The notes under the pieces were generated by a model. It had not been told where the DNA came from, made no database searches, and saw only the letters and a program-made list of their open reading frames with translations. From Liolophura sinensis (Eukaryota > Mollusca > Polyplacophora > Chitonida > Chitonidae): 64,000 nucleotides of DNA. This document shows, in pieces, positions 1 through 64,000 of the stretch (the stretch's first letter is position 1; each line of letters starts with the position of its first letter). Made by a program: the position numbers and the translations under genes. The stretch covers positions 800,169 through 864,168 of the forward strand of contig NC_088297.1 in NCBI RefSeq assembly GCF_032854445.1. The letters are read 5' to 3'.

Positions 1-47
1 CTGTTATAAAGTGTATGATGACCAATATTCTGCTGTGTTTCACTTAC

Positions 48-3000
48 AGCTGAGCTTTTTCATACAGGTAAAGAATTCCAGCTTTGAAATTGTTCATCTG
101 ACAGAGAACAAGGGCTTGGTCCAAATCATAACCTGCCTGTAATCAGAGAAGAAACGAGGTAACAATAAAACCAGGTGTCACATCAGAACGCAGTGGGCTG
201 AACACTGATCTGGACTACAAGGATCAAATAAAAGGCAGAGTTGATATTTATATCACTGAATTGATAGTTATCTCACTGAGTTGATTTTTATAACACTGAG
301 TTGACATATCACTGAGTTGACATTTATATCACTGAGTTGATATCTATATCACTGAGTTGATATTTATCTTCAAAACTTTTAAAACAGATTCTGTCTTGTA
401 CATGACCTAAAATCCTGCACATAAATTTGCATTTTAGAGGCAAATAAAGGTCATAAAAAGTATTTTTTCGCACTGTAACTACCAAATTTCTCCAGTAGGA
501 TACATGTATTAAACCATCTGTCATTCCAAACATCAGGAGATCAACAAAACTCTCAGGGAAAATGAGCTAACTAGGTCATGGGAAAAATCTTAGGTCATTT
601 ACATATCATTATGCGAAAATAGCTGGATGCATGGAAAATATTCATTCTTAAATGAGACTTTAGTCTTTGTTTAGTTTGTCACACACCAAACTAAAAAAAA
701 AATCTGTTTATCTTAAAATATCTACTATATTGTTATCTTAACTTGCAGGTTCACTTTCATGTAACAACAGCGGTTGAGCATGACTTTTGTACGAACTGAT
801 CAAAAATCCATTAGGAAGCAAATTTTACGCGATTTATTGAAAGAGAATTCCTCCGATTTTATTTCTATCGACACTAGATGTCAACCCATTGAAATATTTA
901 TTGATTCATTGGATTGGTGTTTTACTCCATACTCAAGAGTATTTCGCTTATATGACGCAGCCAGCATTATGATGGAAGGAAATTGGCTGGAGCCCGGGGG
1001 AAACCCACAACCATCCACAGGTTGCTGGCAGACCTTCACACGATTTACTCTGAACACAAATGGTCAATTGTACAATAAATATAACAGAACTTACATCTGG
1101 ATTTTGTAGAAGAGCTAATGTTTTCCTCTCCTTATCTGTGCGCTTCTGAAAGAAAAAAACAAAAGCCACATCTTCAAAACATACACTCTATGATCGACAA
1201 AATTAAGTTTTGAGAGTCACCTGTTTCTGTCAATTTGTCACATGCAGGGCAACCTATTAAGGAAAAAAGTCCTACACTGCTTGTTAACCCCTAACATTGT
1301 TTTTCAACCATTTCTTAAAGATTCTGTACAAATATTACCTTTTTTATATACATGTGAGATATTCACTTCTCATATTTGCTACATGGGTTTCCAAACCAAG
1401 GTAACTCTGACTGAACTATTATAACTTCATGTAAGATGACATGAAAACCTGGCAGTGGTCACAGTACTTCAACATCCCATGTATTAGCCCTACTCCCCAC
1501 TCACCACAACCATCAACATTACATCTGACGGAAAATCTGCGTTCCTACAATGCGATTTGTTGCATCAACTTACAAACTTCAACAAAATAGCACCCAGTAA
1601 ATGCAGCTTTACCGGGTAGGATAGTGCTAGTGAAACTGAAACCCTAAACATCAAACTTTTTCACCTTGCATTTATTTAGCAGATGTTAAAAGTTTATAGC
1701 CAAGGAAATGTGAGAAATAAAGTGTACAAAGGGGAGATAACTCACCGTGATATTCTGCTCATGTGTGACTTCCTGTAGATAGAGTTCTAAAAGGGTGTTG
1801 TAGACCAGACAAGGAGAGCTGGGCTGAACCTGCAAAGGCATTTCAAAGCAGTATTTTTTATTTATCATGCTAATAGAAAAAAACTGAAGTGACCTCAATT
1901 TGACCTTATCACCCAATTTAATATTAACCCTTGTTGTCCAATGTAGTCCAATTTGCATACTGTATCATCATAATTTGCTTTTGGTAACAGGAAATGAATA
2001 AAAACACATTATATCATGCTACAAAATTCTTTGTCCCATTATTTATTTATTTTTCTTATACTGATTTATAAAACTGTACAAGTACAACAACATCAGGAGG
2101 ATGAAAAACAACAATAAACATCAGGAGGATGAAAATCAACAATAAACATCAGGAGGATGAAAAACAACAAAACATCAGGAGGATGAAAAACAACAAAACA
2201 AACATCAGGAAGGTGAAAAAACAACAATAACCATCAGGAGGATAAAAAACAACAATAAACATCAGGAGGATGAAAATCAACAATAAACATCAGGAGGATG
2301 AAAATCAACAATAAACATCAGGAGGATGAAAAACAACAAGAAAACATCAGGAGGATGAAAAACAACAACAAACATTACGAAGATGAAAAAACAACAATAA
2401 ACATCAGGAGGATGAAAAACAACAATAAACATCAGGAGGATGAAAATCAACAATAAACATCAGGAGGATGAAAAAACAACAAGAAAACACCAGGAGGATG
2501 GAAAACAACAATACCTACCCGCACCATATGTTCTAAAAATTCAGTCAACTTCTTGGAATTGTTGACAAAAATATGGATGAATTCTTCTGCACTTGCTTTC
2601 TGAATCTTGGCAATACCTCCTATAAATAGAAAAAAGATCAGAAATCAAAAGGCAGAAACTAGATAACAGCATAACTGTTTCCACCAAATTTAATGATTCA
2701 AACAGCTCATTAAATCTTACAACTACAAACATGACAAGGAAATTCTGCTGTATCATTTACCTTTCATGTACACATCCAGAGACAAACCTTACTGAAGAAT
2801 TGATAACATTTCTTACACCTTTTAACTACACAAAATATTGCACTCGTGCAAAACATCTTCTCACCTTCTAACACATTCTGATCCACCAAAGGTTCTGAAA
2901 ATGTAAAAAAAATACACTTTCTCTTATTTCTTATCAAGTGACAAGCTACCTATTTATATGACACTTCAACTTTTTATTCCTTCCACTAATGCGGTCACTG

Positions 3001-6000
3001 TGAGCTCAAGTCCACCTCATGCTGGCTTCTTCTCCGGTTGTAAGTGGGAAGGTCTGCCAGCAACCTGCGGATGGCTTCCCCAGGGTTGTGCCCGGTTTCC
3101 TTCCACCATAATGCGGGCCCCCATCGTATAAGTGAAATATTCTTGAGTACCGCATAAAACACCAATCAAATAAATAAATAAATAACTTTTTATTGGTAAC
3201 CATCATAGTTCTGTTCCACTTACTTGTTAGTTTTAATGCAGCTCAATAAATTAGTTTTGAGCATCCAAACAGAATTAAAATGGCTCTAAATATCTGGCAA
3301 TGTCACATGTATGTCCTGTGGAGGAACAGCTTCACAAGGAAACAAATCCTGATCACTGGAGAAAAACTTTATGAGCACATATCTTAACTCTTACTTATAT
3401 GCATTTATTTATTTGATTGGTGTTTTACGCCGTACTCAAGAATATTTCACTTATAGGACCGCGGCCAGCATTATGGTGGGTGGAAACTGGACAGAGCTCA
3501 GGGAAAACCCACGACCATCCGCAGGTTGCTGGCAGACCTTCCCAGTAATGTAAAGGACTATCAGGAAGCCAGCATGAGCTGGACTTGAACTCACAGGGAC
3601 CGCATTGGTGAGAGGCTCCTGGGTCACTACGCTGCGCTAGTGCCTTATTTATAAGACAGATAATAGTAGTGCGAAGGCAAAAAATTGCAATTCTCTCAGG
3701 TTTTTTCAAAGTAAACACTATGTACATGTTGTTCGTTTAGATGAACTAACCATGAGAAAAAAGAAAAGCTAGGCACCCCTCCTCCAGTTACATGTATAGG
3801 CTGAAGGGGGCAGGGTAGATGTTCCACAAATAAAAACAATTAGGCTACGAAACCATTAGTCTTCTTGGGTGGAGAGGACACTCCAAAATTTTAAAGAGTT
3901 ATTTCAGTATTTTCAAATAAAATAAAAATATGACACCCACTGCCTTCATACATACACATAAATCGATCTGCCAATCAATCAATAAATCAATTGGCCAATA
4001 AATCAATAAATCTATTGGCCAATCAATCAATCAATTGGCCAATAAATCAATCGGCAAATAAATCAATCAGCCAATCAATCAATAAATCAATCGGCCAATC
4101 AATCAATAAATCTATTGGCCAATCAATCAATCATTTGGCCAATAAATCAATTGGCCAATCAATCAATAAATCAATCAGTCAACCAAATCAATAAATCAGC
4201 TAATCAATCAGATGTGTCAGATCAAGGTGTTTATTCTTACCCACCTACACAAATGACACTGTGCTGACGATTCAGAATTACCCAAATGTCACAACTCACA
4301 AAATATTATTACAGCAGTTTTATATCTTCATAAACAAATATGTTATGATATTTCACCAGGTTTTTCAAACTTACGATCAGAAGGCCGATAATCTGTACAA
4401 AGTCGTTTCAAAAGCTCTGTCGTCTGGTCTGGGGCTTCGTTCATCAAAACTTTACCGTATTGTTTTAGATTGGACTCAGCCTGAAAAATGAAAGTTTACA
4501 CATGAATTATAAATGAAATTTTATGTGCTGTCAAAGAATGTGTGTGAACAACACATATGTAGAGAGAAAAATCACAAGTTAAGTTCCTGTGATAAAATTA
4601 CAATAGAATTAACTAAAACGTAAAAAAAAATTACAGCAGCCTTTAACTCCATGCATCTGTGTTGGGGGCATCAGCCCCTAATATTCAGTTATTTTTCAAA
4701 CCCTTTTCTTGCATTTGGCACATTTTATACATGTATATAACCAAATTATTTTCTAGAATCCCTGTTTCATGTTTTAGAATAACATAACAAAATGACAAGA
4801 GATAAAACACAGGTTTGACACTGAAAGGACTAGTATGAGGACTTAAGCATAGCTTAACTTTTCATACATTTTCATTTTTCTTTAAAATGACTTGTATGAG
4901 GATTTAAGCATAGCCTGACTTTTCATACATTCTGGACCAGCTTGATCCAAGTGTCACCCATGGTTTGTCATTATCCCAAAGTCATTACACACTGACGTAC
5001 TTCGAGGAAGCTTAGTTTGCCGATATACTCCAGGGACTTGGTGTAGTCTTTGCTGTCCTCGAGCTGGATCTTCAGGTACCACTCGTGGATGTTGTGCTTC
5101 TCTGCCAGAAACAGGGCGTGTTTGAAGTACCCGGCCTGACGACACACCTTAATGGCCGTTTCTACGTCAAAGTCCACCTCACGGTCTTTGGTCTGTTAGA
5201 AACAAACAAAAACATACGTAAACATGGAGACATCTTAGGTTATGAGAAAATCAGGGGTGTTTGTTGATCTGATAAATAAAAACGTCTAAACGGGATATTT
5301 AATAGGTTAATGAACAAAGAGAGAAGACATAAATCTCCTGTAATTCTTCAATGTTTCATAATTATTTATTTATTTGACTGGTGTTTTACGCCGTACTCAA
5401 GAATATATGACAGCAGTCACTTCTATGAGTGGAGGAAACCGGAGTGCCCAGACTACCTGGTGTAAACCACTGACCTCGGGGAAAGTTACTGACAAACTTT
5501 CAAAAGAACGAAAATGGAGTATGTTCAAGACCACGCCTCATCCGCCAAAATGGAGCGCATATCTATATGTCACATGTGGTCTTGAACAAACTCCAATTCA
5601 AGCTTGATGAACCACAGAGGCCAACTCAGCCCTGAAGATGCAGGTCTGACTTGAACAAAATAAACTATGATGAAATGTGGCCACATGTTTCAACATACAG
5701 CGTTACATGCAACATGAAACAGTGATAAAAGCTACGCAAAACCCCTGAAGCAAACAGTACAAACTAAAGTACATGCATATAGAAGATATTGCACAATGAA
5801 GGCTGAATACTGGCACCATAATATTGCTCAAGGGAACAGTGGCAATGATAACCCATGAGACGCGAAGTGTCAAGTGTCTCAAAATTTCCACCTTTCACAA
5901 AAGCAATATTTATGGTATCCAACTTTCTCTGCATAATATTCTATTTACTATTAATAGTTTAACAATATGTGTATTAGAATTTTTTCATGTTGAAGGTTTT

Positions 6001-9000
6001 CAGCTGTAGAACTTTAGCGTCACACCCCACATGATGTGTTGTTTGATCAAGTCCTGTCAGTCTGGTTGCATTACACAAAAATGTCAAGGTTGTCCAAATT
6101 TGCATAATGATGTAATCCCACTCAGCTCAGATTGCAACCTCATGAAACAAAATCTCTTTTTTTGACGTCATGGTATCTGGGTGTGAAGCAGCAAAATGCA
6201 ATTACAAAAATGATATCTATGACTTTTATCCGTGACAGAAATCCTGACAAATCATTTATGCAAAACTAATCAATACTACTACTAATCAATACATTTACAG
6301 TGTGTTTACCATAATAAATTCGTCGAGTTTGGAGACATCTTTGAGCTTGGTGTAACAGTTGAGCAGCAACGTTGTGTGTTCTTCCGTCGCCAGCTGAGCC
6401 TTGTGCAACGCCTGTAGGTACTTGGTCAGGTTGTGGATTCTCTGAGCATCCAGGAACTGAAACACAATGACGAGGTCAAAGGTTATGTTTATGTTGGGAT
6501 GTATTTCACTCTTCGTCCAACTGTCAACATGGTCAAAGACTTAAAGCAGAAAATTATTCAGAGACTTGGAAGAAACTCTGTGCACAGCTTTGCCTTGCGC
6601 TAAAGACAAATACATTATAAATTTTGAATGTTGACATTTTTTTCACAATTAAGTCTGAGTATTGTCCCTTCGTATGTAGTCATACGGGGTAATTCGCGCA
6701 TTTTGCTGGACGGAGCTAAAGCTCTCTCTTGGAGAGGCTTCTAGTTTCTGTTATTTATTTGATCAATTTCTAATGCCATTCTAGGCAAATGTTTTTATTG
6801 ATGCAACCGTAGTCTGGATTATGGGTGGAGACCAGCAGACACTGTACAGTGGTCCTCCATTTTGCCCATGGGTCTTATGTCGATGTATGGGTGGAGACCA
6901 ACAGACACTGTACAGTAGTGGTCCTCCATTTTGCCCATGGGTCTTATGTCGATGTAATGACATTGGGAATAAGGTCAGATGAGGTCAGACCACTACACGT
7001 GGTCGTCTACTGGCAACTCAACTAAAATTTACCACTAGAAATAAGCGGCTAAAGTACATATAGGCTGTACCTTTCTGATGACGTAGGAAGCCTCCAGTTT
7101 GCCAATGGTCTTGATGTACTGGTCAATGGCACCGTCATGGTCCCCTTTCCCGTAGAGGTGGTCACCGTACTGGGTGAAGATGTCAATCAGGCCTTCCTGG
7201 TCGTACTGCTGGCTCTTGGCAAGGCTGAGGACAAGAGAGAACAAGAGGCCAGTTCAGGGAATTTATACAGCCCTACACTAAATCATAACATTCCAACTAC
7301 AATGTATTGCCCACATTTATGGTCAACTTGGTTGAAGGTTTAGGGTATCATGCTAAATAAGCAAAACAAGAAATCTGCACACTAAATTTGATCAAAATTG
7401 GACATGAAAAACGAAAGTGTGAGAGATTGCCTGACGAATCCTTAATTCTTTTCAGGACCACCGAGTCAAAGCACTGACTACAGCGACATCATGACATCTA
7501 TGTCCCACACCCAGTCAGATGTATTTATGGCTGTCATGTGTAGAAGTAGTCACATGTAGTCGTAGTCGTACATGTGACATCATGACATCTATGTCCTACA
7601 CCCACAGTCAGATGTATTTATGGCTGTCATGTGTACAACTAGTCACATGTAGTCGTACATGTGACATCATGACATCTATGTCCTACACCCACAGTCACAT
7701 GTATTTATGGCTGTCATGTGTAGAAGTAGTCACATGTAGTCGTAGTCGTACATGTGACATCATGACATCTATGTCCTACACCCACAGTCACATGTATTTA
7801 TGGCTGTCATGTGTAGAAGTAGTCACATGTAGTCGTAGTCGTTCATGTGACATCATGACATCTATGTCCCACACCCACAGTCACATGTATTTATGGCTGT
7901 CATGTGTAGAAGTAGTCACATGTAGTCGTAGTCATACATGTGACATCATGACATCTATGTCCTACACCCACAGTCACATGTATTTATGGCTGTCATGTGT
8001 AGAAGTAGTCACATGTAGTCGTAGTCGTACATGTGACATCAAGACATCTATGTCCTACACCCACAGTCACATGTATTTATGGCTGTCATGTGTAGAAGTA
8101 GTCACATGTAGTCATAGTCGTACATGTGACATCATGACATCTATGTCCTACACCCACAGTCAGATGTATTTATGGCTATCATGTGTACAAGTATTCACTT
8201 GTAGTCATAGTCGTACATGTGACATCATGACATCTATGTCCTACATCCACAGTCACATGTATTTATGGCTGTCATGTGTAGAAGTAGTCACATGTAGTCA
8301 TAGTCATACATGTGACATCATGACATCTATGTCCTACACCCACAGTCACATGTATTTATGGCTGTCATGTGTAGAAGTAGTCACATGTAGTCGTAGTCAT
8401 ACATGTGACATCATGACATCTATGTCCTACACCCACAGTCAGATATATTTATGGCTGTCATGTGTAGAAGTAGTCACATGTAGTCATAGTCGTTCATGTG
8501 ACATCATGACATCTATGTCCTACACCCACAGTCACATGTATTTATGGCTGTCATGTGTAGAAGTAGTCACATGTAGTCATAGTCGTACATGTGACATCAT
8601 GACATCTATGTCCTACACCCACAGTCAGATGTATTTATGGCTATCATGTGTACAAGTATTCACTTGTAGTCATAGTCGTACATGTGACATCAAGACATCT
8701 ATGTCCTACATCCACAGTCACATGTATTTATGGCTGTCATGTGTAGAAGTAGTCACATGTAGTCGTAGTCGTTCATGTGACATCATGACATCTATGTCCT
8801 ACACCCACAGTCACATGTATTTATGGCTGTCATGTGTAGAAGTAGTCACATGTAGTCGTAGTCATACATGTGACATCATGACATCTATGTCCTACACCCA
8901 CAGTCAGATATATTTATGGCTGTCATGTGTAGAAGTAGTCACATGTAGTCATAGTCGTTCATGTGACATCATGACATCTATGTCCTACACCCACAGTCAG

Positions 9001-12000
9001 ATGTATTTATGGCTGTCATGTGTAGAAGTAGTCACATGTAGGCGTAGTCGTACATGTGACATCATGACACCTATGTCCTACACCCACAGTCAGATGTATT
9101 TATGGCTGTCATGTGTAGAAGTAGTCACATGTAGTCGTAGTCATACATGTGACATCATGACATCTATGTCCTACACCCACAGTCACATGTATTTATGGCT
9201 GTCATGTGTAGAAGTAGTCACATGTAGTCATAGTCGTACATGTGACATCATGACATCTATGTCCTACACCCACAGTCAGATGTATTTATGGCTATCATGT
9301 GTACAAGTATTCACTTGTAGTCATAGTCGTACATGTGACATCATGACATCTATGTCCTACATCCACAGTCACATGTATTTATGGCTGTCATGTGTAGAAG
9401 TAGTCACATGTAGTCATAGTCATACATGTGACATCATGACATCTATGTCCTACACCCACAGTCACATGTATTTATGGCTGTCATGTGTAGAAGTAGTCAC
9501 ATGTAGTCGTACATGTGACATCATGACATCTATGTCCTACACCCATAGTCAGATGTATTTATGGCTGTCATGTGTAGAAGTAGTCACATGTAGTCATAGT
9601 CGTACATGTGACATCATGACATCTATGTCCTACACCCACAGTCAGATGTATTTATGGCTGTCATGTGTAGAAGTAGTCACATGTAGTCGTAGTCGAACAT
9701 GTGACATCATGACATCTATGTCCTACACCCACAGTCAGATGTATTTATGGCTGTCATGTGTAGAAGTAGTCACATGTAGGCGTAGTCGTACATGTGACAT
9801 CATGACACCTATGTCCTACACCCACAGTCAGATGTATTTATGGCTGTCATGTGTAGAAGTAGTCACATGTAGGCGTAGTCGTACATGTGACATCATGACA
9901 TCTATGTCCTACACCCACAGTCACATGTATTTATGGCTGTCATGTGTAGAAGTAGTCACATGTAGTCGTAATCGAACATGTGACATCATGACATTTATGT
10001 CCTACACCCACAGTCAGATGTATTTATGGCTGTCATGTGCAGAAGTAGTCACATGTAGGCGTAGTCGTACATATGACATCATGACATCTATGTCCTACAC
10101 CCACAGTCACATGTATTTATGGCTGTCATGTGTACAAGTAGTCACATGTATTCATAGTCATACATGCATAGTTTTTCCCCTGACTACTCCCAAGTTTCCT
10201 CCCACCATAATTCTGGCCTCTGTTGTATAAATGAAATATTCTTGAGTAATAAATAAATGTAGTCGTAGTCATATTTGGTCGTACTCACATGTAGTAACTG
10301 TCACTTACTGTAGTCATGCATTCACTATTACTCGTGCCTGGCAGTATCTTAATATTTCCACCTTTTCACATGTTTGCAAGGTGTTTATTCAGGCATACTC
10401 CAAAGGAATCATTCTGTGTAGACTGATGAACTTATACTTTTTAAAAATCCCTAAAATTGGCCAATCCAACCAATTTAATTTTTGTCTCCAAAATCATATT
10501 AAAAATTTTTATAAACTGCACTTAAAGTTGTTCTTTCACAGGCGAAAGTTTATTTATTTATTTATTCATTTATTTAATTGGTCTTTTATGCTCACTAAAG
10601 AACATTTCACTTGTATGACGGTGGCCAGCATTATGCTGAGAGGAAGTTGGTCAGACTGCAGGGGAATCCCACGACCATCTGCAGTCTGCCAACAGACCTT
10701 CCCACGTACGTTTAGAGAGGAAGCCAACAAGAACTGGACTTGAACTCACAGAGCCAGCCTTGGTGAGAGGCTCCTGGGTTACGTACTTGCAGTTACATTG
10801 AGAATCAGTCAGACTGTCGTTATAGTCAGACTGTAGTTATAATCACACGCAGAGGTAGTCAAATTCCTCGTAACAGTAGTGACAGGAATCCTGGGTAAGT
10901 CGGAACACTCACTTGATAGCCAGCATGTACATGTTCTTCTTGAACAGCATCTCCAGTTTTGTCTGCGTGTCTTTTTCCTGGAGGTGAAACATCTGAAACA
11001 TACACCCATCATACCTAGAAACTACGACCTAGTGATGGTAGCAAAGGCTACCAAAGAGCTCACCTGTAGAGACATCTGAATATAAAACATACACCCATCA
11101 TACCTAGAAACTACGACCTAGTGATGGCAGCAAAGGCTACCAAAGAGCTGGCCTGTAGAGACATCTGAATGTAAATCATACACCCATCATACCTAGAAAC
11201 TACGACCTAGTGATGGCAGCAAAGGCTACCAAAGAGCTGGCCTGTAGAGACATCTGAATGTAAATCATACACCCATCATACCTACAAACTACGACCTAGT
11301 GATGGCAGCAAAGGCTACCAAAGAGCTGGCCTGTAGAGACATCTGAATGTAAATCATACACCCATCATACCTAGAAACTACGACCTAGTGATGGCAGCAA
11401 AGGCTACCAAAGAGCTGGCCTGTAGAGACATCTGAATGTAAATCATACACCCATCATACCTAGAAACTACGACCTAGTGATGGCAGCAAAGGCTACCAAA
11501 GAGCTGGCCTGTAGAGACATCTGAATGTAAATCATACACCATCATACCTACAAACTACGACCTAGTGATGGCAGCAAAGGCTACCAAAGAGCTGGCCTGT
11601 AGAGACATCTGAATGTAAATCATACACCATCATACCTACAAACTACGACCTAGTGATGGCAGCAAAGGCTACCAAAGAGCTGGCCTGTAGAGACATCTGA
11701 ATATAAAACATACACCCATCATACCTAGAAACTACGACCTAGTGATGGTAGCAAAGGCTACCAAAGAGCTCACCTGTAGAGACATCTGAATATAAAACAT
11801 ACACCCATCATCCCTAGAAACTACGACCTAGTGATGTCAGCTCGGCTACAAAAGAGCTTGCCTGTAGACACACGAATGCAAAATTTCAGCTCAAGTCCTG
11901 AAGTCGTGAATTTGGTATTTTACGGTAATTTGCGTCAATGCGCTTTCCATGCATGTAAAACTTCAGGTCAATATGTGCTGTACTTTTTGACATACCTCCC

Positions 12001-15000
12001 CTAACACTTTGTTCAACACTGATTCTATTATACAATACACAAACTCAGGAATTCAGTAATTTATGGTACTTAATATGTACACACGGAATCAACCCTTGTG
12101 CTATTGTGCTCTACATGTATGCAAACCCTGAATCAATGATGGGAATACCCCCATTCTGCTTTTCTGCTCTACAACAACATGTGTGCAAATTCTGAGCTCA
12201 ATACTTTTTGATATGCTTGCAGTACTTTTTGAGACACCACCGCTAACATTTTATTTAACATTGTTTTTCCTGACAGGTTACATGTAAATACTGTGGGGAG
12301 AGCTACACATATATGATCACCAATACAGGGGTGGTAAAGTGGTGGTACAGTGGTGGTAAAGTTGTGGTAAAATTGTGGTAAAGCTGTGGTAAAGTTGCGG
12401 TAAAGTGGTGGATAAACTTGTCGTAAAGTGGTGGTTAAAGTGGTGGTTAAAGTTGTGGTTAAAGTTGTGGTAAAGTGGTGGTAAAGCTTTGGTAAAGTTG
12501 TTGTAAAGTGGTGGTAAAGTGGTGGTTCAAGTTGTGGTAAAGTGGTGGTTAAAGTTGTCATTAAAGTGGTGATAAAGCTGTGGTAAAGTGGTGGTAAAGC
12601 TGTGGTAAAGCTATGGTAAAGCTGTGGTAAAGTTGGACACAGACCCCCATTACAACTTCCGTTTTTCGGTAGGGACGATTGTAGTTCTGTGAATTTTAGG
12701 GTATAAAGTCTTTTTTTGCTCCCAGGCGTCCATTTTTGGTGCACAGGTGCATGCTTGGTATTAAAATGCTGGAAACTGTCTAAACTTTGAGGAGGTATGA
12801 GCTTTATTGATGAAAGTTTGAAACTCTGGGCGAGAGGACACAAGGTGTGAGGTAGTGATGAGGCTGCGAGTGACGTCCCCTTGGCGTTGCTAGGCACGCC
12901 TCCCAGCTGCCGGCATGGAAAGGTCCAGATTTTGACGGTCAACCTATGTCAAGATTTTTATGGCTTCTTTCTCACAGGCTGGGCCAGGTATGCACCAAAG
13001 CTTATTGGCCACGGAATGTTTGGGACTGAGCTACAGTGCTAGACGTTAACATTGTCGCTTATGGAAAATTAATGGGGGTCCGAGGCCTGTACTGACGAAG
13101 TCACCAAAATGTGAAAAATGTCACTATGCGCTTAGATTTCGCAGCAGCCTGATAATTTTTGGTGGGTATGTCTGTGATGTGTTTTGCATTGATTGAGCCG
13201 TTTTATAGCTTCTTGGGGCTATTTATTTTTTGAAAATATCCATTTTGATGAAAAATCGGTAAAATGCTGTTCAGTGTAGGGTAACATGTGTATAGGCATC
13301 CTGAAATGAACAACATGCAACGTTCTAGTATTCCTACGCTTGAAAATGGAGACGTTCAGAGCAGAAATTGCTGCAAAAATTGAAAGTTTCAGTGTTTATA
13401 ACGAAAACGGAGCCTGTCGAGTGTGGACTGGACCATTGACGAGAGATGGTCGATATGGCCTTGCCTCCTACAAAGACCCCGTCACACATCGATGGAAGAA
13501 GAAATACATCAGTAGACTTGTTTATATGGCCAGACAGGGGCTGTCACATTTAGATCCCAAGCTTGATTGTGCCACAACACACGCTGTGTAAATGTGGACC
13601 ACACAAGCTTGGAACCGCATTGTGTTAACAATAACAGGCAGCGCTGCTGCAACGTAGGGCGCTGTCTCGGCCATGGGCAGTATGCAAGGTGCATGCTGCA
13701 TTTAAGACTGAGCAGGTTGGTTTCCCCTCATTAAAAATAATAAATAACAGATGTGTTTCAGATTTTGCTCAATTTCTGTCATCATTTTTTAATTTCTTTC
13801 ACAAGCGACAACAGCAGTGACAAATTTTATACAAAACTGGCGGTTACAAATATCTAGCGTATGTGTGATCTGTTGGGGTGTTGTCCAGTTGTCCCTTGGC
13901 ATAGTCAGTTTTCTCTTCTGGATTTGAAAGCCTGTACTCAATGTGCTCTCGGAGTTTTCTGGCTGTATTGCGGAGTGATCTCCCCTTAACTGTCTGTCGC
14001 TTCTTATAAACCTTGTGGTACTGGTTCACCCTTTCAATCTGTTGTACTGTTTTCTCGCTCCTAGGTGAAATACTGGCGCCGACAGCTTGGAGTTTGGCAG
14101 CCGTGGACTTGTCCTGGCCATTGTTAAGTCTGTGGATTGTGGACGCCGCCCTTCCCTCCATATTTCTGCTGTAGGTTACATTCTTGGGCAAGGAGACGCT
14201 GAGTGATCTGTTGACAGCTTCGCACTTTTGAGTGCTGGTGTTCATCCGGAGACTGGTGACGGCTGTCTCGCTCAACCTCATGTGCAGTACTTCGGTCAAT
14301 AGTTTCCTGTCGTTGTCATCCATGTTGAAAGGGCAGAGTTTACTGGCGGATAAAAACAGGGATCTCTCCCACCAGCTGCTGGTTTCCCCTCCGGAGCAAA
14401 CCACACTGTTCCTGCGGCATTTGGAACAGTCCCCACCGTAACACCTGACCGTTGCATCCACAACCCTGGGTAGGTAAGCTTTTATTTTCCTTATGTCACC
14501 AATGTGCTCAGACATAAGTTGAGAAAATATCAAGCTACACCTGGCCTTAACATCCTGACTCAACACCTTCTGTGCTTTCTTCCTGGCTTCCCTCGTTCGG
14601 CCCTGTCCTTCAAACATGGCATCGCTGAACTTAGCCTGGTTACATTTCTTGAACTGGGATCTACCAAGGTGCGTGGGGTCTGCTAACCGTTCGACCTCCC
14701 ACAGTGGCTCGACCAGTCGGATGCTGTCCTCCACTCCCTTGGCTGACCTGGAGTCGCCGTCCGTGGTTACGTGCTTGGCTAAAACACCTTGCCTCGCCAA
14801 TCCCTCGCCAATCTCGTTCCCCATATTATACTCGGACCAGGGGGCATGTGGGTTTGTGTTCGCTGTGCACTCCTCGTGTCCTCCAGGGCACTTTACTTGG
14901 AAGCCTTTTCCTCTCAGCCAGGACCCAGTCCAACACAATTTATTCTTCAGTGCTGCGGAGACAATGTATTGCTTGTCTGTTGATGTCTCCACTGCCAGGG

Positions 15001-18000
15001 AAATGGCTTGTGAAGCATTCTGGCCCGGTTTCTTGGGACTGGTTATGGTAATGCTGTTGTAGCGAGTGTCTGTGGCCAGATCTATTGTGCTGTCATCCTC
15101 TCCTCTTTGCCTTTTGTATGCCTTTACCTCTTCCACCTTATTTGCCATATCCTCTCTGTTCAGCTTTGCGATTGCAGATGCGACATGGTTTGCAGTGCGA
15201 TGCATGTTCCTACGAGTGGCAGGCGGCACGTCCATCGCTGCAAATAGGAGTCTGGCTCGGGTGTTCCCCATTGGTGTGTCCTGGAGGCCTACTTGAAGAG
15301 CTCGGTTCACCGCTGCAGCTTTTTGGCCAGGTCTGTTGCATTCTACCTCTTTGTAGAATTTGTGGAAGCCAGATACATAGTCACAGTCACAGCACTTAAA
15401 ACTGAACGCCCAGGCTAAACCCCACTTTTTCTCTGCAGCTATCTCTAACCTGGGCAGTGGACAGTGGTCCTTGGTCTCACTGTGCTCAAGCATAACTTTG
15501 TTCCATATACACACCATTTTCTGTATGTCTATGAGTCGCATTCCTTCAGCAGCCCATTCCCGCTCATGGGTATCTCTGTCTGATCCAGCCGTGGAATCTA
15601 CCTTGCACCGTCTTGGCCGCTGTATTCTCTTTGTGTCAGGCTGGTGTGTTCTTACAGCCTCCTGATTGGGCTGGAAATCTGTGTCCATCAAGGAACACCC
15701 AGGCAGAGGATTCAGCATGTCTGTAACTGCTGACAGGTTATTTGAGCGATCCTGGGCCTTTCCAGCTTGAAATCTAGACTGTTTCCTCTTTCTGTCTCCC
15801 TTCATTGTGTTTTGGGGTAGATTGTTTGCCTTGTTAACTGTCAGACTGACCAATATAGGTGTACTTGGTGGCTGCCTGATTGGAAATGTTAAATTCATAT
15901 TTTTCCTCTCTGTTTATATGTTGTAGATGCCAATGTGACACCCTTTGATGTGACTGTGTAGAGTAATAACCTGCTGTGAGACAACAGCAATGGTGCAGGG
16001 AGGTTTTTGCATGGTGAGGTGGTCAGCCAATCAGCAGTCATGGGGGAGGAGGGCAGGGGGGGGGGATGCCTGGCTGGGTGGTCTTTTAAAGGGTTTCATC
16101 ATGCTATTCAGTGGGGAACTGGGATACTAGTCTTTTCTTAAGTCCTGTCCACTAAAAAAGTGCCTGTGAGTAGGTCTTCATCACCTTGAGGCATTATTCT
16201 TGCTTTGATTTTGGTCACAAATGATTGTTCCGAAATCGTGACAATCCGCTTTGATACCCCCTACCACACTGTCAGTCAATTTTTTTCACATAGTTGCTGA
16301 AGTAAATGTCTTATATTTTGACATTTAATTGTCAGATAAATTGCCTATATTTTGATGTATGCTTTGACACTTTTGGTTTGTAACTTTCATATTTAAAGCT
16401 GCTCTGAGTAGAAAAGTCTTCTTAAAAATGTATATTTCTCTAAATGGTTGCTTTTGAAAAGTCTAAAGTGCTCTGTCAATGTGATTTTTTTAACTTTTCT
16501 TGCAGATAAACATCTTGTCTTTCCAAAACAGTTGACCTGATGGAGATATCTTGAACGGTATATGCACTGCAAAGCTTCAAAGTTTACCCTTCAGAGTTTT
16601 TTCACCCTGAAAAAAAGACACATGTCCAAGATGGGGGTACCCCAACTTGAATTCATTCAACTCCAAAGTTTCTGCATGTATCAAGCCCTAATTTTGCCTG
16701 TGAGGTTCAGAAGTGTCAGGAATTGTGTGGTGCAAAAATTATTGATTTTGAAAAAAGGTGGCTGGTGTGATAGGACACAGACCCCCATTACAACTTCCGT
16801 TTTTCGGTAGGGACGATTGTAGTTCTGTGAATTTTAGGGTATAAAGTCTTTTTTTGCTCCCAGGCGTCCATTTTTGGTGCACAGGTGCATGCTTGGTATT
16901 AAAATGCTGGAAACTGTCTAAACTTTGAGGAGGTATGAGCTTTATTGATGAAAGTTTGAAACTCTGGGCGAGAGGACACAAGGTGTGAGGTAGTGATGAG
17001 GCTGCGAGTGACGTCCCCTTGGCGTTGCTAGGCACGCCTCCCAGCTGCCGGCATGGAAAGGTCCAGATTTTGACGGTCAACCTATGTCAAGATTTTTATG
17101 GCTTCTTTCTCACAGGCTGGGCCAGGTATGCACCAAAGCTTATTGGCCACGGAATGTTTGGGACTGAGCTACAGTGCTAGACGTTAACATTGTCGCTTAT
17201 GGAAAATTAATGGGGGTCCGAGGCCAGTTGTGGTAAAGCTGTGGTAAAGCTGTGGTAGAGTTGTTGTAAAGTTGTGTTAAAGCTGTGGTAAAGCTGTGGG
17301 AAAGTGGTGGCAAAGCTGTGGTAAAGTGGTGGGTAAAGTTGTGGTAAAGAACTACACCAGATGAGTTATGAATGATAAAGACCAAGACGGATGAAAAGGA
17401 TTTCCTAAATTATGAAGAGAAAACATTTCTTTCAAAAACTTCCACATTCTTGGCAGTGCCTTTCAAGATTGTGCAACAGTGCTGCCCTTTGGGCAAAAGC
17501 AATAAACAAAATGAAGTAGTCTCCGCTTACCTTGCCATCCCCACAGACCACATAGAGGGAGCCCCACTCACTGACCACATCCACCACTTCCGGGAACGGA
17601 GCTGAGTAACCTATAAACTTGTTCTGTATGTCATACACAGTCACAATATTCATCTCCCTGGACTGACCAGCTCTGCAAACATGTAACGTTAGGAGCAAAA
17701 TCAAACACATTGCCAACAAAACTGGCAGATAATCAGACTTTTTCCATCCCACACATTTGTCAAAAGCTGGAGTGTGATACGTGGTGAAGATCAGTGGGTT
17801 TCATCCAGCAAGCCACTGGTTTCCTTCATACACCCTACCGGCCCGGATAGCACAGTTGGTAGAGCGTCCGCTTCGGGACCGGTAGATTCAGGATCAATCC
17901 TTGATCGAGTCACACCTAAGACTTTAAAAGAGGAAGTTGTAACTTCCTCGCTTGGCGTTCAGCATGAAGGGGATAGTGCAACGACTGGTTGACCCGTATC

Positions 18001-21000
18001 AGTATAATGGCTCGGGCGGGGCAGCTTACTTGCCTTCGGTAAGTCGTCTCAGTGAAGCAGCACTAAATAAAAGAGCGGTGAAAATCCGTCCTGCAACAAG
18101 GAGGCACATTACACGTGCATGCACCCTAATGATTCCTTCGTCGTCATATGACTGAAAAATTGTTGAGTACGATGTTAAACCCCAAGCACTCACTCACTCA
18201 CTCCTTCATACACCCATCATGCAAGTGAAAAATTCCTGCGCATGGTCTTCAACATCAATCAGTCAACTGAACTAATGGTTACTGGATTAAGCGTTTCAGA
18301 TCTGACTCACATGGCTGCAGCCCTTGGCATGGTTTTATTCTCCTTCCCCACAACAACTAAATAACCTCTGAACCACTGGAGTAAGACCTTCTCCCCCTCA
18401 AACGCCAGACAGGGTCCACGCCCATCATGCTGGTAGAAATACACCGCCTGTCAAACAATCACCATACAACTAGTCACTAATCTTACTTACCCTGATTCCT
18501 CAACCTTTTCGCATATGACAGAGCAACTTTCAGTGTAATTTATGCATGTTTTAATTTGATTTTGGAGTCAAAACTAAATTGGATGGATTGGCCAATTTCA
18601 GGGCTTCACAAAAAGTATAATTTTATCGGTCTGCACAGAATAATGCCTTCAGAATGTCGATGTAATAGCACTGGGAATAAGATCAGCTGAGGTCAACAAA
18701 CACCTTGCAAACATGCGAAAAGGTTGAAGCATTACAATATTTCGTTTACGAGTTTTTAATCAACATATATAACAATATTTAACTTGTACCAACGGTTAAC
18801 CAAGATTTCCCACCTATAAATCAATTCCAAGCTGTGTGTGAAGGTCTGACAGCAACCTGCAGATGGTCGTGGGTTTCCCCCGGGCTCTGCCTGGTTTCCA
18901 CCCACCATAATGCTGGCCGCCGTCGTATAAGTGAAATATTCTTGAGTACGGCATAAAACACCAATCAAAAAAAAACACAAAAAAAATATCCAAGCTGTGT
19001 AAAACACACTGCTGCTTTGCTGCAGTCCTTGTGAACTGCGTTTCTGCATCATGATCACATCGATACAGAAACAGTGACAGAATGAAACAGAAGACTACAT
19101 GGCTTGCAGCGACTGATTTAGACAGGCAATGTTCCCTGATTCAGCTTCTTCAACAAAAGACACTGCTTTTCAATCAAACAACTGATACCAACTCAAAAAA
19201 TTACAAAAAATAATTTGTAATAATTTATTCTAATCTGATACATGTATTATTAATATACTAATTAGTAATTTTTCATATTGTTTACACAATAAAGCAGCAA
19301 ATGCAAATGTTCTGTTCTGAAGCAAGGCTGAATTTTTTTAAAACACCCCTTTGGAGAAAGTGGTCAGCACCATAAGTAACCTTGGTTCGATACTATATAA
19401 CAAAGACAATTTTGGTCTTACCACTTCCTCCAAGGGGGTGTTAATTTAAAAATTGCCAAGATATCTACTTTCAGTCTTGATAATGAATTATTAATCATTT
19501 ACCGAAACTTTTAAAAGATTTTAACTGAGCACTCACGTCCTGTCTGCCGACAACCAGCTGGTTTTCCTGACTGATATCACTCATAACAGAGCAGCCCTGA
19601 GCACATCCAATCTTATCCAGCTCCGTCTAAAAAACAGAAACAATCTCCACATTAGTAAATGTTTGTTGGGTGGCTTTTAGTGTTATTATATCATGACTGT
19701 CTTCTTGTTGCCTCACTGGAATGCCATGCCAAAGACATCAGATGCACCATCCAATCTTTATACTCATTATACTCACACCAGACTGACCAGAACTTTGTCC
19801 AATCACATTATACTCATACCAGACTGACCAGTGCTTTGTCCAATCACATTATACTCACACCAGACTGACCAGAACTTGGTCCAATCACATTATACTCACA
19901 CCAGACTGACCAGAAATTGGTCCAATCACATTACACTCACACCAGACTGACCAGAACTTTGTCCAATCACATTATACTCATACCAGACTGACCAAAACTT
20001 TGTCCAATCACATTATACTCACACCAGACTGACCAGTGCTTTGTCCAATCACATTATACTCACACCAGACTGACCAGAACTTGGTCCAATCACATTATAC
20101 TCACACCAGACTGACTAAAACTTGGTCCAATCACATTATACTCACACCAGACTGGCAAGTGCTTAGTCCAATCACATTATACTCACACCAGACTCACTAG
20201 ATCTTGGTCCAATCACGTTATACTCACACCAGACTGACTAGATCTTGGTCCAATCGCATTATACTCACACCAGACTGACTAGAACTTTGTCCAATCGCAT
20301 TATACTCACACCAGACTGACTAGAACTTGGTCCAATCACATTATACTCACACCAGACTGACCAGTGCTTTGTCCAATCACATTATACTCACACCAGACTG
20401 ACCAGTGCTTTGTCCAATCACATTATACTCACACCAGACTGACTAGAGCATCATCATTAATGGAGAATTATTTTTAACAAACACTGCATGATTAGATTTG
20501 ATTCATTTAATTGGAAACCGTGCAGAGTACACAGGAAACTAACAACCAGTCGCAGTCACCATGTGACCTTCTCACATGCCTCCAGAGAGGACGCCAGCGT
20601 GAGTTGGATTTTAACTCACATCAACCGCATTGGTGAGAGGCTCCTCGGTCATTGTGCTAGCCATCTCGGGTTCATTCATGCATTTTGAATGAGTAAATGA
20701 AACAATGATCATGGTCTTATGAAAGAATGCCGTAATCCATGACCAACTGCATATGTGACCATTCAGATGAATGCCGTCCTGAGTTTAAGTTGCATGTGAC
20801 CTTGATTAAAACATTGGTGCACAGATGTGAAACATACATGAACACCAACATGAACGCCAACATGAACACCAACACGAGGCACCAACATGAACGCCAACAT
20901 GAGCACCAACATGAACGGCAGCATAAGCACCAACATGAATTCTTTCCAAAATTATACAATGGTGTCAATATCATCTACCTTGTGCACGAATGTCACTCAC

Positions 21001-24000
21001 CTTTTGATCGCTTGCTGTGACATTGATGGTCATAACGCTGGATTCGGTGATTGCAAAAAGGATCACGCTTTTTCCCATACTTTTGAAATGGACACCTGTG
21101 ATAGGCTTGTTTGTCTCGTAGGCTACTCTCTGTTTACTGTGCCTGAAGGAAAAAAACCAATGATAAAGGAACACCCATTTTGATACTTCCAAATTCTAAA
21201 TTCACAAAACAAATTAGGAACATGATTAATGATGTTAAGGTACAATCTGGTAGTTGTATCAGTCTATGTATAATCTACAGGACATGCCTTCAATGGCAGA
21301 ATGTTAATCTGGTAGTTGCATCAGTCTATGTATAATCTACAGGACATGCCATCAATGGCAGAATGTTAATCTGGTAGTTGCATCAGTCTATGTATAATCT
21401 ACAGGACATGCCTTCAATGGCAGAATGTTAATCTGGTAGTTGCATCGGTCTACGTATAATCTACAGGACATGCCTTCAATGGCAGAATGTTAATCTGGTA
21501 GTTGCATCGGTCTACGTATAATCTACAGGACATGCCTTCAATGGCAGAATGTTAATCTGGTAGTTGCATCAGTCTACGTATAATCTACAGGATATGCCTT
21601 CAATGGCAGAATGTTAATCTGGTAGTTGCATCGGTCTACGTATAATCTACAGGACATGCCTTCAATGGCAGAATGTTAATCTGGTAGTTGTATCGGTCTA
21701 CGTATAATCTACAGGACATGCCTTCAATGGCAGAATGTTAATCTGGTAGTTGCATCGGTCTACGTATAATCTACAGGATATGCCTTCAATGGCAGAATGT
21801 TAATCTGGTAGTTGCATCAGTCTATGTATAATCTACAGGACATGCCTTCAATGGCAGAATGTTAATCTGGTAGTTGCATCAGTCTATGTATAATCTACAG
21901 GACATGCCTTCAATGGCAGGATGTTAATCTGGTAGTTGCATCAGTCTATGTATAATCTACAGGACATGCCTTCAATGGCAGAATGTTAATCTGGTAGTTG
22001 CATCAGTCTATGTATAATCTACAGGACATGCCTTCAATGGCAGAATGTTAATCTGGTAGTTGCATCGGTCTACGTATAATCTACAGGACATGCCTTCAAT
22101 GGCAGGATGTTAATCTGGTAGTTGCATCAGTCTATGTATAATCTACAGGACATGCCTTCAATGGCAGAATGTTAATCTGGTAGTTGTATCAGTCTACGTA
22201 TAATCTACAGGACATGCCTTCAATGGCAGAATGTTAATCTGGTAGTTGCATCAGTCTACGTATAATCTACAGGACATGCCTTCAATGGCAGGATGTTAAT
22301 CTGGTAGTTGCATCGGTCTACGTATAATCTACAGGACATGCCTTCAATGGCAGAATGTTAATCTGGTAGTTGCATCAGTCTACGTATAATCTACAGGACA
22401 TGCCTTCAATGGCAGAATGTTAATCTGGTAGTTGTATCGGTCTACGTATAATCTACAGGACATGCCTTCAATGGCAGAATGTTAATCTGGTAGTTGCATC
22501 AGTCTACGTATAATCTACAGGACATGCCTTCAATGGCAGAATGTTAATCTGGTAGTTGCATCAGTCTATGTATAATCTACAGGACATGCCTTCAATGGCA
22601 GAATGTTAATCTGGTAGTTGTATCAGTCTACGTATAATCTACAGGACATGCCTTCAATGGCAGAATGTTAATCTGGTAGTTGCATCAGTCTACGTATAAT
22701 CTACAGGACATGCCTTCAATGGCAGGATGTTAATCTGGTAGTTGCATCAGTCTACGTATAATCTACAGGACATGCCTTCAATGGCAGAATGTTAATCTGG
22801 TAGTTGCATCAGTCTACGTATAATCTACAGGACATGCCTTCAATGGCAGAATGTTAATCTGGTAGTTGTATCGGTCTACGTATAATCTACAGGACATGCC
22901 TTCAATGGCAGAATGTTAATCTGGTAGTTGCATCAGTCTACGTATAATCTACAGGACATGCCTTCAATGGCAGAATGTTAATCTGGTAGTTGCATCGGTC
23001 TATGTATAATCTACAGGACATGCCTTCAATGGCAGAATGTTAATCTGGTAGTTGCATCAGTCTACGTATAATCTACAGGACATGCCTTCAATGGCAGAAT
23101 GTTAATCTGGTAGTTGCATCAGTCTACGTATAATCTACAGGACATGCCTTCAATGGCAGAATGTTAATCTGGTAGTTGCATCAGTCTATGTATAATCTAC
23201 AGGACATGCCTTCAATGGCAGAATGTTAATCTGGTAGTTGCATCAGTCTACGTATAATCTACAGGACATGCCTTCAATGGCAGAATGTTAATCTGGTAGT
23301 TGCATCAGTCTACGTATAATCTACAGGACATGCCTTCAATGGCAGAATGTTAATCTGGTAGTTGCATCAGTCTATGTATAATCTACAGGACATGCCTTCA
23401 ATGGCAGGATGTTAATCTGGTAGTTGTATTGGTCTACGTATAATCTACAGGACATGCCTTCAATGGCAGGATGTTAATCTGGTAGTTGCATCAGTCTATG
23501 TATAATCTACAGGACATGCCTTCAATGGCAGAATGTTAATCTGGTAGTTGCATCAGTCTATGTATAATCTACAGGACATGCCTTCAATGGCAGAATGTTA
23601 ATCTGGTAGTTGCATCGGTCTACGTATAATCTACAGGACATGCCTTCAATGGCAGGATGTTAATCTGGTAGTTGTATCAGTCTACGTATAATCTACAGGA
23701 CATGCCTTCAATGGCAGAATGTTAATCTGGTAGTTGCATCGGTCTACGTATAATCTACAGGACATGCCTTCAATGGCAGAATGTTAATCTGGTAGTTGCA
23801 TCGGTCTATGTATAATCTACAGGACATGCCTTCAATGGCAGAATGTTAATCTGGTAGTTGTATCGGTCTATGTATAATCTACAGGACATGCCTTCAATGG
23901 CAGAATGTTAATCTGGTAGTTGCATCAGTCTACGTATAATCTACAGGACATGCCTTCAATGGCAGAATGTTAATCTGGTAGTTGCATCGGTCTATGTATA

Positions 24001-27000
24001 ATCTACAGGACATGCCTTCAATGGCAGAATGTTAATCTGGTAGTTGCATCAGTCTACGTATAATCTACAGGACATGCCTTCAATGGCAGAATGTTAATCT
24101 GGTAGTTGCATCAGTCTACGTATAATCTACAGGACATGCCTTCAATGGCAGAATGTTAATCTGGTAGTTGCATCAGTCTATGTATAATCTACAGGACATG
24201 CCTTCAATGGCAGGATGTTAATCTGGTAGTTGCATCAGTCTACGTATAATCTACAGGACATGCCTTCAATGGCAGAATGTTAATCTGGTAGTTGCATCAG
24301 TCTATGTATAATCTACAGGACATGCCTTCAATGGCAGAATGTTAATCTGGTAGTTGCATCAGTCTATGTATAATCTACAGGACATGCCTTCAATGGCAGA
24401 ATGTTAATCTGGTAGTTGCATCGGTCTACGTATAATCTACAGGACATGCCTTCAATGGCAGAATGTTAATCTGGTAGTTGCATCAGTCTACGTATAATCT
24501 ACAGGACATGCCTTCAATGGCAGAATGTTAATCTGGTAGTTGCATCAGTCTATGTATAATCTACAGGACATGCCTTCAATGGCAGGATGTTAATCTGGTA
24601 GTTGCATCAGTCTACGTATAATCTACAGGACATGCCTTCAATGGCAGAATGTTAATCTGGTAGTTGCATCAGTCTATGTATAATCTACAGGACATGCCTT
24701 CAATGGCAGGATGTTAATCTGGTAGTTGCATCAGTCTATGTATAATCTACAGGACATGCCATCAATGGCAGAATGTTAATCTGGTAGTTGCATCAGTCTA
24801 CGTATAATCTACAGGACATGCCTTCAATGGCAGAATGTTAATCTGGTAGTTGCATCGGTCTACGTATAATCTACAGGACATGCCTTCAATGGCAGGATGT
24901 TAATCTGGTAGTTGCATCGGTCTATGTATAATCTACAGGACATGCCTTCAATGGCAGAATGTTAATCTGGTAGTTGCATCAGTCTACGTATAATCTACAG
25001 GACATGCCTTCAATGGCAGGATGTTAATCTGGTAGTTGCATCAGTCTATGTATAATCTACAGGACATGCCTTCAATGGCAGAATGTTAATCTGGTAGTTG
25101 CATCAGTCTATGTATAATCTACAGGACATGCCTTCAATGGCAGAATGTTAATCTGGTAGTTGCATCGGTCTATGTATAATCTACAGGACATGCCTTCAAT
25201 GGCAGGATGTTAATCTGGTAGTTGCATCAGTCTACGTATAATCTACAGGACATGCCTTCAATGGCAGAATGTTAATCTGGTAGTTGCATCGGTCTATGTA
25301 TAATCTACAGGACATGCCTTCAATGGCAGGATGTTAATCTGGTAGTTGCGTCGGTCTACGTATAATCTACAGGACATGCCTTCAATGGCAGGATGTTAAT
25401 CTGGTAGTTGTATCGGTCTACGTATAATCTACAGGACATGCCTTCAATGGCAGAATGTTAATCTGGTAGTTGCATCAGTCTATGTATAATCTACAGGACA
25501 TGCCTTCAATGGCAGGATGTTAATCTGGTAGTTGCATCAGTCTACGTATAATCTACAGGACATGCCTTCAATGGCAGGATGTTAATCTGGTAGTTGCATC
25601 AGTCTATGTATAATCTACAGGACATGCCTTCAATGGCAGAATGTTAATCTGGTAGTTGCATCAGTCTATGTATAATCTACAGGACATGCCTTCAATGGCA
25701 GGATGTTAATCTGGTAGTTGCATCAGTCTACGTATTATCTACAGGACATGCCTTCAATGGCAGAATGTTAATCTGGTAGTTGCATCGGTCTACGTATAAT
25801 CTACAGGACATGCCTTCAATGGCAGAATGTTAATCTGGTAGTTGCATCAGTCTATGTATAATCTACAGGACATGCCTTCAATGGCAGAATGTTAATCTGG
25901 TAGTTGCATCAGTCTACGTATAATCTACAGGACATGCCTTCAATGGCAGAATGTTAATCTGGTAGTTGCATCAGTCTACGTATAATCTACAGGACATGCC
26001 TTCAATGGCAGAATGTTAATCTGGTAGTTGCATCAGTCTACGTATAATCTACAGGACATGCCTTCAATGGCAGAATGTTAATCTGGTAGTTGTATCAGTC
26101 TACGTATAATCTACAGGACATGCCTTCAATGGCAGAATGTTAATCTGGTAGTTGCATCAGTCTACGTATAATCTACAGGACATGCCTTCAATGGCAGAAT
26201 GTTAATCTGGTAGTTGCATCAGTCTACGTATAATCTACAGGACATGCCTTCAATGGCAGAATGTTAATCTGGTAGTTGCATCAGTCTATGTATAATCTAC
26301 AGGACATGCCTTCAATGGCAGGATGTTAATCTGGTAGTTGTATTGGTCTACGTATAATCTACAGGACATGCCTTCAATGGCAGGATGTTAATCTGGTAGT
26401 TGCATCAGTCTATGTATAATCTACAGGACATGCCTTCAATGGCAGAATGTTAATCTGGTAGTTGCATCAGTCTATGTATAATCTACAGGACATGCCTTCA
26501 ATGGCAGAATGTTAATCTGGTAGTTGCATCGGTCTACGTATAATCTACAGGACATGCCTTCAATGGCAGGATGTAAATCTGGTAGTTGTATCAGTCTACG
26601 TAAAATCTACAGGACATGCCTTCAATGGCAGAATGTTAATCTGGTAGTTGCATCGGTCTACGTATAATCTACAGGACATGCCTTCAATGGCAGAATGTTA
26701 ATCTGGTAGTTGCATCAGTCTACCTATAATCTACAGGACATGCCTTCAATGGCAGAATGTTAATCTGGTAGTTGCATCGGTCTATGTATAATCTACAGGA
26801 CATGCCTTCAATGGCAGAATGTTAATCTGGTAGTTGCATCGGTCTACGTATAATCTACAGGACATGCCTTCAATGGCAGAATGTTAATCTGGTAGTTGCA
26901 TCGGTCTACGTATAATCTACAGGACATGCCTTCAATGGCAGAATGTTAATCTGGTAGTTGCATCGGTCTACGTATAATCTACAGGACATGCCTTCAATGG

Positions 27001-30000
27001 CAGAATGTTAATCTGGTAGTTGCATTGGTCTACGTATAATCTACAGGACATGCCTTCAATGGCAGAATGTTAATCTGGTAGTTGCATCAGTCTACGTATA
27101 ATCTACAGGACATGCCTTCAATGGCAGAATGTTAATCTGGTAGTTGCATCAGTCTATGTATAATCTATAGGACATGCCTTCAATGGCAGAATGTTAATCT
27201 GGTAGTTGTATCGGTCTATGTATAATCTACAGGACATGCCTTCAATGGCAGAATGTTAATCTGGTAGTTGCATCAGTCTACGTATAATCTACAGGACATG
27301 CCTTCAATGGCAGAATGTTAATCTGGTAGTTGTATCGGTCTACGTATAATCTACAGGACATGCCTTCAATGGCAGAATGTTAATCTGGTAGTTGCATCGG
27401 TCTACGTATAATCTACAGGACATGCCTTCAATGGCAGAATGTTAATCTGGTAGTTGCATCGGTCTATGTATAATCTACAGGACATGCCTTCAATGGCAGA
27501 ATGTTAATCTGGTAGTTGCATCGGTCTACGTATAATCTACAGGACATGCCTTCAATGGCAGAATGTTAATCTGGTAGTTGCATCGGTCTACGTATAATCT
27601 ACAGGACATGCCTTCAATGGCAGAATGTTAATCTGGTAGTTGCATCAGTCTACGTATAATCTACAGGATATGCCTTCAATGGCAGAATGTTAATCTGGTA
27701 GTTGCATCGGTCTACGTATAATCTACAGGACATGCCTTCAATGGCAGAATGTTAATCTGGTAGTTGTATCGGTCTACGTATAATCTACAGGACATGCCTT
27801 CAATGGCAGAATGTTAATCTGGTAGTTGCATCGGTCTACGTATAATCTACAGGATATGCCTTCAATGGCAGAATGTTAATCTGGTAGTTGCATCAGTCTA
27901 CGTATAATCTACAGGACATGCCTTCAATGGCAGAATGTTAATCTGGTAGTTGCATCAGTCTATGTATAATCTACAGGACATGCCTTCAATGGCAGAATGT
28001 TAATCTGGTAGTTGCATCGGTCTACGTATAATCTACAGGACATGCCTTCAATGGCAGAATGTTAATCTGGTAGTTGCATCGGTCTACGTATAATCTACAG
28101 GACATGCCTTCAATGGCAGAATGTTAATCTGGTAGTTGCATCGGTCTACGTATAATCTACAGGACATGCCTTCAATGGCAGAATGTTAATCTGGTAGTTG
28201 CATCGGTCTACGTATAATCTACAGGACATGCCTTCAATGGCAGAATGTTAATCTGGTAGTTGCATCGGTCTACGTATAATCTACAGGATATGCCTTCAAT
28301 GGCAGAATGTTAATCTGGTAGTTGCATCGGTCTACGTATAATCTACAGGACATGCCTTCAATGGCAGAATGTTAATCTGGTAGTTGTATCGGTCTACGTA
28401 TAATCTACAGGACATGCCTTCAATGGCAGAATGTTAATCTGGTAGTTGCATCGGTCTACGTATAATCTACAGGACATGCCTTCAATGGCAGAATGTTAAT
28501 CTGGTAGTTGTATCAGTCTATGTATAATCTACAGGACATGCCTTCAATGGCAGAATGTTAATCTGGTAGTTGCATCAGTCTATGTATAATCTACAGGACA
28601 TGCCTTCAATGGCAGAATGTTAATCTGGTAGTTGTATCAGTCTATGTATAATCTACAGGACATGCCTTCAATGGCAGAATGTTAATCTGGTAGTTGCATC
28701 GGTCTACGTATAATCTACAGGACATGCCTTCAATGGCAGAATGTTAATCAACTACCTGACCAAATCGAAGTTACCTGCATATTTTTGCCGGCATTTGTGT
28801 GTCCGTCTGCATGTAAATTGCACCGACATATGCAAAATTTAGTACTTTCCAGGAAATTAATACACTTTCCTTTAGTTATAACAAGCCTCATTTCAAAGGT
28901 CTCTCAAGTTCGATGCAAGTTTAAGTGAAACTAGGTGGGAGCTAAGGTGTGATTTTATGGTAGTTGCACCAATGAATACAGCTTCTATAGTCGGGCCTGT
29001 TGACTCAATGGCACAGCGCGGCACCAACTTTAAAATCACGCTGTTTAGCCGCGTTACTTTATGAGATCCCCCTTCATCTTATCTTGCATGAATTGATGTG
29101 AATTCGCAAGTCTGCTGAAATGCTGATTTGGTTTCTTACACAGTATTCTGGACGTAGCCAGAAGACTTTCATCTGCGACCACTCCCCTTACCTGTCCCTT
29201 GTCACATCCCCTTTCAGCAGGACTACGCTACCGTTCTCAAACCCTATGGCCATCCAGTTGAGGTTTTCATGGACGGTGAAACATGTGACCTAAAAACAAG
29301 AGACATTTTTGCTGAACTACAGCAACGACACAGGTGAATGGATTTTATCTGACTGATTTGTGTCACCACACATTGTAAGCAATAATGTACGATATTGTCC
29401 CCTGTATACCATTCCATGTACATGGATTGGTCAGTTCTCGCACAACCAACTATACGGACTGAAGTGGGGGTGGGAGAACTGGGAAAGGGCTTCCAAGGGA
29501 GATAACTGTCAGAGACGAGGTCCATATAACAATGTAACTGATGTCATGCGATCTTTACAGCAAAATGTAGCCTGCAACGGTCAAATGATGACACGAATAT
29601 GATATATGTATAATACTCAAGAATATTTCACTTGCTACGCTGCAGTCAGTGTCATGGATGGAGCCAATCACAGTCAGTTTACTTCCCTGCTTATGACACA
29701 AACAGCAGCACCATCACCCAGTTTATTGTCAAAAAGGACACGAAAACAACAGACCCAGAAATTATCCAAGATGTATGATACACTCACTCTTTCCTGAAGG
29801 GCCTACGTGCCCTAGTGGTCAGAGTACAAGCGTAGCAGAATAACCCAGGAACTTTTCACCAATGCGACAGCTGGCTTCTTCCCCGGTCGTACGTGGGAAG
29901 GTCTTTAGCAGCCTGCAGATGGTCAAGGGTTTCCCTGTGCCTGGTTTCCTCCCCCCACCCCCAATGATGCTGGCCGCATTGTATAAGTGAAATATCCTTG

Positions 30001-33000
30001 AGCACGGCATAAAACATTCAAAGGGGAACAAACTAGTGTGTATTTTTAATGCAGGTAAGTTTGGCTGCTGTCAGTGCAAACCTCTCTGAGATTGGTTTCA
30101 TTGAGTTGGGTTTCGGAAATCTACCCCAAGTTTTTGTAGTGGCAGGGATGGCAGTCTTATGATGAATATTAAAATTTTAAAACAGCTCACTTGAGTCCAT
30201 GCTTTCACACTTTTACTTTCAAATGTGCATCTGCCATTGTGTGTGTACAAACTGCTTACGTGTAGTTGGTGTACGTAAATCTGTCGCAAGTGTTTCGAAA
30301 GACTCCTGACCAGAACTGTGATTAGGCTAATCACGATCATGACAATATCTGCTGTAGGTTCCAAAAAAAAAATGAAAGAAAATATGAAACAAAAAAACAC
30401 TTTCAAATGCTTTACTGCATTACTCACAGGAGTAGGTTTGTTTCCTGGTATGGCTCTTGCAATCCTCGTGCATACTGGACTTCCCTTCTCCATCTATATA
30501 ACAGAAACAAACTTATCAGCAAAATCAAACATACATACGCATAATCTGAATTTTAATACTGTAAATTTTGGAAAACTATACAGGAAATGACTATTGTGTT
30601 CATTACAATATCTTAATTCCGGTTTTGTTGATGCCAAATTGTAATCTTACAGGAGAAGAAAATTTAAATGTCAATCAAATACCACTGAAAAGAGTATGTA
30701 CATCCTCACAGGTGCATGCCATAAAAAAGTTCTAATATGTACCTCAAGCTGATAAATTATAAATAAAGTCAGCGCCAGAATCTGCTGTGGGCGACTCCAT
30801 TTTCCCTAAGAACTAGTCCTAAATTCCTTTGTGTTAGGAGGAGAATTGCCGTTGAAAACTGTTGAAATGTAGTTCATACATTTCCGGTAGAACTCTTCTT
30901 CCGCAGGAGGTTAGCGAACAGTACAGTTCGTTTTCCGTTTGACGATTGGGAAACCGGAATGTTGGACGTAGATTCCGAGTTTACACAAACAAACCGGCAG
31001 CTTTAACGACTCTCACTGGCTGAGAGGCAACACACCCCCAGCATAAATTACAGGGTGTTAAAAACTCAGCGATTTATGCCAGCTTTGCCGTTTTCAGCCT
31101 TTACGTGTATGGCGAGGAAAAATGGCAAAATTATGAAGCAGGCACCACCAGATAGAAAAAAATGTGTTCTTTTCAGCCCATTGCGTCAAATTTATAAGTT
31201 TTCTTGTCCTTTAAAATGAAATCATAATGTACCACATGAACTAGACATCACATGCTATAAACAATACAAGGTCAAGGTCAAGGTAAAGCAGGTATCCTTT
31301 CCCAAACCAACATGTATTTTCCTGTGCACACATACAACCTCCGTAATGCGTCCTATTTGACATTTTTTAAACGGAAATCCCTCGGGGAGGGGGTCGCAAT
31401 TTGTAAGGTCACACTCGGCTCCTGCTATATTCATATCTCCATATTTAGTCCACAATCCAGCAAAACTTTGAACAAACAACCATGTTCGGCATCTCTAACC
31501 ACAATGTGGATTATTCAATTGTCTTACACAGCGGATGATCTTTTATCTATGAAGAATAGCCTTCACTATGGCAAAAAGTCTCTATCTTGGAGAATACTCA
31601 GCTAAGCTTTCCGAAGGCAAACATGGTCACTTGTTCAAAATATTGGTCTACAAGTGACCGATTTAAACAGAACAGAAGTTTGCTTTGGTCCAACATAAGT
31701 GGGATCCCCTCAGCTATGGATTGAGAAAATCTCCGGTCCGGTAGGAAAACATTGCCAGTATCGTTAGCATACAATGTCAAATTCTAATCTCTCAAATCAG
31801 TGGTCTGACCAGATTTTCATTTCCTTGGGTACATCACCTATATGAATTACCTTCTCCAAGTTCCATACTTTAATCAACGGGTTGATTCCTTGTTCATCTT
31901 CCTGCAACAAATGGTCCACATTTGGTCAACGTCTTCATGTTTGAAAAATTCCTCCTGGCCAAATTATACTTCTGATCATTGAACACGTTGAAAGCTTACG
32001 CAGGACTCGTACAGTTATATTTAAAAAAAAAAAATAACTGGAACTTATTGAGAATTGAGAAAGACTGGTTAAAATTATATACCTGTATACCAGTATTTTG
32101 GTTTGCATATTTTTGCTAAATTAAGCTTAATTAACAATTTAAATTTTTTTCAGGTGTTTTCATGGTATGTAACATTTTGATTATTTTACCCCGATAGTTA
32201 GGAGAAGGTTGTGCTGCTTCATCTGGAATATATGAGAGACTCTGATTTCGTACGCCTTGAAGGCAGACATCTGCAACTGTCGTGTGATGAAATACAACAC
32301 CCCTTCATGGTCGCCAACGACGATCTGACCACGCCCACTGGCAACCGCTGCAATATTGACATCCTGTGACAGATAATATATGTGTATCATTTATATGGAT
32401 TTATTCATGTATACATCAGCAAAATAAAAATATGACAAAAAAAAAGGCAAAGATTTCGTCTACTTACTGCAAGCTTGTCAAAAACAGTATTTCCTTCTGG
32501 TTCCTTCACCGCTTCCTTGTCAAAGAAGTTGAAGCGTCTCCACTGAAATGATAAAGCATCTGGTAATGAGCGGCAGTACCAAAAGTCAGGTTATTATGGG
32601 TTGGAAATGTAGCTGAAATTAGTTTTTGACATTGAAATCCCCAGAAAACCACTGCCTGATTGAAGCTTATTAAGCGAATTAACCCAGAAAGGGGAAGAAA
32701 CAGTGTATTTTCAATGCGGGTAAGTTTGGCTGCTGTCAGTGCGAACCTCTCTGAGATTGGTTCCAAGTTGGCTTTCGGGACTCTACCCGAAGGTTTTTGA
32801 GTGGCAGGGATGGACTCTGTCTTATGATGAATATCAAAATTTTAAAACAGCTCACTTGAGTCCATGCTTTCACACTTCTACTTTCAAATGTGCATCTGCC
32901 ATTGTGTGTGCACAAACTGTTTACGTGTAGTTGGTGTTCGCAAATCTTTCGCAAGTGTTTTGAAAGACTCCTGACCAGAACTGCGATTAGACTAATCACG

Positions 33001-34341
33001 ATCATGACAATATCTGCTGTATGTTCCAGTATGAATAGTCAGACTTTAATATGTTTTCTGTTGACATCATTTTGTAAACTTTCTATCTCAGGTGACGGCA
33101 GCGGGCTTGTGTGCTGGTCTTGTTGGTGTTGAATGGGTTGTTACATCTACAGAACCGAGGTACAGGTTATACCCGGCGTGATTAGCCAGGGTTTAATCCA
33201 TCTCGGCCCGCGAAGGTGTGAAGGATGAACAAACGCCGATATTTCCCCCAATAGTTCTTTTATTGATGACTGGCAGTTGGTTCGCACCGGGAACACTCAA
33301 TGTACCTGCAAGCTCTCGCCGAGGATAGATGACAGGCCAGCTCTCCTCTAATCAAGACTCTTTTAAAATGCAGATTATCCAGTCCTATCGAGTCCGCTAT
33401 GACAGAAATTTTTGTTCCTGGTGCGGTTAATCTTACCTTCTAATCATTAAAAACAAATTACAATGTTTTTCGATACATGTAATTACCAATCCATTTTCCC
33501 ACAAACCCTCTACCAAAAACAGTCCAGTTCTTAATGTAAACTAGTCCGGGGTGCATACATCATTGTTTAACTTTGGGCACGCAGCCCAAGCGTGAGTGGC
33601 ATTTCCAGAATTGACAACAAAGAGCGCACCGAGCATTCGTATACTTACAAACATTGGCCAGCAATGCACTGAACATTATGCAGCTATAATGATCACCATA
33701 CATTTACAGATAAAACATACAAGACTGAAGTGGGGGCCTCCGTGGCTCAGTCGGTTAGCTGTGAGTTCAAGTCCAGCTCATGCTGGCTTCCTCTCCGGTC
33801 GTAAGTGCGAAGGTCTGGCAGCAACCTGCGGATGGCCGTGGGTTTCCCCCCAGGCTCTGCCCGGTTTCCTCCCAACATAATGCTGGCCGCCGTCGTATAA
33901 GTGAAATATTCTTGAGTACGGATTAAAACACCAATCAAATAAATCAAATATAATATTGAAGTGACACTTAATCCACATATTTTACAATTTTTTTGGTTGT
34001 CTTTGACTATTGTCCGTTTTTATAAAGATGCTAAAGATGAAACCTATATAATTTCCATTACTGATAATTTCACATATATTTAAAACACTACTGTTGTTGT
34101 CTACTTGTCATTCTGACGTTACGGAAAATGGGCCCGAAGTAATGAACTCTTTTCACATCCAAACGTCAGTCAGGGGATAAAAAAGGAACGTCCGAGTCAA
34201 ACAAAATCATTTTTAAGGCATCGTACAAATGCATGGCTGGGACAGTAGCGTACACGTCAACGACATTTTAAGTATCTGAATACAGAAGACCCAAAATGTG
34301 ATTTTTTATCAGAAAGTAACACCCACCTGGATGAAAGCCAT
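48..34341 (-). CDS. VPS11: VPS11, vacuolar protein sorting-associated protein 11 (3' end outside window)
   Basis: Core subunit of the HOPS and CORVET complexes, which tether endosomes and lysosomes before fusion. Exons in transcript order: 34341-34327, 32542-32468, 32363-32190, 31901-31851, 30493-30428, 29289-29192, 21142-21001, 19626-19537, 18447-18311, 17672-17531, 10992-10913, 7224-7071, 6456-6310, 5192-5001, 4480-4375, 2894-2865, 2619-2519, 1829-1746, 1145-1095, 136-48. All have GT-AG borders and the phases join without a stop, giving about 675 residues. The start MAFIQ-WRRFNFFDKE has an in-frame TAG just upstream. Residues 1-330 match the N-terminal beta-propeller (GRGQIVVGDHEG, HENLNWMAIGFENGSV, EWGSLYVV). 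From about 350 the helical solenoid follows (LAKSQQYDQEGLIDIFTQYG, TAIKVCRQAGYFKHALFLAE, DQALVLCQMNNFKAG). The C-terminal RING-H2 is not in the window. Recognition comes from similarity to the vertebrate protein in every exon. Introns are greatly swollen by tandem arrays and one 4.6 kb transposon. Confidence 0.95.
238..370. repeat. Short array of a roughly 20-bp unit
   Basis: Six or seven imperfect copies of gatatttatatcactgagtt lie in a VPS11 intron. Confidence 0.85.
903..1045 (-). mobile_element. tRNA-derived SINE (family A), 3' half
   Basis: Tail and body match (gattggtgttttactccata, ccagcattatgatgg, caggttgctggcagacctt). The tRNA head is missing. It lies next to VPS11 exon 1095-1145. Confidence 0.85.
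2088..2515. repeat. About 27-bp minisatellite abutting the donor of VPS11 exon 2519-2619
   Basis: Unit acatcaggaggatgaaaaac plus aacaata, about 16 imperfect copies. The array reaches within a few bases of the exon's GT donor, so the start of that intron is itself repeat sequence. Confidence 0.9.
2988..3184 (+). mobile_element. SINE family A, lacking most of the tRNA head
   Basis: Runs from aatgcggtcactgtgagctc through ggtctgccagcaacctgcgg to the tail gtaccgcataaaacaccaat and (aaat)n. Confidence 0.9.
3403..3644 (-). mobile_element. SINE family A, near complete
   Basis: Tail atttatttgattggtgtttt at 3406, body, and the first part of the head (gctgcgctagtgcc). It lies 220 bp from the previous copy in opposite orientation. 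Confidence 0.92.
3965..4210. repeat. Array of caatcaataaatcaattggc-like units
   Basis: Degenerate tandem repeat built on the tetramer aatc, with interspersed ggcc, in a VPS11 intron. A short open frame of NQSINKSIGQ type across it is an artefact of the repeat. Confidence 0.9.
4500..4995. other. VPS11 intron, nothing recognised
   Basis: AT-rich sequence with a weak duplication (aggayttaagcatagcytga, at about 4838 and 4898). Confidence 0.5.
5363..5465 (-). mobile_element. SINE family A fragment
   Basis: Tail and start of the body only; it degrades after ggaggaaaccgg. Confidence 0.75.
5516..5594. repeat. Inverted repeat, 19-bp arms with one mismatch
   Basis: 5516-5534 (ggagtatgttcaagaccac) is the reverse complement of 5576-5594 (gtggtcttgaacaaactcc) except for one base; the loop is 41 bp. 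Confidence 0.88.
5600..6305. other. VPS11 intron, nothing recognised
   Basis: Unique-looking AT-rich sequence between exons 6310-6456 and 5001-5192, after the SINE fragment and hairpin. Confidence 0.5.
6821..6956. repeat. Two-copy 66/69-bp tandem duplication
   Basis: The unit starting atgggtggagaccarcagac is repeated once at 6887; the second copy has three extra bases. Confidence 0.9.
7481..10168. repeat. 93-bp minisatellite, about 29 copies, open as a 903-codon frame on plus
   Basis: The unit encodes MYLWLSCVEVVTCSRSRTCD then IMTSMSYTHSH (31 codons) on the plus strand, antisense to VPS11, in the intron between 10913-10992 and 7071-7224. Some units lack 6 bp, which keeps frame. Since 93 is divisible by three and the unit has no stop in this frame, openness needs no selection. 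There is no plausible promoter or domain. The frame closes in SINE sequence at 10230. Confidence 0.95.
10172..10257 (+). mobile_element. SINE family A, 3' fragment
   Basis: cctcccaccataattctggc to the tail aaatattcttgagtaataaa; it closes the 93-bp array. Confidence 0.75.
10350..10545. mobile_element. MITE-like element, family 2, reverse orientation
   Basis: tccaccttttcacatgtttg at one end, and ggccaatccaaccaatttaa then gtctccaaaatcat inside, complementary to the 18500 copy. Confidence 0.65.
10549..10783 (-). mobile_element. SINE family A, diverged
   Basis: (attt)n tail, gtggccagcattatgctgag body, and ggtgagaggctcctgggtta next to the head. Confidence 0.85.
10993..11880. repeat. 89-bp minisatellite, about 10 copies, containing a copied VPS11 splice acceptor
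   Basis: The period is 89 bp (88 where one C is missing). The array starts exactly at the 5' edge of the VPS11 exon 10913-10992. Each unit contains, on the minus strand, ttacattcag|atgtctc or a close relative of the true acceptor gtatgtttcag|atgtttc, so the array lies upstream of the exon in the transcript and repeats its splice site. Confidence 0.92.
12325..12634. repeat. GTGGTAAAG minisatellite, left part
   Basis: Irregular tandem repeat of about 12 bp (gtggtaaagttg / gtggtaaagctg). It is interrupted by the 4.59 kb transposon and resumes at 17226. Confidence 0.9.
12635..13087 (+). repeat. Left 453-bp terminal direct repeat of the transposon
   Basis: By-eye comparison with 16773-17225 shows no differences. 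The repeat has its own imperfect inverted ends (GACCCCCATTA and TAATGGGGGTC). The flanks of this single copy (AGTT and TGTA) do not match, so it is not an independent insertion with its own target duplication. Confidence 0.9.
13088..13339. other. Left interior of the transposon, no gene seen
   Basis: AT-rich sequence between the left terminal repeat and the endonuclease-domain remnant, with no coding signal. It probably holds the promoter and leader of that gene. Confidence 0.4.
13340..13734 (+). pseudogene. Broken zinc-binding homing-endonuclease-type (I-PpoI-like, His-Me finger) domain gene
   Basis: The first frame opens at 13346 (METFRAEIAAKIESFS) and runs through CRVWTGPLTRDGRYGLASY and ISRLVYMARQGLSH to LDPKLD, then stops at 13589-13591. 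A second frame continues from about 13571: CHNTRCVNVDHTSLEPHCVN, then NRQRCCNVGRCLGHGQYARC, ending at the TAA at 13732-13734. The Cys/His pattern (C-x4-C-x4-H, then C/C/H/C) is that of the zinc-binding loop region of I-PpoI-type endonucleases, found in metazoan proteins often near such transposases. At the frame break the Ser-His-Leu that should precede CHN, and which carries the catalytic His, is absent. It looks like a small deletion that both shifts frame and removes the active site. An intron is not evident. Confidence 0.75.
13844..15898 (-). CDS. Mutator-like DDE transposase, 684 residues
   Basis: A single uninterrupted frame filling more than half the element's interior. It resembles the metazoan 'Mutator-like transposase domain' proteins in order and motifs: a basic start (MKGDRKRKQSRFQAGK, where residue 32 may be the real initiator), KWGLAWAFSFKCCDCDYVSG with a Cys pair near 169-172, ATDTRYNS (Asp about 277), HVTTDGDSRSAKGVEDSI (Asp about 380), the zinc-like cluster CYGGDCSKCRRNSVVC near 486-501, WWERSLFLSASKLCPFNMDD, and QKCEAVNRSLSVSLPKNVTY (Glu about 560). 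These acidic residues are my candidates for the catalytic triad. Predicted role: cutting and joining the element's ends in the nucleus. The intact frame suggests recent activity. Assignment to MULE, Kolobok or another superfamily is not settled; the 4-bp target duplication disfavours a classic MULE (usually 8-11 bp). Confidence 0.8.
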   Translation of the reverse strand: MNLTFPIRQPPSTPILVSLTVNKANNLPQNTMKGDRKRKQSRFQAGKAQDRSNNLSAVTDMLNPLPGCSLMDTDFQPNQEAVRTHQPDTKRIQRPRRCKVDSTAGSDRDTHEREWAAEGMRLIDIQKMVCIWNKVMLEHSETKDHCPLPRLEIAAEKKWGLAWAFSFKCCDCDYVSGFHKFYKEVECNRPGQKAAAVNRALQVGLQDTPMGNTRARLLFAAMDVPPATRRNMHRTANHVASAIAKLNREDMANKVEEVKAYKRQRGEDDSTIDLATDTRYNSITITSPKKPGQNASQAISLAVETSTDKQYIVSAALKNKLCWTGSWLRGKGFQVKCPGGHEECTANTNPHAPWSEYNMGNEIGEGLARQGVLAKHVTTDGDSRSAKGVEDSIRLVEPLWEVERLADPTHLGRSQFKKCNQAKFSDAMFEGQGRTREARKKAQKVLSQDVKARCSLIFSQLMSEHIGDIRKIKAYLPRVVDATVRCYGGDCSKCRRNSVVCSGGETSSWWERSLFLSASKLCPFNMDDNDRKLLTEVLHMRLSETAVTSLRMNTSTQKCEAVNRSLSVSLPKNVTYSRNMEGRAASTIHRLNNGQDKSTAAKLQAVGASISPRSEKTVQQIERVNQYHKVYKKRQTVKGRSLRNTARKLREHIEYRLSNPEEKTDYAKGQLDNTPTDHTYARYL
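15899..16772. other. Right interior of the transposon, upstream of the transposase; no gene seen
   Basis: No open frame resembles a protein. A run of G at 16055-16065 and AT-rich sequence beyond are the only notable points. The transposase promoter is expected here. Confidence 0.4.
16773..17225 (+). repeat. Right 453-bp terminal direct repeat of the transposon
   Basis: Same orientation and apparently the same sequence as 12635-13087, at an offset of exactly 4138 bp. It has the same inverted ends. The inner flank (GATA) does not match the outer flank (AGTT). Confidence 0.9.
17226..17350. repeat. GTGGTAAAG minisatellite, right part
   Basis: Continuation of the 12325-12634 array on the far side of the transposon. 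The two parts rejoin in register if one AGTT is removed. Confidence 0.9.
17836..18208 (+). mobile_element. tRNA-derived SINE (family B), full length
   Basis: tRNA-like head ggatagcacagttggtagag, then a body with ctggttgacccgtatcagta, the 3' part gttgagtacgatgttaaacc and the tail (actc)n. The tail and 3' end differ from family A. Confidence 0.9.
18500..18732. mobile_element. MITE-like element, family 2
   Basis: Inverted ends ctcaaccttttcgcatatg and catgcgaaaaggttgaag. Interior tttgattttggagtcaaaac and cttcacaaaaagtataattt recur at 53718, 52080 and, reversed, near 10340. Confidence 0.78.
18833..18972 (+). mobile_element. SINE family A, 3' half
   Basis: Body from aaggtctgacagcaacctgc to the tail acggcataaaacaccaatca and an A-rich end. 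Confidence 0.9.
19342..19442. mobile_element. Small hairpin element with 23-bp inverted ends
   Basis: 19342-19364 (aacacccctttggagaaagt...) pairs with 19420-19442 (...cctccaagggggtgtt) with about three mismatches. The 101-bp unit looks like a short MITE in a VPS11 intron. Confidence 0.7.
19755..20447. repeat. 41-bp minisatellite, about 16 copies
   Basis: The unit is about cattatactcacaccagact then gaccagaactttgtccaatca, in the VPS11 intron upstream of exon 19537-19626. Confidence 0.93.
20578..20668 (-). mobile_element. SINE family A, 5' half
   Basis: Only the part next to the tRNA head (accgcattggtgagaggctc) remains. Confidence 0.75.
20836..20942. repeat. 12-bp array (aacatgaacacc)
   Basis: About nine imperfect copies end roughly 60 bp from the VPS11 exon 21001-21142. 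Confidence 0.85.
21247..28748. repeat. Giant minisatellite: about 121 copies of a 62-bp unit
   Basis: The unit begins ctggtagttgcatcagtcta and ends caatggcagaatgttaat. Copies differ almost only at three positions (catcRgtcta, taYgta, cagRatg), with rare private variants such as gatatgcc and gtattggt. The array makes up 12% of the window and sits in the VPS11 intron between the exons at 29192-29289 and 21001-21142. No frame stays open. The strict 62-bp spacing without deletions shows strong homogenisation. Confidence 0.98.
29607..29668 (-). mobile_element. SINE family A tail fragment
   Basis: atactcaagaatatttcact followed by a degraded body. Confidence 0.7.
29801..30022 (+). mobile_element. 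SINE family A, near complete, diverged
   Basis: Head gggcctacgtgccctagtgg is present; the body and tail (cacggcataaaaca) follow. Confidence 0.85.
30036..30362. repeat. Dispersed 326-bp repeat, copy 1
   Basis: Matches 32702-33028 in the same orientation with scattered differences (taagtttggctgctgtcagt, aaacagctcacttgagtcca, gactaatcacgatcatgac-like end). It ends 65 bp from VPS11 exon 30428-30493. Confidence 0.88.
30651..31213. mobile_element. MITE-like element, family 1
   Basis: Ends aggagaagaaaattt and aagttttcttgtccttta are inverted repeats. The interior matches 40474-41040 over about 560 bp (for example cagcgccagaatctgctgtg). Confidence 0.75.
31214..31850. other. VPS11 intron, nothing recognised
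   Basis: Short open frames only, no protein-like pattern. Confidence 0.45.
32702..33028. repeat. Dispersed 326-bp repeat, copy 2
   Basis: Partner of 30036-30362, 2.67 kb away in another VPS11 intron. Confidence 0.88.
33029..33732. other. VPS11 first intron, GC-richer unidentified block
   Basis: Bases 33060-33400 are noticeably GC-richer than the surroundings and may be part of an old repeat. I cannot name it and see no coding frame. Confidence 0.4.
33733..33945 (+). mobile_element. SINE family A with a deletion in the head
   Basis: ggggcctccgtggctcagtc (A-box region), then a jump to gctgtgagttcaagtccagc (B-box region). The body and tail are intact. Confidence 0.92.
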
Positions 34342-35045
34342 CCTTATCTACTGTTAGTCCCAGTTGCGTATTTATTGTTCAGTTTAATGACTATAGTCTT
34401 ATAGTCAGTTTTGACGATTATTTCTAGATTTGAATAATCAAAGTCAGTAATATGTCAATGATTAAGCCTTAATATTTGAATACGGTAGTGCGGCGATTAG
34501 ATGGTGAAATAGCTTCGCTTGACAACGCACTGGCGCGTCGTAACTTGTCAAAATTGACATGTTTACGTGAGAAATCGGCCAAAGGTTTTTTGTTCATCTT
34601 GGAAAGACTGCAACTTCGGGTAAAGGTTTAACTTTAACATTATCTGCAAACTATGCACAATACACCAGACTTGATGTAAAAGGGAATTTAAACTGGCAGT
34701 TCGAATGTTGCGTGCAGCCTGCGACGGAATGGCCGGGCAAGGCAGTGCGCGCATGTAACTACTGACACCGGTATTTATTATATGTGCTGCTCGAGATAGT
34801 GAGTTTTTTCTTCACTTTAACTTTTAAATATTTCTTGAGACGCTTTTTGTCCTAGATAGGAATGGTGGATCCTATCATTTATTCACTAAATTTATTTACT
34901 TGTACCGGTATATACCTGCAGGCCTGTATAATGTACAACTGTACTGTACGTAATAGTACGCCAAAATTGTGAACAGGCTTGTGCATGCAGTTCTTTCATA
35001 CTTCTGTTTGTCTGACAGGGAAGTTTGTGTGCTGACTGACAGGCT
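34342..35045. promoter_or_regulatory. Divergent promoter region between VPS11 and the coiled-coil gene
   Basis: This 704-bp interval lies between the start codons of two genes transcribed away from each other, so it must hold both 5' untranslated regions and probably a shared bidirectional promoter. It is free of the tandem arrays and SINEs that fill the rest of the window. It contains CpG-bearing stretches around 34490-34545 and 34700-34760. I see no convincing TATA box at a useful position. Transcription starts cannot be placed from sequence alone. Confidence 0.55.
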
Positions 35046-38000
35046 ATGGCGGGGAAGATCTCACACACCAGACCACAGACACCTGATGTCTTGGGCTGGA
35101 GTCAATCGCTCAGACCGCTGAGGTCGCGCTCTTCCATCACCAAGCAGAACTGGTGCACGAGGTAAGTGTAAAACTGTCATATTGGTAAAACCTTCTGCTG
35201 CCAGGGTAGATCACTGAGGAATAAACTGAAATGCCAGCCTGTTGCATTTTATGTAGAAAGACTTTTTTTTTAAATTTTTACCATGTTTACAAGCTTAATG
35301 GTGGATGCATACAGAACAGCAATTGAGAGTTTGATTGATTGATTGAAATTGCTGCTTAACAACATGATGATGTCTGTGATGAAGTTTACGGGTGCAGTTA
35401 TATAGATCTTTTCAGTAAGACAGCCAGGAAAAATACAATGCAATGTACTTAATTCGTACCAGTCAACATGGATGAAAAAAAGTGCCCCCTCGAATGTTAT
35501 ACCAGATAGGAAAACTGCCTGTTTGCTGTCAGCAATAGTGTACTAGTTGGATTTGTATAATTTTCAGCTTTTCAGATAGTCACAGTGCTCCCGTACAGCT
35601 TACATGATGTATTCTGTACAACCGCGGAACTATGGTATACTAAATGTACTTCATTCTGTCATTTCTTGCTGGAGCCGATTGACAGATGAATGTGATGAGG
35701 TCGCAAGCCAAAATATAGCTCCTGCTACTCCAGGTTTAAGGTCTGGAGGTTTAATTGTTAGTTACTTTGTGCTTGCCAGCCAAATCCCTGTCTCAGGATA
35801 CTCTAGTTTCCCTCACATATCAGTGTGAGTCAAATAAATAAATATAAAGGACCAAAACTTAAGTACTGTTGGTATAATTTGCCCCATTTTTCCAGTGCTA
35901 TATCTTATGTTGACATTCTCTATTAACAGATATGACAAGGAAGAGTGACAGCTTAAGAAAAAGCACAGGAAGCCTGGCAGCAAACTTTGGCATTAACGGG
36001 TTTGTCTTTGTTCAATATTCTTGAAAACCATGTTTTAAAAGCATTCTTGTTAATAATTTATTTGTTGGATGACTAATGCCGTATCATAACAGTGTAGTCT
36101 GCAAAAAAAAAAAAAAAAAAAAATACAGATTTGATTCAATATAAAATTTATATTCCAGTAATACGCACAACATGCATACATACTGTATTCAAGCCTATTT
36201 GTGTGTAAGTGTAAGTGTACATGTAAGTGAGTGTACATGTAAATGTAAATGAGTGCACATGTACATGTAAATGAGTGTACATGTACATGTAAATGAGTGT
36301 ACATGTACTTATAAATGAGTGGATATAAATGCTGGGAACATTATATATAAAGCAGATGTATACATGCATCAGAGATTCGTTGAAAGTCATCAAATAAAAT
36401 AACAAATGCTTTTAATCATATTTATTGTAATATCTACCATGCCTGTTCTACTCTTCTTTCTGGCAGTTCACTGTCAGATCTGAAAACATTATATCTCTAT
36501 TTTTTTATTTTTGTGAATTACAGGAAAATACCGAAGTCTGAAGAGCTGTCTAATATTGAAGGAGAATACATCAAAAATCTTCAGCAACAGATTTACTTTC
36601 TGGAGCTGGAAGCAAACTATTTATATCCTTTTTGAATTTTTTCAATAGCATGTGATGCTTTGACTTAGCTGGTATCCTACTCGTAGATAAATGTGAGTAT
36701 ATGTGTAGGTTTCAGTCTAGGTCTTCTGGCATAGATATCTGCCCCTAAATGGATTACATCTGTACTTGATTTTGTAATTTCATTGTCAGTCTCGGTACGT
36801 CACCACTTTTCTTTGCTAATTATGAAAACACAATAATCTTTTATTGTTGCTCTTGGCCCCCAGTTTTAACTGGGTACGGTTTTTCCAATCTCAGTGTTCT
36901 TGGTGTCAACAGCTTTACAGATCACAATTATTCAATACGACATGAGTCTCTAAACGGATGAATAATATAACTGTGTATTGTGAGAGCACAAACCTCTGCA
37001 CTGTAGACAAAGGACCCGTACTCTTTGTTTTGTGTTGGATCCCTCGTCAGTAAAGAACCATTTGAAAAATTCCTGGGTTCGGATCTAGATTCAGATTTAC
37101 ACCAAATTAGTGGACTGGTGGTTCAGACCCAAAGCCAATCACTGTACATATACACAATTTTTTCCAAAACTGTTTAAAGATTTTTCAGTATTATTTATTT
37201 ATTTATTTATTTGATGGGTGTTTTACACCGTACTCAAGAATATTTCACTGACTGCGGGCCAGCATTATGGTGGGAGTAAACGGGCAGAGCCCAGGGGAAA
37301 CCCATGACCATCCGCAGGTTGCTGTCAGACCTTCCCACTTACGACCGGAGAGGAAGCCAGCATGAGCTGTACTTGAACTCACAGCGACCGCATTGGTGAG
37401 AGGCTTCTCGATCATTATGCTGTGCTAGTGCACTAACCAACTGAGCCAAGGAGGCCCCTTTCAGTATTGTAAAGTAATATATATTGGCATGTACCAGTAT
37501 AGTCAGATGTCATGTGTCATGTTAATGATTGTGTGGGTGTTTGGCTGTGTTGGATTGGAGTTACCTTCCTTAACAGTGCAGCAAGCGTGAGCAGGCGAAG
37601 AAGGCCACAGACATGCATCCTCAGATGAAGACAGAAGCTGAGAGGATGCTGTCAAAACTACGGGTAATTATACGCCATTAGGTCTTGTTTATAGACATAC
37701 ATGTAAGATATATATATACTGAGAAGAGTTTGTGTATCTTCCTATATTATAAGGCGTCAGAAGCATTTAAGTTTGATCGCCGCGGTGGCGTAGTGATCAG
37801 AGCGTCCGCCTGAGAGTCAAAAGTCATCGGATTAAACCTGGGTCAAGTCATGTTAAAAATGGCACTTGTTGCTGCCTCGCTTGGGGCTCAGCACTGAGAG
37901 GTTAGAGCAAGAAAACAGGACTGGTTGGCCCGGTGTCAGTGTAACATGACTGTTCGGGGTGTCATGTCTGGTGTTTTCGGCACAGCACTTCAGTGGCGAC

Positions 38001-41000
38001 AGCGCTTTAGTATGGATTCACCTCCCTGCAAGAAGACATGAATTATGTACTCACGCCTAATGATTCTTGATTGTCATATGACTGGAAAATTATTAAAACT
38101 GACATAAAAACCCAGCAGTACCTAACTTTGTAATACTTACATTAAATTTACCTAAGTGACATTTCTTTATGAAATGAAATATTTAAGGACAAGACAGTGT
38201 TTAAGCTGAGGTGCTTTCTTTGACGTCTGTACTAACTAGGTCAGCACTGCTCTCATCTGATAAGTCACCAGTACAAAATTGAAGCATAAAATCCAGTGAC
38301 AGTCGAATACCTAGATCAGCCTTACTGGTGCATTTTATTTATTTATTTCTATTTGTGTCAGAATTGAGCATGAATCCAGTTGTACAACAATCCTATTGTA
38401 ATTTTATAAATATTTAATAGGGGTCAGAATTACAGATACTGGCACAGCTGAAGGCAACGATCTGAATGAGGAATACCCTAGCCGTGCATCTGCAGGCTAC
38501 TTGTAAACTGTATAAATGATATAGTAGGCCTTCTGTATGAACAGTTCAGTCAGTGGAAGAAATATCCTTCCAGTATGTCCAATCTCCGAGAAAGCGAAGT
38601 AATCATTTGGGTTATAATCGAAGTCCACAACTTTAATCTGCGATAGGCTACTACTTAGACTATTACACGGAAAATACCTTTGATGTTAGAGAACTATAGA
38701 GTAACTGTGACATCACCTTGCTGTCGATAATGGAGACACGCTGAATCTGTGACAAGACGAAGTTTAACTAAACTTTTGCAGGTTTGAAAAAAAATTTAAG
38801 AAAATTTTTAATGCTGGTTTAAGAAACTTTGAACGGTAGTCTTTCAGTGGACATAAACATTAGTAAGGTGCTGTCTTTCACTTTAAATGCTATTTTGTAA
38901 GGTGAAGATTGTGTGAGCCTCTACTTTTTCAAGCAGTCTTTATGGATTATGATCTGTGGACTCTTTTGTATTGGAGGGACCTCATTGGCTCAGATGTTTA
39001 ATACACTGGCTGAGTGCTACTATCATGACAATCAGAAACTTGACCACTGAGGTCGCAGGTTCAAATCCAGCTCTAGCTTCTTTGGCCGCGGTTTTAAGTC
39101 AGGAGGTTTGTCAGGTACCTAGAAAAAGTTGGTGCTACAATCTGGTTTTCTCCATTCAGGACTTTCTAAGACAATTCTTTGGCATTAAAGGTGGAGAAAA
39201 CATAAAAATGACATAAAGTTCAGATGAAAGAGTGCAAAAAGTTATTCCTAAATGTGGTCTTCAATATTTTTTCTGATTTTTTGTGAAGGAGAAAAGGACA
39301 TAGTTATAGTCTGTGCTTAATAATGTCATAAATGAGGATGTAACACAGGTTTTTACACTAGAATTTGTTCTTTTCAGCTAACAAATGTATTAAACCTCAA
39401 TTTGGATCATATTTATATTTTTAATATGTTCATAAATTATCATAATTTAGGTTAAATGCATCTGTTTTGATATAAACAACAAATTTACATTCAAATAAAT
39501 TTATTAGACAAGCATAATGGAGACACACTGAATGCAACAACAGTAAACACCAAAAGTTGGTCCCAAATACCCACCGTACAAAAATATTCTCCAAAAATAT
39601 TAAAGATCATATTTGCAAATAAACTTTGACTCGCTTTCATGTGATTTTGGAATCATGTTTAGGTTTTCTTCTCCTTTAAGCATTAAACACCAATCAAATA
39701 TATAAATCTTTCTTATCTAGTGAAGCGTATGCTTTGTGAAATTTTAAAGGCTGCCATGATGGATTACATTTGTCTTTGTAGCAAATGCAGAAAGAGATGG
39801 ATGGGATGAACCTGGAGATTCAGAGGAAGGACTCGAGTCTGACAATTACATCCACGGAGAAAGAAAGAATACAGGAGAGGCTACACGCTGAGGAGAGTAA
39901 GTCGGCTTTTATTAGTTACATGGTTACTCAGTTACAGGATACAGAATTATATTGTGGCAGTGTAACCATCTTGAGTATGAGTTTTAACTTCAAGTCAAAA
40001 GTCAAATAAATAAGTAAATATAAATGGATGAAGCTACCCATTGGTGAGAGAATAGTATTCAGGCTAAACAAGTTTGGTCAGACAGAGCTGTGTCAGCTGA
40101 AAAAATAACAAAGTGACCAATATTGTCCATTGTCAACTCTTATTAAATGACGTCTAATAAATGAAAGGAAAATAAAAAATAAAAAAAAATTCCTGAACAC
40201 TAGAACTGACCCGTATTGAGAGGTGACGAAAATGTTCTCAAAGGTTTGAATAGACGGTTAAGGTGAGGTTTATGAAAGCCACTCAGTTCACAACCTCTGA
40301 ATTGAGGTGTAAAATATAGGGTATGGGATAAGTGGGATCTTTCAGATTTCTTTGGTAAAACAAACCAGTGATCGTCCCCTCTTTTTGTGTATGATACGAC
40401 CTACTGACTTGTCCTGTAATAGTCACATGTAAACTATTCTTTAGTGCAAGAAAATGAGAGACAATAATTTTAAACAAGAAGAAAACTTAAATTGCAAACA
40501 AATACCATTGAAAAGAGTATGCATTTCCTCGCATGTACATGCCATTAAAAAAAATTCTAATATGTACCTGAAGATGATAAATTATAGATAAAGTCAGCGC
40601 CAAAATCTGATGTGGGTGACTCCATTTTGCCTAAAAACTAGTCCTGAAGTCTTCTGTGTTAGGAGGAGAATCTGGTACATTGTTGGTACATTTCTGTTAG
40701 AACTCTTCTTCCCAGAAGGTAGCGAACAGTACAGTTCATTTTCCGATTGATGATCGTGAATCCGGAATGTTGGACGTAGGTTCCGAGTTTATACGAACAA
40801 GCCGGTAGTTTTAATGACTCTCATTGGCTGAGAGGCAACACACCCCCAGCATGAATTACAGCATGTTAAAGATGGACGATGGGATGGACTCAGCGATTTA
40901 TGCCAGCTATGCTGTTTTCAGACTTTACATGTATGGCGAGGAAAAATCTCAAAATTATGAAGCAGGCACCACCAGATAGAAAAATATGTGCTCTATCCAG

Positions 41001-44000
41001 CCCATTGTGTCATGTTTTTAAGCTTTCTTCTCCTTTAACTTTTTCTCATAAACCTTCTCATCAGAAATGATAAGTTTCACATGTAACAAAAGTCAGTTGC
41101 TTATTCAATCTGCAACAAGGTACACAAATTCAGTTCTTGATTTTATTATAAACACTGTTACAGCTGCCCACAGCCGAGACAAGCGGATGCTAATGGATGA
41201 AATCATTGAGCTGAAGAAGGAGAAAGACTTGATAGAGAGGAAAAGCTCTCAGAAAGACAGCACATTGATGGAGATGAAAGCAGAGCTAGAGAGGACAAGC
41301 ACAGCCTTGAAATCTGCAGAGCTCAAAATTGCCACGCTCAAGAACCAGGTAAAGTCTAGGCATGGTGACGTCATATAGTGACGCTAACTATAGAACCAAA
41401 TTAATAACATTGTGTGATGAAAATTAAGACCTGCAGATTGCAAATGTGTATTGTTTTTGCTATAAGTTTAAGTTATTTTTGTATGAGTGTATGCTGGTCA
41501 TGAAAAGTCATGAAATGAGATTCTCTGACTGAGCGGATATGACAGTTAGCCAATATGGTATGTATACTGCTTACATGGTTTATGACATCAGATTGAAAAC
41601 ACAGAATAAGTTCCTTTATATTTATGAATTTTGACTATTAATTAAGGCTAATTTGTTATCAATTTTAAACAAAGGCAACACCAATTTCATAAATTGTTGT
41701 TCTCTCTATGGGTGGGAATTTGTTTTCGTTACAAAACTTTCCAGCTTGTATCGAAATTGTCCACTACTTAGGTTAAAGCAGTTAATAAATGTACATGTGT
41801 TTGATTGTGTGATCGTACAGCTGGAGCAGCGATCAGAACAGCAGAAGATGACACAGTTTGCCCTGGAGGAGAAAAGAACAGAGCTGCTATCCTCAGAGAC
41901 AAGGCTTAAGGATCTGGAGGAGAAGTATTACAACAACACCATCCAGCTACAGGACAAAGTCACCTCTGACCTCAGGGTAAGACATGCTCTGATTGGCTGG
42001 CCCTGGAAGCAATCAGGCTACTGCAGTGTAATGATACTCCCATTGGCTGGCCATGGAACCAATCAGATTGCAGTGTAATCTGCATGCATGGTCATCTTAA
42101 TTATTTGATAGACTACATGGCTATGAATTTCACTTGAATTAATTAAGAACATTCTGTAAGTGAAGTTATGTATTTGTGCAGGACCAGATTTGTGTGTTTG
42201 TTGTGTGCAATATTTGTGCAGGACCAGATTCAAATGTTTGTTGTGTGCAATATTTGTGCAGGACCAGATTTGCGTGTTTGTTGTGTGCAATATTTGTGCA
42301 GGACCAGATTCAAATGTTTGTTGTGTGCAATATTTGTGCAGGACCAGATTTGCGTGTTTGTTGTGTGCAGTATTGGTGCAGGACCAGATTCAAATGTTTG
42401 TTGTGTGCAATATTTGTGCAGGACCAGATTTGTGTGTTTGTTGTGTGCAGTATTGGTGCAGGACCAGATTCGAGTGTTTATTGCATGCAATATTTGTACA
42501 GGACCAGATTCGTGTGTTAAGTCAAAAGCTGAAGGAGTCTGAGCTGGCCAGAGAACAGGAGAGGTATTTACGGTCAAAGATATCAGATGATACATCCAGT
42601 ATGGTCCGAGAAAACACACTCCTTAACCAGCAAGTCCTTGAGCTACAGAAACAGTTAGAGAGGGTAAGAACTCCATGCTTACAAAGCGCAGTTTTACAAC
42701 AACATGACATGTTGGTGTCTCTCTGTGACAAGATTTTCCTACTTGTCTGTCCTTTAATATTGAATCATGTTTAGATGCACTACAGGCAGAATGTTTTTAT
42801 TTTCCTTTTTCCTAAAAACCTATTTTCATAAGCTTATTTTAACTTTTGCCTTAAAGCAACATTACATCACAAACAGATCTTGCATCTTCCCAAATTGCAA
42901 TGTTTGTTTACTTATTTGATTATGGTGGCAGGAAACCATCCACAGGTTGCTGACAGACCTTCCTAAGCATGACCAGAGAGGAAGCCAGCATAAGCTAAAC
43001 TTGAACGCACAGCGACTGCATTGGTGATAATCTCCTGGGTCATTGTGCATTTTTTTATTTTTATTTTTCAGGAGAAGGGTCTACGAGAGGGTAATGAGGA
43101 GAGGCGGTCTCACAGCATCGCAGAGCTCGTTACAATCAAGGATCGAGAGAAGTCTGTCAGACTAGAGCTGGAGCAAGTCAAGGAGCAGCTGAAACGCGAA
43201 CAAGAGAGGTGCCAGTTCTACCTGGAGAAAGTGAGTTATACACACATATAGACAAGCAAATGTCACAATACAAAGGGAGGTAATTCAGATGGCTGTTTTG
43301 ATTGGACAGACTACTTGAACGGTTTTAAATCACAGTAGAACACATTGTTTTCTTCCGTGACATTGCAGAGCTTGTGTTCCACATAGGTGCTTAATGAGCG
43401 CACATACACAAGGAATTGTAGCGCAGTAAAGGTAAGTACAAAAGTGTTCATACGTTTGGACTGCATTGTTTTCAGCGGGAGGGAGTTTTATGAGTATTCT
43501 TTAATTAGGGTGACATTCAGGATAGATTATGCGAGGAATATTGTTCAAGGACTTACTGTTTAAGACGATCATTCTCTCTGAGACGTTGCAGTCTCTGTTT
43601 CAGCTGTCTCTAGTTTGGGTGTCAGTTTAAATAATAAAGTCCGTCAGGGCTCTCATGACAGACGGTGGTTTACTTGAGATATCACTCTTTTTCTTTCTTC
43701 CCATAAACCCAACAGACGTCATATTGGTTAAAAAAACATTTTTCTATTGTGCACTGACTCCCTGCCACTTATCAGACCCTTTAGTTTGCGTGTTCGATTC
43801 CAGCTCTTGTTGCTTTAGCTCTGTCATTGCACCTGACAAAGGGCAGCTATTTACTTTAGGCCCCAGGACACAAAGCTGTCTTAGACTGAAGTCAGACTTA
43901 GTCTGAACTTGTGGTATAATTCCTGAACTTATATTTGAGGTGGAATGCAAATTTTCAATTTTGTCATGAATGTCTGGAAGAATCACCAAAGGTGAGCCAC

Positions 44001-45482
44001 ATTTGTAGAATCGCAGTAAGACAAAGTCTAAGACAACTTCATGATTCTGGGTCCATGTCCTCAGGGGCCACCAGTCTTATTTGTCAAGTGTCTTAAGGCT
44101 TAAGTCAAAAATTCAAACACAGTTACATGTGAAATGTTTTGCACGCTGATTCTGTACTGTAAAACAATGAACTAGTGACAATTTGAGTTATTTCCTGTTT
44201 TGACTTTGTAGTTTTAAGCACTTGCAATTTATGACTTAAGTCTTAAGTTGCTTGAAAAATAGGAGCCCTGGTTAATTATCTCCTCTGATAAAACTGACCA
44301 TGAAATACAATTCACCTTTACAGCTTACAAAAGAGGAGAACCTCATCTCAGCTCATGAGTCTCAGCTGACCACGGCCAAATCCCGTCAGTCAGAACTGGA
44401 GGGTCAGTTTGTTGTGTTGGACGCAGAGAACGCTCAGCTGAGGAAGGACAAGATGCTGTTGGTGGACCATGTGGCTGATCTGCAAAGGAAGGTGAGCTCA
44501 AAGTGAAAGTGAAAGTGAAAGCTAGCTGGAAGTGAAAGCATGCATGAGCATGTTAAACCTGGAAGAGTGGTAGGAACATAAGCATACATGTATGCGACAC
44601 ATGACACTAATTTCGCCAATTCATAATACTTTGAGAATTAAAATATTGGTTGATCATCTTTATCTCTGTGAGGAGAGGCAAATGAAATACATATTCTGAG
44701 AAAAAAAAAAAATGTTTCAAGCAGTACATGCATCAGTTTGCACTCCACCTTCAGAAACCTTCTTGTGTAAAAGTTTCTCAGTTTACACTCCAGTTTCCTC
44801 CATCCATACAAACCTGATCATTGCCGTATAAGTGAAAAAAATTCTTGAGTACTGGTAATTATGAAAAACAGCCATCATTTCTGCCTTTCACGAGAAAATT
44901 TTTCTGGCGTTCATCCTGCATTGTAAAATATTCTGTGTATTATGTACATTTTTACCGTTTTGAGTATTTGAACAAGTTTAAGCTATGGTTGTAGCTGTAG
45001 GCCTTCAGAGACTTGCGTATATAGCGTGATGTCGCATATGATGTCTTGTATGACCATGGAATGTTGAATTTGACTAAACTTCTATTATGACATCATTCCG
45101 CACATAAATAAAATATTTGTTATTGACGTCTTGGTGTTTGGGTGTGAGGTATCCAAATCTAATATCAAAAGTGACATCTAACTGAGTGAAATAACACTTT
45201 GATTCAGTAAAGGAAATCCTGACATTTCACCTTGTTATAAATACTAATAAATATATATGTCATGTATGTGAGTCACAGTAAATGACAACTGGTTGTGTGT
45301 TACAGCTGGAGGACTCGGAGAGGGAGTCGTTACGGATGGGCGGTGAGATCCAGGCTCTGCAGAAGCGACTCAACGGGCTGGAGCACCTGAAGGACTTGGA
45401 GAGGACACTACAGAGCCAGAGGTGGGAGGAGTTTGGTCAGTTGGCGGAGAACATGAGGACACTGTCCCAGCACCATGGCTAG
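35046..45482 (+). CDS. Coiled-coil protein, about 472 residues, complete; function not recognised
   Basis: Exons: 35046-35161, 36524-36622, 37582-37663, 39782-39896, 41164-41348, 41821-41976, 42502-42663, 43072-43230, 44324-44491, 45306-45482 (TAG stop at 45480). All junctions keep frame. The start ATG has G at +4 and an in-frame TGA at 35037. The N-terminus is short and basic (MAGKISHTRPQTPDVLGWSQ). After KSEELSNIEGEYIKNLQQQ the rest is nearly all heptad-like Glu/Lys/Leu/Gln helix, ending WEEFGQLAENMRTLSQHHG. There is no signal peptide, membrane segment or catalytic motif. The composition suits a centrosomal, ciliary or other cytoskeletal scaffold, but that is inference and I do not recognise the family by name. 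Nine introns are GT-AG; intron 2 looks U12-type. A small extra exon in the 2.1 kb intron 37664-39781 cannot be excluded, because both its flanks are phase 0. Confidence 0.85.
35666..35850 (+). mobile_element. SINE family C-like fragment
   Basis: gaggtcgcaagcc, gtttaaggtctggaggttta and an (aaat)n end recall family C but are strongly diverged. Confidence 0.5.
35931..36001 (+). CDS. Possible alternative 5' exon of the coiled-coil gene
   Basis: Between exons 1 and 2 lies an open segment beginning with ATG at 35931 (MTRKSDSLRKSTGSLAANFG). It can splice at a weak donor (gg|gtttgt, about 36001) in the phase needed by the exon at 36524. A candidate acceptor, ttaacag, lies just before it. If joined to the first exon in phase it would meet a TGA at once, so it could only work as an alternative first coding exon with its own start. 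The Ser/Lys-rich peptide looks plausible, but the evidence is one weak splice site and phase. Confidence 0.3.
36102..36123. repeat. Poly-A tract
   Basis: About 22 uninterrupted A in intron 1 of the coiled-coil gene. Confidence 0.9.
36190..36315. repeat. gtgtacatgtaaatga array
   Basis: Short 18- to 24-bp repeats of the palindromic word tgtacatgtac, in intron 1 of the coiled-coil gene. Confidence 0.85.
36623..37581 (+). other. Probable U12-type (minor spliceosome) AT-AG intron
   Basis: The exon at 36524-36622 has no usable GT donor. Instead the intron starts with ATATCCTTT, the exact U12-class 5' splice-site consensus. Near its 3' end, at 37566-37574, is TTCCTTAAC, the exact U12 branch-point consensus, followed 8 nt after the branch A by the acceptor gtgcag. 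Joining tt|c restores frame (NYF-KREQAKKATDMH). The intron contains a full-length SINE (37190-37458). Confidence 0.8.
37190..37458 (-). mobile_element. SINE family A, full length, inside the U12-type intron
   Basis: Extends from the (attt)n tail to the complete head, which on this strand reads gctaaccaactgagcc-like and then ggaggccccttt. Confidence 0.95.
37781..38118 (+). mobile_element. SINE family B, diverged
   Basis: Head gtggcgtagtgatcagagcg, body ggactggttggcccggtgtc, and the 3' end taatgattcttgattgtcat. Confidence 0.85.
38120..38970. other. Coiled-coil gene intron, nothing recognised
   Basis: No exon-like open stretch with good splice sites was found, although a small missed exon is possible. 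Confidence 0.4.
38973..39205 (+). mobile_element. tRNA-derived SINE (family C)
   Basis: Head ctcattggctcagatgttta, B-box-like cgcaggttcaaatccagctc, then gttttaagtcaggaggtttg and tcaggtacct. It shares these with 59031. Confidence 0.75.
39284..39680. mobile_element. MITE-like element with family 1 ends and a different interior
   Basis: Ends gaaggagaaaaggac and gttttcttctcctttaag are inverted; the interior is AT-rich and not shared. Confidence 0.55.
40474..41040. mobile_element. MITE-like element, family 1, second copy
   Basis: Same interior and orientation as 30651-31213. Right end agctttcttctcctttaa. It ends 120 bp before the coiled-coil exon 41164. Confidence 0.75.
42175..42510 (+). repeat. 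40-bp minisatellite, 9 units, repeating the exon 42502 splice acceptor
   Basis: GGACCAGATT recurs at exactly 40-bp steps from 42181 to 42501. The last copy is the real exon start (tacag|gaccagatt). Each of the eight upstream units carries gtgcag|gaccagatt or ggtgcag|gaccagatt, a duplicate of the 3' splice site plus the first codons. Confidence 0.95.
42922..43052 (-). mobile_element. SINE family A, 5' part, about 20 bp before exon 43072
   Basis: ccacaggttgctgacagacc to ctcctgggtcattgtgc. The SINE ends just before the pyrimidine tract and acceptor of the next exon. Confidence 0.85.
43858..44064. mobile_element. Hairpin element with inverted ends
   Basis: ccccaggacacaaagctgtc and cttagactgaagtcagactt pair with the region 44020-44064 (agacaaagtctaagacaact, tctgggtcc). 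Imperfect but extensive. Confidence 0.6.
44052..44274. mobile_element. Second hairpin element adjoining the first
   Basis: Left arm cagtcttatttgtcaagtgt and cttaaggcttaagtcaaaaa; right arm gacttaagtcttaagttgct and tgaaaaataggagccct. It ends 50 bp before coiled-coil exon 44324. Confidence 0.55.
44766..44868 (+). mobile_element. SINE family A tail fragment
   Basis: Degraded body and the tail tgccgtataagtgaaaaaaa then ttcttgagtac. Confidence 0.65.
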
Positions 45483-45534
45483 TCGCCGCTCTGCAAACAT
45501 GGACTTTCATAAACATGTTCTCAGAACAACCATG

Positions 45535-46335
45535 CGCCTGTACAGAGCAGCCACGAACCATCCACAAAACAACCACGGACCTCTACAGAACAGCCACAAA
45601 CCATCTACAGAACATCCACGAACCTCTACAAAACAGCCACAAACCTCTACAGAACAGCCCCGAACCTCTACAGAACAGCCATGCACCTCTACAGAACAGC
45701 CAAAAACCATCTACAGAACATCCACAAACCTCTACAAAACAGCCGCGAACCTCTACAGAACAGCCACGAACCATCTACAGAACATCCACGAACCTCTACA
45801 GAACAGCCACGAACCTCTACAGAACAGCCCCGAACCTCTACAGAACAGCCATGCACGTCAACAGAACATCCACAAACCTTACAGAACATCCACGAACCTC
45901 TACAGAGCAGCCACAAACCATCTACAAAACAACCATGGACCTCTGAAATAACACCCACAAACCATCTACAGAACATCCACGAACCTCTACAGAACAGCCA
46001 TGAACCTTTACAGAACAGCCATAAACCTTTACAGAACAGCCACAAACCTATACAGAGCAGCCATGAACCTCAACAGAACAGCCACGAACCTCAACAGCAC
46101 ATCCACGAACCTCTACAGAACAGCTATGCATCTCTACAGATCAGCCACGAACCATCTACAGAACAACTACGAACCTCTACAGATCAGCCACGAACCATCT
46201 ACAGAACAACCACGAACCTCTACAGAACAGCCACGAACCCCTACAGAACAGCTACATACCTCTAAAGAACAACCACAAACCTCTAGAGAACAGCCATGAA
46301 CCTATCCAGAATAGCCACAATCCTCTAGAGAATAA
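45535..46335. repeat. 21-bp minisatellite in the 3' untranslated region of the coiled-coil gene
   Basis: About 38 copies of ctctacagaacagccacgaac-type units begin some 55 bp after the TAG stop. The 21-bp length keeps several frames open (EPLQNSH and TSTEQPR peptides, and WLFCRGS on the other strand), so long open frames here are repeat artefacts. Confidence 0.95.
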
Positions 46336-46776
46336 CCATATGAACTGCCAGATAGCAGCGATGGACTGATAGACCAGACAAGAGTTCTTTAAGTATAGTG
46401 GGTATTCAGCCTGATATTTTGTCGAGATGAATAATATTTTGACGAGCCTGAAGCATAAATTTGTTAGACCATTGTCTTGTGTGGCCATTTGCCGTTATCT
46501 GGCTTGTTTGCTTCAATACCATAAACATATATTAAATATTTTTTGCACTTTGAACATCTGCCTATATGTGTGAATATCATGTTGAAATTGAAGTTTTCAT
46601 TCTAACTGTTAAACTGTGAATCAAATTTTAATTTTCCAACTCAGAGAAGTGTGTGATATCAGGATTAAGATCTCTTAATCGGGTTGTGTAGCCTATTTGT
46701 TTCTTAGGCTGTAAAGACAGTAAATGTACAGGCTTATAAATATACTCATTTTAGTCGTTGTCAAAAATTTAGGTCA

Positions 46777-46782
46777 AATAAA
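46777..46782 (+). promoter_or_regulatory. Candidate polyadenylation signal of the coiled-coil gene
   Basis: A canonical AATAAA lies 1.3 kb after the stop codon, past the 21-bp repeat array. It is the first clear signal I noticed on this strand downstream of the stop. Confidence 0.4.
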
Positions 46783-46805
46783 GCCTTTGTGGCTAACACT
46801 CGAGG

Positions 46806-46880
46806 TGTCGCTATGCAGCTTATAGTGCCTTGCCTGCACAGCTTATAGTGCCTTGCTTGCACAGCTTATAGTGCCTCGCT
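46806..46880. repeat. Three-copy 23-bp repeat
   Basis: gcttatagtgccttgcytgc plus aca is repeated just beyond the candidate polyadenylation site. Confidence 0.85.
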
Positions 46881-47243
46881 AGATCCACAGTAAATCTTCA
46901 GCCTTTTCAACCAGGAAAGCATTTTGATCAGCAGAATTTATGCATACAATTATTATGAAAATGATGCTAAAAATGATCTGTTTGTGTCATAAAGAGTGCA
47001 AGTTTCATAAAGCAGTGCAAAGTATTTCTCTACACCCCGTAATCTCCTCAGTATGTTTGGGAATATTGCTTACAGGGGTGGTTGAAAAGGTTGGTAAATT
47101 AGGCGTAAATACAAGTGATACCAGATATTAACCCATGGATTATAAACGTGTGAATGTAGTTTTGTCAATAGACGTCCATGCGTCTCAGTCTCCATGGGAC
47201 GTACTGTCCTATCAGTCCATTCTGCAGAGGTCAGCTTATTTCA

Positions 47244-47402
47244 TGCGCATGTAATTTGAAAGCCCCTAACTATTGTCTTAAGCATGTCAAGCGTGTATAA
47301 TGACAGATTTGGACACAATGATGCATGTAATTTGAAAGCCTCCAACTATTGTCTCAAGCATGTCAATTGTGTATAATGACAGATTTTTACACAATGGTGT
47401 AT
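47244..47402. repeat. Two-copy tandem duplication of about 80 bp
   Basis: gcatgtaatttgaaagccyc recurs with its following sequence about 80 bp later, with several substitutions. Intergenic. Confidence 0.85.
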
Positions 47403-47527
47403 GGCAAGCAAGTCATTTAGAATGCTTGGAATTGGTATTTTAAAAACATCTTAAATACTTCTTTTTTTTAGTGTATAAGCTCATATTTATTAGGTTACTT
47501 TTTAGCCTTCTGTGTTACACTTTCTGT

Positions 47528-47668
47528 GGGAAAGTTTGTCAACAATCTGTGGATGGTTGTAGGTTTCCCCCAGGGGTCTACCCGTTTTCCTCCCACCATA
47601 ATGCTGGCTGCCGTTGTATAAGTGAAATATTCTTGTGTATGATGTAAAACACCAATGAGATAAATAGC
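47528..47668 (+). mobile_element. SINE family A, 3' half
   Basis: Body tttcccccaggggtctaccc to tail gatgtaaaacaccaatgaga. Confidence 0.88.
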
Positions 47669-47914
47669 TCTACTTTCTGCATCACTGTGCTCTACATCAA
47701 CACATATCTATCAGGTGTGACACAAATGGTGCATACAAATGAGGGACCAAATTTGAGGATGTGCAAGTATTACTTAAAATGTTTTGAATTTTATGAACAC
47801 GAGAATAGTTCAGAAAAAAATTCCAGATGTTAACTGTGAAAAATTAGCAATTTTTTTTTTTTGTACAAGCCCATAATGTTTTGATTTATGCATGCCATAG
47901 AATAATCGGCAGTA

Positions 47915-48678
47915 AATCTTGCCAGCCTTTGACTTGATCATTGGTCAATCATTACCATGTATGTTGTGCCAGCCTTCGACTTGATCATTGGTCAGTCATT
48001 ACCATGTATGTTGTGCCAGCCTTCGACTTGATCATTGGTCAATCATTACCATGTATGTTGTGCCAGCCTTCGACTTGATCATTGGTCAGTCATTATCATG
48101 TATGTTGTGCCAGCCTTCGACTTGATCATTGGTCAGTCATTATCATGTATGTTGTGCCAGCCTTCGACTTGATCATTGGTCAATCATTACCATGTGCATT
48201 GTGCCAGCCTTTGACTTGATCATTGGTCAATTATTACCATGTATGTTGTGCCAGCCTTCGACTTGATCATTGGTCAATCATTACCATGTGCGTTGTGCCA
48301 GCCTTTGACTTGATCATTGGTCAGTCATTACCATGTGCGTTGTGCCAGCCTTCGACTTGATCATTGGTCAGGTATTACCATGTATGTTGTGTCAGCCTTT
48401 GACTTGGTCATTGGTCAATCATTACCATGTTCATTGTGCCAGCCTTTGACTTGATCATTGGTCAATCATTACCATGTATGTTGTGCCAGCCTTCGACTTG
48501 ATCATTGGTCAATCATTACCATGTGCGTTGTGCCAGCCTTTGACTTGATCATTGGTCAGTCATTACCATGTACGTTGTGTCAGCCTTTGACTTGATCATT
48601 GGTCAATCATTACCATGTACATTGTGCCAGCCTTTGACTTGATCATTGGTCAATCATTACCATGTACGTTGTGCCAGC
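47915..48678. repeat. About 46-bp minisatellite, 16 copies
   Basis: The unit is gccagccttygacttgatca then ttggtcaatcattaccatgt and a short variable end. Intergenic. Confidence 0.95.
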
Positions 48679-48679
48679 T

Positions 48680-50271
48680 GATTCTGAACATCTAACGCTG
48701 TCACATCCATTTGAAGTTAGGATGAGTATTGAAACAGTATGTATTTTGTGAGCAGTGCACTTACCACAGAAAATAGACCCATATCGTATATTAGCTACTA
48801 TACCTGTGCATTCATGAATGGCCAAAGATGACATCTATGGGCAGTTAAAACATTCTTTTTTTTTTTTCATGTTTTATATAAAAAAAGTCCAGCTGACAAT
48901 TGATTGGCTGTATAATGAATCAAAGCCTGAATACCAAATGACTGGTAGATGTGCTCAATTTGCAACTTTTTTTAAAATTAAATTATACAATGCAATAACA
49001 TTCCTGGGCAGTGTTTTAAACAGGAAATAAGAAAAGTTACTTTGAACCAAGTTGAAGTCATTGTCTTTGTGAAAGTATAACTGAAAAGGATAGACCTGTT
49101 TATTTGACCCTGTTGAGGAATTGAAACAGTTTGACCCAGTGGCAGGCACAATATGGCAGGAACTGACTGCGTTGACCATGCATGGGAATGGGGTGTTCAC
49201 GAACCTATCAATTTGTTTTCAAAGATTCCTGTATTTAATACACATAAACATAGATGTAATTTTATCCACGATATTGGTTTAACTGGAATTTTGTTTTATT
49301 TCCACGTATAACACTGGATGGCCCAAATTATCATAATAGTATTACTTGTATGTAAATAGTTAATTGTTAAAATATTATCTGGATTATTTATTGCCTTGGC
49401 TGTAAAGGCCTAAAGGCCAACGCTAAAAACAATTCAAAATATGGAAACTGAAAACCCATCTTTTTGTTCTGTCCAACCTTGATATTTTGACGATTTTTCC
49501 TGTTTTTCAAGGCTTTCTGGTCATGTAACTGTCTTCAACAGGAAATAGTTGCTGGGACAGCCCACATTTCCTACGGATTAGACATTTTCAATTTTATTTT
49601 TATACCCTCTGACGACATTTGAAGCAGATTTATTCTTCCCGTAAAACAAGAATGTAAAGTGGTGTGGCCACAGACACTGGTATCAGAGTTATCTCCCCTT
49701 CCTTTTAACCACCGCTGCAAATGTACCAACTTAGTGTAAAAGATATCTTGACTGAAAGGAAAGGGCCAGGCAACTCTGATACAAGTGGCAGTGATAAATC
49801 ACGAACAGTCTGAGAAATAATAGGTGCCTGTACTTGATGAAGGTGCAGTATGAATGAATCGGTGTGCCGTCAACCAATTTTGTTGCCCTGATTTTCATGC
49901 AAGTACTGGCAGATTTAAATTTTCTTCAGTTTGTTGGTTGGTTTGTTGATTTATTGGACAATGCAGCCTTCAGGCAATAAACGCCAGAATGGAGCTAATT
50001 TTTCTTGTTTATCTAAGGTTGACTTTTACACGACATATTTGTCAAAGAACAATTCTGTGATATGTTTATTATTTATTATTTCTTTAATTTTACACAATAA
50101 AATTTTTTTTCACAGGTACTTGCTTGAATAGATGTTGAAAACTTTACCACATATTTTCATTCATGTTACTCAAGAAATTTCCTCCGTCCATTTACCCGTC
50201 ATGCCAGTGGAGCCAATTAAGTGTGTTCGACATAAATTTGATAAAATATGCATGCAGCTTAATATTGTACA

Positions 50272-50272
<1 letters not shown>
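48680..50272. other. Intergenic, no gene seen
   Basis: AT-rich, with only the 49671 hairpin element. Open frames are short and without pattern. Confidence 0.5.
49671..49793. mobile_element. Hairpin element, intergenic
   Basis: cactggtatcagagttatct and ccccttccttt pair imperfectly with aaaggaaagggccaggcaac and tctgatacaagtg. Confidence 0.55.

Positions 50273-50326
<54 letters not shown>
50273..50326. repeat. (TA)n microsatellite
   Basis: About 26 uninterrupted TA steps in the intergenic region. Confidence 0.97.
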
Positions 50327-50328
<2 letters not shown>

Positions 50329-51015
50329 GTCTTCAAACCTTTTTTTGGGGCCTAGAATGCTGTACGCTTACCGAATTAAAGCTCTTTTAAAAAGGTAGGT
50401 GTCATGAAAATGTCCCATGTTTCCTGGTATCTTATGTTTTTGCCTCTGTGCATGTCCCCCAGTAGAGCAAATTACCTGTAATTTGTGACATGTAGTTCGT
50501 ATGGATAGTTTATTAGTATTTTACAGGTATGTTAATTGTAGTCCCAATTAAAACACTGTACCACTTATTTTTTAATTAAAGTATTTGTATACCAATATTA
50601 AGAAATGTTAGTTGACCTTATGATTTCTACCAATGCAACACCAATTTTAGTTTTTACTTTATGGAGGAATCAACACTAAAAATTTAAATTCAAAAAGAAA
50701 AAAAAGCACTTTTTTATTTCTTCCCAGGTTTTCCTGTTTTTGAAGCCTTTCCAATCATGTATTTACCAAATGCATCTTAAACAAGAAAAATTGTGGGGAC
50801 AGTCCACATTTTTGAACATTTTTAAGTTTTAATGCATTCAGCCCATAAAATTTAATCAAAAATTGTAAACGGTGTGTCTTGATTAGTTGTGGGCTGTTGC
50901 CTGACGATTTATGAGTACATGTACTGTTTGTACATATGAAATGAAGGGTATCAATGAAATGTCAGCCAATTTCATTTATGTTATTGACGTTTATGCCATA
51001 CCCCAGAATGTTTCG
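50327..51015. other. Intergenic, no gene seen
   Basis: AT-rich. Bases 50690-50830 resemble 49440-49620 (cctgtttttsaagsctttcy, ggacagyccacattt), so this is probably a diverged dispersed repeat. Confidence 0.45.
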
Positions 51016-51283
51016 ATTCTGTGACAGTGTCCTTTTTGGGTCATGCCAAAGACTTTAAAAATGGAACTTGCTGCTCCCTTGCTTGTCACTCAGCAGTCAC
51101 GGGAGTGAGAGATTAGAGCAAAGAAACATGATTGGTTGGGCTGGTGTCAGTATAATGTAACTGGGTGAGGTGTCATGTCTGGTGTCTTCAGCATAATACT
51201 TTAGTTGCTCTGCCTTCTATTGACTCCGCCTCCTCATGTGATTGAAAAATTGAGTATGATTTCAACCCCCAGCATATATAGGT
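51016..51283 (+). mobile_element. SINE family B, head missing
   Basis: Body ctgctcccttgcttgtcact and tggttgggctggtgtcagta match the copy at 37781. Confidence 0.8.
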
Positions 51284-51289
51284 ACATCT

Positions 51290-51700
51290 ACAAACAGTGG
51301 TCAGGTTTAATCTGTTGGTGGAGGAAACCTGCATGCCAGGAATAGACTACATATTGTCTATCACTAGATAGACAAAGTTCCCGACTTCATGACACAGTAA
51401 AGGAAACCTCAAGTGCCAGGTATATACTACATATTGTCTGTATCATTAGGTAGACAAACTTCCTGATTTATTGACACAATGGAGGAAATCCAAGTGCCAG
51501 GAATAGACTACATATTGTCTATCATTAGATAGACAAACCTAAAGTGCCAGGTATATACTACGTATTGTCTATATCGTTAGGTAGACAAACTTCCTGACTT
51601 CATGATACAGTGGAGGAAACCCGAGTGCCAGGAATAGACTACATATTGTCTATCGTTAGGTAGACAAACTTCCTGACTTAATGACGCAGCGCCAGCCAGA
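51290..51700. repeat. Irregular tandem repeat with internal inverted symmetry
   Basis: Units carry gtgccaggaatagactacat and attgtctatcattagatagacaa. The latter contains tgtctatc...gatagaca, a small palindrome repeated in every unit. About seven units, intergenic. Confidence 0.8.
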
Positions 51701-52079
51701 AGAGCTGAACCCGAACACACCTCAATGATTAAACAGCCTTTCAGTCACAGCATGCAAGTGCCTTGAAGTTCTGAACCAGAGCGATCCATTACCAGTTGTT
51801 TGGTGTGAGGCTCCTGGGTCATTGTGCTGCACTAGCATGCTATCTACTAGACTATGGAGGCCTTAGCTGGTACTGAATTTAAACACCCATTGTGTAATTT
51901 GGAGATCAGCATCTTGGGCACCAGGAGCCAATTCCACAAAGCCAGTTTTGACCTGAAAGAGCTTATTTTTGTGCCCTGTAAATTAAAATTTTGACCACCT
52001 CATAACTGGTATCGAAAGACAAATGTGTCAAAATTTCGTCTTCCATTATCAAAAACTAAACACTGTTACAACGTTTTAA

Positions 52080-52212
52080 GATTTGACTTAAGTCAGAAAG
52101 GTTGGCTTCACAGAAAGCATAATTTTATCAGTCAGCACAGAATAACGCCTTCTGAATATGCTGGAGTAAACATCTTGCAAACATGTGAAAAGGTGAAAAA
52201 GGAATTACAGTA
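52080..52212. mobile_element. MITE-like element, family 2, right part
   Basis: ggcttcacagaaagcataat, gccttctgaatatgctggag and acatgtgaaaaggtgaaa. The left end is missing. Confidence 0.65.
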
Positions 52213-52564
52213 TGCACATTTTGTTAGAGCCATGCACTTATTCCTCCTGATCATTTTCACCAAGTTAACCAGTTACTAAATTCCACATGTACATCCCAGA
52301 GCGGTTAAGGTTACTAGAAAATGCTTTACATTGTCACAGGTTATGAATTAATATGCAGGCTTGTAAGCAATTTTTAGCTGTATGCCACCTCATTGTAGGC
52401 GTATGCACATGTGTGCTGCCTCACTGAAAGTGGTGTGCTGATTAAGAGTGGAGGAAATGAGGCCACTCACCCACTGGCTAAGAATATACCCAACAAGAAC
52501 ACGACATAATTACTTGTCATTTTCGCCAAAAAATGAAGTAATCAACAAATCAGCAATAAGAATG

Positions 52565-52772
52565 ATTTATGTATTTATCTGATTTGTGTTTTACATTGTA
52601 TTCAAGAATATTTCACTTATACGACTGCAGCCATTATTGTTGTGAGAGGAAACCGGGGAAGAAACCCAGGACCTTTGGCAAGTTACTGCCAGACTTTCCC
52701 AAGTAAGACCAAAGAGGAAGCCAGCATGAGCTGGATCGCATTGGTGAGAGGCTCCTGGGTCATTGCGCCGTG
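52565..52772 (-). mobile_element. SINE family A, diverged
   Basis: Tail tatttatctgatttgtgttt, body with deletions, and part of the head. Confidence 0.85.
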
Positions 52773-53159
52773 AGTCATTTCTACAGCCTCACTTTATAAT
52801 AGTCATTTTCTTTTATACATATTTTATTCATTTTATTTGCACTTCTGCTTAAAAATTGAATGCCCTATACGTACAATTTACATACCATTTTATATAAAAG
52901 CAAAACGTCCACAGTTGATAAACACGTATATATGAGAAAAATCTGTTTTGCACAGCATGCTGGATATGGCGTTTCTTGTTACAGTCCTGTATTCATATTT
53001 ATTTCATTTATTTATCTTTATTTATACAGCAGGTCAAATGTCAGAATTTCATTCACTGAGATGTGTTATTTCACACGTTAAATATCACTTTTACTCTTGC
53101 ATTTCGACGTTCCACACCAAGATGCCATGACGGATCAAAAAAGAAAGATTTATGGTATT

Positions 53160-53376
53160 AAATTTATTTATTTATTTGATTGGTGTTTTACGCTGTACTC
53201 AAGAATATTTCACTTCTACGACGGCGGCCATTATGGTGGGATTAAACCGGGTTCTGCCCGGGGGAAACCCACAATCATCCGCAGGTTGCTGGCAGACCTT
53301 CCCACGTACGGCCGGAGAGGAAGCCAGCATGAGCTGGACTTGAACTCACAGCGACCGCATTGGTGAGAGGCTCCTG
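53160..53376 (-). mobile_element. SINE family A, near complete, little diverged
   Basis: Tail, gacggcggccattatggtgg body, and a head beginning gaccgcattggtgagaggct. Confidence 0.93.
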
Positions 53377-53715
53377 TTCATGGTATTCAAGCTTCACTGT
53401 GTAATACTGTATTCTGTGTGTATGTACCTGGCTGAAAACATCAAATTTTGAACTTCATCTGCGTTTTTCAACCAAATGGTTCATAACAGTTTCCAAACCT
53501 CATGACATGTCCATCATGGCACACTGAATAAAAGGTGGGTTGATTGAAATACACACTGTCATCCTTATTCAAACTCTTTACAGTAGAGCAGTTTTTCAAA
53601 TAGTGTTGACAAGAAAAAAACAATACATGTGAAAATGTGTATGAAAAAAGGGGCATGAGTTGTTCTCAATAGGCTCCTGCTCAACCGGCAGAGACAAAAA
53701 GTGAGCCCCTGATCC

Positions 53716-53918
53716 TCAAACTTCTCGCATATGAGAAAAATCAGTGAGAACAATTTGCAATTCATGTGCACTTTCAATTTGATTTTGGAGACAAAACTAC
53801 ATTGGTTTGACTGGTCAATATCAGGACTTCACAAAAAGTATAATTTTATCTACACAGAATAATGTCTTCTGAATATGCTGGAATGAACACCTTGTAAACA
53901 TCTGAAGAGGTTGAAGAA
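53716..53918. mobile_element. MITE-like element, family 2, second copy
   Basis: Ends cctcaaacttctcgcatatg and atctgaagaggttgaag; interior as at 18500. Confidence 0.72.
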
Positions 53919-54476
53919 TTACAATAAGTGGATCTGTGAACAAAGTTTACTGACAAACTGAAACAATGTGACCTGAAATATCGGTTTATAAACATCAAAC
54001 AGCTTCAAAAGGACACATACTGGTACATATGGCATTAAAAAATAAATATTTCCATATACATGTATTTGCAAACATAACAACAAAGAGTTGTAGTACACAT
54101 GTTGACCACTTTAAATTTTCTCCTAGCACTGTTCATTCTGTACATACATATACATACACATACAAGCACCCTAAATGGCCTGAAATTTTCGCCCACGAAA
54201 GTGCATTTTTAAGAGGCAAATAAATTTCACAAAATATCACTTTTAATGGTGAAACGTATGATTTTCCAGTAGAATATCATCCCATGTTCTAAGCAAACCT
54301 CAAAACATCTTTGTAAAATCAACACATCTCTCCGAATCAGGAAAAATGGGCAAGTTTAGTCGTGGACGAAATTCATGGTGATTCAGGTCATTACAAAGGT
54401 TATGTCCCTTTGTTGTGAGCTTACAGCACTAACAGATGAAAGGGCAAACCTGGAAATAAGCAGCAGGACAAAAATA

Positions 54477-54739
54477 ATATTTATTTATTTATCTGACTTG
54501 AGTTTTACAGCGTACTTAAGAATATTTCAATTATACGAAGGAGGCCAGCATTATGGTGAAAGCAAAACAGGCAGAGCCCGGGGAAAACCCACAACCATCC
54601 GCAGGTTGCTGACAGACCTTCCCACGTAAGGCTGGAGACGAAGCCAGCATGAACTGGACTTGAACTCACAGCGAGGACGCATTGGTGAGAGGCTCCCGGA
54701 TCATTACGCTGCGCTAGCGCGCTAACCAACTGAGCCGAC
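54477..54739 (-). mobile_element. SINE family A, full length
   Basis: Tail to complete head (gctgcgctagcgcgctaacc, aactgagcc). It lies 270 bp downstream of ECHDC3. Confidence 0.94.
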
Positions 54740-54953
54740 AAAAATCATATTCTTCAGCGAATCGTGCTTTAACAAGGGTCAACTGTTTGGTACAGGCCAA
54801 AATTGGTGCCATGCAACAATGTAACATTGAAATTTGTTTTGATAAACGTGAAATTTGCCTCCATCTGCTGCACAATCTTTTAAATAAGTCCTACGCTCAA
54901 AGCAGGAACATGCGAGCTCAGCAATAGCAGTCATGCAAAATCATCTTGTGCTT

Positions 54954-54959
54954 TTTATT
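54954..54959 (-). promoter_or_regulatory. Candidate polyadenylation signal of ECHDC3
   Basis: AATAAA on the minus strand, about 50 bases after the stop codon. It would give a very short 3' untranslated region, so a later signal may be used. Confidence 0.3.
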
Positions 54960-55010
54960 ATTAATTCGATTTCAGATATTAACAAGAAAAAAAAATCATA
55001 TCACGACCAA

Positions 55011-57293
55011 TCAATGGACTCGTTGGCTATCATGTGACCAAGATGGCTTCCTCTTCTCCACAAATGCCTTGATCCCTTCTTGTCCATCGCCAAAAGTCAG
55101 ATTTTCCACCATTACCTTTTCTGTGAACCTGAAGATTAATGTATCAATGATTAGGGATTAACTCCTGAAGATGGAGAAACGATCCGACTTCATGGTATAA
55201 AAAATTTGTACACATACACAGACATTTAGTTATAACAAATACACACTTCCTACAGGACACAAACTGGTCTGGAACAGTTGTCTGATATCTACTTGAAATT
55301 TCAGCTTTGATTACTTAGTAATCTTCAGATTATGTAGCAGATGATGTATAGTTCTTACACATTATTCAGCAAGCAATAATTATGTGTCATGAAAATCAAA
55401 CTGCAATCAATCACACTACCTCTTCTTCTCTATTAAGTAAACCTGTTCAGTCGATCAGCCAATGTAGAGACGGATCACTCGCAGTAGAGAGATATTACCC
55501 CACCGTGGACAGGGCTCACCCACAGTAGAGAGGGGTCAGCAACAGTAAGGAGAGGTCACCCACTGTAGAGAGGGATCACCAACATTAGAGAGGGATCACT
55601 CACAGTACAGAGGGATCACCAACACTAGAGAGAAATCACTACAGCTGAGAGGGATCACCACAGCTGAGAGGGATCACCCACATTAGAGAGCGATCACCAC
55701 CACTAGAGAGGGGTCAAACAGTAGAGAGGGGTCAAACACAGTGGAGAGGGATCAACACAGCTGAGAGGGATCACCACAGCTGAGAGGGATCACCCACATT
55801 AGAGAGCGATCACCACCACTAGAGAGGGGTCAAACAGTAGAGAGGGGTCAAACACAGTGGAGAGGGATCAACACAGCTGAGAGGGATCACCACAATAGAG
55901 AGGGATCAACCACAATAGAGAGGGATCACCCACTGTGGAGAGGGATCAGCAACAGTAAGGAGAGGTCACCCACTGTACAGGTGGATCACCTGTCATGGAC
56001 AGCATTACTTGTGGCCTTACTTTACACTGTTCACGAATATGAAATATCACATTAAAATATGTGATAGTACACAGGGTTCACACACAATACACAGAGGTCA
56101 CACATAGTAAAAAGGGATCACCCACAGTTGGGAGGGGGTCATCCACAGTTGGGAGGGGGTCATCCACTGTAGAGAGGGATCACTCACAGACATGGCATTA
56201 GGCAAGGATCATAACACCCACCTTAGACAGAGATCACCTACCACAGACAGGGATCATCCACAGCAGATGGGGATCACACATGGTCACAGACAGCACTACT
56301 CATGGTATTAAGCAAGGTTCATAACACCCACCTTAGACAGAGATCACCTACCACAGACAGGGACCACCCACAGCAGATGGCATTAATTTCATAAATTCAA
56401 TATGAAATAGTCACATTAAATATACAATATTATTACGAAAAAAAGGATGTTATTTCCAGGTTTTACGCTCCTTCAGAAAGATCAAGTTCAGATCCCTAGT
56501 TGATGACATACTTATACGCTGAAAATTTGTCCATGTTGATCTGTTTGTAGTAGGCTTCCTTCCCCAGAGCTATCACAGACTTACTGAAAGTGCAAATCTT
56601 AGCGGCCAGCTTCTCTGTCTGAAAATGGAAATGTACAGTACAAGAAATAAAACACCCTAGGCTGTTGTCTGTCTAGATGCTGTTGTGATAGATAAACTGT
56701 CCTACACATAAGATGGGAGTATTTACATCCCGGATGCCATGAATATGCATTTATTATATAGCTGTGAACATGAACCAATGAAATCTGTCAGATTGTACCA
56801 CCTGATTTTTTGCATATTATATTGTAGCAAAGGGAGCTAACTTAATAAGTCAAAAGCATTTGGAGGAGCTTCAGAGTTTATCATTTTGTTCTTCTGTGAA
56901 CACTGATGATGAAATGCTGAGAAAGGGATATTACACAAAATACTGAAGTGAAGACCAAAAATGACTTAGATACAGTGTGTATTTCCCCACAAGAACAGAG
57001 AGATCAAAAACTTCTTCCAGGCCAGCAGAATCAGTATGTGTATCTCTGATCGTTATTTGTATCGGAGGTGAAATTCCTTGGACTAGTTGACAAGCCATAC
57101 AATAAACAAGTCACTGTGAAGCATGTGTCTGTCCATAATGTACAAAACACATCAAAATAACCTAACAGTACAAAATGGCTAACTTAAAAGAAAAAAAAAA
57201 TCCCATTAAAATAAAGTATTATATTATGCCATCACCTTCGATTTTTTTGGATTTTTTAAGAATTGGTTTGCCTGTAAAACACAAAATACAATT

Positions 57294-57330
<37 letters not shown>

Positions 57331-60300
57331 AACATGCGCTGTGTCTGTGGAATCTGTGGAGGGTTAAGGGACATACTCACCTCCTCCTCAATCTTATCCT
57401 CTGGTACAACCCGACTGATCAGACCATGACGCACAGCATCTGTAACAAAAATCACAGAACATTTCACTCATACGACGGCGGCCAGCATTATGGTGGGTGG
57501 AAACCGGGCAGAACCTGGGGGAAACCCATGACCATCTGCAGGTAGCTGACAGAGCTTCCCACATATGGCCGGAGAGAAAGCCAGCATGAGCTGGACTTGA
57601 ACTCACAGCGACTGCATTGGTGAGAGATTCCTGGGTCATTACGCTGCGCTAGCGCGCTAACCAACTGAGCCACGGAGGCCCCCTTCAAGGCAAAGAAGAC
57701 ACGAACGTAAAATATACGTCAGTTGAAAAACCAAATAATACTGTCCATAAAACAGAGGGATTTGCTTTTTTTTTAGAATTTTTCAAACCTAGTTAAATGC
57801 AACTGAAACACTGGATTCTATGGTGGTCTTTTCTGATGGGACCAGTGACGTCACATGTTTGTGTTACTTAACACACGCAGGGCCTACGCTGCTATATTCC
57901 ATCATTTAAAATGCACACATGTGTACATGTACATGTAAATCCTTGAATACACTTGCCACGTGGACCTTGAACTGAATTATTTGAAGCAAAAGACAAGGAC
58001 ACGACGTCAATGAAACCTTCTGGGTCATGACACACCACCCTACAATCTAAGGTTTTAAAACTGGCAATTTTACTCTCATTGAATCATCAAAAAATATGTA
58101 AATAAGTAAGTCCACAGTGTCCTGGACAGTTTTTTAATGGTTTATTTAATGTCTTTAATCCTGGTGAAACTGCAAATCAAGAGTTTTCCATTACTCTTCA
58201 CAAACAGGCTATGCCGACATAAACACCAGCTGAATTTCTGCTGCTATTTTCGAGTAGTCCAAATAATTAGACTTTACTAAATACTAGCCTTGTCTGATGT
58301 CTTAAATAGAAACACTGGTATTACATATCACACTATTTTTTGTCCACATTTGAGTTAAACAAAATGCAACTCACTCTATACATGCCTTTGTCCACACAAA
58401 CACAAAATTCTTCCACTCTGATGGGTTTTTGAGGTAAAAATATAACAGGATATCTGATACTAGTGTTTCTATTTATGAATCAGTATGACAAATCTTGTCA
58501 AATTTATGAAGTGTTATGATCCAAATATTTTGAGTTTCAAGAGGTTCATCTGCTATAAAAGGTGACTCATTACCTATCCTATCTGTACAATGTACCTTGA
58601 GCAGAAATTGGTTCCCCTGTGAACAACATTTCCATGGCAACCTTGGAAGGCACAGACCGTGCCACTGCAACCGCGGGTGTGGAACAGAACAGTCCAACAT
58701 TTACACTGTAACAGGTGAAAACAGAAATATATCAGTGCATGCTAACACATGACAATTACATTACACTTTGAAATGCGTACAAACCATCACTATATTTAAT
58801 ACTTTCCATAAAAAAAAACAACAGTGGCTTTAATTTGAATGGAAACAACAATTATACATACCCATTTATTTTCAAATATTTTCTACGTCTTGTAGACTGA
58901 ATCTGTAAGAGTGGAGCTTACCCTGGTGTTGCAAATCTAGAAGATTCTGTTGCCAGAGCGATATCACAGCTTGCAACCAACTGACAGCCTGCTGCTGTGG
59001 CCAGACCTACAGAACAAAGTTGACACATAAGTGCCGCAGGTTCAAATCCAGCTCTGGCCCTATTCAGCAGTTTTAAGTCTGGAGGTCTGTCAGGTACCTG
59101 GTCAGGGACAGGGTTTTACTCTGGCATTCTGATGCATTCTTCCACCCAGAAACCTGATCATCATAAGGTGAAATATTCTTAACTAAGGCATTAAACATTA
59201 AATATTGAACTAAATCAAATATTAAATAAACGTGAAGATATGACTGTTAGCCCTCCGCCTTTTTCTGGTACAGAACATCTGCTGACCTGCGGTGTGAAGC
59301 TGATTTGATTTATTTGATTGCTCTTATATGCTGTACTCAAGAATATTTCACTTATACGATGGCAGCCAGCATTATAGCGAGAGGAAACCAAGCAAAGCCA
59401 CAACGGACCTTCCCATGTACATTTCAAAAACTAAAGAATCTGGCAAACGCTATTATTTTAGGAGCAGTGTTATAGTGGAGGAGTGTACAAGTAACTCGTG
59501 GGGTTGATTTAAATTTTCCTCTATACAAGTATGCTACACATGTATGCTGCACACATATGCTACACACATGTATGCTACACACATGTATGCTACACACAGG
59601 TGTGCTGCACAGGTATGATATACATCCAGGCTACACCTGTACGCAACATACGTACATTACACACGTACCAGTTACACATAAGCTACATACGTACATGACA
59701 TGCGTACCCTTTACACATAAGCTACACACGTACGTTACACAGGTACCCTTTACACATAAGCTACACACGTACGTTACACAGGTACCCTTTACACATAAGC
59801 TACACATGTACGTTACACACGTACCCTTCACACATAAGCTACATGCATACATTACACACATACCCTTTACACATAAGCTACACACGTACGTTACACAGGT
59901 ACCCTTTACACATAAGCTACACACGTACCCATTACACATAAGCTACACGTACCCTTTACACATAAGCTACACACGCACGTTACACACGTACCTTTTACGC
60001 ATAAGCTACACATGTACCCTTTTCACATAAGCTACACATGTACGCTGCACGCGTACCCTTTACACATCAGCTACGTACGCACGCTACACACGTACCCTTT
60101 ACACATAAGCTACAAACGTACGCTACACACATACCCTTTACACATAAGCTACACATGTACTCTACACACGTACCCTTTACACATAAGCTAAACACATACC
60201 CTTTACACATAAGCTACACACGTACCCTTTACACATAAGCTACACACGTACGCTACACACATACCCTTTACACATAAGCTACACACGTACCCTTTACACA

Positions 60301-63300
60301 TAAGCTACACACGTACGTTACACACGCACCCTTTACACATAAGCTACACACGTACATTACATACATACCCTTTACACATAAGCTACACACGTACCCTTTA
60401 CACATACCCTTTACACATAAGCTACACACGTACCCTTTACACATGAGCTTCACACGTACGTTACACACCTACCCCTTTCACATAAGCTACACATGTACCC
60501 TTTACACATAAGCTACAAACGTATGTTACACACATACCCTTTACACATAAGCTACACATGTACCCTTTACACATAAGTTACAAACGTACGTTACACACGT
60601 ACCCTTTACACATAAGCTACACACGTACGCTGCACACGTACCCTTTACACATAAATTACATACGTACGCTACACACGTTCCCTTTACACGTACGTCACAC
60701 ACCTACCCTTTACACATAAGCTACACACTTATGCTAGACACGTACCCTTTACACATGAGCTACACACGTACGCTACACACCTACCCTTTACACATGAGCT
60801 ACACACGTACCGCATACACAAACACTATACATTTATTAGCCATTCTGTTATAATAATGGAGACATCACAGAGAAATCAGGCCAGGAAGATTCTACCTTAC
60901 ATTTTTCATTATTTACACTGACTTACCTTTAACCTGTGCTATCACTGGCACTGGTAATTCCTGAGGGGTGAAAAATGGATATACAAGTATGAACGAGCTC
61001 CAAACTGATTTAAAATAAAAAAGGAGATGTAAACACTTTATTCTCTGATAAACCTAGCATCAGCAGATGTACGAAAGACTTCTTATACTAGCCTTTGTAC
61101 TTACGTCTTTATTTATTTGATTGCTGTTTTGTGCCATGCCCAAGAATATTTCACTTATATTATGGTGGGAGGGAACTGGGCCGACCCCGGGGGAAACCTG
61201 CGACCATCTGCAGGTTGTCAGGTTGTTGGCAGAGCTTCCCACGTATGAACAGAGATGAACAATCTTTGCAGTCTATTGTGTAGATATCATTTTCAACCAT
61301 GATCTATCACGGCCAGAGAAAACACTGTCTCTAGTGAGTTGTATCAGTGTGTCTTTGTGAAAAAGCATTCACTAGCTGTTGTTCAATTCTCCTAAGCGAG
61401 CCATTCCCAGCTGGCTGGATAGCTCAGTTGGTAGACAGCCAAAGTCAAGGAGTTTGTGTCTCTCTAGCCAGTATTTTCATTACTCTCAGGGGCCTCCGTG
61501 GCTCAGTTGGTTAGGGCGCTAGCGCAGCGTAATGACCCAGGAGTCTCTCACCAATGCGGTCGCTGTGAGTTCAAGTTCAGCTCATGCTGGCTTCCTCTCC
61601 GGCCATACGTGGGAAGGTCTGCCAGCAACCTGCCGATGGTCTCAGTATTTATGTCATGACTCTAACAATTTTCTGTTGACATTTTACAAGACATTTTTTT
61701 ACACGAAATCTTCCATCATGTCCATGGCATTAAGTCCCTTGAGATTTATTTATTTATCTATTTGATTGGCGTTTTATGCCATACTCAAGAATATTTCACT
61801 TTTAGGACGGTGGCCTGCATTATCGAGGGAGGAAACCGGGCACAGCCTGGGAGAAACCCACGACCACCAGCAGGTTGCTGGCAGACATTCCCATGTACAG
61901 CCAGAGAGGAAGCCAGCATGAGCTGGACTTGAACTCACAGCGACCGCATTGGTGAGAGACTCCTGGGTCATTACGCTGCGCTAGCGCGCTAACCAACTGA
62001 GGACTCCCTTTAGAGGAGTGCAAAATATATTTGAGAATACTATGAGACTTCAATGTATTAAAAAAATTAAATAACTAGACCATAATGATATGCATATACA
62101 TGTAGGTAAGCATTCATGATACCCTGCATCTTTACGGTCACCGGATTATATTTTCATTACATTACTAAGTGCCTCAGGCATGCAATTTTAGCTTCAGTTT
62201 TCGAAAAATGTCTATTTTACGTAATTGCACGCTAGCGCAGCGTAATGACCCAGGAGCCTCTCACCAATGCGGTCGCTATGAGTTCATGTCCAGCTCATGC
62301 TGGCTTCCTCTCCGACCGTAGGTGGGAAGCTCTTCCAGCAACTTGCGGATGGTCGTGGGTTTCTCCCCTGGCTCTGACCGGTTTCCTCCCATGATAATAC
62401 TGGCCACGTCATACAAATGAAATATTCTTGACAACGGCGTAAAACACCAATCAAATAAATAAATAAATTTTACCTAATTCATTCATAAACAAAGTTGACA
62501 GACAGACATGTACATAAACTGCAAATCTGATTAACTCCTGTGTATGTTACCCAACATTCCCCTCATTTTACCTGACACCTACAGTTCTACAGATCCAAAA
62601 AAGGTGTTCTGAGGTTTGTTTGGAAATTAAGATTTATGTGTTTATTTGATTGGTGTTTTACGCTGTACTCAAGAATATTTCACTTATACGACGGCGGCCA
62701 GCATTATGGTGGGTGGAAACCGGGAAGAGCCCGGGGGGAACCCATGACCATCCGCAGGTTGTTGGCAGACCTTCCCACGTACGGCCGTAGAGGAGGCCAG
62801 CATGAGCTGGACTTGAACTCACAGTGACCGCATTGGTGAGAGTGGAAATTAAGAAGACATCCTTATACAAAAATGCAAGTTTCAGCACCAAAAATAATAT
62901 TTTATCCCTTTTTATAACATTTACCTCTAAAAATTTTGTGTTCTACCATTTTACATTTTTTTGAGGATTGAATTGATTGATTGGTGTTTAATGATATCAG
63001 GAATATATATTTACTTGATTGGTGTTTTATGAAGTACTCAAGAATATGCCAATTACAACAGCCAACATTCAGGTGGGAAGAAAGCGGGCGGGGCCAAGGG
63101 GGGTCCACGACTATTTACAGGTTGCTGGCAGACCCTCTCACTTAGAGATGCAGACAAAGTCAGCATGAGCTCAAGGATACATGCATTTCACTTACAAGTT
63201 GCAAGTACACAGCGGTGATCAAGTTCATGAGAAAACTTACCTGAAGAAGATTCATCACTGATGTACAGGTGCTGAATACCTGGGCGTGATAAGCTCTACC

Positions 63301-63661
63301 TTCACGGGTGGTCTACAGGTGTGACATGGACAAGGTTAATAGACACAAAATGGAGATGGAAAGATAACACGAGTAAAAAGTATCACTAAAAAACATGTAC
63401 CGATCAACTGATAAACAACATTTCACAGATTCAAATACTATCGATTTGTATAGATGCGTTCTGTCAGTTAAGGTTTCGTCTTCTCTTTAGAAGCACACCC
63501 AGCTTTAAAGAAATGCACACAGTCTACACACCAGCTCTTTCAAGTCATGTCCTGCCGAGAAGGCAGGTCCATTATGAGTCAGTATTATGACACGTAGATT
63601 CTCGTCCTTCACCGTCAGGTCAGCATGTAACGTCTCTAGCATGGCCAGAGATAGGGCATTC
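55011..63661 (-). CDS. ECHDC3: ECHDC3, enoyl-CoA hydratase domain-containing protein 3 (5' exon(s) outside window)
   Basis: Crotonase-superfamily protein; the vertebrate homologue is mitochondrial. Exons in transcript order: 63661-63532, 63312-63241, 60960-60927, 59006-58922, 58705-58596, 57439-57381, 56618-56512, 55128-55011, with TGA at 55013-55011. All borders are GT-AG and in phase, giving about 238 codons. The first visible exon begins in phase 2 inside R-NALSLAML, so the mitochondrial leader and first strand lie beyond base 64000. Family signatures: [13 protein letters not shown] (CoA-binding/oxyanion loop), [51 protein letters not shown], and the tail [19 protein letters not shown]. 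The two glutamates of true enoyl-CoA hydratases are replaced (Gln in AAGCQL, Gly in ATPG), as in ECHDC3 generally, so ordinary hydratase activity is doubtful. Introns carry SINEs, a 31-nt homopolymer and two long arrays. Confidence 0.93.
55470..56380. repeat. Degenerate roughly 20-bp array (gagagggatcaccacag) in an ECHDC3 intron
   Basis: Dense between 55470 and 55995, including an internal duplication (55640-55760 against 55760-55870), then looser copies to 56380. It lies between the last two ECHDC3 exons. Confidence 0.9.
57298..57328. repeat. 31-nt poly-C (poly-G in the ECHDC3 pre-mRNA)
   Basis: An uninterrupted C run about 52 bases past the donor of ECHDC3 exon 57381-57439, read as G in the sense transcript. 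Confidence 0.97.
57451..57685 (-). mobile_element. SINE family A, tail-truncated, 12 bp from ECHDC3 exon 57381-57439
   Basis: Starts at acatttcactcatacgacgg and runs to the complete head (actgagccacggaggccccc). The insertion is just beyond the exon's acceptor side. Confidence 0.94.
57690..58590. other. ECHDC3 intron, nothing recognised
   Basis: No tandem repeat or SINE seen; AT-rich intron sequence. Confidence 0.45.
59031..59200 (+). mobile_element. SINE family C, head truncated
   Basis: cgcaggttcaaatccagctc, ggaggtctgtcaggtacctg, and the 3' end aaggcattaaacattaaat. It starts 25 bp from ECHDC3 exon 58922-59006. Confidence 0.75.
59309..59422 (-). mobile_element. SINE family A, 3' half
   Basis: Tail tatttgattgctcttatatg and a body with gatggcagccagcattatag. 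Confidence 0.85.
59525..60815. repeat. Array of acacgtacccttta / cacataagctac units in an ECHDC3 intron
   Basis: Two alternating about 20-bp half-units (cgtaccctttacacataagc and tacacacgtacgttacac) run for 1.3 kb, with many self-complementary acgtac/cgtacg steps. Both strands have open frames ([26 protein letters not shown]) that come only from the repeat. Confidence 0.95.
61107..61250 (-). mobile_element. SINE family A, 3' half
   Basis: Tail and body, with a duplicated ggttgtcaggttgtt near the end. Confidence 0.85.
61488..61646 (+). mobile_element. SINE family A, 5' half with intact tRNA-like head
   Basis: ggggcctccgtggctcagtt (A-box region) and gtgagttcaagttcagctca (B-box region). The copy breaks off in the body after cctgccgatgg. 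Confidence 0.92.
61744..62010 (-). mobile_element. SINE family A, full length
   Basis: Tail to head, ending aactgaggactcccttt with a few bases missing in the head. Confidence 0.94.
62228..62470 (+). mobile_element. SINE family A lacking the first bases of the head
   Basis: cacgctagcgcagcgtaatg to the tail acggcgtaaaacaccaatca and (aaat)n. Confidence 0.93.
62636..62842 (-). mobile_element. SINE family A, near complete, little diverged
   Basis: Tail gtttatttgattggtgtttt, consensus-like body, and a head cut after attggtgagag. Confidence 0.93.
63009..63165 (-). mobile_element. SINE family A, diverged
   Basis: Tail acttgattggtgttttatga and body, ending agtcagcatgagctc. Confidence 0.8.
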
Positions 63662-64000
63662 CTGCGTGCATATAAAAGAAAAGCAAATATCATCATTTTA
63701 AAATTGGTCATTTTTTCCTAAGCGCAACAACTACTGACGAAAGAATTATGACAATATGACAGACCAGTAAAATCCTTTTTTTGAAAATTCTGTATAAATT
63801 TTTTGATCTCGTAATTCGCCCCTGTCAGTGATACAATAGCAAAGATGAAAATTTTCAATATTCCACATGTTATATTAATAAACCAACGTTTTGATTGGTC
63901 ACCTGTACTTTCACTGACGAGATCATCCAATGAAAGAGTACAACCGCATACTGGACTACTTCTATTTCTTGTTGCCGTGGAAAAAAAAAAGCCAGGCTGG

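Follow-up and report, generated by a model that had tools for sequence, protein, structure and literature searches.

A KolobokP-type DNA transposon in a chiton genome whose two long terminal direct repeats may be remade from one at transposition

The window analyzed here, 64,000 nucleotides of the Liolophura sinensis genome, contains an element in which two long terminal direct repeats (LTDRs) flank an interior (INT) with two genes on opposite strands (Table 1). As an earlier note on this DNA had described, the repeats lie in the same orientation at the ends of the element. They are identical at 453/453 positions, and the match ends precisely at the two edges of the repeat. The outermost 18 bp, recognized in the same note as imperfect inverted repeats, are 83% complementary, and we found that each LTDR separately carries such a pair. 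The termini are GG..CC in nearly all printed ends, the single exception being GA at the left end of copy p08. The INT of the window copy begins with TGTACTG. AGTT is present on both flanks, as reported before, but because the insertion site is a AGTTGTGGTAA-like minisatellite, these flanks are weak evidence of a target-site duplication (TSD) when taken alone; support for a 4-bp TSD comes from the other copies described below.

Table 1. Features of the element in the window (positions counted from the first nucleotide of the window)
Feature	Position	Strand	Remark
Left TSD copy, AGTT	12631..12634		Weak alone, minisatellite flank
Left LTDR, 453 bp	12635..13087	+	Identical to right LTDR
Left LTDR, left inverted end, 18 bp, GG start	12635..12652	+	Pair I5
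Left LTDR, right inverted end, 18 bp, CC end	13070..13087	-	Pair I5
Interior (INT), 3685 bp	13088..16772		Between the two LTDRs
Broken I-PpoI-like endonuclease gene	13346..13734	+	Stop after 81 aa of open frame
DDE transposase, 684 aa from first Met	13844..15898	-	PF20700; 689-aa open frame to 15913
Right LTDR, 453 bp	16773..17225	+	Identical to left LTDR
Right LTDR, left inverted end	16773..16790	+	Pair I6
Right LTDR, right inverted end	17208..17225	-	Pair I6
Right TSD copy, AGTT	17226..17229		Matches left AGTT

The transposase matches Pfam family PF20700 with an E-value of 1.4e-77. Its motifs follow the expected order (D, CCHC, D, DPTH, Cys cluster, E), a consistency check made with patterns drawn up after the protein had been seen and with residue roles from PMC9587614. 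A Pfam search of all six INT frames, with E-values up to 1, returned just PF20700 and a weak endonuclease relic, and no reverse transcriptase domain. In the window copy, the His-Cys motif of the endonuclease sits in a different frame from the 81-aa start. The frame is open over 127 aa in relatives such as L009; the relatives' endonuclease matches PF05551 (E 6.8e-08), and comparison with I-PpoI gave an E-value of 0.011 with H98 and N119 aligned (hand count). All nine young-subfamily copies whose interior was read have a broken endonuclease frame. The youngest sampled subfamily thus lacks an intact endonuclease, so that the nuclease is dispensable in cis, which restricts its possible roles.

This combination is almost certainly that of a KolobokP-type DNA transposon. 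The earlier note had proposed an undescribed class of element; the class, a rare one from animals, is in fact known, having been described in 2022 (Kojima & Bao, PMC9587614), and our element agrees with that description in every testable feature. KolobokP elements are there reported to have an LTDR-INT-LTDR layout with LTDRs of about 450 or 660 bp (453 bp here), inverted ends of up to 18 bp within each repeat (18 bp here), 5'-RR and YY-3' termini (GG..CC here) and target duplications of 3–5 bp without strong target preference (4 bp here). They encode a DDE transposase with C/DxxH, a zinc finger after the first D and another before the E, as well as an I-PpoI-like His-Me nuclease on the opposite strand, and they are accompanied by solo LTDRs, (LTDR-INT)n-LTDR multimers with outer duplications and non-autonomous relatives. 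Both gene types, on opposite strands, and all three kinds of derivative are present in this genome. Three features differ from the description: the broken nuclease in 9/9 young-subfamily copies, a preference for ANNT targets, and the lack of exact INT-INT junctions, which the paper treats as a sign of repeat excision. The note was right that the interior encodes a DDE transposase and no reverse transcriptase, and that this is a DNA transposon with long direct terminal repeats and not a retroelement. Its term 'Mutator-like' is a Pfam label; the Kolobok superfamily is indicated by the ends, the TSD length, the endonuclease and the order of the motifs. MuDR elements make target duplications of 8–11 bp, unlike the 4 bp seen here.

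Across the 609-Mb genome we found 74 left-junction matches. Solo LTDRs, multimers and a sister family in decay are present as well, and most copies have 4-bp TSDs. Full copies with 4-bp duplications, for which the note had suggested a search, occur at many loci, and so do solitary repeats. A perfect 4-bp TSD flanks 20/25 autonomous copies having two complete LTDRs, 18/20 sister-family copies and 45/52 two-ended solos (17/20 in a first set and 28/32 in a second). L005 and L010, whose left repeat is incomplete, were left out of the 20 whole copies; p14 (L087/L088), with an altered right repeat, was kept in this count and omitted from the sister-family pair counts below. The second solo set was reduced from 36 to 32 by removing L102 (right repeat) and L106, L112 and L115 (not two-ended). 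Target sites favor ANNT. Solos account for 54 of 100 exact right ends listed (hand count).

In full copies, a single 4-bp TSD encloses the whole LTDR-INT-LTDR unit. We rejected an assembly artefact because this arrangement recurs at many independent loci with different flanks. Solo repeats apart, none of the copies examined was a relative with ordinary inverted ends alone. Two separate 453-bp insertions per copy were likewise rejected: there is one duplication, on the outer flanks, and the inner junctions are constant among printed copies, single-base changes aside. The note had drawn the same conclusion from missing inner TSDs. That argument is weak, since a composite element that had moved in the meantime would look alike.

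The multimers include arrays with five LTDRs and four INTs (C9) or three LTDRs and two INTs (C3, and C2 of the sister family), each with one TSD around the entire array. In the C9 array the four INTs are identical and LTDR1 differs from LTDR2–5 at one CpG site, a pattern best read as in-place unequal crossover. Between the autonomous and sister families, LTDR identity is 88–97% in every 151-bp window; it falls to 72–76% in the adjoining INT windows and is mostly lower further in. The whole LTDR, rather than merely its tips, therefore seems to be the functional unit.

Few solos have extra nucleotides at their edges, and these are short: a T in L030 and in L037 and a TGT, ambiguous, in L033, with no clear case in the second solo set. 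In a circle or multimer donor the INT start lies beside an LTDR, so that extra nucleotides could mark such an origin; of the first 20 solos, two or three are weakly suggestive of it. An exact gapped pattern, run with no positive control and able to miss mismatched cases, found no INT-INT junctions or directly abutted repeats. A suspected INT-INT site on C12 was rejected on finding a normal repeat there. L017 carries TGTACT after its right repeat, and its edges have no matching duplication. Among 51 solos and 25 full copies, 11 variants recur in at least three sequences, and three of these are confined to solos (three solos each). Solos and full copies have the main subfamily variants in common, with T247 far commoner in solos (21 vs 3). 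These variants do not support an independent MITE lineage of solos.

The 2022 description left open how two repeats are maintained and whether circles are involved, and the sections of PMC9587614 consulted contain no test of LTDR inheritance. We add a comparison of the two LTDRs within 44 copies, 25 autonomous and 19 non-autonomous (19 usable of 20 in the sister family). Autonomous pairs differ on average at 1.68 positions within a copy vs about 4.6 between copies, with zero differences in 13/25; random re-pairing reached the observed sum in 0/20000 trials. Sister-family pairs differ at 2.42 positions within a copy vs about 8.1 between copies (0/10000 re-pairings). In the autonomous family, 14 private variants and 4/6 shared ones are matched, that is, present in both repeats, in all carriers; in the sister family the figures are 21 and 9/13. 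Taken together, 48 variants are matched in every carrier, 35 of them private, and these include 13/19 shared variants, one with 12 carriers. Just two shared variants, in two copies each, are one-sided in all carriers: one adjoins an alignment gap, and the other, a CpG change, occurs in copies that belong to different subfamilies. In the remaining four, one or two carriers are one-sided and the others matched (C9c and L007 for a single site; p13, p15 and p12), which we read as probable recurrent or back mutation, although they may also be chimaeric pairs. The 44 pairs thus hold no convincing case of a variant inherited in one repeat alone. One-sided singletons are balanced between left and right (17/22 and 22/19 in the two families), as expected if drift follows insertion. 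A comparison by ORF state (9 matched and 15 one-sided variants in 20 intact copies vs 5 and 24 in five disrupted copies) was not significant (p = 0.12).

From these patterns, the LTDRs were very probably homogenized before or at insertion; they look matched at insertion and divergent afterwards, as in LTR elements. The note's guess of a DNA-based, LTR-like renewal thus passes the test, which argues that both LTDRs come from one at transposition. Plain cut-and-paste of the monomer as a composite transposon, the identity of the repeats reflecting youth, would fit the fresh 4-bp TSDs around whole monomers. It predicts one-sided variants in daughter copies, however, and variants are mostly in both repeats with none convincingly one-sided; we therefore disfavor it as the main route and consider it highly unlikely to be the explanation. 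In bacterial composite transposons the transposase is encoded within the flanking repeats, unlike the interior gene found here.

Reverse transcription is the only mechanism that textbooks give for the renewal of direct terminal repeats, and 4-bp TSDs would be compatible with an integrase. LTR retrotransposons have TG..CA repeat ends and a TGG-type primer site. Our element resembles them in its repeats, matched at insertion with one-sided drift afterwards, and in its solos. It differs in having GG..CC ends with 18-bp inverted repeats, no TGG-type primer site directly after the left LTDR, and an INT with its own DDE transposase and no reverse transcriptase domain. Copying by retroelement proteins supplied in trans is thus a reading to which we give almost no credence.

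Cut-and-paste followed by gene conversion at the insertion site would also match the repeats: these are direct and some 4 kb from each other, and conversion could account for the 35 private matched variants. Several older-looking copies mix one-sided and matched variants (L001 7/2, C8b 6/3, p15 9/3, p16 5/3, p10 3/3). Others have many one-sided variants and no private matched ones (L007 11/0, p08 7/0), and 13/19 shared variants show no patchiness, being matched in every carrier. The comparison by ORF state, which served as a direct age test of conversion, did not reach significance. We regard this explanation as improbable.

Multimeric donors deserve somewhat more weight, although we think them rather unlikely. 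Unequal crossover would build (LTDR-INT)n-LTDR arrays from which the transposase excises an inner LTDR-INT-LTDR, yielding matched daughters without a circle. The arrays with single outer TSDs described above, and the C9 change common to LTDR2–5 and missing from LTDR1, are in keeping with this. Chained loci, however, make up just four (C3, C5, C6, C9) of about 42 autonomous left-junction loci on C1–C9, a count that rests on coordinates, without sequence in the case of C5, and in which some of the remaining loci are unconfirmed as complete monomers. Even with so few chained loci, inherited variants are mostly matched, and one unequal crossover would homogenize the units partly at best.

We tentatively favor, at a little under an even chance, integration of a one-LTDR circle by replicative copy-in, with both LTDRs of a copy descending from a single LTDR at each transposition. 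Recombination between the two LTDRs would release a circle of one LTDR plus the INT (453 + 3685 = 4138 bp here) and leave behind a solo LTDR retaining its target duplication. The transposase would then act on both inverted ends of the circle's lone LTDR and join their 3' ends, staggered by 4 nt, to an ANNT-like target. Copying of the LTDR as the joint is resolved would give LTDR-INT-LTDR with identical LTDRs and a fresh 4-bp TSD. We infer the circle, the choice of ends used and the replicative step. The LTDR would be the transposon proper, the whole element a cointegrate and the INT its passenger, and multimers would arise later by in-place unequal crossover. The analogy is with translocatable units of the IS26/IS6 family, in which a circle with one end unit integrates by copy-in and leaves direct repeats flanking the cargo. 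The likeness to these and to pseudo-composite transposons is in the proposed mechanism alone, with no claim of shared ancestry; the IS26 transposase lies inside the repeated IS, unlike that of our element, which is in the interior. IS26-type systems are mentioned in PMC9587614.

Homologous recombination of a circle with a solo LTDR already in place could instead restore a full copy, as drawn in Fig. 5b1 of PMC9587614. Solos are abundant, and no transposase would be required. The resulting LTDRs would, however, be chimaeras differing by about the between-copy distance, and observed pairs are far closer; we disfavor this as the main route and hold it to be very unlikely.

If LTR-like renewal is true of a DNA transposon, matched terminal repeats are no proof of reverse transcription, and repeat divergence could date DNA insertions too. 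A DNA-only element that remakes both LTDRs from one at every transposition, by copy-in of a one-repeat circle, is a reading to which we give just under an even chance; if true, it would be an animal DNA counterpart of LTR renewal.

The genome contains further PF20700 transposase copies (L138–L140). Windows of 5.5–6.2 kb around them, beyond which the true ends may lie, have no LTDR-like pair flanking the gene, and the one L139 frame checked for domains gave no family. L139 has a tandem array with a period of about 78 bp at one window edge.

The two 453-bp long terminal direct repeats (LTDRs) that an earlier note had placed at the ends of the element, identical and in the same orientation, proved so at every base when compared, and their identity stops exactly at both edges. 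Each single repeat has its own 18-bp imperfect inverted ends. On its minus strand the 3685-bp interior has a single long open frame, which encodes a DDE transposase (PF20700, E 1.4e-77), and on the plus strand the relic of a His-Me finger nuclease, whose Pfam match in the window copy (E 0.0018) falls under the family's cut-off; a Pfam search of the six interior frames at E up to 1 returned nothing beyond these two. In relatives, the nuclease is an open frame of 127 aa that matches PF05551 (E 6.8e-08) and, weakly, I-PpoI (E 0.011); by our own count it retains the residues that align with H98 and N119. The transposase carries the Kolobok motifs in the expected order, as judged with patterns written after seeing the protein. 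KolobokP is reported as a Kolobok lineage of exactly this layout from seven animal phyla, and includes solo LTDRs, multimers of the form (LTDR-interior)n-LTDR and non-autonomous families (PMC9587614). Because layout, nuclease and transposase motifs all agree with KolobokP, the element is a member of this described kind and not of a new class, for which the note had held it a candidate.

Coordinates of the element's repeats and of related features
Feature	Location	Remarks
Left LTDR	window 12635-13087	
Right LTDR	window 16773-17225	
Minisatellite around element	window 12327-12634 and 17226-17369	AGTTGTGGTAA-like, period about 11 bp
Broken nuclease frame	window 13346-13734	also in copies L002, L003, L008, L011, L014, L016, L017, L019
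Neighboring solo repeats (L060)	C5:434900-436750	1154 bp apart
Sister-family tandem arrays	C7:32930488-32969298; C26:281222-313155; contigs C321, C587	period near 2.9 kb

The AGTT duplication at the window copy is weakly informative alone, since its flanks are minisatellite. Twenty whole copies were fetched, 18 of them with two complete repeats; with the window copy, a perfect 4-bp duplication was present in 14/19, and in all six further pairs (20/25 in total). Duplications also flanked 18/20 copies of a sister family (a decayed, non-autonomous relative), 17/20 solos in a first set and 28 of the 32 two-ended solos in a second set of 36. The complete multimers C9, C3 and C2 (the last from the sister family) each had a single duplication around the whole array, as did a fourth, partly deleted multimer (C6). 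Among 83 duplications, A occupied position 1 in 67 and T position 4 in 68, and 52 fit ANNT. The element is real and active-looking, and an assembly artefact is excluded. In one copy, L017, the interior's first six bases (TGTACT) follow the right repeat, with no matching duplication at the edges, possibly a trace of a multimer or a misplaced cut.

A monomer that simply moves whole should hand down a change in either repeat to the corresponding side of its daughters alone. In 25 pairs of the autonomous family, a copy's own repeats differed by a mean of 1.68 bases, versus about 4.6 between copies; 13 pairs had no difference, and the observed sum was reached in 0/20000 random re-pairings. The 19 sister-family pairs behaved alike (2.42 within versus about 8.1 between; 0/10000). 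Private variants of the autonomous family comprised 14 matched (in both repeats) and 39 one-sided (17 left, 22 right), and those of the sister family 21 and 41 (22 left, 19 right); some older-looking copies, C8b and p15 among them, had both kinds. Four of the six variants shared by two or more autonomous copies, and 9/13 in the sister family, were matched in every carrier. Another autonomous variant was one-sided in two of 13 carriers (C9c, L007), and three sister-family variants had one such carrier each (p13, p15, p12). Recurrent or back mutation may account for these five, with chimaeric pairs as another possible reading. In each family the remaining shared variant was one-sided in two copies, doubtful evidence of one-sided inheritance because one adjoins an alignment gap and the other is a CpG change across different subfamilies. 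On the whole, these patterns suggest that repeats are matched at insertion and diverge later by drift. We did not find this test in the parts of PMC9587614 consulted, where the authors leave open the question on which it bears, and literature searches turned up no further paper about such elements.

Plain cut-and-paste of a monomer does not sit easily with matched inheritance, nor, as the main route, does a circle that recombines with a solo already in place, because both would give mismatched pairs. Gene conversion after insertion would also fit, but every carrier is matched for 13/19 shared variants across both families, and one-sided changes are all that some old-looking copies hold; in L007 there are 11 one-sided singletons and not one private matched variant. 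A direct ORF-age test against conversion was, however, not significant (p = 0.12). Matched pairs could likewise come from excision of inner multimer units: in the C9 array the four interiors are identical, and its repeats 2-5 have a common change that repeat 1 lacks, so that repeats there seem to be homogenised by unequal crossover in place. As a sole route, however, excision sits poorly with the coordinates, by which only 4 of the roughly 42 loci of the autonomous family on C1-C9 are chained. We favor a circle with one repeat that integrates by copy-in, which would produce matched repeats, since this route requires no special donor and accounts for solos as places that circles have left. The clustering of KolobokP repeat lengths at about 450 or 660 bp, as reported (PMC9587614), would fit a need to pair one repeat's two ends.

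In 151-bp windows, the autonomous-family repeat was 90-97% identical to that of the C2 sister-family copy and 88-94% to that of the C7 sister-family array, while interior windows adjoining the repeat fell to 72-76% and the rest were mostly lower or unalignable. High identity throughout the repeat, with this drop, indicates from alignment that the whole repeat is constrained or exchanged as a unit.

The nuclease frame is cut at 81 aa, with its motif out of frame, in all nine window-subfamily copies whose interior was read. This subfamily is the youngest group sampled, and the two repeats of a copy never differ in it by more than one base; eight of the nine encode the full 684-aa transposase (612 aa in L016). 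Its sister subfamily mostly retains an open nuclease frame, and the C9 and C3 multimers fall outside the broken-nuclease group. A young subfamily with matched pairs and a broken nuclease means that the nuclease is dispensable in cis for insertion and for matched repeats; open-frame copies possibly supply it in trans.

In the 609-Mb assembly, a DNA search (best 40 of 2070 candidates scored) returned matches many of which lie in pairs with a spacing of about 4138 bp. Pattern counts gave 74 left repeat-interior junctions (up to 2 mismatches), 217 interior-right repeat junctions (up to 3) and 470 right repeat ends (up to 2), each with 0 in the reversed-pattern control, and 123 sister-family left junctions (up to 3; control 2). 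Places were given for the first 100 listed of the interior-right junctions, right ends and sister-family junctions. Among the matches listed, 54 of 100 exact right ends were solos, counted by hand and judged against junction lists, transposase places and fetched loci, with only part of the 54 fetched. The two solos at L060 share the same flanks: here one solo, together with its surroundings, was duplicated locally in tandem. PF20700 had at least 117 matches in the genome (114 of 172 candidates scored); three further transposase genes (L138, L139, L140) showed no LTDR-like pair within windows of 5.5-6.2 kb and may belong to other Kolobok lineages. The sister family also forms long, satellite-like tandem arrays, with at least 12 left junctions in the C26 array among the matches listed.
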